Assembly (NCBI GenBank): GCA_009937425.1
Contig: JAACFO010000001.1
Location: 1-64,000, forward strand
DNA length: 64,000 nucleotides
Direction: 5' to 3'
DNA from: Gammaproteobacteria bacterium
GTDB lineage: Bacteria > Pseudomonadota > Gammaproteobacteria > HK1
Shown: piece by piece, positions 1-64,000 of the stretch
Layout: every line of letters starts with the position of its first letter
Position numbering within the stretch: position 1 is the first letter of the stretch
Notes under the pieces: generated by a model
What the model saw: the letters and a program-made list of their open reading frames with translations, nothing else
Told to the model about the DNA's origin: nothing
Database searches by the model: none
Made by a program: the position numbers and the translations under genes

Positions 1-2
1 CC

Positions 3-1055
3 CTGGCGCGCCTAGGTGGCGATGAATTCGGCGTGCTGTTAGAGAATTGCTCCATGCACGTGGCGGAGCGAGTCGCCAACGCACTGCGCCGTACGATCGA
101 AGACTTTCGTTTTGTCTGGGAGAAACAGGTATTTAATATCGGCGTAAGTATCGGTGTCGTGCCAATCCAGGGTGCCGGACAGACGGTGTCGAGCATTCTC
201 AGTGCGGCCGATGCGGCCTGTTACGCAGCCAAGGACCGTGGCCGCAATCGGATCCACATCTACCACGAAGGGGACGTGGAGCTGGCACGGCGCCACGGTG
301 AGATGCGCTGGGTGACTCGGATTCAGGCCGCGTTGGATGAAAACCGGTTTGAGCTTGCGCGGCAACCCATTGTTGCCCTATCCGCTGGCGCCGGCGAAGA
401 CGCTCACTACGAGCTGCTCCTGCGTATGCGTGACGAAGACGGTAATATCGTACTACCGGACGCATTCCTGCCAGCGGCCGAGCGCTACAACCTGTCGGTC
501 AAACTGGATCGCTGGGTAGTGCGGGAAGCTTTTCGCCTTCTGACTCAGAATCCGGTTCACCTCGAGCAGCTGTATCTGTGTTCCATAAATCTTTCGGGTG
601 TCTCCCTGGCGGACGAGGATTTTCTGATTTTCGTGGCCACGGAATTCGCGTCGACGGGCCTGCCTCCGGGAAAAGTGTGCTTCGAGATTACCGAGACGGC
701 GGCTATCGCCAACCTATCCGGTGCCATGCGCTTTATCGAAGTACTGCGGCGGATTGGCTGCCGTTTCGCGCTGGATGATTTCGGTAGCGGCTTGTCTTCT
801 TTTGCATACCTGAAGAGCTTGCCGGTAGATTTTCTAAAAATCGACGGAGTATTTGTCAAGGATATCGTTGAAGATCCCATCGACCGCGAGCTGGTGCGCT
901 CCATTAATGAAATCGGACACGTGATGGGAAAACGCACGATCGCCGAGTTCGTGGAAAATCGCGAAATTCTGGCGGCACTGGGGGAGATCGGCGTCGACTA
1001 CGCGCAAGGCTTCGAGCTCGGAAAACCGACACTACTACCGAAACGGCAGTTCTAA
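3..1055 (+). CDS. GGDEF/EAL domain protein, C-terminal part (5' truncated by window edge)
   Basis: Frame 3 reads LARLGGDEFGVLL from base 3; EAL-domain motifs YELLLRM, EITET, DDFGSGLSSFAYLKSLPVDFLKIDG. Confidence 0.93.
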   Translation: MARLGGDEFGVLLENCSMHVAERVANALRRTIEDFRFVWEKQVFNIGVSIGVVPIQGAGQTVSSILSAADAACYAAKDRGRNRIHIYHEGDVELARRHGEMRWVTRIQAALDENRFELARQPIVALSAGAGEDAHYELLLRMRDEDGNIVLPDAFLPAAERYNLSVKLDRWVVREAFRLLTQNPVHLEQLYLCSINLSGVSLADEDFLIFVATEFASTGLPPGKVCFEITETAAIANLSGAMRFIEVLRRIGCRFALDDFGSGLSSFAYLKSLPVDFLKIDGVFVKDIVEDPIDRELVRSINEIGHVMGKRTIAEFVENREILAALGEIGVDYAQGFELGKPTLLPKRQF

Positions 1056-2107
1056 CGGAATCGGTTCTGAAGCTCGGTCAGGGCATCCGCGCCCGGGCAC
1101 AATTCCTCGAAGGGAACATCGATCAGGTCTTCCTCGATCGTATGCGCAAGAGTGTGCATGTCCGCGCGGTCTTCATCGATGTAAAGCAATCCCGTGACGA
1201 TCTCACCGCGCTCCTGGTGCTCCTGAACGTAGGCAAAGGCCCGGGATCGGTCGATGGGATCATAATCCTGGTCGACCTTGCGCAACAGAACGTGGCTGCC
1301 ATCGTGCAGCTCCACCGAAATCGTCTCTCCCTCCAGGGATTGCGCGCTGATGGGTTGCGCCGGCGGGACGAAATCCAGGCGAATGGCGCGGTGAAAGTTC
1401 TGGCGCGTGTGTGCGTAACTCTTGGTGGAGTCTTCGTGATCGTTAAAGGTCACGCAGGGCGACAGCACGTCGAGCATCGCGAACCCTTTGTGGTTCAGAC
1501 CAGCCTTGATCAATGGCACGAGCTGCTCTTTGTCGCCGGAGAAACCGCGCGCGATAAATGTGCCGCCCAGCCCGAGGGCCGTGACCACCGGGTCTATGGG
1601 TTGTTGCTCGTTGACCTCGCCCTTTTTGGCCTTGGTACCGACATCCGCCGAAGCGGAAAACTGGCCCTTGGTGAGGCCGTAGACTCCATTGTTTTCGATG
1701 ATGTAGAGCATATTCAGGTTGCGCCTCAAAGCGTGCGCAAACTGGCCGAAGCCGATGGAAAGCGAGTCACCGTCACCGGACACGCCGATGCAATACAGGC
1801 TCCTGTGGACCGCATTCGATCCTGTGGCAACGGCGGGCATGCGCCCGTGCACGGCATTGATACCGTGGGCCGCGCCGAGAAAGTAGGCCGGTGTCTTCGA
1901 AGAACAGCCGATCCCCGAGAACTTCGCTACCTTATGCGGAGGAATGTCGAGTTCGAAAATGGCTTGTATCAGTGCCGCGCTGATGGAATCGTGCCCACAC
2001 CCTGCACACAGCGAAGAAATCGTACCCTCGTAGTCGCGCATGGTGAGGTCCAGGGCATTTCTGGCCTGGCCGATATAGTTAATCTTGGGTTTGGCGATAA
2101 ATGTCAT
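1052..2107 (-). CDS. korB: 2-oxoacid:ferredoxin oxidoreductase, beta subunit
   Basis: CAGCGHD, GIGCSSKTPAYF, HGRMPAVATG, GDGDSLSIG, IENNGVYGLTKGQ TPP-binding beta-subunit motifs; ATG at 2107 overlaps the upstream stop (ATGA). Confidence 0.92.
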   Translation of the reverse strand: MTFIAKPKINYIGQARNALDLTMRDYEGTISSLCAGCGHDSISAALIQAIFELDIPPHKVAKFSGIGCSSKTPAYFLGAAHGINAVHGRMPAVATGSNAVHRSLYCIGVSGDGDSLSIGFGQFAHALRRNLNMLYIIENNGVYGLTKGQFSASADVGTKAKKGEVNEQQPIDPVVTALGLGGTFIARGFSGDKEQLVPLIKAGLNHKGFAMLDVLSPCVTFNDHEDSTKSYAHTRQNFHRAIRLDFVPPAQPISAQSLEGETISVELHDGSHVLLRKVDQDYDPIDRSRAFAYVQEHQERGEIVTGLLYIDEDRADMHTLAHTIEEDLIDVPFEELCPGADALTELQNRFR

Positions 2108-3924
2108 GCCGCGGCACTCTGTTTGACCTGCTCGTAAATTGCCGTGTATATCGTCGGACAATCAATGGGCGCGCCGCTGTAGTGGAGGATGGAAATGAGT
2201 CGATCCTTCACGACGTCCATTTCCAGACTCAGCAGTGATCGCAATTGCGCGTCGCGATTCTGTTCCACGACGAAAATTCGCTCATGGTCGTCCAGGAATG
2301 CCTGCACGTCGGTGCCGAAAGGAAACGCGCGAAGCCTGAGGTAGTCGACGTGCATGCCCTGCTCGGCAAGTAACTCGACGACTTCCCGAACCGCGCCGTC
2401 GCAGCTTCCGATTGAGATTACACCCCAAGTGGTAGTCTGTCCGGCGCTGCGCAACACCGCTTTGGGCACCATCTCCGTCGCCGTTTCGAACTTGCGCGTA
2501 AGCCGGTCCATACCGTCCTGATACTCGTCGGGCTTCTCGGTGTAGCGGGCCACCACGTTGTGCCCGGAGCCCCGGGTAAAGTATCCCCCCTTGGGGTGCA
2601 CGCCCGGGTAGGTGCGGTAGCAGATTCCGTCACCGTCGGCGTCGAAGTAGCGTTGAAACTGGGGCAGCTGCTCGAGCTCGTCGGCGTCGAGCACCTTGCC
2701 CCGATCCGGCTGATAGTCATCGTCCCACTGGAGCTTCGGGCACATCCAATCGTTCATACCGATATACAGATCGCTCATCACGATCACCGGCGTCTGCAGT
2801 CGCTCGGCGAGATCGAACGCCGTGACGGCAAGGTGGAAGCACTCTTTCGGGTTTGCCGGGAACAACAGCACATGCCGCGTATCGCCGTGGGACGCGAAGG
2901 CGCAGGTAAGCAGGTCGGACTGCTGGGTGCGCGTCGGCAGTCCGGTTGACGGACCTGCCCGCTGCACGTCGAATAGCACCAGCGGCACTTCGGCGAAATA
3001 GGCGAAGCCCAGAAACTCATTCATCAGCGAGATCCCGGGGCCGCTGGTGGCCGTGAATGCCCGGGCGCCGCTCCAGCCGGCACCGACGGTCATGCCGATC
3101 GCGCCGAGCTCATCCTCCGCCTGGACAATACAGAAGCGGTTTTTCCCGGTAGCCGGGACTTTGCGATACTGCTCGCAGAGGCCGCGAAAACCATCCATGA
3201 GTGATGTCGACGGCGTGATCGGGTACCAGGCCGCAAAGGTTGCACCGGCATACACGCAACCGAGAGCGGCGGCGGTGTTGCCATCTATCAGAATATGTTC
3301 TTTGGTCTCGTCCAGGCCTTTCAGATGCGTCCCCAGCGGGCACGATATGTGCTGCTTCGCGTAGTTGAAACCGAGATCGATGGCTTCGAGATTAGGTCCA
3401 ACGAGTTTCGGTTTTACGGCAAAGGTATCTTCAATAAGCTCTCGCAACACGTCCATGTCCATATCCAGGAGCGCCGCGACCACTCCGACGTAGGCGACAT
3501 TCTTCATCAGAATGCGTGCGCGCACGCCGATAAAAGCATCGTTGCACATCCGAGCGAGGGGAACGCCGAGGATTTCCACATCATCGCGAACCAGAGTGGT
3601 GTCACGCGGCCAGGTGGAATCGTAAATGAGGGTGCCGCCGGGACTTACCTCCGCCAGATCCTGGCGGTAAGTTTCGGCGTTCATGGCCACCATGATGTCG
3701 ACCCGGCCCGAGCGTGCAAGATGACCGTGGTGATTGACGCGAATCTCGAACCAGGTGGGCAGGCCCTGAATGTTGGACGGGAAGTAGTTCCTTCCCATAA
3801 CCGGAATGCCCATGCGGAAAATTGCCCGCATCAAAAGGCTGTTGGCGCTCGCCGAACCCGTCCCGTTGACGGTGGCAAGCTTGATAACCAGATTGTTCAG
3901 CCCGCCTTTTTGTAAGGCTTCCAT
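2104..3924 (-). CDS. korA: 2-oxoacid:acceptor oxidoreductase, fused gamma-alpha subunit
   Basis: N-terminal gamma-like domain then YPITPSTSLMDGF, EDELGAIGMTVGAGWSGARAFTATSGPGISLMNEF; adjacent to korB. Confidence 0.92.
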   Translation of the reverse strand: MEALQKGGLNNLVIKLATVNGTGSASANSLLMRAIFRMGIPVMGRNYFPSNIQGLPTWFEIRVNHHGHLARSGRVDIMVAMNAETYRQDLAEVSPGGTLIYDSTWPRDTTLVRDDVEILGVPLARMCNDAFIGVRARILMKNVAYVGVVAALLDMDMDVLRELIEDTFAVKPKLVGPNLEAIDLGFNYAKQHISCPLGTHLKGLDETKEHILIDGNTAAALGCVYAGATFAAWYPITPSTSLMDGFRGLCEQYRKVPATGKNRFCIVQAEDELGAIGMTVGAGWSGARAFTATSGPGISLMNEFLGFAYFAEVPLVLFDVQRAGPSTGLPTRTQQSDLLTCAFASHGDTRHVLLFPANPKECFHLAVTAFDLAERLQTPVIVMSDLYIGMNDWMCPKLQWDDDYQPDRGKVLDADELEQLPQFQRYFDADGDGICYRTYPGVHPKGGYFTRGSGHNVVARYTEKPDEYQDGMDRLTRKFETATEMVPKAVLRSAGQTTTWGVISIGSCDGAVREVVELLAEQGMHVDYLRLRAFPFGTDVQAFLDDHERIFVVEQNRDAQLRSLLSLEMDVVKDRLISILHYSGAPIDCPTIYTAIYEQVKQSAAA

Positions 3925-5708
3925 AAGTCATCACCGCCAGCTTCATCGCTGGCATAGGGCACACGCAGCGTCGACTTCTGCATATCCCAGGCAGCGGTCG
4001 GGCAGCGCTCGGCGCACAACCCGCAGTGCACGCAGACATTCTCATCCTTTACCATGACCCTGCCAGTCTGCTTCAGCGGTCCGGATACGAACATTGGTTG
4101 TTCGGCATTCAGTGTCGCGACCTTGAGTCGCTTACGCAGGTCTTCCTCTTCACCATTGCGCGCGATGGTCAAGCAGTCGACGGGGCACACGTCGATGCAC
4201 GCATCGCACTCGATGCAAAGCGAGTCGGTAAATACGGTCTGAATATCGCAGTTGAGACAACGTTCGACCTCTTGCCGCGTCTGCTCAGACGTAAACCCCA
4301 GCTCCACTTCGATCTCGAGTTTCTTGAATCGCGTTTCGAGGTCGACCCGAGGCATCGACAGGCGCGCCAGAGAGCTGTAGTCATTACTATAGCTCCATTC
4401 ATGGATGCCCATCTTGCGGCTACTGAGGTGCATGCCCGGAGAAAGTCGGTCGCTCACCGACTCCCCCTGACAGTACTTGTGAATCGAAATTGCCGCCTGA
4501 TGGCCGTGCTCCACGGCCCAGATGATGTTCTTTGGACCGAAGGCGGCATCCCCACCGAAGAACACGTCGCTGCGCGTGGATTGGAAGGTCGCCTGGTCAA
4601 CTACGGGCATGTTCCATTTGTCAAAATCTATACCGATATCCCGCTCGATAAAGGGAAAAGCATTCTCCTGACCAACGGCGAGAATCACATCATCACAGGG
4701 AAGGATCACCTCGTCCACCGTAGTGGACTTGAGCTGTCCGTTCTCGTCCTCGCTCCACTCCACGCGGGAGAACTTCATACCCGTGAGTTTTCCATTCTCG
4801 ACGACATAAGCTTCCGGTGAATGATTGAGCAGCAGCTCTACACGCTCCTCCTCCGCATCCTCCAGCTCCCAGTCCGACGCCTTGAGCAGATGCCGCGGTT
4901 TTCGCGCCACCACCTTGACGTCCTTGCCCCCGAGACGCAGCGACGTCCGGCAGCAGTCCATGGCGGTATTTCCACCGCCGATGATCAACACCCGCTCACC
5001 GATGCTGTGCACATGCCCGAATGCCACCGAGGTGAGCCAGGTAATTCCGATATGGATATTCTCGGTCTCGTAGCGTCCGGGCATCTCGAGGTTCTTGCCG
5101 GTGGGTGCGCCGGTGCCGATGAAAACGGCGTCGTAACCCTCATCCAGCAAAGCCTCGAGGCTCTCGACGGGGGTGTCGAGGCGCAAATCCACGCCGAATT
5201 CGACGATCGTATCAATCTCATCGTCGATGACGCGCCCGGGAAGGCGAAAGGACGGAATATTTGTGCGCATGAGCCCACCGGTGCGGCTCAGGGATTCGTA
5301 GACCACGCATTCATAGCCCAGAGGCATCAAATCGTTTGCCACCGTCAAAGAAGCGCAGCCAGCACCGATCAGCGCAATGCGCTTACCGTTCTTTTTGCCG
5401 GGGATCTTCGGCAGCCGATCCTTGATTTCATCACGGTGGTCCGCCGCCACCCGCTTCAGGCGGCAAATGGACACGGGCTTTGCGTCGATGCGTCCGCGTC
5501 GACAGGCGGGCTCGCAGGGACGGTCGCAAACGCGCCCGAGAATACCGGGGAAAACATTCGACTCGCGGTTGAGGAGGTAGGCGTCGGCGAACCGGCCCTG
5601 GGCGATCAAGCGAATATATTCCGGCACATCCGTATGGGCTGGACACGCCCATTGGCAATCCACCACACGGTGGAAGTAGTCCGGCTGAGACGTGTCTGTT
5701 GGCTTCAC
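3897..5708 (-). CDS. GltD-like FAD/NAD(P) oxidoreductase with C-terminal 2x[4Fe-4S] ferredoxin domain
   Basis: VCDRPCEPACRRG, ALIGAGCASLTVANDL, IIGGGNTAMDCCRTSLRLG, CIECDACIDVCPVDC and CVHCGLCAERCP; GTG start; overlaps korA. Confidence 0.9.
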   Translation of the reverse strand: MKPTDTSQPDYFHRVVDCQWACPAHTDVPEYIRLIAQGRFADAYLLNRESNVFPGILGRVCDRPCEPACRRGRIDAKPVSICRLKRVAADHRDEIKDRLPKIPGKKNGKRIALIGAGCASLTVANDLMPLGYECVVYESLSRTGGLMRTNIPSFRLPGRVIDDEIDTIVEFGVDLRLDTPVESLEALLDEGYDAVFIGTGAPTGKNLEMPGRYETENIHIGITWLTSVAFGHVHSIGERVLIIGGGNTAMDCCRTSLRLGGKDVKVVARKPRHLLKASDWELEDAEEERVELLLNHSPEAYVVENGKLTGMKFSRVEWSEDENGQLKSTTVDEVILPCDDVILAVGQENAFPFIERDIGIDFDKWNMPVVDQATFQSTRSDVFFGGDAAFGPKNIIWAVEHGHQAAISIHKYCQGESVSDRLSPGMHLSSRKMGIHEWSYSNDYSSLARLSMPRVDLETRFKKLEIEVELGFTSEQTRQEVERCLNCDIQTVFTDSLCIECDACIDVCPVDCLTIARNGEEEDLRKRLKVATLNAEQPMFVSGPLKQTGRVMVKDENVCVHCGLCAERCPTAAWDMQKSTLRVPYASDEAGGDDLWKPYKKAG

Positions 5709-5758
5709 GTGTGTGTCTCGAGCACCTGCAAACTCAGGCGACCCACACGAGCCTCCCC

Positions 5759-5772
5759 CTGATTGTTATCTG
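5759..5772. promoter_or_regulatory. Possible Crp/Fnr-type operator upstream of the kor operon
   Basis: CTGAT-TGTT-ATCTG resembles TTGAT-N4-ATCAA at 7 of 10 positions, in an AT-richer 200-bp gap next to a Crp/Fnr gene. Confidence 0.3.
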
Positions 5773-5909
5773 CTGGTGCAAGACTACGGATTAGACAAAA
5801 GAATTCAAGGGGAAACATGAAATATTTAAAGTTCTAAATCATGTGGCGTAAAAGGCACTGCAATGCCCGATATCGGTGACGTCGGAAAAGGGCCAATACC
5901 GCCGGGAGC

Positions 5910-6608
5910 CTATTCCCCCAGCATCGATTCCACCAGCTGGTTGAGACCGGCGAAGTCGCGAATCAGTAGAGATTTCTGCTGACGTTTTATCAGGCCCCGT
6001 CGCGTGAGGCTCGCGAGTTCCCGGGAGACCGCTTCGCGCCGGGTATTGACCCGGGCGGCGATGTCGGCGCTGGTGGGTAATGGGGAGATGGTCGCGGTGT
6101 TGTCATCGCCCAGGGAGTCCTCGGCCAGTCGTATCAGCTCGGCGCGAATGCGGCTTTGAACGTCCAGCGTGCGCATCTCGTAGAGGCGCTGGGAGTACAG
6201 ACGCACCAGCCGTGCGAGGCGTTGCAGCACGGCGTCCGCCACCGACGGGTGATTGCTGATGGCCTCCCGGAAGGCGGCCTCCGGCATGGCGACCAGAAGC
6301 GTTTCCGCCACGGCGACCACGCTGGCGGAGCGCTGCTCCCCGTCGATGGCGGCCAGCTCGCCGAACATCTCTCCATCCTCCAGGTCTCGGTAGGAGATCT
6401 CCTTGCCCGAGCGGGAATGGATGACCACGCGCACCGTTCCAGAGACGACGAAAAAGACATCGGCGGAATCGTCCTGGTAGGCGATCACCTGGCGCTTCGC
6501 CTCGTAGCGCTCGAAACGGCAGGCACCCGCCACCGCCATCAGGGATTCGTCGTCCAGTCCCGTGAAAGGCGCGATTTTCGACAGCGCGCGTACCAGCCGG
6601 TCGTACAT
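5910..6608 (-). CDS. Crp/Fnr family transcriptional regulator
   Basis: cNMP-binding fold GEMFGELAAIDGEQRSASV and C-terminal HTH (TSADIAARVNTRREAVSRELASLTRRGLI); no N-terminal FNR Fe-S cysteines. Confidence 0.92.
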   Translation of the reverse strand: MYDRLVRALSKIAPFTGLDDESLMAVAGACRFERYEAKRQVIAYQDDSADVFFVVSGTVRVVIHSRSGKEISYRDLEDGEMFGELAAIDGEQRSASVVAVAETLLVAMPEAAFREAISNHPSVADAVLQRLARLVRLYSQRLYEMRTLDVQSRIRAELIRLAEDSLGDDNTATISPLPTSADIAARVNTRREAVSRELASLTRRGLIKRQQKSLLIRDFAGLNQLVESMLGE

Positions 6609-6725
6609 AGGTATACAGGTACGGAAAAACCCGCTGCCAAGGCAGCTTCGGAGGGTGATTGTAAGGCAATACCCTGTAGACAGCCGAGCGGCTGTACAGG
6701 TTCAGTGATGGGGTGGGGCGGCGGC

Positions 6726-7115
6726 TTAAGCCTCGCGCACGTCTTCCAGCGCGTCGCTGCTGTTCTCTGCGAGTACTTTCTGCCACTGCTTGAAGTCCTC
6801 GGTGTCCGTTTCTTTGAGCTCCACGCCGACCAGATAGCGTTTCCCTTCATCGAGCTCCTGACACCATTTGACCTCGCCGGCGAGATAGAACTTGGTGGGA
6901 TGGTTGGAAACCTCGACCCAGAGCTCCAGCAAAAAACCTTCCTGCACCGACTGATCCAGCTGAATGCGGAGACCGTTGGCCGATACATCCTTGGTCGAAC
7001 AGCGCACGACCGTTCCCGGCGGCAAGGTGTCGCGGGTCGACGAGACGATCTGGACAACGACTCTTTCATCGCGCGTTTGGCGGCTGTGCTGTCGGCGGTC
7101 CTGATTCTTGGACAT
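6726..7115 (-). CDS. PilZ domain protein
   Basis: RRQHSRQTRDERVVVQI...TKDVSANGLRIQLD PilZ-like pattern. Confidence 0.8.
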   Translation of the reverse strand: MSKNQDRRQHSRQTRDERVVVQIVSSTRDTLPPGTVVRCSTKDVSANGLRIQLDQSVQEGFLLELWVEVSNHPTKFYLAGEVKWCQELDEGKRYLVGVELKETDTEDFKQWQKVLAENSSDALEDVREA

Positions 7116-7306
7116 AGGATTACCCTGAAGAATTAAACGAATAAACTCTGATAGTTTCGATGGCTTGTATGCAGTAGCGGCTTATTATGCAAGCTAGTTT
7201 AGCCCGGCAATGTGTCCTCGTTGGCAGTAATCGGCACGCGCAGGCGATGCGCCTCACACCGGGATAAATCCTCTCCGGATCAAAGGCTTAATGAGTGCGG
7301 AAAGCC

Positions 7307-8698
7307 TCAGTTTTTGACCACGGGGGTAAGGCTGCTTGGCGCCAGTCCCGCCAGTGCCGTATCCAGGCGCCCGGGGGCACGACCCGCATCCTCCGCCATT
7401 TCCTTGCGCCCCACCGCAGCGAGAACGAGTCGCCCAACCAGGTAACGCGCAGGCTCCGTGGGCAGGAAGCGCTGCGGGCGTTGCTCCACCATGGGAGATG
7501 TCGCCCATTCGTCCTTTGCCCCGAGTACCAGGGATGCCAGAATCTTACCGCCCAGATACGAAGGGCCCACACCGTTGCCGGTGTAGCCGTGGCCGTAGAC
7601 GATGGAGGGGGCGCCGGGTAATCGGCCGAAATGCGGCAGGCCCGTGGCAGTGCGGGTAGCGGGCCCGCGCCAGGCACTGGCGATATCCACGCCGGCGAGG
7701 GAGGGATAGTGATAAGCCATCTCCCTGGCGAGCTCCTCGCGGCGCACAGACGGATCATCGAAGCGGCGCCCCAATCGACCTGCGAATGGGATCGCGCCAC
7801 CACTCTTTCCAAAGCACAGACGGCCGTCCGGCGTGCCGCGATAATAGTCGACCAGCAGCCGCGAGTCGGAAATGGCAATGCCGGTATGCAGACCGATCTC
7901 CTCGAGCCGCTCTCGTATCGGTCTGGTCATGACGACATCCGACGCTATTGGCAGGACGCTGCGGCGGAACACCGGCAGCTCGTGGGCCCAGGCGTTAAGA
8001 GCCAGGACCACCGTGTCCGCGGTCACCCTGGCGGCAGGGGTGTGCACTACCGGTGACGACCCGAGCCCGAGCCTGGTCATTGCTGTCTTCTCGTGGATTC
8101 GCACACCTTTCGCCAGGGCGACACGAGCAAGGGTGCGCGCTAACAGCGCTGGTTGTACGGTAGCGACGTCACCTTCGAATACGCCAGCCAGTTGCCGATC
8201 GCTGCCGCCAAGCTCGGCCACATGGCAGGATTCCAGCAGATCGAATGGCTCTAAACCGTGCTTCGCGAGCACCTCCACGGTCTCATTCCAGGCACCAAGC
8301 TGACTGGCGTTGCTGGCGGTCCATAGCCAGCCGCGGCGACGAAAGTGACCACCCAGGCCGTGGGCGTCACAAAAATCCCCGACAGCGCGTACCGCGGCTT
8401 GGGATTCGCGCAGCAGGCGCACACCTTCCTGGCCACCGCAGATCTTCAACAAGGTGCTGGCCTTCGACATCCAGGTCATGACGAACCCGGCGTTGCGCCC
8501 ACTGGCGCCGGACCCGCACAGATCGGCTTCGACGATGGTGATATCCACCGAGGGGTCCCGGCTTTTGAGTTCCAGCGCTGTCCACAACCCCGTGAATCCG
8601 CCGCCCACAATACAGACATCGGTACGCAGATCGTGCTCCAGAGGAACCGGCGACGCCGACTCGGCGTCGAAAGCCTGTTGGAGCCAGAAACTCCTCAC
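7307..8698 (-). CDS. FAD-dependent oxidoreductase (DAO family, PuuB-like)
   Basis: DVCIVGGGFTGLWTALELKSRDPSVDITIVEADLCGSGASGRNAGF; C-terminal GHGYTGNGVGPSYLGG. Confidence 0.9.
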   Translation of the reverse strand: MRSFWLQQAFDAESASPVPLEHDLRTDVCIVGGGFTGLWTALELKSRDPSVDITIVEADLCGSGASGRNAGFVMTWMSKASTLLKICGGQEGVRLLRESQAAVRAVGDFCDAHGLGGHFRRRGWLWTASNASQLGAWNETVEVLAKHGLEPFDLLESCHVAELGGSDRQLAGVFEGDVATVQPALLARTLARVALAKGVRIHEKTAMTRLGLGSSPVVHTPAARVTADTVVLALNAWAHELPVFRRSVLPIASDVVMTRPIRERLEEIGLHTGIAISDSRLLVDYYRGTPDGRLCFGKSGGAIPFAGRLGRRFDDPSVRREELAREMAYHYPSLAGVDIASAWRGPATRTATGLPHFGRLPGAPSIVYGHGYTGNGVGPSYLGGKILASLVLGAKDEWATSPMVEQRPQRFLPTEPARYLVGRLVLAAVGRKEMAEDAGRAPGRLDTALAGLAPSSLTPVVKN

Positions 8699-9153
8699 CT
8701 GCTGAGTTCACCGCGGATCACGTAGGCGAGCAATTTCGCAACCTGCTCGGGAGTACTTGCCACGGCCATCGCTGCAGCATCCACTTCCTTCAGCGCATGG
8801 TTTAGGTCGGAGTCGTGCAGGGTAATAACCGGTTTCGCTCTCGCGGCCGCGTAGCCGGCATCGAACGCTGCATTCCATTGCCGGTACTTATCGCCGAAAC
8901 GGACCACGACCACATCGGCCTGGTCGATCAGGGACCGCGTGCGTATGGCGTTCACTTTCGCGCCTTTGTTGTCTTTCCAAAAGGGCGAAGGCTCGTCGCC
9001 GAGGATCACAACACCGCAATCGTCGCTGTCGGAGTGATCGGTTACCGGGCCTGTGAGCGTGACTGGCAAGTCCAGGTCCTGCGCCGTCGACGCGATGCGT
9101 GCGCGCCAGTCAGTGTGGATTTCACCGGATAAATAAACAGTCCAATCGGACAT
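8695..9153 (-). CDS. YtoQ family protein
   Basis: WTVYLSGEIHTDWR...LTGPVTDHSDSDDCG...DKYRQWNAAFDAGYA matches recalled YtoQ family. Confidence 0.85.
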   Translation of the reverse strand: MSDWTVYLSGEIHTDWRARIASTAQDLDLPVTLTGPVTDHSDSDDCGVVILGDEPSPFWKDNKGAKVNAIRTRSLIDQADVVVVRFGDKYRQWNAAFDAGYAAARAKPVITLHDSDLNHALKEVDAAAMAVASTPEQVAKLLAYVIRGELSR

Positions 9154-9343
9154 GAGGCGCCTCCTCGAGATGAGCAGTGGATGAGTAACGATTCGGGCTA
9201 TGACGGCATAACATAGTTTGCTGGTGGAAAGGAACTGAATTTGTCACTCCATGGGAACGAATGGACTCCAGACAACGGGTAGGTCCGATCCTATACTCTA
9301 GAGATGCCACTTCGGGCCCCACGCGCCCCGCCAGGATTCACCA

Positions 9344-9826
9344 ATGTGCCGATTTACCATACTTCTGCTTGTAGCGATGTTAACCACCACCGCGGCCCAA
9401 GCCGCCAAGATGTACAAGTGGGTGGACGATAAAGGCGTCACGCATTTTTCCGCGCGCCAGCCCCCCCGGATGAATGCAGACAAGACCAAGCTGCAAGGCG
9501 GAACGGTGGAGCAGCCGCACGCCAACTCTGAATCCCAGGAGCTGGCAAGAATCAAGCGTAAGGATTTGGACAATCCCGGCTGGCAGGGATGCCACAGCAG
9601 TCTGTGTCAGCTGGTGCAGCGAATCGATGCGGCTTGTCAGACGAGCTTCTGCAGCCGCGCAAAAAAGTACAGCAAGGGATGCACATCGGCCACCTGCCAG
9701 ACGAAAAAACTGGCTTTCGAAAAAGATATGCAAAACCGCGTGAAGGTCCAGAACGATATGCGGCAACAACAAGCCATTAATGCGAGCGCCACACCCGCGG
9801 CGCCGCCTTCCCAGAATCAGGATTGA
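9344..9826 (+). CDS. Exported DUF4124-type protein with three periodic CX4C motifs
   Basis: Signal peptide MCRFTILLLVAMLTTTAAQAA; MYKWVDDKGVTHFS DUF4124 start; CHSSLC/CQTSFC/CTSATC. Confidence 0.8.
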   Translation: MCRFTILLLVAMLTTTAAQAAKMYKWVDDKGVTHFSARQPPRMNADKTKLQGGTVEQPHANSESQELARIKRKDLDNPGWQGCHSSLCQLVQRIDAACQTSFCSRAKKYSKGCTSATCQTKKLAFEKDMQNRVKVQNDMRQQQAINASATPAAPPSQNQD

Positions 9827-9840
9827 GCGACCGCTACCGG

Positions 9841-11202
9841 CTACTGAATGGGAGCCATCAGGCGCGCGACCCCGACGCCGAACTTGAACCACACGGATTG
9901 CGCGTCCAACTCCTCCTGTTCGACCAGGCGCGCATTGTCGAAATCTTGCTCTAACATGGTCTTCACGCGTGCACCGAATTCCTCATCCACGACCAATAGT
10001 GTGATTTCGAAATTCAACCGAAAGGAACGATTGTCCAGGTTCGCCGTTCCCACCGCCGAGACGTCATCGTCTACCAACATCACTTTCTCGTGCAGAAATC
10101 CCGGCTGGTAGCGGAAAAGCCTGACTCCATAAGGTCTAGTTTCGCTGTAATAGGAAAATGACGAAAGCCACACAAGAACGTGGTCGGCCCTTTCCGGTAA
10201 TAGAATGCGAACGTCCACGCCACGCAAGGCAGCGATCTGCAGCGCCGCGACAACTTTGGGATCGGGCACGAAGTAGGGAGACGCAATCCAAACGCGGTGC
10301 TTTGCCGAATGGATGGCGTGCAGGAAGAAAAGTCCGCAGGTTTCCAGATCGTCGGCCGGGCCCGAGGGAATAACCAGAACGTTCTTGTCACCACTGTGCG
10401 ATCGTTTCGGAGACCAGTTGACATCCGGCACCTCATGGGTCGCCCAGTACCAATCCTCGATGAATGCGAACTGCACCGCCTGAACGCAGGGACCTCGAAC
10501 GCAAATGTACGTGTCGCGCCACGGGCCGAATTCCTTACCACGGCCCATGTACTCGTCGCCAACATTCAATCCGCCGGTAAAAGCGGCTCGCCCGTCTACG
10601 ATTACCACCTTGCGATGATTACGGAAGTTGAGCTGGAACCGATTGCGAATACCCTTTGTCGTGTTAAAGGGGCTTACGTGGACGCCGGCGTCTGTTAGCT
10701 CCCTCAGATAACTGCCCGGTAGCCGAATGCAACCGATTTCATCGTAGAGAAGGTGAACGCGAACACCCAGCCTTGCTTTCTTAACCAATGCGGCCTGAAA
10801 TTCGCGGCCCAGTTCGTCGTCCTTGATGATGAAGAACTGCACCAGCACGTAGTCCTGCGCGGACTCGATAGCTTCGAATATGGCGTCGAATGTCTGCTTG
10901 CCATCGACAAGCAGATCCGCGTCGTTGTAGCGGGTGAACGGCATGGCAGCCAGCTCCTCCATGACCCGGAAGTTCATATGACCTTCCTTGAGATGGACCA
11001 CGAAATTCGGCAACTCCGGAACGACCCGGTCGATTATCGGCTGCATGTCTTTGTTCTCTGTGCGCCGTGCGTCGATGTAACCGTGATACTTGGTGCGCCC
11101 GAAAACCCAGTACAACGGAACGGCCACATAGGGGAAGGTGAGCAGGCTCACGATCCAGGCAATGGAACCCTGGGAAGTACGAACCGTCATCACCGCATCC
11201 AC
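9841..11202 (-). CDS. cls: Cardiolipin synthase (PLD family)
   Basis: Two HKD motifs: NHRKVVIVDGRAAFTGGLN and HEKVMLVDDDVSAVGTANLDNRSF; exact start uncertain. Confidence 0.92.
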   Translation of the reverse strand: MDAVMTVRTSQGSIAWIVSLLTFPYVAVPLYWVFGRTKYHGYIDARRTENKDMQPIIDRVVPELPNFVVHLKEGHMNFRVMEELAAMPFTRYNDADLLVDGKQTFDAIFEAIESAQDYVLVQFFIIKDDELGREFQAALVKKARLGVRVHLLYDEIGCIRLPGSYLRELTDAGVHVSPFNTTKGIRNRFQLNFRNHRKVVIVDGRAAFTGGLNVGDEYMGRGKEFGPWRDTYICVRGPCVQAVQFAFIEDWYWATHEVPDVNWSPKRSHSGDKNVLVIPSGPADDLETCGLFFLHAIHSAKHRVWIASPYFVPDPKVVAALQIAALRGVDVRILLPERADHVLVWLSSFSYYSETRPYGVRLFRYQPGFLHEKVMLVDDDVSAVGTANLDNRSFRLNFEITLLVVDEEFGARVKTMLEQDFDNARLVEQEELDAQSVWFKFGVGVARLMAPIQ

Positions 11203-11273
11203 GGCGAAAACTATGCCGGAGACATAGAAAAAACCTGCGACGGCAACACCGAGAATTATCCACTCTTCGCTGA

Positions 11274-12173
11274 TTACTTTTCTCCCTTTGGCGGCTGACG
11301 CTTCACGGCCAGCATCATCTGCAGACCAACGAGAATGAGCACCATGCTGACAATCATTATGAGGGTTATCGGCTGTTGGAAAAACAGCAATGCCAACACG
11401 GCGACGATGAGTGGAATGACACTGTAAACGAAACTTGATGTGCGTGTAGGCCCGATCTCTCGAATGCTCAGGTTATATAAGAGATAGCCGAGTCCCGATC
11501 CGCAGATCCCCATATAGATCACCGACAGCAAAGAGGCGCGGGATATCTTCTGAATTTCGCCGAGCGGTGCTTCCTGCGGTGCAAGGAACAGTAACATCAG
11601 AACTCCGAACAGGGTCGCGTAGAACGTCAGAGTAAAGCCGGAATACCTGTCAAGCATGGTTCTGATCAGGAGCGCGTATACCACCCAACAGACGACCGAC
11701 AAAAGCATCAGCAGGTCACCCTTGTTGAACCGAAAGGCCAGGATGGTGTCGATATCTCCCCTGGAGAGCAGGATCAGCACCCCGAGAAAGGCGACGAGGA
11801 CGCCTGCATAGTTGCCGCGACTGAGTCGCTCCTTAATCACGATAGCCGCCGCGACACTCGTCAGAACGGGGCTCAGCGCATTGATGATGGCGGTATTCGC
11901 CACTTCCGTGTAGCGCAGACTCAGGAAGAAGAAATAGTGGTAACCGACAATCCCGAATAAACCCAATAGCAGCGCCGGAACGATGTCACGCCTGCGCAGA
12001 TCCAGGGCGCTGCCCTTGTAGTGCAGCAGCAGGCTGCTCAAGAACAGCAGGGCAATGAAATAACGCAGTAGCGTGGTTGTTAGCGGGCCAAGATCAAGCG
12101 TCGTATACTTGCCGGCAATGTAGCTGCCGGAGAACAACGCGCTGGTCATGAGCGGAAGCAGGACTCTATTCAT
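11274..12173 (-). CDS. EamA/DMT family transporter
   Basis: Ten hydrophobic segments in two repeats; EamA-like motifs. Confidence 0.88.
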   Translation of the reverse strand: MNRVLLPLMTSALFSGSYIAGKYTTLDLGPLTTTLLRYFIALLFLSSLLLHYKGSALDLRRRDIVPALLLGLFGIVGYHYFFFLSLRYTEVANTAIINALSPVLTSVAAAIVIKERLSRGNYAGVLVAFLGVLILLSRGDIDTILAFRFNKGDLLMLLSVVCWVVYALLIRTMLDRYSGFTLTFYATLFGVLMLLFLAPQEAPLGEIQKISRASLLSVIYMGICGSGLGYLLYNLSIREIGPTRTSSFVYSVIPLIVAVLALLFFQQPITLIMIVSMVLILVGLQMMLAVKRQPPKGEK

Positions 12174-12229
12174 AGACGCGGCGCGCTCGCGGCAGATTAC
12201 CCGAGAGGATGGGCCAGAGGATAGCCATT

Positions 12230-13627
12230 ATGGCAGAGGTTAGCGTTAGCAAACTGCTCGCCGGTGGAGTGCCGGTGGGTAGCGACGTGACACTGAAGGG
12301 CTGGGTGCGAACGCGCCGGGATTCCAAGCAGGGCTTTTCGTTCATCAACTTGCATGACGGCTCCTGCTTCGACGCCATCCAGGTAGTCGCCGATAAGTCG
12401 ATACCCGGCTACGAGGATGCGATCCTGCACCTGACCGCAGGTTGCGCCATCGTTGCCAGTGGCGAGCTGGTGCAATCCAAAGGGCGCGGCCAGAGTGTCG
12501 AGGTACAAGCGAGCAGCATCGAGGTGCTCGGTTGGGTCGACGACCCGGATACCTATCCCGTGTCCGCCAAGCGGCACACCTTCGAGCATTTACGCGAAGT
12601 TGCCCATCTGCGGCCTCGGACAAATACCATTGGAGCCATCGCCCGCTTGCGCCACAGTCTCGCCCAGGCGATACACCGTTATTTGAGCGACAACGGCTTC
12701 GTATGGATCCACACGCCCATCATTACCGCCAGCGACTGCGAGGGCGCCGGGGAACTGTTCCGGGTCAGCACGCTGGATTTTGCCAATATTCCCAGGGACG
12801 ACCAGAACAACCCGGATTTTTCCGCCGACTTCTTCGGCAGGGAAGCGTTTTTGACCGTGTCCGGACAGCTCAACGTCGAGTGCTATTGTCTCGCGCTTTC
12901 CAAAGTGTACACCTTTGGTCCGACCTTCAGAGCTGAGAATTCCAACACCAGCCGCCACCTGGCCGAGTTCTGGATGGTCGAGCCCGAAATCGCATTCGCG
13001 GATCTGGACGACAACGCCGACCTGGCGGAATCCATTCTGAAGAACGTCATAAAAGACGTTCTTGAAGAACGCGGCGACGACATTGCATTTTTTGCCGAGC
13101 GCATCGACAAGACCGTGATATCGCGGCTCGAAGGATTGGTGCAGTCGGAATTTGCGCGTATGGACTACAGTGAAGCCATCGACATTCTCAGTCGCGCCAA
13201 CAAGAATTTCGAATTTCCCGTCGAGTGGGGACTGGACCTGCAGTCAGAACACGAGCGCTATCTCGCCGAGGAGCACGTGGGACGACCCGTGGTGGTCATG
13301 AACTACCCGGAGGAGATCAAGGCCTTCTACATGCGCCGCAATGACGACGGCAAAACCGTCGCCGCCATGGATGTACTGGTCCCCGGCGCCGGCGAAATTA
13401 TTGGCGGCAGTCAACGCGAGGAACGCCTCGAGGTGCTGGACAAACAACTGAAAAAGATGGGCCTGAGCGAGCAACTGTGGTGGTACCGGGATCTGCGCCG
13501 TTACGGCACTGTACCCCATGCGGGTTTTGGATTGGGCTTCGAACGGCTGCTCTACTACATCACCGGCATGGCGAACGTCCGGGATTTGATCCCATTTCCG
13601 AGAACGCCGAAGAGCGCGCCATTTTAG
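12230..13627 (+). CDS. asnS: Asparaginyl-tRNA synthetase
   Basis: Class II aa[78 protein letters not shown]. Confidence 0.96.
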
Positions 13628-13631
13628 ACGT

Positions 13632-14867
13632 TTAGTTTTGCATCAACCGGCGCCTCAGCAGGTTCACGGCGCTGATAACCGCATATTGACGAATCCGCTG
13701 GCGATCGCCAGGCAGCTGCACCCGCTGCGCTTCGCTGACACCGTCCATGGCGAGTCCCAGAAAGACCGTGCCCACGGGCTGGCCTTCCTGTTCGGCCGGT
13801 CCCGCCACTCCCGTCGTGGCCAGGGCAACGTCCGCACGCAGTGCCCGGCGCGCGCCTTCGGCCATGGCCTTGGCGGCGTTTGCCGACACCACCGGCCCCT
13901 GCGGGACTCCCAGCAGTGAAAACTTCACGTCACTCGCGTAGGAAACGATACCGCCGCGGAACACGTCACTGGCGCCAGGTACCGAGGTGAAGCGCGCACC
14001 CATCAGTCCTCCCGTGAGCGATTCCGCCACGCCGAGGCTGAGCCCGCGTTCCCGCAACATGTCGATGACGACGGACTCCATGCTGTCGTCGTCGACGCCG
14101 AAGACCAGATCTCCGATTATCCCTCTAAGACGTGCTTCCTCATCGGCAAGAATCGATTCGGCTTCCTGCGCGCTGCCGGCCTTGGCCGTGATGCGTACCT
14201 TGATGCCCTCGATACCGCTCGCTTGAAAGGCCAAGGTCGGATTGCCCAGCACGTCGAGCTCATCGATGCGCCCGGCAAGCATCTCGGCCAGCCCTGACTC
14301 CGAGTGCCCCCAGGTGCGCAGCACCCGGCTTCTGATCACCGCCGCAAGACCGGCGCGCTTCTGCAGGTCCGGAATAACCGTGCCAATCAGCATTTCGCGC
14401 ATCTCATGGGGAACACCGGGAACCGCGTACAAGACCTTGCCGTTCACCGGGCACAGGAGCCCCGGAGCGGTGCCCGGCATCTGAGGAATGACCGTTGCCC
14501 CTTCCGGGACATCTGCCTGGCGCAGGTTATTGTCGGACATCTCCCGACCCCTGGCGGTGAACATGGCGCGGATGCGATCGCCGATCTCCGGGTGGCGCAC
14601 CAGTACCACGCCCATGACCTCGGCGATGGCCTCACGGGTAATGTCGTCCTGGGTGGGCCCCAGGCCGCCACACAGGATCACGGCGTCGCTGCGTTCCAGG
14701 CCGAGGCGGATGCTCGATACCATGCGCTCGAAATTGTCGCCGACCTTGGTCTGAAAGTGAGAGTCGATGCCGGCCAGCGCCAGATGCTCACCCATCCACG
14801 ACGAATTGGTGTCGACAATCTGACCGAGCAACAGCTCGGTACCAACCGCGATTACTTCGCAACGCAT
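13632..14867 (-). CDS. cinA: CinA family protein (competence/damage-inducible, nicotinamide-nucleotide amidase domain)
   Basis: EVIAVGTELLLGQIVDTNS, CGGLGPTQDDITREAIAE, GVAESLTGGLMGARFTSVPGASDVFRGGIVSYASDVK. Confidence 0.94.
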   Translation of the reverse strand: MRCEVIAVGTELLLGQIVDTNSSWMGEHLALAGIDSHFQTKVGDNFERMVSSIRLGLERSDAVILCGGLGPTQDDITREAIAEVMGVVLVRHPEIGDRIRAMFTARGREMSDNNLRQADVPEGATVIPQMPGTAPGLLCPVNGKVLYAVPGVPHEMREMLIGTVIPDLQKRAGLAAVIRSRVLRTWGHSESGLAEMLAGRIDELDVLGNPTLAFQASGIEGIKVRITAKAGSAQEAESILADEEARLRGIIGDLVFGVDDDSMESVVIDMLRERGLSLGVAESLTGGLMGARFTSVPGASDVFRGGIVSYASDVKFSLLGVPQGPVVSANAAKAMAEGARRALRADVALATTGVAGPAEQEGQPVGTVFLGLAMDGVSEAQRVQLPGDRQRIRQYAVISAVNLLRRRLMQN

Positions 14868-15720
14868 TCGTTTTTCCACTGTTCGCCGTCGTCATGATAA
14901 CCCGGGAAGGCTTTGCTCCCTGCTGAAAACCCATGGCCTCGTGGGCGTAGGGTTCGCCCATGAACATACCCGATTCGGATGAGAACGCGAGCCGCTCGGG
15001 AAGTGACACCGAGATCCAGGCTACCGCCTTGCCAAATGAGGAAAGCACCGGCTCCAGAGCCTCGAGATTCGGCAATGCAAAGGCGCTTATGTCGGCGCGA
15101 AGGTTCATCTCGGGGGAGTTGCGATGAACCTTTTCGGTAACGCTCAGAACGACGTTTGATTGCAACGGGTGGCTGCCTTGCGGGGGAATCTCGAATTCGC
15201 CCTGGCTGTCGAAATCCGTCAGCGCGGCGGCGCCGAACCCCCGGTGAAACAGACGAACTCTTGCTCGATTGTCGCCAGGTGCGCTATTGACCGAAGAGCT
15301 ACGCAGGGTCGCGTGAATCCGCGACTCGCCGAAGCCCGCAAACTTGTACGCCACGCACAAACGCACGGTAACGGAAACAAGGCCGCTCCAATCGCCTGTA
15401 ATGGTCAATCGATCCATGAGCAATGCCCCGGCTTCTCCACCGTTGGAACCCACGCCGCGGATCTGCCCGCCGGCAGCGCTGGCGATCAGTAACCCCCGCG
15501 CAAGGCTGGCCGTGGCCCGCGTATGGCCGAGTAAAAGGTGCTCGTTGTCATCGTCGAGAACACTGGACTCCTGACAACTCACCTTGCCGTCGGTCATGGA
15601 GAACTCCTGGACGCCCCGGCAGTTCGCCCTCACGAATGCCGCTTCCACCACCGCAGGCAGGGTGCCGAGCACGTGCAGCACCGCAAGCAGCAAACTTATT
15701 CTCACCCCCGTCACCGTGAC
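14788..15720 (-). CDS. Hypothetical secreted protein
   Basis: Hydrophobic N-terminus VRISLLLAVLHVLGTLPAVVEA; no family recognised; start approximate. Confidence 0.55.
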   Translation of the reverse strand, partial: VTVTGVRISLLLAVLHVLGTLPAVVEAAFVRANCRGVQEFSMTDGKVSCQESSVLDDDNEHLLLGHTRATASLARGLLIASAAGGQIRGVGSNGGEAGALLMDRLTITGDWSGLVSVTVRLCVAYKFAGFGESRIHATLRSSSVNSAPGDNRARVRLFHRGFGAAALTDFDSQGEFEIPPQGSHPLQSNVVLSVTEKVHRNSPEMNLRADISAFALPNLEALEPVLSSFGKAVAWISVSLPERLAFSSESGMFMGEPYAHEAMGFQQGAKPSRVIMTTANSGKTNALRSNRGWYRAVARSDCRHQFVVDG

Positions 15721-17003
15721 CCCCGCCCACCGAGGGCCGACGCGCCCGCGAACCGCGCCCGCTCGCCAAGTGCGGCCTCGACACGCAAGACTTCGTTCCA
15801 CTTGGCCATGCGCTCGGAACGTGCGAAGGAACCGACTTTGAGCTGGGGTGCGCCCCAGCCGATGGCCAGATGCACGATGGTCGTGTCCTCTGTTTCACCG
15901 GAGCGTGCAGAGACAATGGCGTCCCAGCCCGCATCACGGGAAGCGTCGAGAGCCTGCCGGGCTTCGCTGAGCGTGCCCGCCTGATTGGGCTTGATGAGCA
16001 CGGCGTTGCAGGCACCGATAGCGGCAGCGTGTTCGACCCGCGCCGCGCTTGTCACCAGATAATCGTCACCAACGATCTGTAGGCGCTTACCAAAGCGCGC
16101 GGTGAAAGCCCGCAGGCCCTCCTCGTCGTCCTCGGCCAACGGGTCCTCCACGGAGACGATGGGATAGCGCCCGATCCAGGCGCCAAGGCGCTCGATGAAA
16201 CCGTCGCTGTCGAGTTCATCACCGTCCAGGGAAAGCTTGTAGCGTCCCCGTTGGCCAAACTCCGAGGCGGCGATGTCGAGAGCAATGGCGACCTGATCCA
16301 CGGGCTTCAGCCCCGCTGCTTCTATGGCTTTCGACAAATACTCCAGAGCCTCTTCGTTACTGGAAAACTCCGGCCAATAGCCACCCTCATCTGCGACCCC
16401 CCGTAACCTCCCCTGGGCCTCCAGCAACTGCCCGGCGGCGGCATACACTTCGGCGGTCCACACCAAAGCCTGATCGAATGACTCGGCACCCGGCGCAACG
16501 ATCATGAAATCCTGCACGTCCACACGACCGCCGGCGTGGGCACCGCCGCCAAATATCTGAATCTCCGGCAGCGGCAAGACCACATCCCCATCGCCCGCCA
16601 GATGCCGCCACAGTGGCACACGGTTAGCGGCCGCCGCGGCGTGGGCGCTGGCCATGGAAACAGCGACGGTGGCGTTGGCCCCCAGGCGGCCTTTGTTCTC
16701 GGTGCCGTCGAGGCGGCAAAGAAGTGCGTCCACGGCCACCTGATCAACCGCATCCATGTGCCGCAAAGCATCCGCGATCTCAACGCGAATATTGGCCAGG
16801 GCGCGCTGCACATCGCGGCCCCCGAGGGCATCCCCGCCGTCGCGAAGGTCCACGGCCTCGCCGCTGCCGGTGGAAGCGCCGGCGGGGGCGATGGCGCGCC
16901 CGCAGCTGCCGTCGCGCAAGATCACCTGGGCCTCTACCGTGGGCCGGCCACGGGAATCCCAGACACGCATGGCCGACACGTCGTTAATGCGAGTATCGCT
17001 CAT
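15711..17003 (-). CDS. Enolase-family protein (divergent paralogue)
   Basis: DSRGRPTVE, GASTGSGEA, GANATVAVSMA, GGAHAGG, SVEDPLAEDD, GDDYLVT, LIKPNQAGT, SARSGETEDT, VGSFARSERMAKWNEVLR. Confidence 0.92.
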   Translation of the reverse strand: MSDTRINDVSAMRVWDSRGRPTVEAQVILRDGSCGRAIAPAGASTGSGEAVDLRDGGDALGGRDVQRALANIRVEIADALRHMDAVDQVAVDALLCRLDGTENKGRLGANATVAVSMASAHAAAAANRVPLWRHLAGDGDVVLPLPEIQIFGGGAHAGGRVDVQDFMIVAPGAESFDQALVWTAEVYAAAGQLLEAQGRLRGVADEGGYWPEFSSNEEALEYLSKAIEAAGLKPVDQVAIALDIAASEFGQRGRYKLSLDGDELDSDGFIERLGAWIGRYPIVSVEDPLAEDDEEGLRAFTARFGKRLQIVGDDYLVTSAARVEHAAAIGACNAVLIKPNQAGTLSEARQALDASRDAGWDAIVSARSGETEDTTIVHLAIGWGAPQLKVGSFARSERMAKWNEVLRVEAALGERARFAGASALGGRGSR

Positions 17004-17010
17004 GACTGGC

Positions 17011-18003
17011 TCATGACTGGATCTCCGACGACCACAGGGACGCTACCTCGTCGAGACGTGCGGCGGGGTGGTGCAACAGACGTGCCGCCACACGGCGTAC
17101 CTTCTCCATGTCGCCTTCGTCGGTCAAGTACTCCACCGGTGATTTACCGTCGACCCGGGCGAGCAACAGGCCCGGTAACAAGCGCGCAGTGCGCGCTTCG
17201 AACTCCCGCGGGTCCTCCCAGTCGACACGCCCCAGGTGTGCACTCGCCAGAGCCTGAAAGCAAGCGAGTAATGCGCCGCTGGCGGGCGGCACCCAGAGAC
17301 ATTTGAGCAGCAAATGATTGAGGCAGAAGGCCAGGTCGAAAGCAGGATCCCCGTACCACGCGCACTCTGCATCCAGAAACACGGGTCCCGCCGGCCCTAT
17401 CAACAAATTCTTGGGGCTCACGTCGCCGTGCACCAGCGCGCGTTTCTGCCCGGCGGTAGTCTCCACAAGAGACTCCAACGCATTTGCCAGCTGCGGATGC
17501 ACCCGGGCAGTGGCGAGCAGATAGGGCTCGAGGCGAATGGCGAAAAAAGTCTCGTCGGTGGCAAAGCACGAAGCCACCGTTGCATCCCCTGCCGTGGCAA
17601 CGTGGATACGCGCGAGCCGCTCACCCACCTGGGCGGCGATCGCCGGGTCGACGATGGCGTCGCGCAGTTGCTGCTTCCACAGTGGGAAATCCGCCGGGTC
17701 CAGGTAACGCATCACGAACATACCTGACTCGTCGTCAGCCCCGAGTATCTCCGGTACCGCCTCGGGTACGATGCGCGACGCGCAACGCATCCATTGCAAC
17801 TCGTAGCGGTTGCGCTCCACCGGCGCATACCATTCCGCGCTCACCCGTAATCGCGGCAGGGCGCGCTTGATGCACGCGGGTCCACTGGCAAGATCGATCC
17901 GCCAGATGTCGGAGCTGACACCACCGGGAAGGGCTTCCAGGGCCGGGCACTGCCCGGAGTCGAGCAAGCCCATGCGTCGCAGAGCACGTGTGACCTCATC
18001 CAT
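17011..18003 (-). CDS. Aminoglycoside-phosphotransferase/choline-kinase fold kinase
   Basis: LVHGDVSPKNLLIG catalytic loop and VFLDAECAWYGDPAFDLAFCLNHLLLK. Confidence 0.85.
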   Translation of the reverse strand: MDEVTRALRRMGLLDSGQCPALEALPGGVSSDIWRIDLASGPACIKRALPRLRVSAEWYAPVERNRYELQWMRCASRIVPEAVPEILGADDESGMFVMRYLDPADFPLWKQQLRDAIVDPAIAAQVGERLARIHVATAGDATVASCFATDETFFAIRLEPYLLATARVHPQLANALESLVETTAGQKRALVHGDVSPKNLLIGPAGPVFLDAECAWYGDPAFDLAFCLNHLLLKCLWVPPASGALLACFQALASAHLGRVDWEDPREFEARTARLLPGLLLARVDGKSPVEYLTDEGDMEKVRRVAARLLHHPAARLDEVASLWSSEIQS

Positions 18004-18031
18004 CAGGTGACGAGAGTTTCGAATTGGATAT

Positions 18032-19045
18032 TCATAATACGCGATGCAGGAGATCCGCCCCGTCACGCAGGCGCCGGCAATTTTCCATTGCCACGGCCAA
18101 ACTCCTGTCCAGAGTTTCCGGCGTCAACCAGGCGACATGGGGTTGCAGCACGACATTGTCCATTTCAAAAAAAGCCAGATCGCCGGGAACCGGTTCCTGA
18201 TCGTAGACATCGAGCCCCGCGGCTCGCAGCTGTCCGCAACGCAATGCGTCTACCAGGGCATCTTGATCCACCAAACCACCACGTGCGGTATTGATGAACA
18301 ACGCGCCGCGTTTCATGCGCGCCAATGCCGCGGCATCGATAAGGCGCACCGTCGCGGCCACGAGCGGCAGGTGCAGGGAGACGATATCGGATTGCGCCAG
18401 AAGCTCCGGCAGCTCACGCCACTCGCCCACGGCGTCTGCTTTGGGCGCGGTTGCCGTGTAGAGCACGCGGGCGCCCAGTGCGACCAATACCGGGGCCAGC
18501 ATCGTCGGAACGGCACCGTAACCCACCAGGCCGATGGTCCGGCCGCCGATCTCTCCCACCTGGTCGAACAGGGCCGGGTCCAGCCGCCAACCGTCCCCGG
18601 CACGGGTTGCGGCATCGAGGCCGCGGGCGTGGCGCAGAGTGGTCAGCATGAGCATCAGCGTCGCTTCGGCCACGGCACGGCTGTTGGTTCCCGGCATGTT
18701 GCACACCTGGATGGCGCGCCGGCGGGCGTGCTCGAGATCGATGGTATTAACGCCCACACCAATTTTCTGAATAAGCTGCAGGCCGGGGGCAGCGTCCATC
18801 ACCCCGGCGGTCACGGGCTTGAGCACATGCAACAATACATCGGCGTTTTCCAGCAACCGGTAGAGCTGTGCATCGTCGGACTCGGGGCAGGCGCGGATAT
18901 CCAGCCACGCTGGAGCCAGAGCCGCCAACCTGGCGCTCAGGCTCTGACTGCAGGCATAGTGGAATATCGCACGCATGTCGGCCGCAACTCTCCGTTCAGG
19001 CACCGCCGCAATGATCAATAATCCACGGGTGCCACCAACACCCAT
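18032..19045 (-). CDS. D-isomer 2-hydroxyacid dehydrogenase family protein
   Basis: GLVGYGAVPTMLAPVLVALGARVL, NTARGGLVDQDALVDAL, AAGLDVYDQEPVP, LQPHVAWLT; ATG at 19045. Confidence 0.9.
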   Translation of the reverse strand: MGVGGTRGLLIIAAVPERRVAADMRAIFHYACSQSLSARLAALAPAWLDIRACPESDDAQLYRLLENADVLLHVLKPVTAGVMDAAPGLQLIQKIGVGVNTIDLEHARRRAIQVCNMPGTNSRAVAEATLMLMLTTLRHARGLDAATRAGDGWRLDPALFDQVGEIGGRTIGLVGYGAVPTMLAPVLVALGARVLYTATAPKADAVGEWRELPELLAQSDIVSLHLPLVAATVRLIDAAALARMKRGALFINTARGGLVDQDALVDALRCGQLRAAGLDVYDQEPVPGDLAFFEMDNVVLQPHVAWLTPETLDRSLAVAMENCRRLRDGADLLHRVL

Positions 19046-19120
19046 GGTAAGACCAAGTCGGATGCCGCACAAAAGCGTGACACTGCATTTCAGGACGCCG
19101 AATCCGGCCCGCATGCACCG

Positions 19121-20086
19121 GTGAGCGAGCACCGCCGAATTCTGCTGCACTACGATCGCCCGGAGCTTCTCCGGGACCTGATCGCCGCTCGCTTCCCGCA
19201 AGTGGAGCTACGCTGCTGTAGCAGCTATGGGGAACTCGCCGGCGCCCTGGCGGATTTTGCCCCCCAGGTCCTTTTCTGCGTCAAGTTCGAGGACCAACCT
19301 TATCCCCGGGACGCGATCATGGCCTGCCCCTCCATCGAGTGGGTTAGTAACGGCGGCGCCGGCATGGACCATTTGCTCCCCTGGAATCCCAATCGCCTGA
19401 CCGTCACTAACGCATCGGGGGTCGCCAGCCGCATGATGGCCGAGTACGTGATCGGTGGCATGCTCGCCCTCAGCATTGGTCTGCCGAACTTCATACGGCG
19501 CCAGATGCAACACCGCTGGCAGTTCGAACGGGTTGCAGGCATCGCCGGAAAGACCGTCGCCATCGTCGGACTCGGCCGCACGGGCCGAGCGGTCGCCGGG
19601 CTCGCCAGCGCCCTGGACATGCGCGTGATCGGTACCCGGGCCCACCCCGCGGCAACCCCCAATGTGGACAGGGTGTACCCGGCGACTCAGCTCCACGAGG
19701 CTTTGGGTGAAGGCGATTTTGTGGTCGTCACGGCGCCGCTGCTGGGGTCTACCCGGCATCTCATCGGAACCAGCGCCATCGCCGCCATGAAAGCCGGCGC
19801 CTGTGTGATCGATGTCTCCCGGGGTGGCGTCGTCGATCAGGCGGCGCTTGCCCATGGCCTGCAAAGCCACAAACTGGGCGGCGCGGTACTGGACGTCTTC
19901 GAACGCGAGCCCCTGGCCGCCGACAGTGCCTTGTGGGATATGCACAACGTCATCATCACGCCCCATTGCTCCAGCGTCTACGAAGGATGGGAGCGGCGGG
20001 CCGCACAGATGTTCTGTGACAACCTGGAATGCTGGCTCGCCGGCAAACCCTTGAGTAACGTCGTCGATCCGGTACGGGGCTACTAG
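19121..20086 (+). CDS. D-2-hydroxyacid dehydrogenase
   Basis: VAIVGLGRTGRAVAGLA, DVSRGGVVDQAALAHGL, AVLDVFEREPLAADSALWDMHNVIITPHCSS; GTG start. Confidence 0.91.
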   Translation: MSEHRRILLHYDRPELLRDLIAARFPQVELRCCSSYGELAGALADFAPQVLFCVKFEDQPYPRDAIMACPSIEWVSNGGAGMDHLLPWNPNRLTVTNASGVASRMMAEYVIGGMLALSIGLPNFIRRQMQHRWQFERVAGIAGKTVAIVGLGRTGRAVAGLASALDMRVIGTRAHPAATPNVDRVYPATQLHEALGEGDFVVVTAPLLGSTRHLIGTSAIAAMKAGACVIDVSRGGVVDQAALAHGLQSHKLGGAVLDVFEREPLAADSALWDMHNVIITPHCSSVYEGWERRAAQMFCDNLECWLAGKPLSNVVDPVRGY

Positions 20087-20628
20087 GTCCAGTGCTCGCT
20101 CATGGGGCCGCCGGGTCCGTGGACGGGATCGCATCGGGGTAGCAAAACCCGCGCCACCTGCTCCGCCGCCCGCTGGCACGAGCCTGGATTCCCGCGGCAT
20201 ATATCCGGCTGCTGACCGCGGGGGTAGGCGCCGACGACGCCCAGATCCCCGCTGCAGGAAAGCTTCTTATGGCCGACCCCCGCGGGAATCATGACCACAT
20301 CACCCGGCTCGAGGGTAAGGGTAACGCCCCCCTCCCCGCCCAGGCGAACCACGGCCGAGCCGGCGTAAACGCCGAGTACCTCGTGGCAGGTACTGTGGTA
20401 GTGGTGAAAAGAAAATATGCCGTTGCGCCAGCTTCCGACCCAATGGTTCGAGGCGAACAGCTGCTCGAACACGTGGGCCGGATCATGTTCAGGGAGTCGA
20501 GCGGCCCCCGGATAAACGAGCAGCGGTAAGCGCGGATTGTTGGGGATGTCCGCGTCGGCCAGGAGCAGGTGTGAGATGACCCGCGAAGTACCGGATCCGG
20601 CATCAACGGCCTTGGAGTGCGATGTCAT
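20083..20628 (-). CDS. Cupin domain protein
   Basis: HYHSTCHEVLGVYAGSAVVRLGGEGGVTLTLEPGDVVMIPAGVGHKK. Confidence 0.87.
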   Translation of the reverse strand: MTSHSKAVDAGSGTSRVISHLLLADADIPNNPRLPLLVYPGAARLPEHDPAHVFEQLFASNHWVGSWRNGIFSFHHYHSTCHEVLGVYAGSAVVRLGGEGGVTLTLEPGDVVMIPAGVGHKKLSCSGDLGVVGAYPRGQQPDICRGNPGSCQRAAEQVARVLLPRCDPVHGPGGPMSEHWT

Positions 20629-20754
20629 GGACTTATCCTGCGATAAACGACGATACGCCGGCACGGCAGGTGGCCAAGTATAGCGCCATTGCGCTCAAAG
20701 CCGCCCCGGACGTGTAGAATCTCAAGCTCGGCATCGGCCGTGGGAGGAACAATC

Positions 20755-21108
20755 ATGATCAAGCTCGCCATCATGTGGGCAGCGGCGTTGCTGCTCAGCG
20801 TGTCCACAGGCATCCACAGCGCTTATGCGCAGGAATCGATGCTCCAGGGACCATCCACGAAGAGCTATCTGCAGTGCGCCAAAAAATGTGAAAAATCGTT
20901 CTATTTCAGCGAACAAAGTGATCCGAAATTCGCGACGCTCAGGAACGCCTGCATCGACGGTTGCGCGGTGGTGGTAGACGCCAATATGTCGGCTTATCAA
21001 AGTTGCAACGTCGGCTGTCAAGGCATCTACCCCTACCGGCACGGTACCAATGCCGAGTTCGCGGGTTTTCAGAAATCCTGCGTCGTCGGCTGCCGGCGGG
21101 TCCACTGA
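20755..21108 (+). CDS. Small exported protein with four CX3C motifs in an internal duplication
   Basis: Signal peptide MIKLAIMWAAALLLSVSTGIHSAYA; CAKKC, CIDGC, CNVGC, CVVGC. Confidence 0.75.
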   Translation: MIKLAIMWAAALLLSVSTGIHSAYAQESMLQGPSTKSYLQCAKKCEKSFYFSEQSDPKFATLRNACIDGCAVVVDANMSAYQSCNVGCQGIYPYRHGTNAEFAGFQKSCVVGCRRVH

Positions 21109-21143
21109 CCCGGCGGGCGATCCGCGGTCACGGGTAAACCAGC

Positions 21144-22178
21144 GTGAGCAGCATGAAAGCCCTGGTCAAGCGTTCCGCGGAGCCAGGCATCTGGATGGAG
21201 ACGGTTCCCACGCCGGCGGTCTCCACCAACGAAGTGCTGGTAAGAGTAGAGAAAACCGCCATCTGCGGTACGGATCTACACATTTACAACTGGGACGAAT
21301 GGTCCCAGCGCACGATCCGGCCGCCATTGGTCATTGGCCACGAGTTCGTCGGAGAGATCGTCGAGCTTGGCCCCGGCGTGCATAACTACAAGTTGGGGGA
21401 TCGCGTTTCGGCGGAAGGCCACATCACCTGCGGCATGTGCCGCAACTGCCGGGCGGGACGCCGTCACCTGTGCACCCACACGATGGGTATCGGAGTCAAT
21501 CGGGACGGCGCCTTCGCCGAGTACATCACGGTCCCGGCGTCAAACCTGTGGCTGATACCCGATGACATCCCTTCGGAGATTGCCGCCTGCTTCGATCCCC
21601 TCGGCAACGCAACACACTGCGCCCTGTCTTTTGACATGGTGGGCGAGGACGTGCTCATTACCGGCGCCGGCCCCATTGGCATCATGGCGGCCGGCATCTG
21701 CCGATTCATCGGTGCGCGCCACGTGGTGGTAACCGATATCAACGACTACCGACTCGCGCTTGCCGGAAAGATGGGTGCCACGCATCTCGTTAACGTGGCG
21801 CGGGAAAGTCTCGATGAGGCCATGCGCGCCCAGAATATTCATGAGGGCTTCGACATCGGCCTGGAGATGTCAGGCAACCCACAAGCATTCAACGATATGC
21901 TGCACCACATGTACAACGGCGGCCGCGTAGCGCTTCTGGGGATCCTGCCGGCGAAGACACTCATCGACTGGGATCAGGTTATTTTCAAGGGCCTGCACAT
22001 TAAGGGCATATACGGGCGCGAGATGTTCGAGACCTGGTACAAAATGACACAAATGATTGTCGGCGGCCTCGACCTTAATCCGGTACTCACCCATCGTATT
22101 GCCATCGATGATTACATGGTCGGTTTCGAGGCCATGAAAAGCGGACAGTGCGGCAAAGTTGTGTGCAGCTGGAGTTAG
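21144..22178 (+). CDS. tdh: L-threonine 3-dehydrogenase
   Basis: MDR family: [49 protein letters not shown]; followed by kbl. Confidence 0.95.
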
Positions 22179-22181
22179 AAA

Positions 22182-23363
22182 ATGAGCCTGCAGCAATTAT
22201 TGATCGAGGAACTCGAGGCCATCTCCAGGGACGGCCTGTACAAAGACGAACGCGTCATCACCACGCCCCAGGATTCCAGTATTCGTGTCATGGGCGGCGA
22301 GGAGGTTCTCAACTTCTGCGCCAACAACTACCTCGGGTTGGCGAATCATCCAGACATCATCGCAGCGGCCAAGGCGGCGCTGGACGATCATGGCTTCGGC
22401 ATGGCCTCTGTACGTTTTATCTGCGGAACCCAGGATTTGCACAAATCCCTGGAGCGTTCCATCGCAGCGTTCTTCGGAACCGAAGACGCGATACTCTACT
22501 CATCGTGCTTCGACGCCAATGGGGGATTATTCGAAACACTACTCGGACCGGAAGATGCGGTGATCAGTGATGCGTTGAACCATGCCTCGATTATCGACGG
22601 CGTGCGCCTGTGCAAGGCACGTCGCTACCGTTACGCCCACGCCGACATGGGTGATCTGCAAAAGCAGTTGCAGGAATCGAGTGATGCCCGTTGCCGCCTG
22701 ATCGCGACGGATGGCGTATTCAGCATGGACGGCGATATTGCACCTCTGGACGATATCGTCGAATTGGCGGCGCGTTTCGATGCCCTGGTGATGGTCGACG
22801 ATTCCCACGCAACAGGTTTTGTCGGACCGACCGGGCGCGGTTCGGCCGAGCATCATGGCGTTCAGGATGACATCGACATCTTCACTTCGACACTCGGCAA
22901 AGCCCTGGGGGGCGCATCCGGCGGCTTCACCACCGCCAGCCGTGAAGTGGTCGATATACTGCGTCAGCGGTCGAGGCCCTACTTATTTTCCAACAGCTTA
23001 CCACCGCCCCTGGTGGCCGCCGGCATCACGGTGCTCGGTATGCTGTCCGGATCGAGTGCGCTGCGCGATCAACTCATGGCCAACACCAGGTACTTCCGTG
23101 AGCAGATGACCTCGGCGGGCTTCGACATAAAGCCCGGTGAACATCCCATCGTACCGATAATGCTCTATGAAGCGACTCTCGCCCAGGAGATGGCGGCCCG
23201 CTTGCTGGCTGCCGGCATATACGTCATCGGATTTTTCTTTCCGGTGGTCCCGAAAGGCCAAGCGCGTATCCGCGTGCAGCTATCGGCGGTACACGAGCGT
23301 GCCCATCTGGATCGCGCCATCGAGGCCTTCGTCGAGGTTGGCAAAGAGCTCGGGGTCGTCTGA
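22182..23363 (+). CDS. kbl: Glycine C-acetyltransferase (2-amino-3-ketobutyrate CoA ligase)
   Basis: [61 protein letters not shown]. Confidence 0.95.
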
Positions 23364-23390
23364 GTCTTTGCAAAACGTGGCTTTCGGTTC

Positions 23391-24509
23391 TTGCCAGTTC
23401 CCAATGGCGACGCTGTGAAAATCCTCATGGTGTCGCTGGACTTCCCGCCCACTGTCGGTGGAATTTCCGCGCACGTCTACGAACTTTCCCGCGCGCTGTG
23501 TGACCTTGGCCAGCGTGTATGCGTCATCTCCCGCCAGCTACCGTCTCAAACCGATGCTTTCGTCAAGCGCGAGTCCATGGACATTTATCGCCTGCGTCTG
23601 CGTTGGGCCGCGCCACTTTATGGTGGTCAGATCAATCGATTCATCCACAAGAAGCTCCCGGAGATTCAGCCCGACATCATTCATGTGCATGGCATGGCGC
23701 CACTGGAAGGTTACAACATCAAGGGCGTACCTCTCGTCTACACCAATCACACCTCCGGGTATCTCCAGCGGATTCAGAAAGGTGGCTTTCGGCGCATGGC
23801 TCTGCTGCGCCGGCTATTTGAAAAACCCCAGCTATTTCTGGCCCCCAGTCGAGAACTATTGGAGGTGCCGTTCCCCATCGCCGCTGAGAAGGCATATATT
23901 CCGAATGGCGTGGACGCGAAAAAATATCATTTTGATGGGCGCGCGCGAAGCGAGATGCGATCTTCTCTGGGACTGAGCGACGACCATGTGCTCGGCATTT
24001 TGACCAGGCGATTGGTGGCGAAAAACGGCGTGATACATCTTGCGCGCGCAACACGACTACTGAACAACGATCGGCTGCGGCTCTTGCTCATCGGAGACGG
24101 TCCGGAGTCCGATGACGTATCCGCATGTTTAGAACAATACTTCGCCGATCGCTTTACGATGCTGGGCGCAAAGAACCACGACGATATCATCCCTTACTAC
24201 AGTGCCGCAGACTTCTCGATTCTGCCGTCTCTGATGGAAGCAACCAGCATCAGCGGCCTGGAAGCCATGGCTACTTCGCTGCCCCTGGTCGGCACCCGAG
24301 TTGGTGGAATTCCCGATCTCATCGAGGAAGGCAAGAACGGCTTTCTGTGCAACCCGGCGGACGATAAAGACCTGGCGGAAAAAATCGACACCCTGCTCGC
24401 CGCCGACTTGAAGGCCTTCGGCGCACATTCACGCCAGATGGTCGAGGACAACTTCGCATGGCCGAAGATTGCGCGCAGAACCCTGGCCGCTTACGAGACA
24501 GTGGTATGA
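23391..24509 (+). CDS. Glycosyltransferase family 4
   Basis: [22 protein letters not shown]4 C-terminal motif [41 protein letters not shown]. Confidence 0.9.
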
Positions 24510-25663
24510 GCAAAATCCTGGTGGTTTTTGGTACCCGGCCGGAGGCGGTGAAGATGGCGCCGCTGGTAAAGCAGCTCGAAACCCGTGGGGATAGTTTCGA
24601 AACCAGAGTGTGTGTAACGGCTCAGCACAGGGTGATGCTCGACCAGATACTCGACGCCTTCGACATCCGCCCGCATTACGACCTCGACATCATGACCAGT
24701 GGCCAGGATCTCTACGACATCACTACCCACGTGCTTGCTGGAATCCGGCCGGTGTTGAAAGAATTCAAACCGGACATGGTGTTGGTTCAAGGTGATACGA
24801 CGACGACATTCGGCACGGCGTTGGCCGCCTATTACGAACAAACGGATGTCGGTCACGTGGAAGCGGGATTACGCACCGGCAACATTTACTCGCCCTATCC
24901 CGAGGAGGTCAATCGGCAGCTGACGACGCGGCTGTCGAAGTACCATTTCGCCCCGACGCCACTGAACCGTGACAATCTTCTGAAGGAGAATGTGAGTCCG
25001 GAACATATCGCCGTCACCGGCAATACCGTCATCGATGCGCTGATAATGGTTGTGGACAGACTCGAGAGCGACCAGCAGCGAAGCGATCGGGTCACGGAGA
25101 ACATTCAGCGCGCCGGCCTCGCGCCGAAGATTCTGACGTCCGCCACCAAAATGGTGCTGGTCACCGGCCATCGAAGGGAGAGTTTCGGCGCTGGCTTCGT
25201 GAATATCTGCGAGGCCATTCGCAGTTTGGCGGCCAAACACGCGGCTGTGCAGTTCGTCTATCCCGTGCACCTGAATCCGAATGTGCGCGAACCGGTGGAA
25301 AAGATCCTGTCGGGCAGGGATAACGTGCACTTGTTGGAACCCCTGCCCTATGAGGAGTTTGTCCACCTGATGAGCAATGCTTACCTGCTGCTGACCGACA
25401 GCGGTGGGGTTCAGGAAGAAGCGCCGGCGCTCGCCAAGCCGGTTCTGGTGATGCGTGAGAATACCGAACGGCCCGAGGCCGTGGAGGCCGGCACCGCGAA
25501 ACTGGTGGGCACGGATCGGACCGAAATTGTCGCCGGGGTGGAGGAGCTGCTGACGGACGCGGCTGCCTACCAGCGCATGGCCACGGCCACCAATCCCTAC
25601 GGCGACGGCACGGCGGCGGAAAAAATCGTTCGCTTCCTCTCGGAGCATCTTTCCGCGACCTGA
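24506..25663 (+). CDS. wecB: UDP-N-acetylglucosamine 2-epimerase (non-hydrolysing)
   Basis: [62 protein letters not shown] overlap with GT4. Confidence 0.94.
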
Positions 25664-25813
25664 GCCTGCAGCCCCCCGGTTGCGGGCATAGACCATTCTC
25701 TTCACCGAGCCACTGTGGTTAACTACGCGGCTTCCACCGGACGGGTCCCTCAACCTGGGGGATCGGCCGGTTATTACTTATCAACTCCTACGGACCGAGC
25801 GGGCACGAAGAAG

Positions 25814-28000
25814 ATGAGCGAATACGTCGAGGCAGAAAAGCTGCGAATCAACAAGGCGCTGCACGAACTGGTGCGCGACGAGATTGCGCCGGGTACCGGC
25901 GTGGACCCAGCGGCATTCTGGTCGTCACTGGAAGCGATCGTCAGGGATCTGGGGCCGGAGAATGCGGCGCTTCTCGCCAAGCGGGACGATCTGCAGACAC
26001 AGTTGGATGACTGGCACCGGGAGCGCAAGGGTCAAGTCATCGATGTCGCCGAGTACCGTAAGTTTCTTCTCGATATCGGCTACATGCTCCCGGAAGGCGA
26101 GGCCTTCGAAGCGAGCACGGCAAACGTCGATCCGGAAATCGCCACCATGGCGGGGCCGCAGTTGGTCGTACCCGTCGACAATGCCCGTTATGCACTGAAT
26201 GCAGCCAACGCCCGCTGGGGAAGTCTCTACGATGCGCTCTACGGTACCGACGCCATCGCCGACACCCACGGGGCCGAACGCCAGGCGGAATTCAACCCGG
26301 TGCGCGGCGCGAGAGTGGTGGAAACCGCCGCCGCGTTCCTGGACAGCACCGCCGGCCTTGCGGAAGGCAGCTACGTGGATGTCACGGCTGTCGAATTGGT
26401 GGATGTGGACGGCAGGCGCGCGTTGCGCGTGACCTTGAGCGACGGTCGCCAGACCGGGCTCGCCGATAGCAGTAAATTCGTCGCCTTCAATGAATCCGGC
26501 GGCGAGCTCGAGACCATCTTGCTGCGCAATAACGGCCTGCATATCGAGATCCACTTCGACCGCGAGAAGCCCATCGGCCGCACCCACCCAGCGGGGATCA
26601 ACGACGTGTGGCTGGAGTCCGCCATCACTACCATCCAGGACTGCGAGGATTCGGTCGCGGCTGTGGATGCCGAGGACAAGGTGCGGGTTTATCGAAACTG
26701 GCTCGGTATCATGAAGGGCACCCTGGAAACCAGCTTCAACAAGAGCGGCCAGCAGGTTGCCCGCAAACTCAATGGCGATCGGACCTATACGGATCCCGAT
26801 GGCAAAGTGCTGACCTTGCCGGGCCGAAGCCTGTTGCTGGTGCGCAACGTCGGCCTGCACATGTATACCGATGCGGTCACCAGCGGCGACGGCAAGGAGA
26901 TCCCCGAGGGAATTCTCGACGCGATGGTCACCTGCCTGGCGGCCAGGCACGACTTGGACGGTCAGGGATCGCTGTCCAACAGCCGGGCCGGCAGCATCTA
27001 CATCGTAAAGCCCAAGCTCCACGGACCCGAAGAGGTCGCCGCGACCGTCGAGCTGTTCAGCCGCGTGGAAGACGCTCTGGGCTTGGAACGGAATACGATC
27101 AAGATTGGCATCATGGACGAAGAGCGACGATTGACGGTGAACTTGAAAGAGTCCATTCGCGAGGCCAGGGAACGGGTCATCTTTATCAACACGGGCTTCC
27201 TGGACCGCACCGGCGACGAAATCCATACCATCATGGAGGCCGGTCCAGTGATCCGGAAGGTCGACATGAAAGCATCGCCGTGGATTCTTGCCTACGAAGA
27301 CCACAACGTGGATGTGGGCATCGAAACGGGCTTGCCGGGAAGGGCACAAATTGGCAAGGGAATGTGGGCGATGCCCGACGAGATGCGTGCCATGCTGGAC
27401 ACCAAGGCGGCACATCCAAAAGCGGGCGCCAACACCGCCTGGGTCCCGTCACCCACCGCCGCAACCTTGCACGCCATGCATTACCACGAGATAAACGTGG
27501 CCGAACGTCAAAAGGAGCTGGCGACGCGCAAACGCGCCAGTGTCGACCAGATCCTCACACTGCCCATGCTCGGCGGGCAGAATCTCAGTGACGAAGACGT
27601 GCAGAGCGAACTCGACAACAACGCCCAGAGCATCCTCGGTTACGTGGTGCGCTGGGTGGATTCCGGAGTCGGTTGCTCAAAAGTGCCGGACATGAACGAT
27701 GTCGGCCTGATGGAGGATCGCGCCACCTTGCGCATCTCCAGCCAGCACATCGCCAACTGGCTTCGCCACGGCGTTACCGGAAAAGAGCAGGTCGAGGAAA
27801 CCCTGAGGAGAATGGCGGCGGTCGTCGATCGCCAGAACGCGGGCGACACCGACTATCGCAACATGGCGCCCGATTTCGACGACAGCATCGCGTTCCAGGC
27901 GGCCAAGGATCTAATCTTCGACGGCTGCGCCCAGCCGAACGGCTACACCGAGCCGGTTTTGCACGCGCGCCGACGGCAGGTAAAAGCGAGGTCGGCGTAG
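25814..28000 (+). CDS. glcB: Malate synthase G
   Basis: [72 protein letters not shown]. Confidence 0.96.
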
Positions 28001-28018
28001 ACCCGGTTGTCGTAGGAG

Positions 28019-28444
28019 TTACTTCGGCTTGTCCACGTCGCCGAACAGGGCGTCGAGTTGTTTGCGCGCTTCCTCGGCCTTTGCACGTTTGCGCTCCATC
28101 AGCGATTCGGCGTCACCGGCGGAGGACTGGTCGCTGGCCTTGCTGTCGATCCCGAACATGGCCTCCAGCTGCGCCCTGGCCCCTTCGGCCTCGCCGGCGC
28201 CCCCGGCAGCGTCGATACCGGATTGTCCACGAAAGTAGTCACAGAAGTTGGCACGTTCCTTATCCGTAACCTCCTCTGCCACCGGCTCACGACAGCTTTT
28301 CGCCACCGACGTATCATAGAACTCACACAAACGGCAGACGTGGAGATCGGCGCTACAAGCTGGACATTCGTCGCGGCGCCGCAGCGGCATCGGCATGTCG
28401 TCGAGAGCGTGTCCGCACTTCCAGCAACTCAGTGAACCGCTGAT
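28019..28444 (-). CDS. Conserved zinc-ribbon-like protein (three CXXC motifs), non-ATG start
   Basis: CWKCGHALDDMPMPLRRRDECPACSADLHVCRLCEFYD...ANFCDYFRG; CWKC lies upstream of the ATG at 28396; AGGAGGT at 28450-28456. Confidence 0.6.
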   Translation of the reverse strand: MSGSLSCWKCGHALDDMPMPLRRRDECPACSADLHVCRLCEFYDTSVAKSCREPVAEEVTDKERANFCDYFRGQSGIDAAGGAGEAEGARAQLEAMFGIDSKASDQSSAGDAESLMERKRAKAEEARKQLDALFGDVDKPK

Positions 28445-28561
28445 ACCGCACCTCCTGACCGACCATCACGGCCACCGTGCATACAATTTAAACATAGTTG
28501 ACCCTCATCGCAGAACAGCCGGAAAAATCCACACCCATGAGCAACGCGGGCCGATGATCCT

Positions 28562-28999
28562 TCAAGGCATGCCGAGTTGTTTCACGCGTTCGTTGGTCAA
28601 TGTAATCATGCAGGCCAGAAAAACATCGCCGCTGCCTGTACCGGGCGACATGGCCTCCGCCTGCCTGTCGCACTCCGCATCCCGGTAAGCACGCCAGCGC
28701 TCTGCGCTCACCCGGGTGCGCTCGACGTTTTTCGACCGATTGCCCGTCACCCGGTCGAGCTCCAGCGCTTCGCCCTCGACCCGCGACCGGGTCATCTCGA
28801 GACGCCCCTGGGCATCGTGGAGAAGACCTTTTAGACACGGCGCAAGCGCGATCCGCGTGCTCGCCTGCTTCCAACAGTGGGCCAGTGGAGAATCAACGAC
28901 AGCGTCACCTTCTGCCGCCATGGCCATGGCGGTGAACTGCGGCAACGGTGTGCCGATCAGCACCGAGGCGATGGCGACAATCCTCACCAATAAACCCAT
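28562..28999 (-). CDS. Exported LprI/DUF1311-like protein
   Basis: Signal-like MGLLVRIVAIASVLIGTPLPQFTAMAMAA; ERWRAYRDAECDRQA...FLACMITLTNERVKQL. Confidence 0.6.
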   Translation of the reverse strand: MGLLVRIVAIASVLIGTPLPQFTAMAMAAEGDAVVDSPLAHCWKQASTRIALAPCLKGLLHDAQGRLEMTRSRVEGEALELDRVTGNRSKNVERTRVSAERWRAYRDAECDRQAEAMSPGTGSGDVFLACMITLTNERVKQLGMP

Positions 29000-29112
29000 G
29001 GAGAAGCTCGCCGGCGTAGCCACATTGCGGCCCAACACGTTGAATTTTCCGCCTTTTACTCCTAGCCTCAGTTGATGCACCAGCGTCCCCGCGTCGATTC
29101 CGAGAGCCAGCG

Positions 29113-29532
29113 TTGAACGTGCACAGCTTAGCCTGGCCGGCGATCCTCTGCGCATGTCTATTCTCCACGGGCAGCAACGCCTACTTCCCCATCGAGATCC
29201 CATCGCCGCCCATGCTCCAGGTCGCCAGCTCCGTACCCACCGCTCCTGTGGAGCGACTGCGTACGATCCCCGAGGACGCCAAGAAGGGCGTCATGTGGCC
29301 GCCCCGGGGCCCGCAAGTGCGGATCGACGACACCTTGATGAGGCTGGCTCCCGGCGTGACCATCCGCGACATGAATAACCGCATGGTCCTGCCGAATACC
29401 GTGCGCCGGCCGAAAAAGATCCGCTACACCCTGGACCACTACGGACAGGTGCGGCGCATCTGGATTTCCCCCACGGGGGAGTACCAGGGGCGCCATCAGC
29501 CAACCCTGCCGCCAACACCTCGCGAAGACTGA
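29113..29532 (+). CDS. Hypothetical exported protein
   Basis: Signal peptide MNVHSLAWPAILCACLFSTGSNA; compact basic C-terminal region. Confidence 0.6.
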   Translation: MNVHSLAWPAILCACLFSTGSNAYFPIEIPSPPMLQVASSVPTAPVERLRTIPEDAKKGVMWPPRGPQVRIDDTLMRLAPGVTIRDMNNRMVLPNTVRRPKKIRYTLDHYGQVRRIWISPTGEYQGRHQPTLPPTPRED

Positions 29533-29576
29533 CTTTCCCGGTCCGCAAATACCACCCGGTCGGTCACCAGACCCGG

Positions 29577-30017
29577 TTAGTTGCTTGACGGCTGGCGCTG
29601 GTGCTGCGGGCAAGCGGCGGGATCAGCGCGGCAGGATTGCCGCTTCGCGCGCATCTCTTCGCGTTTCGCCTGGCATCGCTCCGGGTTGGACTCACAAAGG
29701 GCCCGCATGCGTTGGTGACGCTCCTGTCGCTCGGCACGCCGCGCCTCGCACTCCTCGGGATTCTGCTCACACCAGGCACGGCGCTGCGCATGTCTGGCCT
29801 TGCGCTCCTGGCATTTCTGCGGATTTTCCTGGCACCACGCCTGCATTCGCGCCCGCCGTTCCTGGAAACGGGATTTGATTTCCTCGCAGCGATCGGGTTC
29901 CTCTGCGCAGCGCTGTTCGATACGCTGTTGGTGGTTCCCATCTTGTTTGTTGGCCAGAACCGGGAACGTGATGGCCATCGTGCTGACTAACAGTATCGAC
30001 AGGGTGAACTTGTTCAT
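29577..30017 (-). CDS. Exported charged helical protein with five CX6C pairs
   Basis: Signal peptide MNKFTLSILLVSTMAITFPVLA; CAEEPDRC, CQENPQKC, CEQNPEEC, CESNPERC, CRADPAAC. Confidence 0.75.
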   Translation of the reverse strand: MNKFTLSILLVSTMAITFPVLANKQDGNHQQRIEQRCAEEPDRCEEIKSRFQERRARMQAWCQENPQKCQERKARHAQRRAWCEQNPEECEARRAERQERHQRMRALCESNPERCQAKREEMRAKRQSCRADPAACPQHQRQPSSN

Positions 30018-30087
30018 GCTTGACCTCATTATTGTGTATCTCTTCGCTCTTATAACGCGCGATGTGCCCCGTGGTTGACAGGATCCC

Positions 30088-31263
30088 GTGAACAGCGCGA
30101 ATCGAACCGTTATCCCCTTGCAGCGACCGGCGCTGGTGGCGAGCGTTGCGCTCTCGACGGTCCTGTTCATCTATTTGTTCAATTTCGGTTCCAGCAAGCC
30201 ATGGTTGTTTCTCATCGGAATCGGCCTGGGGCTGGCCCTCTACCATGCGGCATTCGGATTCACCAGCGCCTATCGCCGCGCCATCCTGCAGCGGGACATA
30301 TCCGGGGTAACGGCGCAGATGGTCATGCTGGCGGCGGCCATGCTGCTGTTCGCGCCGGTGCTGGCGGCGGGTCAGATCTTCGGCCACGGCGTTACCGGGG
30401 CGGTGGCACCGGTGAGTATCTCCATGGCCTTCGGCGCCCTGATATTTGGAATCGGCATGCAAATGGGCGGCGCCTGCGCCTCCGGCACCCTGTTGACGGT
30501 GGGTGGTGGCAACCTGCGCATGCTGCTGGTTCTGGTGTTCTTCTGCCTCGGCACCTTCTGGGCGAGTCTCCATATGCAATGGTGGACGAGCCTGCCGGGA
30601 ATCGGCGCCGTGTCGCTGGCGGGAACGATCGGGAACTGGCAGGCGGTGGCGTTGCAGATGGTCGCCCTGTTGCTCATTTACGGTTTTCTGCGCCTGATTG
30701 GAGGGCGCAACCAGCGCGAGCTCTGGTGGAATCACGCATTCAGCTGGGGCCGCCTGGCACGCGGACCGTGGCCGCTGTTGTTGGGCGCCGGGGCCCTGGC
30801 AGGGCTCAACTGGCTGACCCTGCTGGTGGCCGGCCACCCCTGGTCGGTCACCTGGGGATTCACCCTGTGGGCGGGCAAGCTGGCATTCCTGCTCGGGTGG
30901 GACCCGATGACGAGCGCGTTCTGGAGCGGCAGCTTCGCCCAAGGGGCGCTGTCGCGTTCGTTGCTCGCGGACACCACCTCTGTGATGAACTTCGGCATCG
31001 TCATCGGCGCACTGACCGCCGCGGCCCTGGCCGGCAATCTGCGCTTCAGCGTCCGCATGTCCTGGTTGTCACTGGCCGCGGCCGTCGCCGGCGGCTTGTT
31101 GCTGGGCTACGGAGCGCGGCTCGCCTATGGCTGTAACATTGGCGCCTTCTTCAGCGGCATCGCCTCCACCAGCCTGCACGGTTGGGTGTGGATCGTGGCA
31201 GCAGTGCTCGGTAACATCATCGGCGTACGCCTGCGGCCGTTGTTGCGGCTTGCCGACGCCTGA
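30088..31263 (+). CDS. YeeE/YedE family transporter (thiosulfate/sulfur-compound type)
   Basis: GMQMGGACASGTLLTVGGGN and GARLAYGCNIGAFFSGIASTSLHGW repeat motifs, multiple TM segments. Confidence 0.9.
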   Translation: MNSANRTVIPLQRPALVASVALSTVLFIYLFNFGSSKPWLFLIGIGLGLALYHAAFGFTSAYRRAILQRDISGVTAQMVMLAAAMLLFAPVLAAGQIFGHGVTGAVAPVSISMAFGALIFGIGMQMGGACASGTLLTVGGGNLRMLLVLVFFCLGTFWASLHMQWWTSLPGIGAVSLAGTIGNWQAVALQMVALLLIYGFLRLIGGRNQRELWWNHAFSWGRLARGPWPLLLGAGALAGLNWLTLLVAGHPWSVTWGFTLWAGKLAFLLGWDPMTSAFWSGSFAQGALSRSLLADTTSVMNFGIVIGALTAAALAGNLRFSVRMSWLSLAAAVAGGLLLGYGARLAYGCNIGAFFSGIASTSLHGWVWIVAAVLGNIIGVRLRPLLRLADA

Positions 31264-31412
31264 AAAGGACCCCGCGCCCCCCGCCGGAACTGCCGTTTAC
31301 TTGGCGCCTGGCGCCAGTTAGAGTCACGGCGACCAATTCGGACCACCCGCCCGGACGTCGAACGGCCCGGCAAATAACGACGGCCAAAATCACACGAGAG
31401 TGCACGCCGATC

Positions 31413-32528
31413 ATGAGTACGCCCGGACGAATTCGGATTTCAGATTGTCACCCAAAGCGCTCCAGGTTGCCCTTCGCGGCGCTTGGCGTGGGTCTGGCTT
31501 TGCTTGCCAGCGCCTGTGAGGAAAAGGTCGTCGAACAGGAAGTCGTCGTTCGACCGGTTAAAGTACACACCATCGGCAAAGCAGACGCCTCATCCCGGCG
31601 GGAGTACCCGGGCAGCATTCGCGCTTTTCAGCACGCCGACATGGGCTTCGAGGTTAGCGGTCGCATTACGGAATTCTACGCCACGGAAGGTAATGACGTC
31701 GTTCAAGGAGAAGTCCTGGCGATCCTGGATGCGCGAGACTACGAGGCCAACTTGAAAGCGACCCAGGCCAACTTGCGCAAGGCACAGGCCGACCTGAAAC
31801 GAAGCAAAAGCATCTACAAAGAGGACCCCGGCGCTATTTCCACGGAAACCATCGACACGCATCAGCGGGCGGTGGACGTAGCAAAGGCGAATCTCGCCAT
31901 TACCCAGAAAGCACTGGACGAAACCAAGCTGCGTGCGCCTTTCTCCGGGCGCATGGCGCGAAAACTCGTGGAAGACTTCCAGAATGTCAAAGCCAAGGAA
32001 CCCGTGCTGGTGCTTCAGGATACTTCGACGCTGGAGATCGAAATCAACGTCCCCGAGCGCGACATCGCCATGGGCCCTCCCACCAGGGAAGGTGTAGAAG
32101 CGACGCAGCGAACCGAGCCGGAGGTCATCGTCAGCGCACTGCCGCATCTCAAGTTTCCCGCCTGGATAAAAGAATTTGCGTCCGCCGCGGATCCGATAAC
32201 ACGCACATTCTCCGTCAAGCTCAACTTCAAGAATGTTGGTGATGCAAACATCCTGCCGGGAATGACGGCGCGGGTGCAGGTAACGGTTAATCCGGAGCGT
32301 GCCTGGTCGATACCCGTGAGCGCCGCACTTGCCGACGACAGTGGCAAAGCCTTCGTGTGGAAACTGGATCCCGAATCAAAGTCTGTCAGCCGCGCACCGG
32401 TCGAACTGGGAGATCTGGTCAATGACAGAGTCCGGATCACGGCCGGCCTGGAAGAAGGCGACATGGTGGCGATTTCCGGCGTAAACCAACTACGCGACGA
32501 CATGGTAGTTCGCATATTGGCGCCGTAA
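31413..32528 (+). CDS. RND efflux periplasmic adaptor subunit (lipoprotein)
   Basis: LLASACEE lipobox; REYPGSIRAFQHADMGFEVSGRI, LRAPFSGRMARKLVE; adjacent permease. Confidence 0.92.
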   Translation: MSTPGRIRISDCHPKRSRLPFAALGVGLALLASACEEKVVEQEVVVRPVKVHTIGKADASSRREYPGSIRAFQHADMGFEVSGRITEFYATEGNDVVQGEVLAILDARDYEANLKATQANLRKAQADLKRSKSIYKEDPGAISTETIDTHQRAVDVAKANLAITQKALDETKLRAPFSGRMARKLVEDFQNVKAKEPVLVLQDTSTLEIEINVPERDIAMGPPTREGVEATQRTEPEVIVSALPHLKFPAWIKEFASAADPITRTFSVKLNFKNVGDANILPGMTARVQVTVNPERAWSIPVSAALADDSGKAFVWKLDPESKSVSRAPVELGDLVNDRVRITAGLEEGDMVAISGVNQLRDDMVVRILAP

Positions 32529-32550
32529 CCGCCGTGCCCACCGCTTCCTC

Positions 32551-35500
32551 ATGAATCTCGCCGACGTCTCATTGGGCAACCGCACGACCACCATGGTGCT
32601 GGCCATGGTGCTGTTTGGCGCCGGCATCCTGTCTTTCAACGGTTTGGCGCGCCTGGAAGATCCCGAGTTCACCATCAAGGAAGCGCTGGTCATCACGCCG
32701 TATCCCGGCGCGACCGCCAAAGAGGTGGAAGAAGAGGTCAGCGACAAGATCGAGCAGGCGGTTCAGCAGCTCAGCCAATTGAAGGAGGTGGAGTCAAAGT
32801 CCGACCGCGGCCTGTCGACGGTTACCGTACGCATCAAGGACAAGTACGACAAGTTTGCACTGCCCCAGGTGTGGGACGAGTTGCGCCGTAAGGTCGGCGA
32901 CGTTCAGGGCAAACTGCCGCCCGGGGCCGGTCCTTCCATCGTCAATGATGACTACGGCGACGTTTTTGGCGTCTTCGTCGCAATCTACGGGGATGAGTAC
33001 AGCGCAGCAGAACTCAAGGAATACGCCAAATTCTTGCGCCGCGAACTGCTGCTGGTGCCCGACGTATCCAAGATCGAGCTGTGGGGTGAACGCACCGAAT
33101 CGATTTACGTAGAGCCCAATCGCGACCGCATGTCGCAGCTGGGCATTCATCCCATGCAGATCATCAACGGGTTGCGTGACAAGAATATTGTTTCCGACTC
33201 CGGACGCATCCTGGTGGGCCGGTCTTTCATCGCCGTCGAACCCACCGGCACTTTCAGCTCGGTGCGGGAATTCGAAGATTTGCTGCTCAGCGGGATCAGC
33301 GAAGCCGGGAAGGGCCAGATTTATCTCAGGGACGTGGCGAATGTTCGCCGCGGCTACGTGGATCCGCCAGTGCGGGTACTTCGTTATGACGGGCACGCCG
33401 CTATCGGCCTGGGCATCTCCACGGTGAGCGGTGGCAATGTCGTCACCATGGGCGCCGCCGTCGAGAAGCGTGCTCGGGAGTTGGCGCCGCGCACGCCGTT
33501 GGGGATCGAGTTCGGCATCATCTCACTGCAATCCGATGCGGTGACCACCGCCATCGACGGCTTCCTCGTGAGCCTGGCGGAGGCCGTTATCATCGTCATT
33601 ATCGTTTTGCTGGCATTCATGGGATTGCGCAGCGGACTCATCATCGGCTTCGTGCTGGCACTGACCATCTGCGGCACCTTTATTTTCATGGGCCCCTGGG
33701 ACGTGGCCCTGGAACGCATTTCTCTGGGCGCCCTCATCATTGCTCTCGGCATGCTCGTGGACAACGCCATCGTCGTAGTGGATGGCGTGCTCGTGCGCAC
33801 CCAGAGAGGTCAGGACGCCACCGAAGCCGCCAAAGAGGTTGTCGCGCAAACGTCCATGCCGCTGCTCGGCGCAACGGCGGTGGCCATCATGGCCTTCGGC
33901 GCCATCGGACTATCCGAGGACGCCACCGGCGAGTTCTGTCGCTCTTTGTTCAGAGTCGTATTCATCTCCCTGGGCCTTTCGTGGATAACGGCGGTGACGG
34001 TCACGCCGCTACTGTGCATCATGTTTCTGAAGCCGACGAAGCCAGGCTCCGACGGCCAGGCGGCGGGGGAATCGGATGCCTACGGCGGCGCCCTGTACAC
34101 CGCCTACCGCGGCTTCCTCGGTCTCGCCATTCGCTTTCGCTACATTACGGTGCTCATGGTATTGGGTTTGTTCGCAGCCTCCCTGTGGGGCTTTCAGTAC
34201 GTGGACAAGACTTTCTTTCCGGACTCCACACGGCCTCAGTTCATGGTGGACTTCTGGCTTCCCCAGGGTACACATATCGACAACACCATGGCGGTGGCCA
34301 CCGAGGTGGAGAAGTATCTCCAGGAGCTGGACGGCGCGACCCACGTGACCACGCTGGGCGGCGCCGGTGGGCTGCGATTCCTGCTCACCTATTCTCCAGA
34401 GAAGGTCAACAGTGCGTATCTGCAATTTCTGATTGATGTCGACGAGTACTCGAAGATCGACGACTTGATCGCACAAGCGGAGCATGAGCTTCCCGGGCTC
34501 TTCGCCGATTCCGAAGTCTATGGCCGTAAATTCATTCTGGGCCCTGGCTCCGGTGGCAAGATCCAGATCCGATTCAGCGGACCGGACCCGGAGAAACTAC
34601 GCTCCCTCGCCAGTCAGACGATGACCATCCTGCATGAGGACGGCGGCGCCAAGGCCATTCGCACGGATTGGCGGGACCAGGTCAAGGTCGTTCGACCCAT
34701 AGTCGCGGAGGAAGAAGCCAACTATGCAGGCGTCACCACCCCGGACGTCGCACTGACTGTCGCCATGGGCTTCGAAGGCGAACAGGTAAGCATCTACCGG
34801 GAGCGTGACGAGCTTTTGCCTATCATAATTCGCGCGCCGGAACCCGAGCGCAGTCAGGTCCAGAGTATCCAGAACCTGCAAATCTGGAGCCCGGCGGCTC
34901 AAAAGAATATCCCCCTGCGCCAGGTGGTATCGGATTTCGAAACCGACTTCGAAGACGAGATAGTGCAGCGCTTGAATCGAAAATCCACGATTACCGTGCA
35001 CACCGATCAGAAGAGCGGCGCCTCGAGTACCTTGTTGAGCCGTATTCGCCCCAAAGTCGAAGGGCTCGAAATGGGACCGGAATACGAGATCGAGTGGTGG
35101 GGCGAGTTCCGGGATTCCACCCGGGCCCAGGCAGGCATCGCGGCCAGTCTGCCGTTCTTCCTGCTGTCCATGGTGTTGATCGTCATCGGGCTGTTCAATG
35201 CCCTGCGCCAACCACTGGTCATCTGGTTGTGCGTGCCCCTGGGCATCATCGGTGTGACCGCCGGATTGTTGCTCACCAGCCAGCCTTTCGGCTTCATGGC
35301 CCTGCTCGGCTTCATGAGTCTATCCGGGATGTTGATCAAGAACGCCATCGTACTCATCGATGAGATCGAGATTCAGAAGACCCGGAGCAGCGACGTATAC
35401 AAGGCAATCGTCGAATCCGGTGTCAGCAGGTTACGGCCCGTGGCCATGGCCGCCCTGACGACGGCGCTCGGCATGATCCCCCTGGTACTCGACGCCTTCT

Positions 35501-35625
35501 TCGTGGCCATGGCGGTGACCGTCATCTTCGGCCTGATGGTCGCCACGGTGCTCACCATGATCGTCGTGCCCGTTTTCTACGCCATATTCTTCCGGGTGCC
35601 GTCTCCGAGCCCGTCCACGGCCTGA
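32551..35625 (+). CDS. RND efflux permease (AcrB/HAE1-like)
   Basis: 1024 aa; GAGILSFNGLARLEDPEFTIKEALVITPYPGATAKEVEEEV, ALGMLVDNAIVVVDGVLVR, GFMSLSGMLIKNAIVLIDEI. Confidence 0.95.
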   Translation: MNLADVSLGNRTTTMVLAMVLFGAGILSFNGLARLEDPEFTIKEALVITPYPGATAKEVEEEVSDKIEQAVQQLSQLKEVESKSDRGLSTVTVRIKDKYDKFALPQVWDELRRKVGDVQGKLPPGAGPSIVNDDYGDVFGVFVAIYGDEYSAAELKEYAKFLRRELLLVPDVSKIELWGERTESIYVEPNRDRMSQLGIHPMQIINGLRDKNIVSDSGRILVGRSFIAVEPTGTFSSVREFEDLLLSGISEAGKGQIYLRDVANVRRGYVDPPVRVLRYDGHAAIGLGISTVSGGNVVTMGAAVEKRARELAPRTPLGIEFGIISLQSDAVTTAIDGFLVSLAEAVIIVIIVLLAFMGLRSGLIIGFVLALTICGTFIFMGPWDVALERISLGALIIALGMLVDNAIVVVDGVLVRTQRGQDATEAAKEVVAQTSMPLLGATAVAIMAFGAIGLSEDATGEFCRSLFRVVFISLGLSWITAVTVTPLLCIMFLKPTKPGSDGQAAGESDAYGGALYTAYRGFLGLAIRFRYITVLMVLGLFAASLWGFQYVDKTFFPDSTRPQFMVDFWLPQGTHIDNTMAVATEVEKYLQELDGATHVTTLGGAGGLRFLLTYSPEKVNSAYLQFLIDVDEYSKIDDLIAQAEHELPGLFADSEVYGRKFILGPGSGGKIQIRFSGPDPEKLRSLASQTMTILHEDGGAKAIRTDWRDQVKVVRPIVAEEEANYAGVTTPDVALTVAMGFEGEQVSIYRERDELLPIIIRAPEPERSQVQSIQNLQIWSPAAQKNIPLRQVVSDFETDFEDEIVQRLNRKSTITVHTDQKSGASSTLLSRIRPKVEGLEMGPEYEIEWWGEFRDSTRAQAGIAASLPFFLLSMVLIVIGLFNALRQPLVIWLCVPLGIIGVTAGLLLTSQPFGFMALLGFMSLSGMLIKNAIVLIDEIEIQKTRSSDVYKAIVESGVSRLRPVAMAALTTALGMIPLVLDAFFVAMAVTVIFGLMVATVLTMIVVPVFYAIFFRVPSPSPSTA

Positions 35626-35713
35626 TCCGGCCGTTTATATGCTAAAGTCCATTCTTTACAGGAACATACGGCGTGGCGCTGCCCGCCAGCCATGAGTGCG
35701 GGAGAGACAAGCA

Positions 35714-36121
35714 GTGATTGACCAGAGAGGCCCGAGCGCGGCCGAGATTACCGTCGATACCACCAATCTGCACCGGGAAGAGGTGTTCACGGATCTACAG
35801 GCCGCATCGATCCGGCGCCTGACCCCGGTAAAAGCCGACGGCAGCCAGGACGACGGCCGCGACGTCATCTACATCGGCGAGACAAACCTGATGACACAGA
35901 TGGGTCCGCTGCCGGTCCAGTTCCCCATCGAAGCCGAATCCCTTGATGATGCCTTCAGCCAGTTTGCCGAGGGCGTCAAGGGCGCCATCGAGCGCCTCAA
36001 TGAACGCGCCAAGGAAATGGCCAGGGAAGAGAGTTCGCGCATCGTCGTTCCAGGCGCAGCGGCGCCGGGAACGGGTGGCATGGGAATGCCGGCTGCCGGC
36101 AAGCATATATTCGACAAGTAG
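35714..36121 (+). CDS. Hypothetical cytoplasmic protein
   Basis: Long ORF with coding-like composition, GTG start; no signal or family recognised. Confidence 0.65.
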   Translation: MIDQRGPSAAEITVDTTNLHREEVFTDLQAASIRRLTPVKADGSQDDGRDVIYIGETNLMTQMGPLPVQFPIEAESLDDAFSQFAEGVKGAIERLNERAKEMAREESSRIVVPGAAAPGTGGMGMPAAGKHIFDK

Positions 36122-36133
36122 GCGCGCGGCCGC

Positions 36134-36721
36134 TTACAAGCGTACGCTCGAGGGAAGCGGCAGCGTTTCGTCGCACTCGGCGTGAAACTGCTCGCTGCGC
36201 GATACTGTTCGCATCCACTCGTAGAACAAGCCCTTCAGCCCTACGATGACGATACCCGCGGCGCGCATGCGTTGCAGGCCGTAGGCATGATCCGGTCCCG
36301 GAGAACCGACGGCATCCGCAACCACGGCGACGCGAAAATTCTGTTCCAGAAGACCGAACGCGGACTGGCAGACGCACACATCGGTTTCGAGTCCGACCAC
36401 GATGGCCGTTTTCCTGTCAGTCTCGCGAACCGCCTGGAGAATACCTTCCTCGGCAGCCAACCCGAAGTGCATTTTGTCGTGCACCTGAGTCCCTGGTGCG
36501 AGTGCGCCGGCGACGCTGGGATGGACACTGCCGTTGCCGGCCAGGTCCTCCGCCATCACCACTTGTGGTACCCCCGCCCAGCGCGCCACCCTGATCAACC
36601 AGCAGATCCGCTCGAGCAGCATGACGGATTCGGCCTCGGGAAGCTTGTGGAGAAACGTCTTCTGGACGTCCACCACCACCAGGACGGAGTCATCGACGTC
36701 GATGAGCAGGGGATCGGGCAT
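36134..36721 (-). CDS. Isochorismatase family cysteine hydrolase
   Basis: VLVVVDVQKTFL (Asp), HDKMHFG (Lys), VVGLETDVCVCQSA (Cys). Confidence 0.9.
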   Translation of the reverse strand: MPDPLLIDVDDSVLVVVDVQKTFLHKLPEAESVMLLERICWLIRVARWAGVPQVVMAEDLAGNGSVHPSVAGALAPGTQVHDKMHFGLAAEEGILQAVRETDRKTAIVVGLETDVCVCQSAFGLLEQNFRVAVVADAVGSPGPDHAYGLQRMRAAGIVIVGLKGLFYEWMRTVSRSEQFHAECDETLPLPSSVRL

Positions 36722-36788
36722 GATGCTCCCGCAAATTCAGTATCGCGGCTGACCGTTCGCGATGCTAACCCATTCCGGCCTTTGGCGC

Positions 36789-36810
36789 CCCAGGGGGCTG
36801 GGCCCCTGGG
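36789..36810. promoter_or_regulatory. 8-bp perfect inverted repeat (CCCAGGGG-N6-CCCCTGGG) upstream of the pantoate kinase-like gene
   Basis: Direct sequence palindrome in the divergent intergenic region 36722-36898. Confidence 0.45.
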
Positions 36811-36898
36811 AAAGGCTATCGAAAGCAACACTATCTGCTGCCATAATGCCGGGCTTTGACCGCCCGAGCCGTTCGTCGCGTAACGAGCCCAACACCTC

Positions 36899-37735
36899 AT
36901 GAGCACCGCCAAGGCATTCGCACCGGGCAACGTTTCCGGTGTTTTCAAGATCATTCCTGACGATGATCCCACGAGGATGCATTCTCTCGGCATGGGCTTC
37001 ACGGTAACCGACGGTGTCACCGTAACGGTGTCGGTGAGCGACGCCACCAGCGTAGAGTTCAACGGCACACCAATCGAGTTTGCAACCGTGCGCTCGGTTG
37101 TTGCCAAACTTGGCAGCGTTGCACTGCGGGTCGAGATCGAGACCGACCTGCCGCTGAGCGGCGGATTCGGATTGAGTGGCGCCTCGTCGCTGGCCACAGC
37201 TTATGCCGGCGACGAACTTCTCGGTCTGGGGCTGAGCGAGAATGCGCTGGGAATGATTGCGCATGTTTCGGAAGTGGAGAACCTCACCGGGCTGGGAGAC
37301 GTCGCCGGGCAGTTCAATGGCGGCTGCCTCGTTAAACTGGTGCGCGGCGATCCTCTCGCCGCGGTTACGCTTCCCGTACCCGAGCAAGAAGTGTATTACC
37401 GCTACTTCAGCCCCATTAACACCAAGGACATCATCGGCCATCCAGAGCAACGCGAACGTATCAACGCGGCTGCGGACACGGCGCTGCGTAAGCTGACAGT
37501 TCTGAAGGATCGCAACGAATCCGAATTCGCCGAGTACATCAGTATCGCCAAGGAATTTTCCATTCAAAGTCGCTTGCTGTCGGACGACGACGTCAAGAGT
37601 GCCATTCGCGAATGTGAGCAGGCCGGCGGGTCAGCATCCATGATCATGCTCGGCAATGCCGTGTTCAGTAACGTACCGTTCAGAAGCGCTAAAACGACCC
37701 GGCTGTCAAAACGCCGCGTGGAGCGTTTGCGTTGA
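36899..37735 (+). CDS. Pantoate kinase-like GHMP kinase (archaeal type)
   Basis: KAFAPGNVSGVFKI, GHMP motif PLSGGFGLSGASSLATA, SEVENLTGLGDVAGQFNGG; 4-nt overlap with the PPS-like gene. Confidence 0.85.
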   Translation: MSTAKAFAPGNVSGVFKIIPDDDPTRMHSLGMGFTVTDGVTVTVSVSDATSVEFNGTPIEFATVRSVVAKLGSVALRVEIETDLPLSGGFGLSGASSLATAYAGDELLGLGLSENALGMIAHVSEVENLTGLGDVAGQFNGGCLVKLVRGDPLAAVTLPVPEQEVYYRYFSPINTKDIIGHPEQRERINAAADTALRKLTVLKDRNESEFAEYISIAKEFSIQSRLLSDDDVKSAIRECEQAGGSASMIMLGNAVFSNVPFRSAKTTRLSKRRVERLR

Positions 37736-38463
37736 CCGACGTACCGACCAGTCACCCGCGATACGAATCTCTCAGGATCCGAGATGCGATTGTCACGGGT
37801 GTTAAGAGAGGTGTCACCTCCGAGCACGGTCTCATCGCCCACGGTCGCGGGGAGGCATACGACTATTTGCTCGGTGAACGGACTCATCCGTTCGCGGTCG
37901 CTGCCATCGATGCGGCCGCACACCTGCTGTCGCAAGCAAGCCACCCGGTAATTTCAGTAAATGGAAACGTAGTTGCATTGGTGGCGGCGGATCTCGTTCG
38001 TCTGAGCGAGGTGCTTGGAGCACCGCTGGAAGTCAATATCTTCCATGCGTCGAAACAGCGCGAACAGGCGATTCGCGGCTACCTGCTGGAACACGGCGCC
38101 GACGAGGTGTTGATGCCAAGCACGGATGCCACGCTGGATTTCATCGATTCCAACCGAAAGTTCGTGCACCCCCAGGGGATCCACAAGGCGGACGCCATAT
38201 TCGTGCCTCTGGAAGACGGCGATCGCTGTCAGGCACTGCGCAGAATGGGTAAGGCCGTTGTCACCGTGGACCTCAATCCCATGTCGCGAACATCGCGTAC
38301 GGCAAGCATCACGATCGTGGACAACGTCGTACGTGCGCTGCCGCTGCTGATCCAGGGCCTGGAAAATCTGGCGCCCTATGGCGGTGCAAAGCAGGGGGCG
38401 GCCTTCGACAACATTGCCCACCTCGCCGCTGCCGAGCAGGAAATTCGCTCCCCGGACAGCTGA
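37732..38463 (+). CDS. 4-phosphopantoate--beta-alanine ligase-like protein (archaeal phosphopantothenate synthetase)
   Basis: SHPRYESLRIRDAIVTGVKRGVTSEHGLIAHGRGEAYDYLLGE, HPVISVNGNVVALVA, VDLNPMSRTSRTASITIVDNVVRALP. Confidence 0.88.
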   Translation: MTDVPTSHPRYESLRIRDAIVTGVKRGVTSEHGLIAHGRGEAYDYLLGERTHPFAVAAIDAAAHLLSQASHPVISVNGNVVALVAADLVRLSEVLGAPLEVNIFHASKQREQAIRGYLLEHGADEVLMPSTDATLDFIDSNRKFVHPQGIHKADAIFVPLEDGDRCQALRRMGKAVVTVDLNPMSRTSRTASITIVDNVVRALPLLIQGLENLAPYGGAKQGAAFDNIAHLAAAEQEIRSPDS

Positions 38464-38694
38464 TCCACGGCCTGGGGCGGCCACCCGGCAGGTCCCAATT
38501 GTAAGCAATCGGTGATCCGGCTGTGGCCCCGTTCACAACATGGCGCACGGGATCCTCCTGGCGTTGCGCAATGGGTCATCAGGGGCTACATAAACTGGTG
38601 GAGGCTCGCGTGTTCACGAGCCAGACCCTTCCATCAGCCTGAACCACGTCTATCCGGCGTTTTGCGAAATTCGGTACCGAACAGGAGAGCGGCC

Positions 38695-39549
38695 GTGAGC
38701 AACAAGTCCAAGTCGACGACCTTCCTACTCTGCTATTTCTTCGGCGCCCTCGGTGTCCACCGCTTCTACCTGGGGAAGCTGCTCACCGGAGTTTTGATGC
38801 TGCTAACCGGCGGCGGGTTGTTGATCTGGTGGGTCGTCGACATCTACCGAATTATTGCTGGTCGCTTCAAGGATAAGCAGGGACAGGATCTAAGCACTTC
38901 GCAACCCCACGCGGATCAGCCGAACGCCGGATTCTGGGTACGCCTGTCGGCCTTCATGGTGGATGGCCTGATTCTCGGTTTGATTCAATTCGTGTTCATT
39001 TATCTGCCATTGATGGCCTACCTGTACAACACCGGTATTTTTACCGCACCGGATCCAGAAATGGCGATCATGGCCGTCGCCCCGATCGTGGGGCTGTCCC
39101 AGGCGGCAGTGGTGCTCCTGTACGCGGGCTACTTCGTTGCTCTCACCGCGGGAAAACACCAGGGCACCTTCGGCAAACGCAGCATGGGTATTTTTGTGCG
39201 CAAGCGCGACGGCGGCCGTGTATGGTTCGGGAGCGCGGTCGTGCGTTTCGTCGGATACATCATCTCCTCGATCCCGTTCTGCCTCGGCTACCTGATGGCC
39301 GCATTTCAAAAGAAAAAGCTCGCCCTGCACGATCTGATCGCCGGCACCGAGGTCGTATACGGCACCCCATCGACAGAAGCGGCCAGCGTGGATCATGATG
39401 CGGTAACGGAAGTTGCGCAATCCGAGCCAACCCCGATACCCGCAGGTCTGGGCGAGATGGAGGCGCGGCCCAGCCGCATGCCGGAAATTCTGGTCGGTAC
39501 GGGCCTGCTGCTCATCGTTGGCGCCATGGCGCTCTCCTATATGCGCTGA
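38695..39549 (+). CDS. TM2 domain + RDD family membrane protein
   Basis: LLCYFFGALGVHRFYLGKLLTGVLMLLTGGGLLIWWVVDIYRI (TM2), then RDD-like segment; GTG start. Confidence 0.88.
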   Translation: MSNKSKSTTFLLCYFFGALGVHRFYLGKLLTGVLMLLTGGGLLIWWVVDIYRIIAGRFKDKQGQDLSTSQPHADQPNAGFWVRLSAFMVDGLILGLIQFVFIYLPLMAYLYNTGIFTAPDPEMAIMAVAPIVGLSQAAVVLLYAGYFVALTAGKHQGTFGKRSMGIFVRKRDGGRVWFGSAVVRFVGYIISSIPFCLGYLMAAFQKKKLALHDLIAGTEVVYGTPSTEAASVDHDAVTEVAQSEPTPIPAGLGEMEARPSRMPEILVGTGLLLIVGAMALSYMR

Positions 39550-39568
39550 ATCGCTATAGAATGCCGGA

Positions 39569-40006
39569 GTGATGATGAGACTCCGCGCCTACCTGTTTAC
39601 GCTTCTGCTCACCGCCTCAGTGCTGCCATTGCAGGCGGCAACCTTGACTTCGGGTGACGGTAAGACGACGGATATTGGCGGAGTCACGTGGAAGTGGCAG
39701 CGCACGCTATACAACAACGACACTAAGGGCGAGCCGACGGATCCGTCGCGCTACACCATCTTGCTGATGCCGGAAGGCCATCTCAGCGTCCATCTCGACT
39801 GCAATGCCGGCGGTGGACGCTACACCCTGGAGGGCAGTTCCCTGACCCTGGACGTGACCCATACCACCATGGCCGCATGCCCCCCGGAATCCCTCGCGCA
39901 ACAGTTCATGAAGGATCTGGCGGCGGCGAGGATCGCCTTCATGCGTGATGGCAAACTTTATCTGGACCTCATGTATGACTCGGGCACGATGAAGTTCGCC
40001 CGCTGA
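39569..40006 (+). CDS. META domain (HslJ-like) exported protein
   Basis: Signal peptide; DCNAGGGRYTLEGSSLTLDVTHTTMAACPPESLAQQF. Confidence 0.85.
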   Translation: MMMRLRAYLFTLLLTASVLPLQAATLTSGDGKTTDIGGVTWKWQRTLYNNDTKGEPTDPSRYTILLMPEGHLSVHLDCNAGGGRYTLEGSSLTLDVTHTTMAACPPESLAQQFMKDLAAARIAFMRDGKLYLDLMYDSGTMKFAR

Positions 40007-40012
40007 CGGGGC

Positions 40013-40813
40013 TTACTTGCACTCCGGTTTTTTGCCCTTTGCGCGTGCATCGTTATATGTGTGCAGGGCGTCGGCCATTTTCCCTATCAAATCGTCGATG
40101 CGCGTGGTGCTTGCGGGGTGCGTCGACAAGAACTCCGGCGGCGCTCCACCACCGGCCTTTTCCATATTTTTCCAAAGCTGAACGCTCTCCCTGGGGTCGA
40201 AACCGGCCTCCGCCATGAGATCGACACCGATGATGTCGGCTTCGGATTCGTGGCTGCGGCTGTAGGGCAAAAGAATACCGATTTGAGCGCCCAGTCCCAG
40301 CGCCTGCATGGAAACCGAGTCCACGTAGCCGGAGCCGGCGGCGGCGGCGAGGGCGACGTTCGTGATCTGCTGTTGTGACATACGCTCGTTGCCGTGCTGG
40401 GCGAGCACATGGCCGACCTCGTGCCCGAGCACCGCCGCCAACTGGTCTTGATTCTCGGCGACTTTCAACATGCCCGTATACACACCCATCTTGCCGCCGG
40501 GTAGAGCAAATGCATTTGGATTGTCATCGGTGAATACGACCACCTCCCAATTGGTGTTCTTGTCGGAAAGCTCATCGGTGATGGCTGTCGCTACACATCG
40601 CACATATGCATTAATCTCGGGATCCTCTTCCACGGTGAGCTGAGAGCGCATTTCCTCGAAAGCCTGTATGCCCATGGCGTCGAGCTGATCGGCCGGGTAA
40701 ACAAGCAGCTGGTTGCGGCCGGTCGGCGACGTGGCGCAGCCCGCAAGGGCTGCGATGAGCACTGACACGAGGACAATGCCCGGCAGTCGGCGTGGATTGG
40801 ATGGGTTCGGCAT
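40013..40813 (-). CDS. M48 family metallopeptidase (lipoprotein)
   Basis: Lipobox LAGCA; HEVGHVLAQHG zinc motif; FALPGGKMGVYTGML. Confidence 0.93.
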   Translation of the reverse strand: MPNPSNPRRLPGIVLVSVLIAALAGCATSPTGRNQLLVYPADQLDAMGIQAFEEMRSQLTVEEDPEINAYVRCVATAITDELSDKNTNWEVVVFTDDNPNAFALPGGKMGVYTGMLKVAENQDQLAAVLGHEVGHVLAQHGNERMSQQQITNVALAAAAGSGYVDSVSMQALGLGAQIGILLPYSRSHESEADIIGVDLMAEAGFDPRESVQLWKNMEKAGGGAPPEFLSTHPASTTRIDDLIGKMADALHTYNDARAKGKKPECK

Positions 40814-40844
40814 GCGCCTTATTGTAATGCCAGAGGCGGCACTT

Positions 40845-41198
40845 TCAATGGATTGTGCAGTCCGGCGGGATTTGCCCGGCTGCCTGCAACACTTCCGAGA
40901 CTTCGAAATAGCCGTCATAGGATTGTGCAAACCCAGCCGTTCCCTCGTCGCTCGGCCGCCCTGACACGACCACGTAGATTTGACCATAGGGCGACGCGGC
41001 GAGTTCCCTGTGATGCTTTCGCAGAGCTGCTGAGATCCCCGGGCTGATCGGCTTGGCCCAGTAAACCATGGACGACCCGCAGGGCTGGAAGCTTCGCACC
41101 TCGTGCCCGAAAATGTAGGCACCCGCCACATCAATGCTCTCCGAAGCGCACACCGCCGCGCCGAGCAGAAGCTGAAACACGATCAGTACTCGTGGCAA
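40845..41198 (-). CDS. Hypothetical exported protein
   Basis: Signal peptide MPRVLIVFQLLLGAAVCA; GAYIFGHEVRSFQPCGSSMVYW. Confidence 0.6.
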   Translation of the reverse strand: MPRVLIVFQLLLGAAVCASESIDVAGAYIFGHEVRSFQPCGSSMVYWAKPISPGISAALRKHHRELAASPYGQIYVVVSGRPSDEGTAGFAQSYDGYFEVSEVLQAAGQIPPDCTIH

Positions 41199-41211
41199 AG
41201 GAAACTTATCT

Positions 41212-41625
41212 CTAGCCGGAGTTCTTCGCGCGGTACCTGCGCAGCTCCTCCAGCAACCAGTCCTGTGTTCGCTCAGCCGGTTCGCTCCCGCAAAAGACGT
41301 GATAATAGTTACCGCTCATCGTACTCTTTGTGGCCGAGTACTCGACAAAATCCTCTGACGTTTTTATCTTATCCCGAAAATACTCGTACTTCTTCTTGAC
41401 GTGGGAGTAGGCACTTTCGCTATTGTGTTTCTTGCCGTTCCGCTCCATCTCACAACCGCTGGTGCGCAAATACTCGAGCAGGTAGGTGACTTCGTGGCGA
41501 TCAGCATCGGGGACATCGGCATGCGCATGGCTGGAAAACACCGCCGCCACGAGAGTGGCAGCAGCAACTCGCGAGAGATCAAACAACTTTGAAGATGGCA
41601 CTGACGATGTGCGCAAGCCGGCCAT
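41212..41625 (-). CDS. DUF5329-like exported protein
   Basis: EVTYLLEYLRTSGCEMERNGKKHNSESAYSHVKKKYEYF...STKSTMSGNYYHVFCG. Confidence 0.75.
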   Translation of the reverse strand: MAGLRTSSVPSSKLFDLSRVAAATLVAAVFSSHAHADVPDADRHEVTYLLEYLRTSGCEMERNGKKHNSESAYSHVKKKYEYFRDKIKTSEDFVEYSATKSTMSGNYYHVFCGSEPAERTQDWLLEELRRYRAKNSG

Positions 41626-41631
41626 TTCAAT

Positions 41632-42039
41632 CTAAGACTTCCCTCGGTAGCGCTCGAGGCGCTGTTCCAATGTCCCGGTGTGCAATTCGAAAAGGTGGTT
41701 ATCGTAATCATGAAAATAGAGAGAGCGACCTTCTCCTTTAACTCTGCCACGATCTTCACGGACTTCCACATCCAGCGCGCGAACGCGCTCCATGTATTCG
41801 TCAAATTTCTCGTCTGGGATCTTGAACGCGACGTGATTGTATGTCTTGTCTTGCAGAGATTCGCCTTCCATTATCGCGATCCACATACCGCCAATCAAAA
41901 AGAATTTCTCCCTCGATATGGAAAATGTCGCGTCGCCGCTGGAGTAAATCTCCTTCGCGTCGAAGATGCCTGACAGAAACGAGGACGTCCGCTCCAAGTC
42001 GCGCACGATGAAAGTGATGTGGCTGAGTCCTTCAATCAT
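41632..42039 (-). CDS. fosX: FosX-like fosfomycin resistance hydrolase (glyoxalase fold)
   Basis: MIEGLSHITFIVRDLERTSSFLSGIFDAKEIYSSGDATFSISREKFFLIGGMWIAIMEGE, YNHVAFKI, YDNHLFELHTGTLEQRLERY. Confidence 0.87.
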   Translation of the reverse strand: MIEGLSHITFIVRDLERTSSFLSGIFDAKEIYSSGDATFSISREKFFLIGGMWIAIMEGESLQDKTYNHVAFKIPDEKFDEYMERVRALDVEVREDRGRVKGEGRSLYFHDYDNHLFELHTGTLEQRLERYRGKS

Positions 42040-42057
42040 TGCTGAGACCTTCGGATT

Positions 42058-42453
42058 TCACAGACAGTCACCAGTTAATTCACAAACAGCGGTAAGCGCC
42101 ACGTAGCCGACAAGCGGTGAGCTCAACAGGCAGACCACCGCCGGAGCGCCCACGAGTATCCAGTCGGGTGCGCGAAGCAGTAGGACACACCAGGCTACGA
42201 TGAACGACAGTGCAACTGCGGGCATTAATGCGACCACACCGATGCCAAGGCGTTCGGGCGCCAACAGCAGTGCGCTGTCAGCAGTATCGGTTACCAAAAG
42301 GAATGTAACGGCTGCCAGCAGCAAAACCGGAAGAAACCAAAGGAGTTGAGTGCGCCGTTCAACAGACGACAAAGTGATCCAGCCAAGAAGCAAACCCGTG
42401 ATCAGCAGCACCTGCCATCCGGAGCTCAAAGAGAGAAGAAGATCGAGGCTCAT
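42058..42453 (-). CDS. Hypothetical small membrane protein
   Basis: Four predicted hydrophobic segments. Confidence 0.55.
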   Translation of the reverse strand: MSLDLLLSLSSGWQVLLITGLLLGWITLSSVERRTQLLWFLPVLLLAAVTFLLVTDTADSALLLAPERLGIGVVALMPAVALSFIVAWCVLLLRAPDWILVGAPAVVCLLSSPLVGYVALTAVCELTGDCL

Positions 42454-42529
42454 CCGCTACCTCGATTACGGTACGCAAGATTGCTCGAGGATGGGAAGAA
42501 GAGCCCGAGTCGGCAGAAGTATTCCGATA

Positions 42530-42904
42530 TCAGGCACGCTCATCATGAAAGTAATTCCAGACATCGATGGCATCGAATACTAAGGAAACGGTCAGGAAGA
42601 CTGAAAGCACCACTAAATAGAGGAAGAATGCGCCATCAGTGTGTGCAACTTGTAGAAGTATGTAAGGTAGCAAGATAACCCAGAAAATGTGGCCGATTCC
42701 AAGGATTTTTTCAAAGCCGAAGTAGGAATACAAGGCCATCATTGCCAAGGCGGATAGCATGAACGTGACAAAAATCACCTTGGCGAGAACAGCAGGCCAG
42801 AATAAGAGGCTCGCAACGTTTACAAGAGCCAATACCAACACCCAGACCGACACCCAGAGCGGCTGTTTCGCGAGATCGATGAAAAATAAAATCGGGTTTC
42901 GCAT
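42530..42904 (-). CDS. Hypothetical small membrane protein
   Basis: Four predicted hydrophobic segments in 124 aa. Confidence 0.55.
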   Translation of the reverse strand: MRNPILFFIDLAKQPLWVSVWVLVLALVNVASLLFWPAVLAKVIFVTFMLSALAMMALYSYFGFEKILGIGHIFWVILLPYILLQVAHTDGAFFLYLVVLSVFLTVSLVFDAIDVWNYFHDERA

Positions 42905-42910
42905 CTGGAC

Positions 42911-43349
42911 CTAGAAATCATACGGCCCTGCTGACGCGATAGACTCTGGAAGCCGGGTCTCGTGAACATGGACCCACTGAAGCGAGTGGGCTTTCCGGAA
43001 AATTACGGTAACGATACGGGCGTTGTCCGGCGGCGTTGAAGCCAATGCGTTCCGTTGCCATTCCTCATACGTAGCGAGAACATGATCATCCAGCACCCGA
43101 TGTAGTTTGACGTTGCGAATCGCGATCCGAAATTCGGGATTTGTCCCATGGTTCCGGCGCACGGCGGATTGGAATTCAGCAAGCGACAGAAGGGCTCCCG
43201 CTGGTGGAATCAAAAGAAATTCTTCATCGAACCGACCGAGAAAATCCGTTTCAAAAGCGTCGACCGGACGCATACCCGAGAACCATCCGACGAGGAATAC
43301 ATGCAGAGCTTCGACTTCGTCTCGAACCAGCAATTCAAGTTCTGAACTC
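42911..43349 (-). CDS. DUF4440/NTF2-like protein
   Basis: MSSELELLVRDEVEALHVFLVGWFSG...EEFLLIPPAGALLSLAEFQSAVRR; 5' end approximate. Confidence 0.6.
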
Positions 43350-43388
43350 ATGGACTGGAACCCCGTGATATTAGTCAGTAGCCAGATA

Positions 43389-43844
43389 CTACTGCGGCAT
43401 GGGGCGGCCCGCGTCCGGCTCCAAGAGCTGGGCCATGCTGACGCGGTCCTCCACACTGAACCCCAAGCTCTCGTAGAACCGGACCGCCGACTCGTTGGAA
43501 TCTCGGACTTGCAGATTCAGCTTCGGACACCCAACTTCACCCAGGCGCGCTGCCGCTTCTCTGACGAGGAGACTTCCCACCCCTTGGCGCCGAGCACCCG
43601 GGTCGACTGCCACGTGATGAATCCATCCTCGGCAACCATCGAACCCGGCCAGGGTGGTGCCGACAACGAATCCATCGAGAACCGCAACCAGAAACAGCTC
43701 CGGTTGAACGTCCATTTTTCGACGAATGACAGTAGTCGGCTCGTTCCAGGGGGGATCGTTTGAGAACACCGACTTCCAGAGGCGCACAACATCGTCTTCG
43801 TCGGCGTCGCGGTAAGAACGTATCTGGAGAGAATCAGTGGTCAT
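43389..43844 (-). CDS. GNAT family N-acetyltransferase
   Basis: VAVDPGARRQGVGSLLVREAAARLGEVGCPKLNLQVRDSNESAVRFYESLGF. Confidence 0.9.
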   Translation of the reverse strand: MTTDSLQIRSYRDADEDDVVRLWKSVFSNDPPWNEPTTVIRRKMDVQPELFLVAVLDGFVVGTTLAGFDGCRGWIHHVAVDPGARRQGVGSLLVREAAARLGEVGCPKLNLQVRDSNESAVRFYESLGFSVEDRVSMAQLLEPDAGRPMPQ

Positions 43845-43872
43845 CTATGGCACATCCAGCGACGAGGTTCCA

Positions 43873-44034
43873 CTACGGTCCTGAATTCACACGGCACGGG
43901 AACTGCCGGCAATTCGCCTGGCCGTTTCCACGACAATCATTACAAGCACAGGGGGGTATGTATTGGGCGTGTGCGGATACTGGTAGTGCGCCCAGGATCA
44001 CCGCAATAATTGTCGCCGAGAATCTGGCGCTCAT
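43873..44034 (-). CDS. 53-aa secreted Cys-rich peptide (not in ORF track)
   Basis: ATG at 44034 to TAG at 43873: MSARFSATIIAVILGALPVSAHAQYIPPCACNDCRGNGQANCRQFPCRVNSGP; signal peptide then 5 Cys. Confidence 0.5.
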   Translation of the reverse strand: MSARFSATIIAVILGALPVSAHAQYIPPCACNDCRGNGQANCRQFPCRVNSGP

Positions 44035-44061
44035 CCGGCCGAACCAATTACGGGAGGCGGA

Positions 44062-44418
44062 TCAGCGATTGAATCCACCCAGCCACCCAAGGTAAGCCGC
44101 CCCCAAACCGTCGAGGGCAGCTCGCGCCTCCGCGCTTGGTTCGCCATAGACTGATAGGGATGTCGGCTCAAAGCACGCCAGAAAGCGATCGGCAAACTTG
44201 GAGCCGAAGTTGCCGAGATGAACCATTACAGCCTCGGAGTCAGCATAGCGCTCGTTGATATGGCAGGTCTTGCCATCTCCGCTCAGGAACCATTCGTATC
44301 CTTGAGTCCCCGGCTCCTGCTGAGTGCCGGCCACCATCTCACTCATCAGCTCGCGAGCGTCGTTCAGGCGGCCCTCACGGACGGACATTTGAAGATTCCA
44401 GGAAATTGTGTTCGACAT
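44062..44418 (-). CDS. Antibiotic-biosynthesis-monooxygenase (ABM)-like small protein
   Basis: SWNLQMSVREGRLNDARELMSEMVAGTQQEPGTQGYEWFLSGDGKTCHINERYADSEAVMVHL. Confidence 0.75.
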   Translation of the reverse strand: MSNTISWNLQMSVREGRLNDARELMSEMVAGTQQEPGTQGYEWFLSGDGKTCHINERYADSEAVMVHLGNFGSKFADRFLACFEPTSLSVYGEPSAEARAALDGLGAAYLGWLGGFNR

Positions 44419-44446
44419 GGTGCAGTCCTCCTATAGCGAAATTGCG

Positions 44447-44462
44447 GCCAATCAGCCGATTG
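44447..44462. terminator. Possible hairpin downstream of methyltransferase
   Basis: CCAATC-AGCC-GATTGG perfect 6-bp inverted repeat (coordinates within 1-2 nt). Confidence 0.3.
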
Positions 44463-44546
44463 GTTGAAACGGTGTCCAAAAAATAAGCTCAGCAACGGAT
44501 GAGCCGCGTAGCGGGTTGGCCGTCAACGGCAGTGCCTTGTCAGCTG

Positions 44547-45173
44547 TCATTTGGATTTCCGCGCGGTGGCTATCATCGACCTGGCGAGCGGTGGAATTCT
44601 TCCAACACGCTGAAACTCGATATCCACGAACCCGACCTCGTCTAATAATGCACGGAGTGTATTTTCGGACCAGAACTTGATATGACCTCCATCCCAAAGA
44701 GGAGACCAGTGCACATCGAACCTGCCTGCAAGCGCCAGCGCAAGATTCTTCCAGTAACCGTGGAACGGGGTAGAGATTACCGCAAGTCCGCCGGGGCGGA
44801 GTAGCGAGAGAACGGTGTTTGCGAAAAGGCGAGGCCAACAACAATGCTCAACGACTTCAAGGCTGATTACAGCGTCAAACTCTCCGAACTCATCTGACAG
44901 GTCGTCGTAGGCAGAGCGCTCCGCGAATCGGACTCCTGGGTAGGCTTCAGTCGCCACGCGAATACCTGTTACGGAGGGGTCAACGGCCGTAACAGAAAAC
45001 CCTGACTCGGCCAGCATCGCCGCAGTTGCGCCGCCACCACATCCAAGGTCCATGATCCTGTTTCCAGCCTGAAGGCGGGACTCGAGGATATCCCGAAGTG
45101 GCGGCCAAAGATATTGGTTTGACCATGTCGGTTCAGCCGACGCGTAATAATACTCGGAAGTATGAGTCTTCAT
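44547..45173 (-). CDS. Class I SAM-dependent methyltransferase (UbiG-like)
   Basis: IMDLGCGGGATAAMLAESGFSVTAVDPS, FDAVISLEVVEHC, LRPGGLAVISTP. Confidence 0.88.
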   Translation of the reverse strand: MKTHTSEYYYASAEPTWSNQYLWPPLRDILESRLQAGNRIMDLGCGGGATAAMLAESGFSVTAVDPSVTGIRVATEAYPGVRFAERSAYDDLSDEFGEFDAVISLEVVEHCCWPRLFANTVLSLLRPGGLAVISTPFHGYWKNLALALAGRFDVHWSPLWDGGHIKFWSENTLRALLDEVGFVDIEFQRVGRIPPLARSMIATARKSK

Positions 45174-45217
45174 GGCCTCGAGATGACAGCTAACGACCAA
45201 GCTCAGTTGCGGACAAG

Positions 45218-45559
45218 TTATTGTTTTCGAAGCGCCTTAAAGAGATAAGGAATACTCAAGATAGTAACTACTGTGTCTGGGTCAAATACTATTACCAAAA
45301 GTATCCACTTCGAAAACTCGATTGGCAGTGCGAAATTGCCCAAGATAACAAGTACAGGCCCGATGAAGGGGACCGGAGAGCTCCATCGACGGCCTTGCTT
45401 GTTTCTATTTCTATAGTTAGAAATCTGCCTCACATATTTGGCGAACATGATAAGTGATCCGATCAGCAGAAAAACAGTCCCTGGAACGTAGCTGAATAAC
45501 TCCACAACGGCTCTCTTTAGTGCATCCAACAGTTGAGTAGGCGGCAACATTCCGCACAT
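45218..45559 (-). CDS. Hypothetical small membrane protein
   Basis: MCGMLPPTQLLDALKRAVVELFSYVPGTVFLLIGSLIMFAKY...; 113 aa, two to three TM. Confidence 0.55.
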   Translation of the reverse strand: MCGMLPPTQLLDALKRAVVELFSYVPGTVFLLIGSLIMFAKYVRQISNYRNRNKQGRRWSSPVPFIGPVLVILGNFALPIEFSKWILLVIVFDPDTVVTILSIPYLFKALRKQ

Positions 45560-45573
45560 GCGTGACTGTGCCG

Positions 45574-46773
45574 CTACTCCGCGCGTAAGGCATCCAAAGG
45601 CTGCAGCCGAGCCGCGTGGCGTGCCGGAAGAACGCCGGCGGCGAGACCGATCAGAACGGCCAGAAGCTCTGCGAGCAACGCGTATTCCAACGACGGGTGT
45701 ACGGGCAACGCGGGTGCGATGAACTTGAGTGCGACGGCAAGCCCGAGACCCAGGGCAAGTCCTGCAAATCCACCGATGGCGGACAGCAGCAACGACTCCA
45801 ACAAAAACAGACGCAACACCTGAGCGCGGCGCGCGCCGATAGCTCGGAGCAATCCGATCTCGGATCGGCGCTCTCGCACGGAGATGGTCATTATCGTCAG
45901 AATCCCGACTCCACCCACGAATAACGAGATCCCTCCCAAAGCAGCCACCGCAAAGGTCAAAACATCGAGCACGGAGCCCAGAACGTCGAGCATTTGCTGC
46001 TGGGTGGTGACGGTAAAATCCTCGCTCCCGTGGCGTGCCCGCAGTACGCGTTCGATACCCGCGCGCACGCTGTCGGCGGATGCACCAGCGCGGTAAACCA
46101 GGTCGATTTCCATGAGGCTTTCGCGATTGAAAAGCTCGAGAGCCTTTCCCGCAGGTACATACACGGCATCGTCGAGGTCGAATCCCAGAAACTGGCCCTT
46201 GGATTCCATGACGCCAATGACCCGGTATCGGCCTCCGCCGACCCGTAGCCGCTGACCGAGTGCATTGCGATCGCCGAAGAGCTCGCTGCGGACCTTTGAG
46301 CCTAGAACAACGAATGCACGGGGTGCGCGCTGGTCGTCCGGGGGCAGGAAACGGCCCGCTGAAACGTTCATGCTCCATACCTGCGGCAACTCGGAACCCA
46401 CCCCCAGGATCATGGTGCGACGCGTGCGGCCTTCGAACTCCACCTGGGCGTTGCCCTGCACCACCGGCATGACCGCGACAACCTGCTCCAGGCGCTCCAG
46501 CGCTGCCGCGTCATCGAGGGATAAAGGCCGTACATTACTCACCTGCGCGCCAGATATGCCGAAAGTCTCAGTCTTACCTGGAGTTACCCCGATGATATTT
46601 GTTCCGAACTGGCTGAACTCCTGGAGCACGAATCGGTGCACTCCCTCTCCGATGGATGTAAGTAGCACCACAGCCGCGATGCCGACGGCGATTCCGAGGG
46701 CTGTCAACAGCGAACGGCTACGGTGGGCGGTGACGGCGCCGGCAGCGAGACGTGAAAGATCTATCGCGCGCAT
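45574..46773 (-). CDS. ABC transporter permease (MacB/FtsX type)
   Basis: RSRSLLTALGIAVGIAAVVLLTSIGEG, ISVRERRSEIGLLRAIGARRAQVL. Confidence 0.92.
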   Translation of the reverse strand: MRAIDLSRLAAGAVTAHRSRSLLTALGIAVGIAAVVLLTSIGEGVHRFVLQEFSQFGTNIIGVTPGKTETFGISGAQVSNVRPLSLDDAAALERLEQVVAVMPVVQGNAQVEFEGRTRRTMILGVGSELPQVWSMNVSAGRFLPPDDQRAPRAFVVLGSKVRSELFGDRNALGQRLRVGGGRYRVIGVMESKGQFLGFDLDDAVYVPAGKALELFNRESLMEIDLVYRAGASADSVRAGIERVLRARHGSEDFTVTTQQQMLDVLGSVLDVLTFAVAALGGISLFVGGVGILTIMTISVRERRSEIGLLRAIGARRAQVLRLFLLESLLLSAIGGFAGLALGLGLAVALKFIAPALPVHPSLEYALLAELLAVLIGLAAGVLPARHAARLQPLDALRAE

Positions 46774-46777
46774 CCGC

Positions 46778-47983
46778 CTATCTTCCAGAAAGCGCGGCGA
46801 CCGGGTCGAGTTTTGCCGCGCGCCGCGCCGGAAGAACCCCGAACAATACTCCGGTAATCAACGCCACCAGCACCGCGGAGGCGACAGCCCACAATGGCGC
46901 GGCAAGTGACAGCAGCGGATAAGCTTGATCGATGAGTTCAATTACCACGTAGCCTGCGGCGACGCCCGCCGCCGCGCCAACCAGGGAAAGAATCGTCGCT
47001 TCTGCGAGAAATACACGCAAGACTGCGCCGGACGACGCGCCCAGCGCCTTGAGCAAGCCCACCTCCGAGGTACGCTGTGAGACCGCCACCAGCATCACGT
47101 TCATTATCAGAATCCCGGCTACCACGAGACTGATGGACGCAATGCCAGCCACCGTGAGCGTGAGTGCCGTGAAGATCTTGTCGAATGTTGCGACGACGGC
47201 ATCCTGGGTGATAACCGTGACGTCATCTTCGCCTTCGTGTCTCTGGCGAATGATGCGGCGTATATCTTCTCCCGCTTTTGGGATTGCATCTTCGCTACGT
47301 GCTTCCACCAGGATACGAAAAAGTGAATAGCTGTCGAACAACGCCTGGGCGGCAGCAACAGGTACGATGACGATGTCCCCCAGGTCGACTCCGATCGAGT
47401 GGCCTTCGGATGCCAGCGTACCGGCGACACGAAATCGGCGGTCACCGATGCGCACCCAGCGACCGATGGCGGGCTCAGCACCAAAGAGTTCGTTTTTCAA
47501 CTTGGCACCGAGAACACAAAGCGGTGAAGAGCGCCGCGGATCACCCGCCGGCAAGAAACGCCCGGTGGACATCTTCAGGCGACGAACGTCGAGAAATGCC
47601 GCTGTGCTGCCGAGGATCATCACCTCGCGCTCGCGCTCGCGATAGGACACTCCCGCGGAACCGACGGCGATGGGGGCGATGAGACGTACTGCACGACTGC
47701 GTTCGATTGCCAGTGCGTCTTCAAGGGTCAAATCCCTTGGCGTCTCGCCCAGGAGCGGCGGCGGCCCCCCCGTGGTCTCGGAACGGCCCGGTAACACGAT
47801 CAGCAAGTGGGTTCCGAGGGATTGAAACTCGCCGGTCACGAAGCGGCGCGCGCCCTCCCCCAGCGCCGTCAACATCACGACACTGGCAACCCCGATACCC
47901 ATGGCGAGCAACGTGAGCAGGGTGCGTGCACGGTAACCTAGAACACTGCCCGCGGCATAGATGAGAACGTCCCTGGCGGTCAC
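46778..47983 (-). CDS. ABC transporter permease (MacB/FtsX type)
   Basis: RARTLLTLLAMGIGVASVVMLTALGEGARRFV, VSQRTSEVGLLKALGASSGAVL. Confidence 0.92.
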   Translation of the reverse strand: MTARDVLIYAAGSVLGYRARTLLTLLAMGIGVASVVMLTALGEGARRFVTGEFQSLGTHLLIVLPGRSETTGGPPPLLGETPRDLTLEDALAIERSRAVRLIAPIAVGSAGVSYREREREVMILGSTAAFLDVRRLKMSTGRFLPAGDPRRSSPLCVLGAKLKNELFGAEPAIGRWVRIGDRRFRVAGTLASEGHSIGVDLGDIVIVPVAAAQALFDSYSLFRILVEARSEDAIPKAGEDIRRIIRQRHEGEDDVTVITQDAVVATFDKIFTALTLTVAGIASISLVVAGILIMNVMLVAVSQRTSEVGLLKALGASSGAVLRVFLAEATILSLVGAAAGVAAGYVVIELIDQAYPLLSLAAPLWAVASAVLVALITGVLFGVLPARRAAKLDPVAALSGR

Positions 47984-47988
47984 CGGCT

Positions 47989-48666
47989 TTACTCCGGGCC
48001 GCTGTCCGACACGATTTTGCCGTCCACCATACGGATCTGACGCGCCGCCCGACTGGCCAATTCCGGGTCGTGGGTGACGACCAGTAGCGTCATTCCACCT
48101 CGATTGAGATTTTCGAGAATCTCCACGACGTCATGACCGGAAGCACGATCGAGATTGCCCGTGGGTTCGTCGGCGAGTATCACTGGTGGCCTCGTGACAG
48201 TGGCGCGGGCGATGGCTACGCGCTGGCGCTGACCACCGGAAAGTTGGTCTGGACGATGATGGGCGCGATCCCCCAGTCCGTAAGCCTGCAAAACGTCATT
48301 GACACGTTCACGCCGCTCGCTGGGCTCGACGTCGCTCAAGATCAGTGGCAGCTCGACATTCTGTGCAGCGGTCAGCCGCGGCACCAGGTGAAAAAACTGA
48401 AATACGAAACCAATCTTCTCCCGGCGCGTGCGAGCGAGCTCGTTGTCGCTGAGATGTGTGACATCCGCTCCTTCGAGGAGATAGCGGCCGTCGGTCAACT
48501 TATCCAGCAAACCAATGGCATTGAGAAGCGTGGACTTGCCCGAGCCCGAGGGGCCGATGATGGCAAGGTACTCGCCAGCCGCGATGTCGAGGTTAACATC
48601 GTCCAGCGCCCGCACTACTTGATCGCCGACGCTGAACAAGCGCTGCGCGTGACGAAACTGGATCAC
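47989..48666 (-). CDS. ABC transporter ATP-binding protein
   Basis: Walker A GPSGSGKSTLLN, signature LSGGQRQRVAIARA, Walker B VILADEPTGNLD. Confidence 0.95.
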   Translation of the reverse strand: MIQFRHAQRLFSVGDQVVRALDDVNLDIAAGEYLAIIGPSGSGKSTLLNAIGLLDKLTDGRYLLEGADVTHLSDNELARTRREKIGFVFQFFHLVPRLTAAQNVELPLILSDVEPSERRERVNDVLQAYGLGDRAHHRPDQLSGGQRQRVAIARATVTRPPVILADEPTGNLDRASGHDVVEILENLNRGGMTLLVVTHDPELASRAARQIRMVDGKIVSDSGPE

Positions 48667-49838
48667 CCGCCCGGCGCCGGATCAGCAGATTCAGGCGTCA
48701 CCTGGACGCCGGCCTCCACACCTTCACGATCGACGGAAATCACTATGCGCTCACCTTCTTCCAAGCCGGACAGCACTTGCGTGTAACGCCAGTTGGAAAC
48801 ACCTCTTTCGATCTGCCGTGATTCCAGCACTCCGTCGCTCTCCCTGTAGACGAGCACCCGCGAATTTTCGAGAACGGTCTCCGTGGGCACCCGCAGCACG
48901 TCATCACGCTGCTCGAGAATAACCTCCACATCGGCGGTGTAGCCGGGCAGTAGTCCGGCGCTGTCCTCTTTACTGGCGAACGCGACCTCCACTTCCACGG
49001 TACGCGCTTGCTTCTCGACATCGAGCACGTATGGAGCGATACGCCGAACTCGCGCCCCGCAACGCGGCTCCGGAAACGCGTCCAACGATATGCAAGCCGG
49101 CATACCGGTGCGGATGGCGGGAGCATCGACCTCGTCGATAGGGGCCACGACGTACAGGCAACGGCTGTCGATGAGATCCACCGCGGGCGGTGTCGGAATT
49201 CCGGGTGGCGAAGGCGTGACGTATTCCCCGAGCTCGGCGTTGACCTCTGCCACGATACCGTTGAACGGTGCCTTCAATACGGTGCGGGCGAGATCCGCGC
49301 GGGCCGCGTCGGTGCTGGCGCGGGAGACTTCCCTGGCGGCGTGGGCGGCCTGGCAGCCGGCTTCCCGTGCCTTGGCCTCCGTGGTCGCGCGATCCACAAT
49401 CTCTTCTGACACCAGCTGCCGGGACGAGAGCCGCTGTTGGCGTTCCGCCTCGCGCTTGGCAACCTCGGCGGTCAAGCAGGCCTCCTTCACTCTGGCGCCG
49501 GCGGCTAACTCCTCGCTCGCCGCCAACTGCACCCGGGCTTCCAGATCATCATTCCAGATAACCATGAGTATCTGGCCGTGTTCCACCTGGTCGCCTTCGC
49601 GCACCGACAGACGGGCCACCTGGCCGCCGGTGGCGGGAGCGAGACGTGCGCGGCGACAGGCCATTACCGTGCCGGCCCGGGTGTTGGAAACTGTGGCCTG
49701 AACCTCGCCGCGCGCGACCGGCGCCAGCACCACGGCGATGGGCTCTGTTTTCATGAAGTGACGGGCTGCAAACACTCCCAGCACGACGATTCCTGCCAGG
49801 ATAATTGTGCGCAGGCCGTATTTCAGAATCTTCGCCAT
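48663..49838 (-). CDS. HlyD/MacA-like periplasmic adaptor
   Basis: RRARLAPATGGQVARLSVREGDQVEHGQILMVIWN, LKAPFNGIVAEVNAELGEYVTP; 4-nt overlap with ATPase gene. Confidence 0.9.
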   Translation of the reverse strand: MAKILKYGLRTIILAGIVVLGVFAARHFMKTEPIAVVLAPVARGEVQATVSNTRAGTVMACRRARLAPATGGQVARLSVREGDQVEHGQILMVIWNDDLEARVQLAASEELAAGARVKEACLTAEVAKREAERQQRLSSRQLVSEEIVDRATTEAKAREAGCQAAHAAREVSRASTDAARADLARTVLKAPFNGIVAEVNAELGEYVTPSPPGIPTPPAVDLIDSRCLYVVAPIDEVDAPAIRTGMPACISLDAFPEPRCGARVRRIAPYVLDVEKQARTVEVEVAFASKEDSAGLLPGYTADVEVILEQRDDVLRVPTETVLENSRVLVYRESDGVLESRQIERGVSNWRYTQVLSGLEEGERIVISVDREGVEAGVQVTPESADPAPGG

Positions 49839-49961
49839 GGGTGTCAACGTCATCCTGGATTGCAGGGCCGATAGTGACGATTGTACCGTCAATTGGCGGC
49901 GATGAACGGACCGGGGGACGACCGGTCGAAAGCCCCCTATTATTACCGTGCTGGAGAAGCC

Positions 49962-50387
49962 ATGATTCGTGTCACAAACAACATCTCGCTGGGTGAAGAC
50001 GAAATCGAGGAGCAGTTCATCCGCTCGTCGGGACCCGGAGGGCAGAACGTCAACAAAGTCGCAACCGCCGTGCAACTGCGCTTCGACGTGGCGCGATCAC
50101 CCAATCTTCCTGAGCCGGTTCGCGCGCGCTTGAAGGAGCTTGCCGGGCGCCGATTGACCAGCGACGGCGTGCTCATCATCGTTGCGCGCCGTTTTCGTAC
50201 CCGGGAGCGCAATCGGCACGATGCCCTGGAGCGGCTCGTCACGCTGATCCGCAAAGCCGCCATCGCACCGACGCCACGCAAAGCCACGCGGCCGACCCTG
50301 GCCTCCAAGCGCCGGCGTCTGGAAGGAAAACAACGCCGCGGTGCGTTAAAACGTGGCCGGCGAAGCGTCAACGACGCCGATCACTAA
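49962..50387 (+). CDS. arfB: Alternative ribosome-rescue/peptidyl-tRNA hydrolase ArfB
   Basis: FIRSSGPGGQNVNKVATAVQLRFD (GGQ), basic C-terminal tail KRRRLEGKQRRGALKRGRR. Confidence 0.93.
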   Translation: MIRVTNNISLGEDEIEEQFIRSSGPGGQNVNKVATAVQLRFDVARSPNLPEPVRARLKELAGRRLTSDGVLIIVARRFRTRERNRHDALERLVTLIRKAAIAPTPRKATRPTLASKRRRLEGKQRRGALKRGRRSVNDADH

Positions 50388-51921
50388 CAGGATCACTCAC
50401 ATCAACTCGCGCACGGGCTGCGTAGCTCCTCTGGATACCGACTTTTATGAGCTCGCCGGCCTCCAGGGTAGCGCTTGCCGGCTTGCGATTGACCACCGCA
50501 ATTGCATCCGTTGACCAGGGGCTGTTAACCCGTCCGGCAAGTTCCGCGATGGTCTCGCCCTGCTCGGCGGCGACCACATGCAGCTGCGTGACCAGTATCT
50601 GTGCGGCCTCGTCGTTGGTGAGGGAGCGGAAGCTGTGGGCGGATTTTCTCAACAGTTCCTCCACGGCTTCGAAACGTTCCAGCGTCGCGACCCCCATAAT
50701 CTGATAGATAAGCCCGTCGTAGGCAATCCAGGTTAATTCAATCTTCTCGGTCTCACCCTCGCCGCCGGTGATCTCCGCTTGATTCTTGGCCGCCGGCAAT
50801 CCGTTGACGATTCCGCGCCTGACGTCCGCGACCAGATCGACTTCGAGCATTCGCGACGCGACCTTCGCGCCGTCGGCTGGATCCGTTCCCTCGGCAACCA
50901 GAGCCAGCATGACGAAGGTCTCTTCGTTCGGTGCTTTTGCGCCGACGAAGCCGCCGGTGTTGATTCCCTCCCAATCCGGCGGAAACGCCATCACGAACGC
51001 GAGTTCCGGATGCACGAACCAGTTTTTGTCGAAGAACCCCTTGCCAGGGTCTTCACCAATTACCAGACCCTGCAGCATCGTCAGCACGCCTTTGCGGTCC
51101 CTGGCTGATGCCGGGCGCGGTGCAGGAATCAGCGATTTACCGTGCTCCCTGGTAAGCTCCACGCGCTCCGCGGTTGCGGGATGAGAATCGAAGAAGCTTT
51201 GTTGGTGGGCATTCTCCGGGTCCAACGCTTCCGCGTTGGCCATGGTATCGAGCAGATTCACGAGACCTGCCGGCTGATAGCCTGCCGCTGCCGCCAGGGA
51301 TAGGCCGACCCGGTCGGCCTCGCGCTCCTGCTCCCTGCTGTACGGCGCGAGCAGCAGTCCCGACGTGGATTCGCCAAGCGCCACGATGGCGTCGCCCAGG
51401 TCGGGAATAATCAGACCTGTCGCCCATCCGGCAATTCCGGTGCCGAGCCGTATCGGCGAGGTAACCGCGGTGAGACCTTCCCGTTCGTCGGCGTGATGCT
51501 CTTCCAGGTGTGCAATTTCGTGGGCAAGAATTCCGGCCAGTTCGTCCTCCGAATTGACCAGTACCAGCACACCCCGGGAGATGAATATCTGCCCTTCCGG
51601 TAACGCCAGGGCGTTGGGGATCGGCATATCGAGAATATAAAAGCGAAAATCCACGTCATCACGGCTTCCCTGGGCAGTGATTCGGCGGCCAATACTGTCG
51701 ACGTAGGCGAGCAACTCTGGATCGTCAACCAGCCCGACACTCCGTTGGAGCTCGAGCGCAACCTGCTCGCTGTCGGACAATTCGACCTCGCCGCGAGCGT
51801 CCGTGTCCGCGTTCCGAGCACAACCCGCCAACAAGAATGCGGCGAGAACACCCGCCCCGAGCATTCTGGCTACAAGGAAAATCCTGGCTTTCGAGTCGGA
51901 CAAGGCACAGATTCCTGACAT
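50368..51921 (-). CDS. M48 family metalloprotease with C-terminal extension
   Basis: Lipobox LAGCA; HEIAHLEEHHADE; ALALPEGQIFISRGVL; C-terminal LysM-like VVAAEQGETIAELAGRVN. Confidence 0.9.
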   Translation of the reverse strand: MSGICALSDSKARIFLVARMLGAGVLAAFLLAGCARNADTDARGEVELSDSEQVALELQRSVGLVDDPELLAYVDSIGRRITAQGSRDDVDFRFYILDMPIPNALALPEGQIFISRGVLVLVNSEDELAGILAHEIAHLEEHHADEREGLTAVTSPIRLGTGIAGWATGLIIPDLGDAIVALGESTSGLLLAPYSREQEREADRVGLSLAAAAGYQPAGLVNLLDTMANAEALDPENAHQQSFFDSHPATAERVELTREHGKSLIPAPRPASARDRKGVLTMLQGLVIGEDPGKGFFDKNWFVHPELAFVMAFPPDWEGINTGGFVGAKAPNEETFVMLALVAEGTDPADGAKVASRMLEVDLVADVRRGIVNGLPAAKNQAEITGGEGETEKIELTWIAYDGLIYQIMGVATLERFEAVEELLRKSAHSFRSLTNDEAAQILVTQLHVVAAEQGETIAELAGRVNSPWSTDAIAVVNRKPASATLEAGELIKVGIQRSYAARARVDVSDPVSDRRR

Positions 51922-52057
51922 AAAGGGTAAAATGATCGAATTCACCAGTATCCACAAGTCACAGTGGAAATCCCTTAAGACCACCGGATTATGAATTTGT
52001 TGTCTCCGAAAGTGACAAAGAAGTGTCATATGACACGGGATCCTGGGAGTTAGATCG

Positions 52058-52804
52058 GTGCGGCTACGCATCATGACCTACAACATTCACCGCGCCATTG
52101 GTGTCGATCGGCGTTTCCGGCCGGAGCGCATTGTGAGAATTGCCGAGCACCATGCACCCGACGTGTTGTTGCTTCAGGAGGTGGACGAAGGCGTCCCCCG
52201 TTCCCGCGAACGCGATCTCGGCCGCGACCTCGCCGAAGCGTTGGGTTTTCCCTACTTCGTGGTTGGACACAATGTCTCCCTTCGAAAGGGTCGTTACGGA
52301 AATGCTACGCTGAGCCGGCATCCCATCGTGCGGGAACGCAATATCGACCTGACCATCGATTCGCGCAAGCGCAGGGGCTGTCAGCACACGACTATCGAAA
52401 TAGAGAAAGTGCGTGGGCATCTTCATAAGATCGACGTATTCAACATGCACCTCGGATTGTTGGCTCAGGAACGCGTACGTCAAATCGGAATGCTCGTTCG
52501 TTCGAAGGAGTTTTCCGATCTTGATCCACATCAACCATCTTTCGTAGGCGGTGACTTCAACGACTGGCGACTATTATTGCATCCGATTTTTACAGAGGTT
52601 CTGCGATTCGGGTGCGTTACCCAGAAGAGCTACAGTTCCGGCGGCACACTGCGCACCTATCCATCATTTTCTCCGAGGGGTGGGCTCGATCGCATTTACT
52701 ACCGGGGCCCGATCCGCGCATTGACGGCGCGTACTTGCCGGTTACGGCTATCCAAGGTTGCCAGTGATCACCTTCCCGTCATCGCGGACTTCGATTTGCA
52801 CTGA
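52058..52804 (+). CDS. Endonuclease/exonuclease/phosphatase family protein
   Basis: MTYNIHRAIGVD, LLLQEVDEG, VGGDFNDWRLL, SDHLPVIADF. Confidence 0.92.
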   Translation: MRLRIMTYNIHRAIGVDRRFRPERIVRIAEHHAPDVLLLQEVDEGVPRSRERDLGRDLAEALGFPYFVVGHNVSLRKGRYGNATLSRHPIVRERNIDLTIDSRKRRGCQHTTIEIEKVRGHLHKIDVFNMHLGLLAQERVRQIGMLVRSKEFSDLDPHQPSFVGGDFNDWRLLLHPIFTEVLRFGCVTQKSYSSGGTLRTYPSFSPRGGLDRIYYRGPIRALTARTCRLRLSKVASDHLPVIADFDLH

Positions 52805-52817
52805 CAACCACAAAATC

Positions 52818-53198
52818 TCACTGGCTTTCTCCCGGCCCAACGAGATAGCTGTTGATGGCGATCAGCAAGCGCTCGAAGTCAATTGGTTTAGTGTGATAGT
52901 CATCGCATCCGGCTGCCAGTGCCTTTTCCCGATCACCGCTCATGGCGTGAGAGGATACTGCTATCACGGGGATGGCCATGGTCTCGGGCAGAGATTTTAG
53001 TTTGGCCGTCGCCTCCCAGCCATCCATTACCGGTAACACCAAATCCATGAGAATCAGATCCGGTAATGAATTAAGCGCCGATTCCACGCCTTCCTCGCCG
53101 TCTCTCGCCGCCAGCACATCGAATCCCCGGCGACGCAGACGACGGCTGAGCATGAACAGATTGTCGTCGTTGTCTTCTATATAGAGAATCGTCGCCAT
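52818..53198 (-). CDS. Single-domain response regulator
   Basis: ILYIEDNDDNLFMLSRRLRRRGFDV, DLILMDLVLPVMDGWEA, HTKPIDFERLL. Confidence 0.93.
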   Translation of the reverse strand: MATILYIEDNDDNLFMLSRRLRRRGFDVLAARDGEEGVESALNSLPDLILMDLVLPVMDGWEATAKLKSLPETMAIPVIAVSSHAMSGDREKALAAGCDDYHTKPIDFERLLIAINSYLVGPGESQ

Positions 53199-53227
53199 TC
53201 TGCTCTGCTCGTGCGCCGACGCTAAAC

Positions 53228-55948
53228 TCAGTCGTCCATCGTCAGTATCGTCGATGGCCCTGCTATCGGCAGCTGCACCCTGAAGGTCGTGCCTTTGCCG
53301 AGCTCGCTGTGCACACTGATCTCGCCGCCTAAAAGCGTGCACAGGCGGCGGCTTATGGCCAGACCCAGTCCCGTTCCCCCGTACTTGCGCGTCATCGAAT
53401 TGTCGGCGGGCGTGAACTCCTGATACAAGCGTTCAATCTGCCCGTCCGTCATGCCTATTCCTGTATCGGCAACTTCCACTACGAGCCAGTCTTGCGACGA
53501 CACCGATTCGCGCTCCGCGGTCAAAGTGACCGCGCCCTTCTCGGTGAACTTGAACGCGTTACTGAGTAGATTGAGCAGAATCTGACGAACCCTCGTAATA
53601 TCCGAGTGCATTGTGCCTAGATCGTCCTCACAGTGGACGATCAGTTGATTGTCGTTCGCGATTGCCAGTCCCTTCGCGGTGGTGGAAACGTCGTGCACCA
53701 TCGGCGGTATGTGAAAATCCTCGATATGCAGATCAAGCCTTCCAGCTTCGATCTTGGTGAGATCCAGAAGGTCGTTGATGAGATGAAGTAAGTGCCTGCC
53801 CGCGGACACAATACGCTGCAGGGGCTCGCTGAGGTCGCCCTCGTCCAGCTCTTCCGCTTCTTCCCTGAGCATTTCGGCAAGACCGATGATGGCATTCAAG
53901 GGTGTGCGTAGTTCGTGGCTGACGTTGGCGAGAAACTGGCTCTTGGTGCGCGTCGCAGCCTCCGCCTGCTCCTTTGCATTTCGCAGCGCCATCTCCGCTT
54001 CCTTGCGCACCGTAATATCGGTCAGGGATCCAGCCACACGGTAAACGTGACCGCTATCATCGCGTTGCCCAATGCCCCGGTTCAATACCCAGCGCTCGAT
54101 GCCCTCTTCGCTGTTTATTCGGTACTCGCAAGAGTAGAACTCAGCATCACCGCGCAGATGTGCTTGCATCGCCTTCAGATGGCGTGCGCGATCATCGGGA
54201 TGCACACAGGCCAACATTTGCTCACTGTTGAGAACCGTATCCCCGTGGCTCATACCTGCAATGTCCTTGAACCGTGGCGAAATATAGATGCGATCGTTGT
54301 CCGTATCCCAATCCCAGAGCCCGTCGTTGGATCCCTTTACCGCCAGCGCGTAGCGCTCTTCGCTGCGACGTAGCGCAGCCTCGGTATCTTTCAGGCCGGT
54401 AATATCGAAGTACGTCGCCATATGCCCGCCGTTCGGCAACACGACGTACTGGAACTGCAGGATCTTTCCGTCGGCGAGACGCATCTCCGTCGGGCCTGAA
54501 CTGCCGCTCTGCATCGCATCCAGGCGGCTTTCCAGGAACGAGTCCCATTCATCGTCCTCAACCTGGTACAAGCCGAGCTCTCTGGTTCGTTCGATGTCCT
54601 CGCGCAAGGTGCGCCCTGGCGTGTAGAACTCCTCCTCAATGCCCCAAATCTCGCGGTAGGCGCGATTGGTCATACGAATGTTGAGATCCTCGTCCATGAA
54701 GAGAATGCCGTATCGAATCGTGTCGAGCACGGCGTTGAGCTCCCGCAACGCCGTATCGAGCTCCTGCTCGCGCTGTTTGAGACCGGTGATGTCCATGTAA
54801 ACCGCCACGCGTCCACCATCGCGTGTCTTGCGTTCGTTCACCTGAAACCAACGCCCGTCACGGAGTTGGTAGACGTGGGCTCCGGAGGGATTGCGATGAG
54901 CCTGTAGACGTTCTGCGACCCATTCCTCCACGCGCCCCTCCGCCGTAGGTACCAGGCCGCTCTGCGCTGCCTTTCTCACCATGTCTTCGAACTTCTTGCC
55001 GATTGGCGCGCCTCCGTCGCTGAGTCGGTAGAGGAAATCGGTGAAGCGTTTGTTGCTGAGCGCCAGAAGATCGCTCGAATCATAGAGAGCAAAACCCTCG
55101 GAGATGCTCTCGATTGCGTCGCGCAGTTGCACTTCTGCCTGGCGTCTGGTGGTTTCCGCGTACTCACGGTCGGCCATCAGTTGCTGGCGCTCATTGAGAC
55201 TGTCGCGAAATATTCTCAGGGCGCTTGTCATAGCGCCGATCTCGTCGCGCCCGGACACTGGAATTCTGGTGTCCAGGTCACCGCCGATGATGGCCGTCAT
55301 GGCGGTCATGAGCCGATTCAACGGCCGGGTAATGGATAGCACCACCAGCACGGTTAAACCTAAACCGAGCAAGACAGCGATCAACATGACTGCCAGCGAC
55401 GTATCACCTGCGCGGTGTGCATCGGCGAGAGCCTCCCGGCGACGAACAGCAACCTCGTTGTCAAAATTGTTCACCATGTCCGAGAGGCGCCGATCGACGA
55501 CGCGAATGTGCTCTAGACCTTTTGCCAGAAAGGAATCGCCGAGCGCCCGCTGATTATCGGCGTAAGATTCGATGGCGATCTGAGTCGTATCCATGAGTGA
55601 GCCAACATCGAGACGCAGAACAGCTACGCCTTCCGGATCGAAGCTCTCCAGATTGTCGAGCTTTTCTGTAAGTACACGACGGGCGGCAATGACATTGTCT
55701 TCGGTGCGCTCGCGCGGACCGACACCCAGCTCGAGCAACCAGTACTTGAGATCCCCGAAGGCTTTGTTCGCGTCAATGGCGGTATCCAGCTTGCTGATGA
55801 GTCGTTCATCGGAAACGAGCATTTCCGCGCCCTGACCGACCTTGCCTCTCAGATAGATGTTGGATGCAAGCATCGCCAGCAAAAGAACACTGGAGAGCGT
55901 AATCAATCGTAAAGGGATCGATACCTGAAACATCGGTCGCCTCGTCAA
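53228..55948 (-). CDS. Membrane PAS-domain sensor histidine kinase (HAMP, multiple PAS, HisKA, HATPase)
   Basis: HAMP-like [76 protein letters not shown]. Confidence 0.93.
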
Positions 55949-56000
55949 ATGTTATTCGGGTTAAGAAATCGCACGATACTGCCAGTACTACCGCAAACTG

Positions 56001-57389
56001 CTACGCGTAGTGCAGTTCACCTTCTTCTTTGAGCATCACGACGGCCTTGCGAACGGCCTGGGCGGTGTGCTCCAGATCCTCGTCCGAGTGCTTGCACGAT
56101 GTGCTGCCCCCGGGTCTTCCGGAAATATCGACGCCGTTGAGCATGAGCGCCAGTCTGAACTTTCCGGCCCCGGGATGCTTGCCGCCGGTACGCAGGACCT
56201 CGGGAGCCAGAGAACTCGCATCGAATCCCATCGGATCGATGTCGACGCCGCTGGGGTTAGTGAAGAAGTACACCGCGGAGTGTTCACCGAAGGCCGCCCA
56301 CGGCACGCCTTCGTCGGCAAAAACGCGATTGAGTATGGATTGCAGATGCTGGGCCTGCGCCGTGGCAATCGCGCAGGCCTCGCCATCGGCGATGATCTCC
56401 AGGCACGCGATACCCGCAGCGGCGCTCACCGGATTCGCGTTGAAGGTACCCTGATGCTGAATCTTCTCCCGGCCGCTTTGTTGCGCCTGTTCGAAGTCAA
56501 GCAGGTCGAGAATGTCCTTTCGACCCACCACCGCTCCTCCCGGTAATCCGCCGGCGAGAATTTTTGCCAGGCTGGTCAGATCGGGAGTGATCCCATAGTG
56601 AGCCTGGGCACCGCCGGGTGACACACGGAATCCCGTAACCACCTCATCGAATATCAGCACGATACCGCGCTCGGCGGTGGCTTCGCGCAGAGCCGCCAGG
56701 AAGTCCCTGGACATGGGTGACCATCCGAAACTGGCACCCGTGGGTTCTAGAATGACGGCGGCGATGTCATCCCGGGACGCAAGCAGTGCGAGGGTCGCCA
56801 TCAAATCGTTGGGGGGTGCGATGAGCACGTTTTCGGCAATGCCCGGGAGCACGCCCGGCGTCGGCGAGCCATCGAAGTGATCGTCACAGCCGAAGGCCAC
56901 GTGATCCTGCCAGCCATGAAAGTGGCCTTTGAATCGCACCAGAACGGATTTGCCCGTGTATGCGCGCGCCAGTCGCAGAGCCATCAAATTCGCCTCGGTC
57001 CCGGATGAGGTAAAGCGCACGCGCTCGGCGCAGGGAACGAGTTGCTGAACGAGCTCCGCCCAGCGAAGCTCGAGCTCGTGACAGGCGGCATAGTGGGTGC
57101 CGAGATTCAGCTGCCGGTGGACGGCTTCCACAACGCGGGGGTCGTTGTGTCCCAGCAACAAGGCGCCGTGCCCGCCGTAATAATCCACGTATTCGTTACC
57201 GTCCACGTCCCATTTGTGCGCTCCCTCGGCGCGGTTGACGTAAACCGGATAGGGGTTCAGCTGCCGGGAGTCGTGCACGATGCCGCTCGGCAGTACTTGC
57301 CGCGCCCGGGACGCGAGTGCTTCGGACGTGGCGGTTCGCTGCCGATAGGCGGCGATGATTGTCGAGTTCGTGCGGCTCTCGTCGAGCAT
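56001..57389 (-). CDS. Class III aminotransferase (glutamate-1-semialdehyde aminomutase-like)
   Basis: VDYYGGHGALLLGHNDPRV, FTSSGTEANLMALRLARAYTGK, IFDEVVTGFRVSPGGAQAHYGITPDLTSLAKILAGGLPGGAVVG. Confidence 0.92.
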   Translation of the reverse strand: MLDESRTNSTIIAAYRQRTATSEALASRARQVLPSGIVHDSRQLNPYPVYVNRAEGAHKWDVDGNEYVDYYGGHGALLLGHNDPRVVEAVHRQLNLGTHYAACHELELRWAELVQQLVPCAERVRFTSSGTEANLMALRLARAYTGKSVLVRFKGHFHGWQDHVAFGCDDHFDGSPTPGVLPGIAENVLIAPPNDLMATLALLASRDDIAAVILEPTGASFGWSPMSRDFLAALREATAERGIVLIFDEVVTGFRVSPGGAQAHYGITPDLTSLAKILAGGLPGGAVVGRKDILDLLDFEQAQQSGREKIQHQGTFNANPVSAAAGIACLEIIADGEACAIATAQAQHLQSILNRVFADEGVPWAAFGEHSAVYFFTNPSGVDIDPMGFDASSLAPEVLRTGGKHPGAGKFRLALMLNGVDISGRPGGSTSCKHSDEDLEHTAQAVRKAVVMLKEEGELHYA

Positions 57390-57504
57390 CGGTTGCTCCC
57401 CTCCTTGCCAGTGTGTGGCATCGTTATCCGCATGTTAGCAGCGATGCGCGCTAGCCGGGCTCCGCCCTCTATAATGCGCCTGAATTCGCCACAGACCACA
57501 CAAC

Positions 57505-58173
57505 ATGAGCCGGGAATTCAATCTGCAACCGCCGCAAGCTTATGCGCGTCTTTGCGAGACCCTCTCGGCCCGAGGCGGCGCGCCTGCCGTGGCCCCGGCC
57601 GTTGGCGAAGTGGCCCGGGTCCTGGCCGCATCGCGGCCAGGAGGCGTTTTCTTGTGCCTGGGTCGTGGCGCCGGCGAGATGGCCGCCTGGATTTTGGACG
57701 GCATGGATCTCTCCGGGCGCCTGGTTGTTGTCGTCCAGGATAGTGATGAGGCCGAAGTTCTGCGGCCCATCCTCGGCAACGACCTGCGGATCACCGTGCA
57801 CGCGCAGGAAGCAGCAGCTTTTCTCGGCGACGTCCGGGATCACCGTTTCGACCTGATCACCGATTTGAGTTCTGGACAACCCGCCGATCTCACTCGGTTG
57901 GCCCTGGGCCGTCTGGCGCTCGGCGCCTTCTACGTGAGTCTGCACGGCGCCCCGGAGCTGAGCGAAATGCTCAGCGGGCAAACCGCGGGCGGGGGGGACC
58001 AGGAGGCGGCCCTGGACCCCGCTGGCTTCGCCTTCGCGCATCTGTCCGGGGAGCTGGGCATCTCGTTGATTGTGCGCGGGCCGCAGAGGGTCCAGGCGAA
58101 ACGTCGCGGTGGCCGGCGCGCCAGGCAGGGGGTCACGCCGCTGTTCTCATCCAGAACCCCGAGGCGCCGGTAG
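57505..58173 (+). CDS. Hypothetical protein, possible degenerate O-methyltransferase fold
   Basis: FLCLGRGAGEMAAWILDGMDLSGRLVVVVQDSDEAEVL resembles a weakened SAM-MTase Rossmann start. Confidence 0.5.
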   Translation: MSREFNLQPPQAYARLCETLSARGGAPAVAPAVGEVARVLAASRPGGVFLCLGRGAGEMAAWILDGMDLSGRLVVVVQDSDEAEVLRPILGNDLRITVHAQEAAAFLGDVRDHRFDLITDLSSGQPADLTRLALGRLALGAFYVSLHGAPELSEMLSGQTAGGGDQEAALDPAGFAFAHLSGELGISLIVRGPQRVQAKRRGGRRARQGVTPLFSSRTPRRR

Positions 58174-58409
58174 TGGATCCAGCCGCTGCAGGCGGCGGTC
58201 CATCAGCGGGGTTCAGGTCGGCCTCCGAGGCAGCAAGTTCTCGCATAGGCTGGCAAACAGCGGTACTATTCGACTTTGGGCGGCTTGGCCGGTTGCTTAG
58301 ACAACCTGAGGGCCGGGAAGGATTCAGTCAGCGACACGGCCAGATGCCGTGCCGCGTATCACGTTCCGCTGTTTACTGGCGGCGAAAGCGCGACTAGGGA
58401 GGAGTAAAT

Positions 58410-58697
58410 ATGTCCAGACGCATCGTTCGATTGCTGGTCACGACGATGGCCGTGGGGTTCATTGTGTTGGGGTCCGGCTGTGCGTCGGATGACGATATTT
58501 CCAAGCTCCGCATTGAAGTCAAGCAAGCCAAGGGCGCCGCTGACAGGGCCGAACGGGCCGCTAACGATGCGGATTCGGCAGCCAACGCGTCTGTGCGTCT
58601 TTCGGCAGAAGCTCTCAATGCCGCCGAGGCAGCCCATGCCTGCTGCAGAGCGAATACCGAGAAGAGAATTCGCGCAGAATCGAAGCTGGGATCGTAG
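58410..58697 (+). CDS. Alanine-zipper outer-membrane lipoprotein (Lpp/OprI-like)
   Basis: Lipobox LGSGCASDDD; Ala-rich heptads AKGAADRAERAANDADSAANASV; CCRANTEKRIR. Confidence 0.85.
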   Translation: MSRRIVRLLVTTMAVGFIVLGSGCASDDDISKLRIEVKQAKGAADRAERAANDADSAANASVRLSAEALNAAEAAHACCRANTEKRIRAESKLGS

Positions 58698-58734
58698 CAG
58701 CCCAAGCCAGAGGGCCTTCTTCGGGTTCTTTGAC

Positions 58735-58750
58735 GGGGGCGTAAGCCCCC
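58735..58750 (+). terminator. Stem-loop GGGGGC-GTAA-GCCCCC downstream of the lipoprotein gene
   Basis: 6-bp GC stem with GNRA-type loop, followed by GGTT. Confidence 0.55.
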
Positions 58751-58778
58751 GGTTAAACGTCTGACGATTCATCGAAAC

Positions 58779-58798
58779 GCCCGCGCACCGTCGCGGGC
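58779..58798 (+). terminator. Second stem-loop GCCCGCG-CACCGT-CGCGGGC followed by TGTTTCTGT
   Basis: Perfect 7-bp GC stem followed by a T-rich run. Confidence 0.6.
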
Positions 58799-58825
58799 TG
58801 TTTCTGTCAGGGTCGACTCCCCGCT

Positions 58826-59185
58826 CTACCGGCTGTCGTCGTCGGTGCTTAAAAACACCTCGTGGACGCCCAGCTCGCTCGGGCCGGCGAACATTTCCTT
58901 TGGTGGACGGTCCTTGTGCGCTTCGGCGAAGGCGGGACTTTTGGTCCAGGCGACGAAGTCATCGAATGTCTGCCACCATGTCTTGACCTCGTAGTAGCCT
59001 TGGGTATCCGGGTCGTCGCGCCAGCCACCGCTCTCGCGGTCGAAGCGCACGGGCCTGGGGCGGTGGACCTCGTTGCGCACAAAACCCGGGGACCCGTCAA
59101 TCAGATGGGCACGGTTGCGGAAGCGGTCCTCGAAGTCGATCTCGTGACCGGCCGCGACCGGAATGCGATTGGTAACGACTATCAT
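58826..59185 (-). CDS. Antibiotic biosynthesis monooxygenase-family protein (HmoA-like)
   Basis: VTNRIPVAAGHEIDFEDRFRNRAHLIDGSPGFVRNEVHRP...YYEVKTWWQTFDDFVAWTKSPAFAEAH. Confidence 0.85.
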   Translation of the reverse strand: MIVVTNRIPVAAGHEIDFEDRFRNRAHLIDGSPGFVRNEVHRPRPVRFDRESGGWRDDPDTQGYYEVKTWWQTFDDFVAWTKSPAFAEAHKDRPPKEMFAGPSELGVHEVFLSTDDDSR

Positions 59186-59280
59186 GGGAATTCCTTCATG
59201 GCGGAAACAGGTCGCTGTCAGGGTAACGGCGAAACGCCGATGGAACCAGGGTTAGCAGTTGACGGTGGGGGACATGCTCG

Positions 59281-60237
59281 ATGAGTGATCGACAATTCCT
59301 GGAGCTCGAACACATCCAACAGGCCCACGAGCGCATCAAGGACGCTGTGCGCCGAACCCCGTGTTTGCGCACGCGTTTTTTTCACTCGCCGGCGATCCAG
59401 GACGCGTCTTTGTCGCTCAAGCTGGAATGTCTCCAGGTCAGCGGCTCGTTCAAGGCGCGGGGTGCCAGCAACAAGGTACTGACCCTGGCGGCGGCTGCGC
59501 GTCAGCGGGGACTCGTCACCGCGTCAGGCGGCAATCACGGCCTCGGTGTCGCCTATGCCGGTCGGCGGATCGGCGCACCCGTGCACGTTTATTTGCCCGC
59601 TTCCACACCCGCCTCGAAAGCAGAGAAGCTCGAACGCTGGGGTGCGCGAGTGATATTCGCGGGCGAGGTATGGGACGACGCCAACGCGCAAGCGCAACAG
59701 GCCGCCGAGCGCGACGGCATGACCTACGTGCATCCTTTTGCGGACCCGGCCGTAATGGCAGGTCAGGGCACGGTGGGGCTCGAGATCCTGAAACAATCAC
59801 CTTCCGTCGACACGGTCGTGGTATCCATCGGCGGCGGCGGCTTGATCTCCGGGGTCGCCACCGCGCTGAAGGCGAGCAAAGCCGGTATCAAGGTCATCGG
59901 TGTCGAGCCCGGCGGCGCGCCTACGCTCACACGCAGCATCGAGGCCGGTCGGATTGTGGAACTCGACGCCATCACCACCGAGGCCAACACGCTGGCCCCC
60001 CGGCGCACCGAACAGATGAACCTGGACATTGTGCGCGAGTGCGTCGACGAGATCGTGCTGGTCGAGGACGACGACATGCGTGCCGCGGCGCGCTGGCTGT
60101 GGTTCGAAATGGGGCTCGCTATCGAACTCAGTGCCGGGGCGGCGGTTGCCGCCCTGCGCACCGGCGCGTACCGCCCCTCGCCGGACGAGAACATCTGCGC
60201 CGTGGTGTGCGGCTCGGGAACCGACGGCTTGCAATAA
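59281..60237 (+). CDS. Threonine/serine dehydratase-like PLP enzyme
   Basis: LQVSGSFKARGASNKVL (PLP Lys), TASGGNHGLGVAYAG, VSIGGGGLISGVATALK. Confidence 0.91.
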   Translation: MSDRQFLELEHIQQAHERIKDAVRRTPCLRTRFFHSPAIQDASLSLKLECLQVSGSFKARGASNKVLTLAAAARQRGLVTASGGNHGLGVAYAGRRIGAPVHVYLPASTPASKAEKLERWGARVIFAGEVWDDANAQAQQAAERDGMTYVHPFADPAVMAGQGTVGLEILKQSPSVDTVVVSIGGGGLISGVATALKASKAGIKVIGVEPGGAPTLTRSIEAGRIVELDAITTEANTLAPRRTEQMNLDIVRECVDEIVLVEDDDMRAAARWLWFEMGLAIELSAGAAVAALRTGAYRPSPDENICAVVCGSGTDGLQ

Positions 60238-60242
60238 AGCGC

Positions 60243-61487
60243 GTGCCCTTCGTTGCCTATGTCAAATTCGCGGCTGCCCATCGACGGCTGATCGCGTTCG
60301 GCTTTCTGGCGGCATTCACCTCCAGCTTCGGCCAGACCTACTACATCGGCATCTTCGGACCGGCGATTCAGTCCGAGTTCGGCCTTTCCCACACGGCCTG
60401 GGCCACGATCTACATGCTCGGTACGCTGGGCAGTGCGCTTCTGCTGCCCTGGAGCGGCAAGCAGATCGATAGACTCGAATTGAGGCTTTATACGTCGCTG
60501 GTTGGCCTGTTGGCGGTGGTGGCGTGCACGGTCACGGCCCTTGCAATCAACCCGGCGATGCTCGTGATTGCCATCTTCCTGCTGCGCCAATCGGGTCAGG
60601 GTTTGATGAGCCACGTGGGCATCACCACCATGGCACGTTATTTCGATACGGGAAGGGGGCGTGCTATCGCCATCGCCACCATGGGTTTTGCCGTTGGCGA
60701 AGCCTTTCTGCCCTTCGTCGCCGTGTTGATGATCGCGGTGCTGGGATGGCGTTGGTCCTACGGGGCGACGGCGCTGGTGCTGGCGCTGGTGCTGGTACCC
60801 GCAGCCCTGTGGTTATTAAAAGGCCACGTGGAAAGACACCGCGCGCATCTGGTGCATCTCGCAACATCCCGGGCATCTGAAAACCGTCAAGCCCGATCCT
60901 GGACGCGGGCTGAAATGCTGCGCGACCCCCGTTTCTACCTGCTGATGCCAGGGGTTCTGGCGCCGGCCGTGGTGCTCACCGCCATGTTCTTTCACCACCT
61001 CAACCTGGCGGACGCCAAAGCCTGGTCCCACGCCTGGATCACCGGCAGCTATGTAGTCTATGCGCTCGCGGTGGTGGTAACTTCCCTGGCGACAGGGCCC
61101 GCCATCGACCGCTTCGGCGCGACGCGGCTGGTCCCCTACATGCTCATTCCAATGATCGCCGCCATGGTGATAGTGGCGCAGTTCGAGAATGCCTGGATTG
61201 CGTGGCCGTACCTGTTTCTCATCGGCGTCAGCACCGCCATTGGCCACACCGCGGTATCCGCCATGTGGGCCGAGCTCTACGGTGTCGCCAATCTCGGCTC
61301 CATCAGAAGCCTCGCCACCGCCACCGGCGTCCTGGCCTCGGCCCTGGGCCCCGTGTCCCTGGGCACCTTGATGGACCATGGTGTATCCATCGAGACCGGT
61401 TGCCTTGTGTTCGCTGCATACGCCACCATCGGCACTGTGTTGATGGGCGTTGCACTGGGCTTCCGATTCACACGAAAACGGGTTTAA
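60243..61487 (+). CDS. MFS transporter
   Basis: 12 hydrophobic segments from AFGFLAAFTSSFGQTYYIGIFGPAIQSEFGLSHTAWATIYMLGTLGSALL onward; GTG start; N-terminal part of the longer ORF is out-of-frame dehydratase. Confidence 0.9.
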   Translation: MPFVAYVKFAAAHRRLIAFGFLAAFTSSFGQTYYIGIFGPAIQSEFGLSHTAWATIYMLGTLGSALLLPWSGKQIDRLELRLYTSLVGLLAVVACTVTALAINPAMLVIAIFLLRQSGQGLMSHVGITTMARYFDTGRGRAIAIATMGFAVGEAFLPFVAVLMIAVLGWRWSYGATALVLALVLVPAALWLLKGHVERHRAHLVHLATSRASENRQARSWTRAEMLRDPRFYLLMPGVLAPAVVLTAMFFHHLNLADAKAWSHAWITGSYVVYALAVVVTSLATGPAIDRFGATRLVPYMLIPMIAAMVIVAQFENAWIAWPYLFLIGVSTAIGHTAVSAMWAELYGVANLGSIRSLATATGVLASALGPVSLGTLMDHGVSIETGCLVFAAYATIGTVLMGVALGFRFTRKRV

Positions 61488-61521
61488 CAACGCACAGGCG
61501 CGAACAGGGGGGCACAGAATC

Positions 61522-62370
61522 ATGACCGACGTGCGCATTGGGCTACTGCATCCGGGCGAGATGGGCGCCAGCATCGGCGCCGCGGCCCGGGGGGTCGGCG
61601 CGAGCGTGAGTTGGGCGTCCAGCGGTCGCAGCGACGACAGCCGCCGCCGGGCCGCGAAGTCCGGGCTCGAGGATAAGACCAGCCTCTCGGAACTCGCCTC
61701 GAGCAGCGATTTTATTATCTCCGTGTGCCCGCCGGATGCCGCCACCGCGTTGGCAAAAAGCGTTGCCGCTACCGGCTTCGCAGGCGTCTATGTGGACGCT
61801 AACGCGGTGTCTACCGGAACCGCCCGTGAAGTCGCCGCAATCGTCGAGAATTCCGGCGCGCGCTTCGTCGACGGCGGGATCATAGGACCACCGGCCCACC
61901 GCCAGGGCACCACGCGCCTGTACTTGTCCGGGGACGAAGCAGCCACGGTGGCCAGCGCATTCGAGGGCAGCATCCTCGAGGCAATCACCATCGACACGCG
62001 CCCCGGCTCCGCATCGGCTCTGAAAATGTGTTACGCGGCCTGGACCAAGGGCTCGGCGGCACTGCTCATAGCCATCCGCGCATTGGCGCTTGCCGAGGGG
62101 GTGGAAGGGGCGTTGCTCGAGGAATGGTCGATTTCCCAGCAGGGACTGGACGCGCGCAGCACCGCCGCCGCCCGCAATAATGCCTTCAAGGCCTGGCGCT
62201 TTGCCGGCGAAATGCGCGAGATCGCCGCCACCTTCGAGGCATCGGGTCTTCCCGGCGAATTCCACGCCGGCGCCGCGGATATCTACGAGCGACTGGCTGG
62301 CTTTAAAGACTGCGACCCGGCGCCGGAATTCTCTGAGCTCATGCAGACCATTCTCGCTAACAGGACTTGA
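61522..62370 (+). CDS. NAD(P)-dependent 6PGDH-like oxidoreductase (DUF1932 C-terminal domain)
   Basis: RIGLLHPGEMGASIGAAARG; FVDGGIIGPPAHRQGTTRLYLSG; KMCYAAWTKGSAALL. Confidence 0.88.
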   Translation: MTDVRIGLLHPGEMGASIGAAARGVGASVSWASSGRSDDSRRRAAKSGLEDKTSLSELASSSDFIISVCPPDAATALAKSVAATGFAGVYVDANAVSTGTAREVAAIVENSGARFVDGGIIGPPAHRQGTTRLYLSGDEAATVASAFEGSILEAITIDTRPGSASALKMCYAAWTKGSAALLIAIRALALAEGVEGALLEEWSISQQGLDARSTAAARNNAFKAWRFAGEMREIAATFEASGLPGEFHAGAADIYERLAGFKDCDPAPEFSELMQTILANRT

Positions 62371-62427
62371 CCCGCAAATTGCCGGTCGCGCAGGATTGAC
62401 GGCGAGACAGAGGGAGGGCCGCGGAGC

Positions 62428-64000
62428 GTGAAATCCCATGTGCAGGTTGCCGTCATTGGTGGCGGCGTGGTCGGGTGCAGTGTGCTGTACCATCTCACCA
62501 AGCTCGGATGGAAGGACGTCCTTCTCATCGAGCGATCGGAACTCACTTCAGGGTCCACCTGGCACGCCGCGGGCGGCTTCCACACCCTCAATGCCGACAC
62601 CAACATGGCGGCGCTCCAGGGTTACACCATCGGGCTCTACAAAGAGCTGGAAGCCATCAGCGATCAATCCTGCGGTCTGCACCACGTGGGGGGCATCACA
62701 ATCGCCACCACCCCGGACCGCATGGACTTTCTCAAAGCCGAACGTGCCAAGCACCGCTATATGGGTCTCGACACGGAGATCGTCGGTCCCGCCGAAATTC
62801 GCGAGCTGAGCCCCATCACCAACGTCGATGGCGTCATTGGTGCACTTTACGATCCGCTGGACGGTCACCTGGACCCTTCCGGCACCACCCACGCCTACGC
62901 AAAAGCGGCGCGCATGCAGGGCGCGGAGATCGTATTGCGCAATCGCGTGCTGGAACTCAATCCGCAACCCGACCATAGCTGGCAGGTCGTCACCGAGCAG
63001 GGCACGTTGAATGCCGAGTACGTGGTCAACGCGGCAGGGCTGTGGGCCCGGGAGTTGGGCGAGATGGTCGGCATTACCATCCCCTGTCACCCCATGGAGC
63101 ATCAATATCTTGTTACCGAAGACATCCCGGAGGTATACGAGCGCGGTGAAGAGCTGCCCCATGTGATGGATCCCGCCGGTGAGAGCTACCTGCGCCAGGA
63201 GGGCCGCGGACTGGTGTTGGGAGTCTACGAGCAGGCCTGCGAGCACTGGGCAGTGGAAGGCACACCCTGGGATTTCGGCCACGAATTGCTGCCCGATAAG
63301 CTGGAACGCATGATGGACAAGCTCGGTACCGCCCACGAGCGTTATCCGTGCCTGGAGGCGGCGGGCATCAAGCGCATCATCAATGGGCCCTTCACCTTCG
63401 CCCCGGATGGCAATCCCCTGGTGGGGCCGGTACCGGGGCTCAAGAATTACTGGTGTGCCTGTGCCGTGATGGCGGGCTTCAGCCAGGGCGGCGGCGTCGG
63501 ACTGACACTCGCCGAGTGGATGGTGGGCGGCGAACCGTCCCGGGACGTGTTCGCCATGGACGTGTCACGCTTCGGCGATTACTGCACGCACCCCTATACC
63601 CGCGCCAAGGTGAAGGAGAACTATCAGCGGCGCTTCGCCATCTCCTATCCCAACGAGGAGTTGCCGGCGGCACGCCCGATGGCTACCACACCAGCCTATT
63701 CCATCTGGAAATCACGCAATGCCGTGTTCGGCTCCGGATTCGGGCTCGAGCACGTCAACTATTTCGCTCCCGAAGGCCAGGAGCCCCTCGAAACCCCGAC
63801 ATTCCGGCGCTCCAACGCCTTTGCCACCGTCGCCGAAGAGTGCCGCGCGGTACGCACCGCGGTGGGTATCAACGAGATCCACAATTTTGGTAAGTACGAG
63901 ATCACAGGCGCCGATGCGGCCAGTTGGCTCGGGCATATCATGGCCGGTCGCGTACCCCGGCCGGGTCGGATCACGCTGACCCCGATGTTGAGTCCCAAGG
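62428..64000 (+). CDS. FAD-dependent dimethylglycine/sarcosine dehydrogenase-like protein with start of GcvT-like domain (3' truncated)
   Basis: GTG start; VAVIGGGVVGCSVLYHLTKLGWKDVLLIERSELTSGSTWHAAGGFHTLN; NGPFTFAPDGNPLVGPVPGLKNYWCACAVMAGFSQGGGVG; open to window end. Confidence 0.92.
   Translation, partial: MKSHVQVAVIGGGVVGCSVLYHLTKLGWKDVLLIERSELTSGSTWHAAGGFHTLNADTNMAALQGYTIGLYKELEAISDQSCGLHHVGGITIATTPDRMDFLKAERAKHRYMGLDTEIVGPAEIRELSPITNVDGVIGALYDPLDGHLDPSGTTHAYAKAARMQGAEIVLRNRVLELNPQPDHSWQVVTEQGTLNAEYVVNAAGLWARELGEMVGITIPCHPMEHQYLVTEDIPEVYERGEELPHVMDPAGESYLRQEGRGLVLGVYEQACEHWAVEGTPWDFGHELLPDKLERMMDKLGTAHERYPCLEAAGIKRIINGPFTFAPDGNPLVGPVPGLKNYWCACAVMAGFSQGGGVGLTLAEWMVGGEPSRDVFAMDVSRFGDYCTHPYTRAKVKENYQRRFAISYPNEELPAARPMATTPAYSIWKSRNAVFGSGFGLEHVNYFAPEGQEPLETPTFRRSNAFATVAEECRAVRTAVGINEIHNFGKYEITGADAASWLGHIMAGRVPRPGRITLTPMLSPK

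Follow-up and report, generated by a model that had tools for sequence, protein, structure and literature searches.

A short gene in a gammaproteobacterial contig (JAACFO010000001.1, of which the first 64,000 nucleotides were analyzed and are here called the window) encodes an exported protein with regularly spaced pairs of cysteines. It lies divergent to a gene for a YeeE/YedE-type sulfur transporter (PF04143), which is followed in the window by an RND pump. The locus raises the question of what such a protein does, and whether it belongs with the transporter beside it, as the initial annotation had implied.

The CxxxPxxC protein and its relatives

The 146-amino-acid product has the N terminus MNKFTLSILLVSTMAITFPVLANK. 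Positions 29610 to 29909, to which the initial annotation had assigned the feature, cover its five CxxxPxxC motifs (clamps), but the whole gene extends from 29577 to 30017 (Table 1). Two features support the ATG at 30017 as the start: a ribosome-binding stretch rich in purines (GAGG) and, 62 bp upstream, a promoter. Ten cysteines were identified (37/44, 62/69, 83/90, 108/115, and 129/136) and none besides; all five pairs are CxxxPxxC, with starts 25, 21, 25, and 21 residues apart (X17/X13/X17/X13). The exported open reading frame with five clamps alternating 17-13-17-13, as first described, is therefore exact in the window sequence. Past residue 22, the protein is composed largely of Arg (23), Gln (18), Glu (18), Ala (14), and Cys (10), with scarcely any hydrophobic residues and a net charge of +8; among relatives the charge ranges from −5 to +28.

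Table 1. Positions of the CxxxPxxC gene, its promoter, and neighboring features in the window
Feature	Position	Strand	Remarks
Small Cys-containing protein	28019-28396	minus	Syntenic in the same-genus genome
LprI-domain protein (PF07007)	28562-29203	minus	Syntenic in the same-genus genome
Region missing from the same-genus genome	29502-30154		Replaced there by ∼420 bp of unrelated sequence; synteny on both sides
CDS of exported CxxxPxxC repeat protein, 146 aa	29577-30017	minus	ATG at 30017; stop codon included
Clamp 5, CRADPAAC	29610-29633	minus	Residues 129-136
Clamp 4, CESNPERC	29673-29696	minus	Residues 108-115
Clamp 3, CEQNPEEC	29748-29771	minus	Residues 83-90
Clamp 2, CQENPQKC	29811-29834	minus	Residues 62-69
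Clamp 1, CAEEPDRC	29886-29909	minus	Residues 37-44
Sec signal peptide (predicted), MNKFTLSILLVSTMAITFPVLA	29952-30017	minus	Residues 1-22; from sequence reading; relatives' N termini also hydrophobic
ECF-type promoter, GTCAACC-N14-GCGTTAT	30052-30079	minus	-35 GTCAAC 30079-30074; -10 CGTT 30057-30054
YeeE/YedE-type sulfur transporter gene (PF04143)	30088-31263	plus	Divergent neighbor

Relatives were found mainly in two groups, one in another order (the G048 group, named after a genome with two paralogues) and one in the family around a Nevskiales metagenome-assembled genome (MAG). A tblastn search of 94 genomes returned the two G048 paralogues and a few weak matches, and the gene was not found in the other sampled genomes of its own family. 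A scan of the genome collection identified the Nevskiales MAG protein (WYBE01000028.1), which carries six clamps at spacings of 18-21-25-21-25. In profile searches, five of the 369 genomes from the class, the source genome among them, had family members, 22 of 43 genomes of the G048 order matched, some of the weaker matches being other Cys-repeat proteins, and 16 of 40 genomes matched in the Nevskiales group; in a sample of 399 genomes from the phylum the source genome was the sole match. The family is therefore concentrated in certain groups. A weak second match within the source genome (contig C159; E value, 0.43), which has no clamps, was rejected. Proteins of the G048 order with CxxNPxxCGI repeats (L045 from G400, L046, L047, L049, and L050) were set aside, as theirs is a different repeat; some of the weaker matches in that order are due to them. 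They are exported and long, with as many as 12 CxxNPxSCGI repeats of ∼26 to 29 residues each, and several share a conserved C-terminal domain.

The 136 CxxxPxxC instances in the family gave the logo C-x-x-[N/D]-P-x-x-C, with the proline replaced in one clamp in a few members. The window protein and its relatives each combine a signal peptide with at least three such clamps at quantized spacing. Only paired cysteines occur in the mature window and Nevskiales-group proteins, and many G048-group members have one extra. A survey of repeat number in relatives, which the initial annotation had proposed, gave counts of three to six clamps, including per member of the Nevskiales group. The strict alternation seen in the window protein is not universal; relatives instead keep a small set of permitted spacings, almost only 18, 21, or 25 in the Nevskiales group and overwhelmingly 18, 21, 25, or 28 across the family. 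These spacings are whole helical turns. Among random sets of four spacings drawn from the range 17 to 29, 0.4% were equally concentrated on a period of 3.4 to 3.7 residues, a descriptive figure that ignores phylogeny. The last linker in the G048 group has spacings of 30, 37, or 44, in heptad steps. The cysteine periodicity in orthologues, on which the earlier reading had been made to depend, is thus conserved and the reading is not refuted; as the clamp pattern recurs in relatives, it is more than chance.

Searches of Pfam, NCBIfam, PHROGs, PADLOC, and PDB sequences returned only low-complexity or coiled-coil noise, in agreement with the earlier remark that no known family came to mind, and a search of the literature turned up no papers on CXXXPXXC or DUF3106. 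The CxxxPxxC family appears to be unnamed, its repeat being unmatched in the libraries searched.

AlphaFold models were built from shallow alignments (13 to 20 rows). The window protein (20 rows; pLDDT, 86; pTM, 0.59) was predicted to form helices at residues 27 to 39, 41 to 64, 66 to 85, 87 to 110, and 112 to 131, with a single-residue break directly before every clamp proline, and a separate job on the Nevskiales protein placed the same break at all six of its clamps. The structure prediction suggested in the initial annotation thus gave charged helices interrupted at the clamps and, together with the profile searches, supports its description of a charged helical repeat protein that is exported and has a conserved proline in its CX6C loops. 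Relative to the second cysteine of a clamp, hydrophobic residues are found mostly at +3, +7, +10/11, +14, and +17/18; the next cysteine falls on the same stripe and both cysteines share one helix face, the pattern expected if amphipathic helices made a whole number of turns from one bend to the next. A toy backbone model placed cysteines i and i+7 at a distance of 10.9 Å if the helix was unbroken, and one extended residue before the proline produced a bend of 114 to 131° with a Cβ-Cβ distance of 3.2 to 4.7 Å, within disulfide range. When the whole array was built as a toy chain, its overall shape depended too strongly on the turn angles to be fixed. DsbB is encoded in the source genome. Helices, bends, disulfides, and the periplasmic location are all given here as predictions. 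Foldseek searches of the PDB with two models, which have low power for helical arrays, identified no fold match and no Hcp or SLR structure. Of the hydrophobic-plus-His residues, 58% are Met in the Nevskiales group; the window protein has 27% Met and 27% His, and the group without the promoter described below has 9% Met and 32% Leu. In the window protein, the Met/His/aromatic seam is weak.

Genomic neighborhood

In the same-genus genome (G001), the transporter is kept (80% identical) and the neighbors to the left are in synteny, with the CxxxPxxC gene replaced by unrelated DNA. The gene is thus accessory at this locus and was judged not to be a partner of the YeeE/YedE transporter, and the tie implied in the initial annotation was rejected. 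No match was obtained in the area of the gene with Rfam, nor in plasmid and viral searches.

The Nevskiales-group locus reads dapF-DUF484-xerC-[gene]-hslV-hslU-ubiE, with gene names that we presume from sequence recognition and recurrent clustering, and in most loci of the G048 group the gene follows purM-purN. Because the locus is not common to both groups, the idea that the gene works with hslVU or purN was dropped. One context (L020 from genome G298, positions 8401 to 9597) carries two tandem CxxxPxxC paralogues between purN and a convergent hslU-hslV pair, an arrangement that joins the two locus types. In another (L021 from genome G141, positions 926 to 1985), a six-clamp gene lies directly downstream of one for a small exported protein that, by eye only, we take to be DsrE-like.

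A promoter common to the gene and an ECF sigma operon

A σ70 promoter scan found nothing, and the best clue to function, one beyond the view of the initial annotation, came from an ECF-type promoter common to the gene and a sigma factor operon. The pattern GTCAAC-N16-CGTT lies between −55 and −99 of the window and Nevskiales-group genes despite their unrelated loci; the window and 14 of the 16 Nevskiales-group contexts each have one copy, always before the CxxxPxxC gene. A single occurrence was seen among the G048-group and G141 contexts, and it does not precede the gene. The longer form GTCAACC-N14-GCGTTAT is a perfect match in the window and the sole one even with two mismatches allowed; loose, mismatched matches arose in 29 of 100 shuffled windows. 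Across the whole source genome, the pattern with CGTTA gave five matches, compared with one for a control, and GTCAACC-N14-GCGTTA occurs at two sites only, before the CxxxPxxC gene and upstream of an ECF sigma gene. A candidate remnant of the promoter in G001 was unconvincing.

The sigma factor was assigned to NF006550/PRK09047 (234 bits; cutoff, 173). Its operon (contig C297 of the source genome, positions 19889 to 19190 and downstream; L118 and L120) continues with a DUF3619 gene whose product has a membrane segment, a gene for a small exported protein, and a DUF3106 gene for an exported protein with an Arg/Gln/Glu-rich repeat. A search of 30 genomes detected sigma orthologues in 24, and the promoter was found at 23 of these loci (the source genome and 22 others); the remaining locus begins at a contig end. 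The sigma gene was not detected in three of the 16 gene-bearing Nevskiales-group genomes, and both genomes with a promoterless CxxxPxxC gene are among those three (chance, 3/120; MAGs are incomplete). Such regulation is not general, since members in the G048 order, behind purN, lack this promoter. In L133 and L136 (genomes G835 and G829), the sigma operon is flanked by two more GTCAAC-N16-CGTT sites (reverse-strand positions 354 and 3031/3001). They precede an outer-membrane-like exported open reading frame of ∼299 codons and a Thr/Arg-rich exported one of 170 to 180 codons, which are possible further members of the regulon.

In Acinetobacter, mutagenesis of the SigAb promoter mapped the −35 element to GTCAAC and the −10 element to CGTT, with a native spacer of 17 and little impact of a spacer of 16 (PMC12153292). 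The window promoter has the same two elements at a spacer of 16. SigAb is a copper-responsive ECF sigma factor required for copper resistance and described as Acinetobacter specific; its operon, sigAb-aabA-aabB, also encodes a transmembrane anti-sigma factor (AabA) and a periplasmic helical partner with anti-sigma activity (AabB) (PMC12153292). The order here of sigma factor, DUF3619 membrane protein, and exported DUF3106 protein is a parallel layout, and by this analogy the operon is likely a SigAb-type system outside Acinetobacter.

Proposed function and comparison with known systems

As its promoter matches that of a copper-responsive stress sigma factor, the CxxxPxxC protein is probably envelope protective rather than involved in sulfur transport. 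Envelope or metal stress induces Spy, CpxP, and ZraP, which are small, charged, helical, and exported. The reading tentatively preferred here is that of a stress-induced periplasmic array of helices stapled by disulfides, which would give passive protection as Spy or ZraP does. Once exported by Sec, the protein would consist of short amphipathic helices of high charge, arrayed one after another and joined by the C-x-x-[N/D]-P-x-x-C turn, where Asn or Asp would cap one helix, Pro would start the next, and the two cysteines would form a disulfide across the bend. Synthesis on demand would depend on the SigAb-type sigma factor, whose gene lies at a separate locus, the inducing signal probably being copper or another envelope stress, by analogy with Acinetobacter. 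Unfolded or metal-damaged clients could be bound along the Met/His/aromatic seam of this disulfide-stiffened, repeat-scalable array. Such a chaperone-like role is supported by the conserved repeat, the helix breaks, the hydrophobic/Cys stripe, DsbB, and the promoter common with the sigma operon. It is weakened by the weak seam of the window protein, the description of SigAb as Acinetobacter specific, and the absence of any LTXXQ (Spy/CpxP) motif or profile match in the window protein or its relatives, the Spy fold likewise being unmatched.

A less likely but possible alternative is a periplasmic Cu(I)/oxidant sink, in which the Cys pairs, reduced or cycling, would act with a Met/His-rich seam and the number of clamps would set capacity, much as in an exported copper storage protein. 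It is favored by that seam, since Met is so much more frequent in the promoter-bearing Nevskiales group than in the promoterless one, and is consistent with a clamp number that varies and with a promoter matching that of a copper-responsive sigma factor (PMC12153292). However, Sec export in a DsbB-containing cell favors oxidation of consecutive Cys pairs, every pair is modeled at a helix bend within disulfide range, and Pfam gave no match to the copper storage protein (Csp) profile in the window protein or relatives; the sink was ranked after Spy/ZraP-like protection. That the protein modulates signaling, through periplasmic feedback on the ECF pathway via the DUF3106 or DUF3619 product (like CpxP, RseB, CnrX, or AabB), seems unlikely. 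The common promoter, the anti-sigma activity of AabB, and the similar Arg/Gln/Glu-rich repeat of the DUF3106 product point that way, but many genomes, including G001, have the sigma operon and its promoter without a CxxxPxxC gene, so the pathway can exist in its absence.

The very low hydrophobic content, the net charge of the window protein, and a helical array model without a PDB match would also suit a charged spacer or polyanion-binding envelope element with no specific stress role; strict Cys/Pro conservation and a common regulated promoter make this improbable, and the charge varies widely among relatives, down to negative values. Hardly any credence is given to a partnership with the transporter in sulfur uptake, for which the divergent arrangement 70 bp apart and the putative DsrE-like neighbor in L021 could be cited, because the transporter is kept in G001 without the gene and none occurs among the gene clusters recurring around relatives. 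A broader reading is likewise doubtful: a new one-module exported family (a whole-turn charged helix plus a CxxNPxxC bend), tuned in copy number during evolution and deployed by SigAb-type sigma factors in several gammaproteobacterial groups, might buffer the periplasm in response to copper and redox state, its Cys/Met seam alternating between a disulfide and a Cu(I)-thiolate form.

With these results, an orphan family in at least two bacterial groups gains a predicted architecture and a likely regulator, and uncharacterized sigma-DUF3619-DUF3106 systems are connected to a promoter measured for SigAb. If the predictions hold, the repeat would provide an unusual and designable helical module, almost devoid of hydrophobic residues and stabilized, it appears, by disulfide bends at regular intervals.

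Several known systems share features with this protein. The likeness to Spy, CpxP, and ZraP is one of working; unlike them, the CxxxPxxC protein has Cys clamps as its building units. In DUF3106 proteins (PF11304), too, short helix-like repeats rich in Arg, Gln, and Glu form an exported array behind the same promoter, but these proteins lack Cys clamps and give at most a weak, composition-driven match (E value, 0.0018) to the region of the gene. Exported Csp proteins are helical and Cys rich, and bind Cu(I) by cysteines lining a four-helix bundle; in the CxxxPxxC protein, in contrast, the cysteines would lie at helix bends. The CagY repeat region of Helicobacter pylori, likened by description, also has charged α-helical repeats with regularly placed cysteines (PMC2581425), although in a 38- to 39-residue A motif within a secretion-system protein. 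Exported helical repeats tied by disulfides are already known from HcpB and HcpC of Helicobacter, where disulfides between sequence-near cysteines tie the helices (PMC3851747, PMC2581425), as predicted here; the CxxxPxxC repeat itself is unmatched. HcpB and HcpC have a 36- to 38-residue Sel1 repeat with a hydrophobic core, whereas the present protein has spacings of 18, 21, 25, or 28 residues, almost no hydrophobic residues, and a proline inside the loop. With neither the Sel1 repeat length nor, in Pfam searches of the window protein and relatives, a Sel1 profile match, it is not a Sel1/Hcp member. The direct targets reported for SigAb are sigAb, relA, and the small RNA SabS (PMC12153292), and thus, unlike here, include no Cys-repeat protein. 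By analogy of promoter elements and operon layout, the identity of the promoter suggests SigAb-type recognition beyond Acinetobacter.
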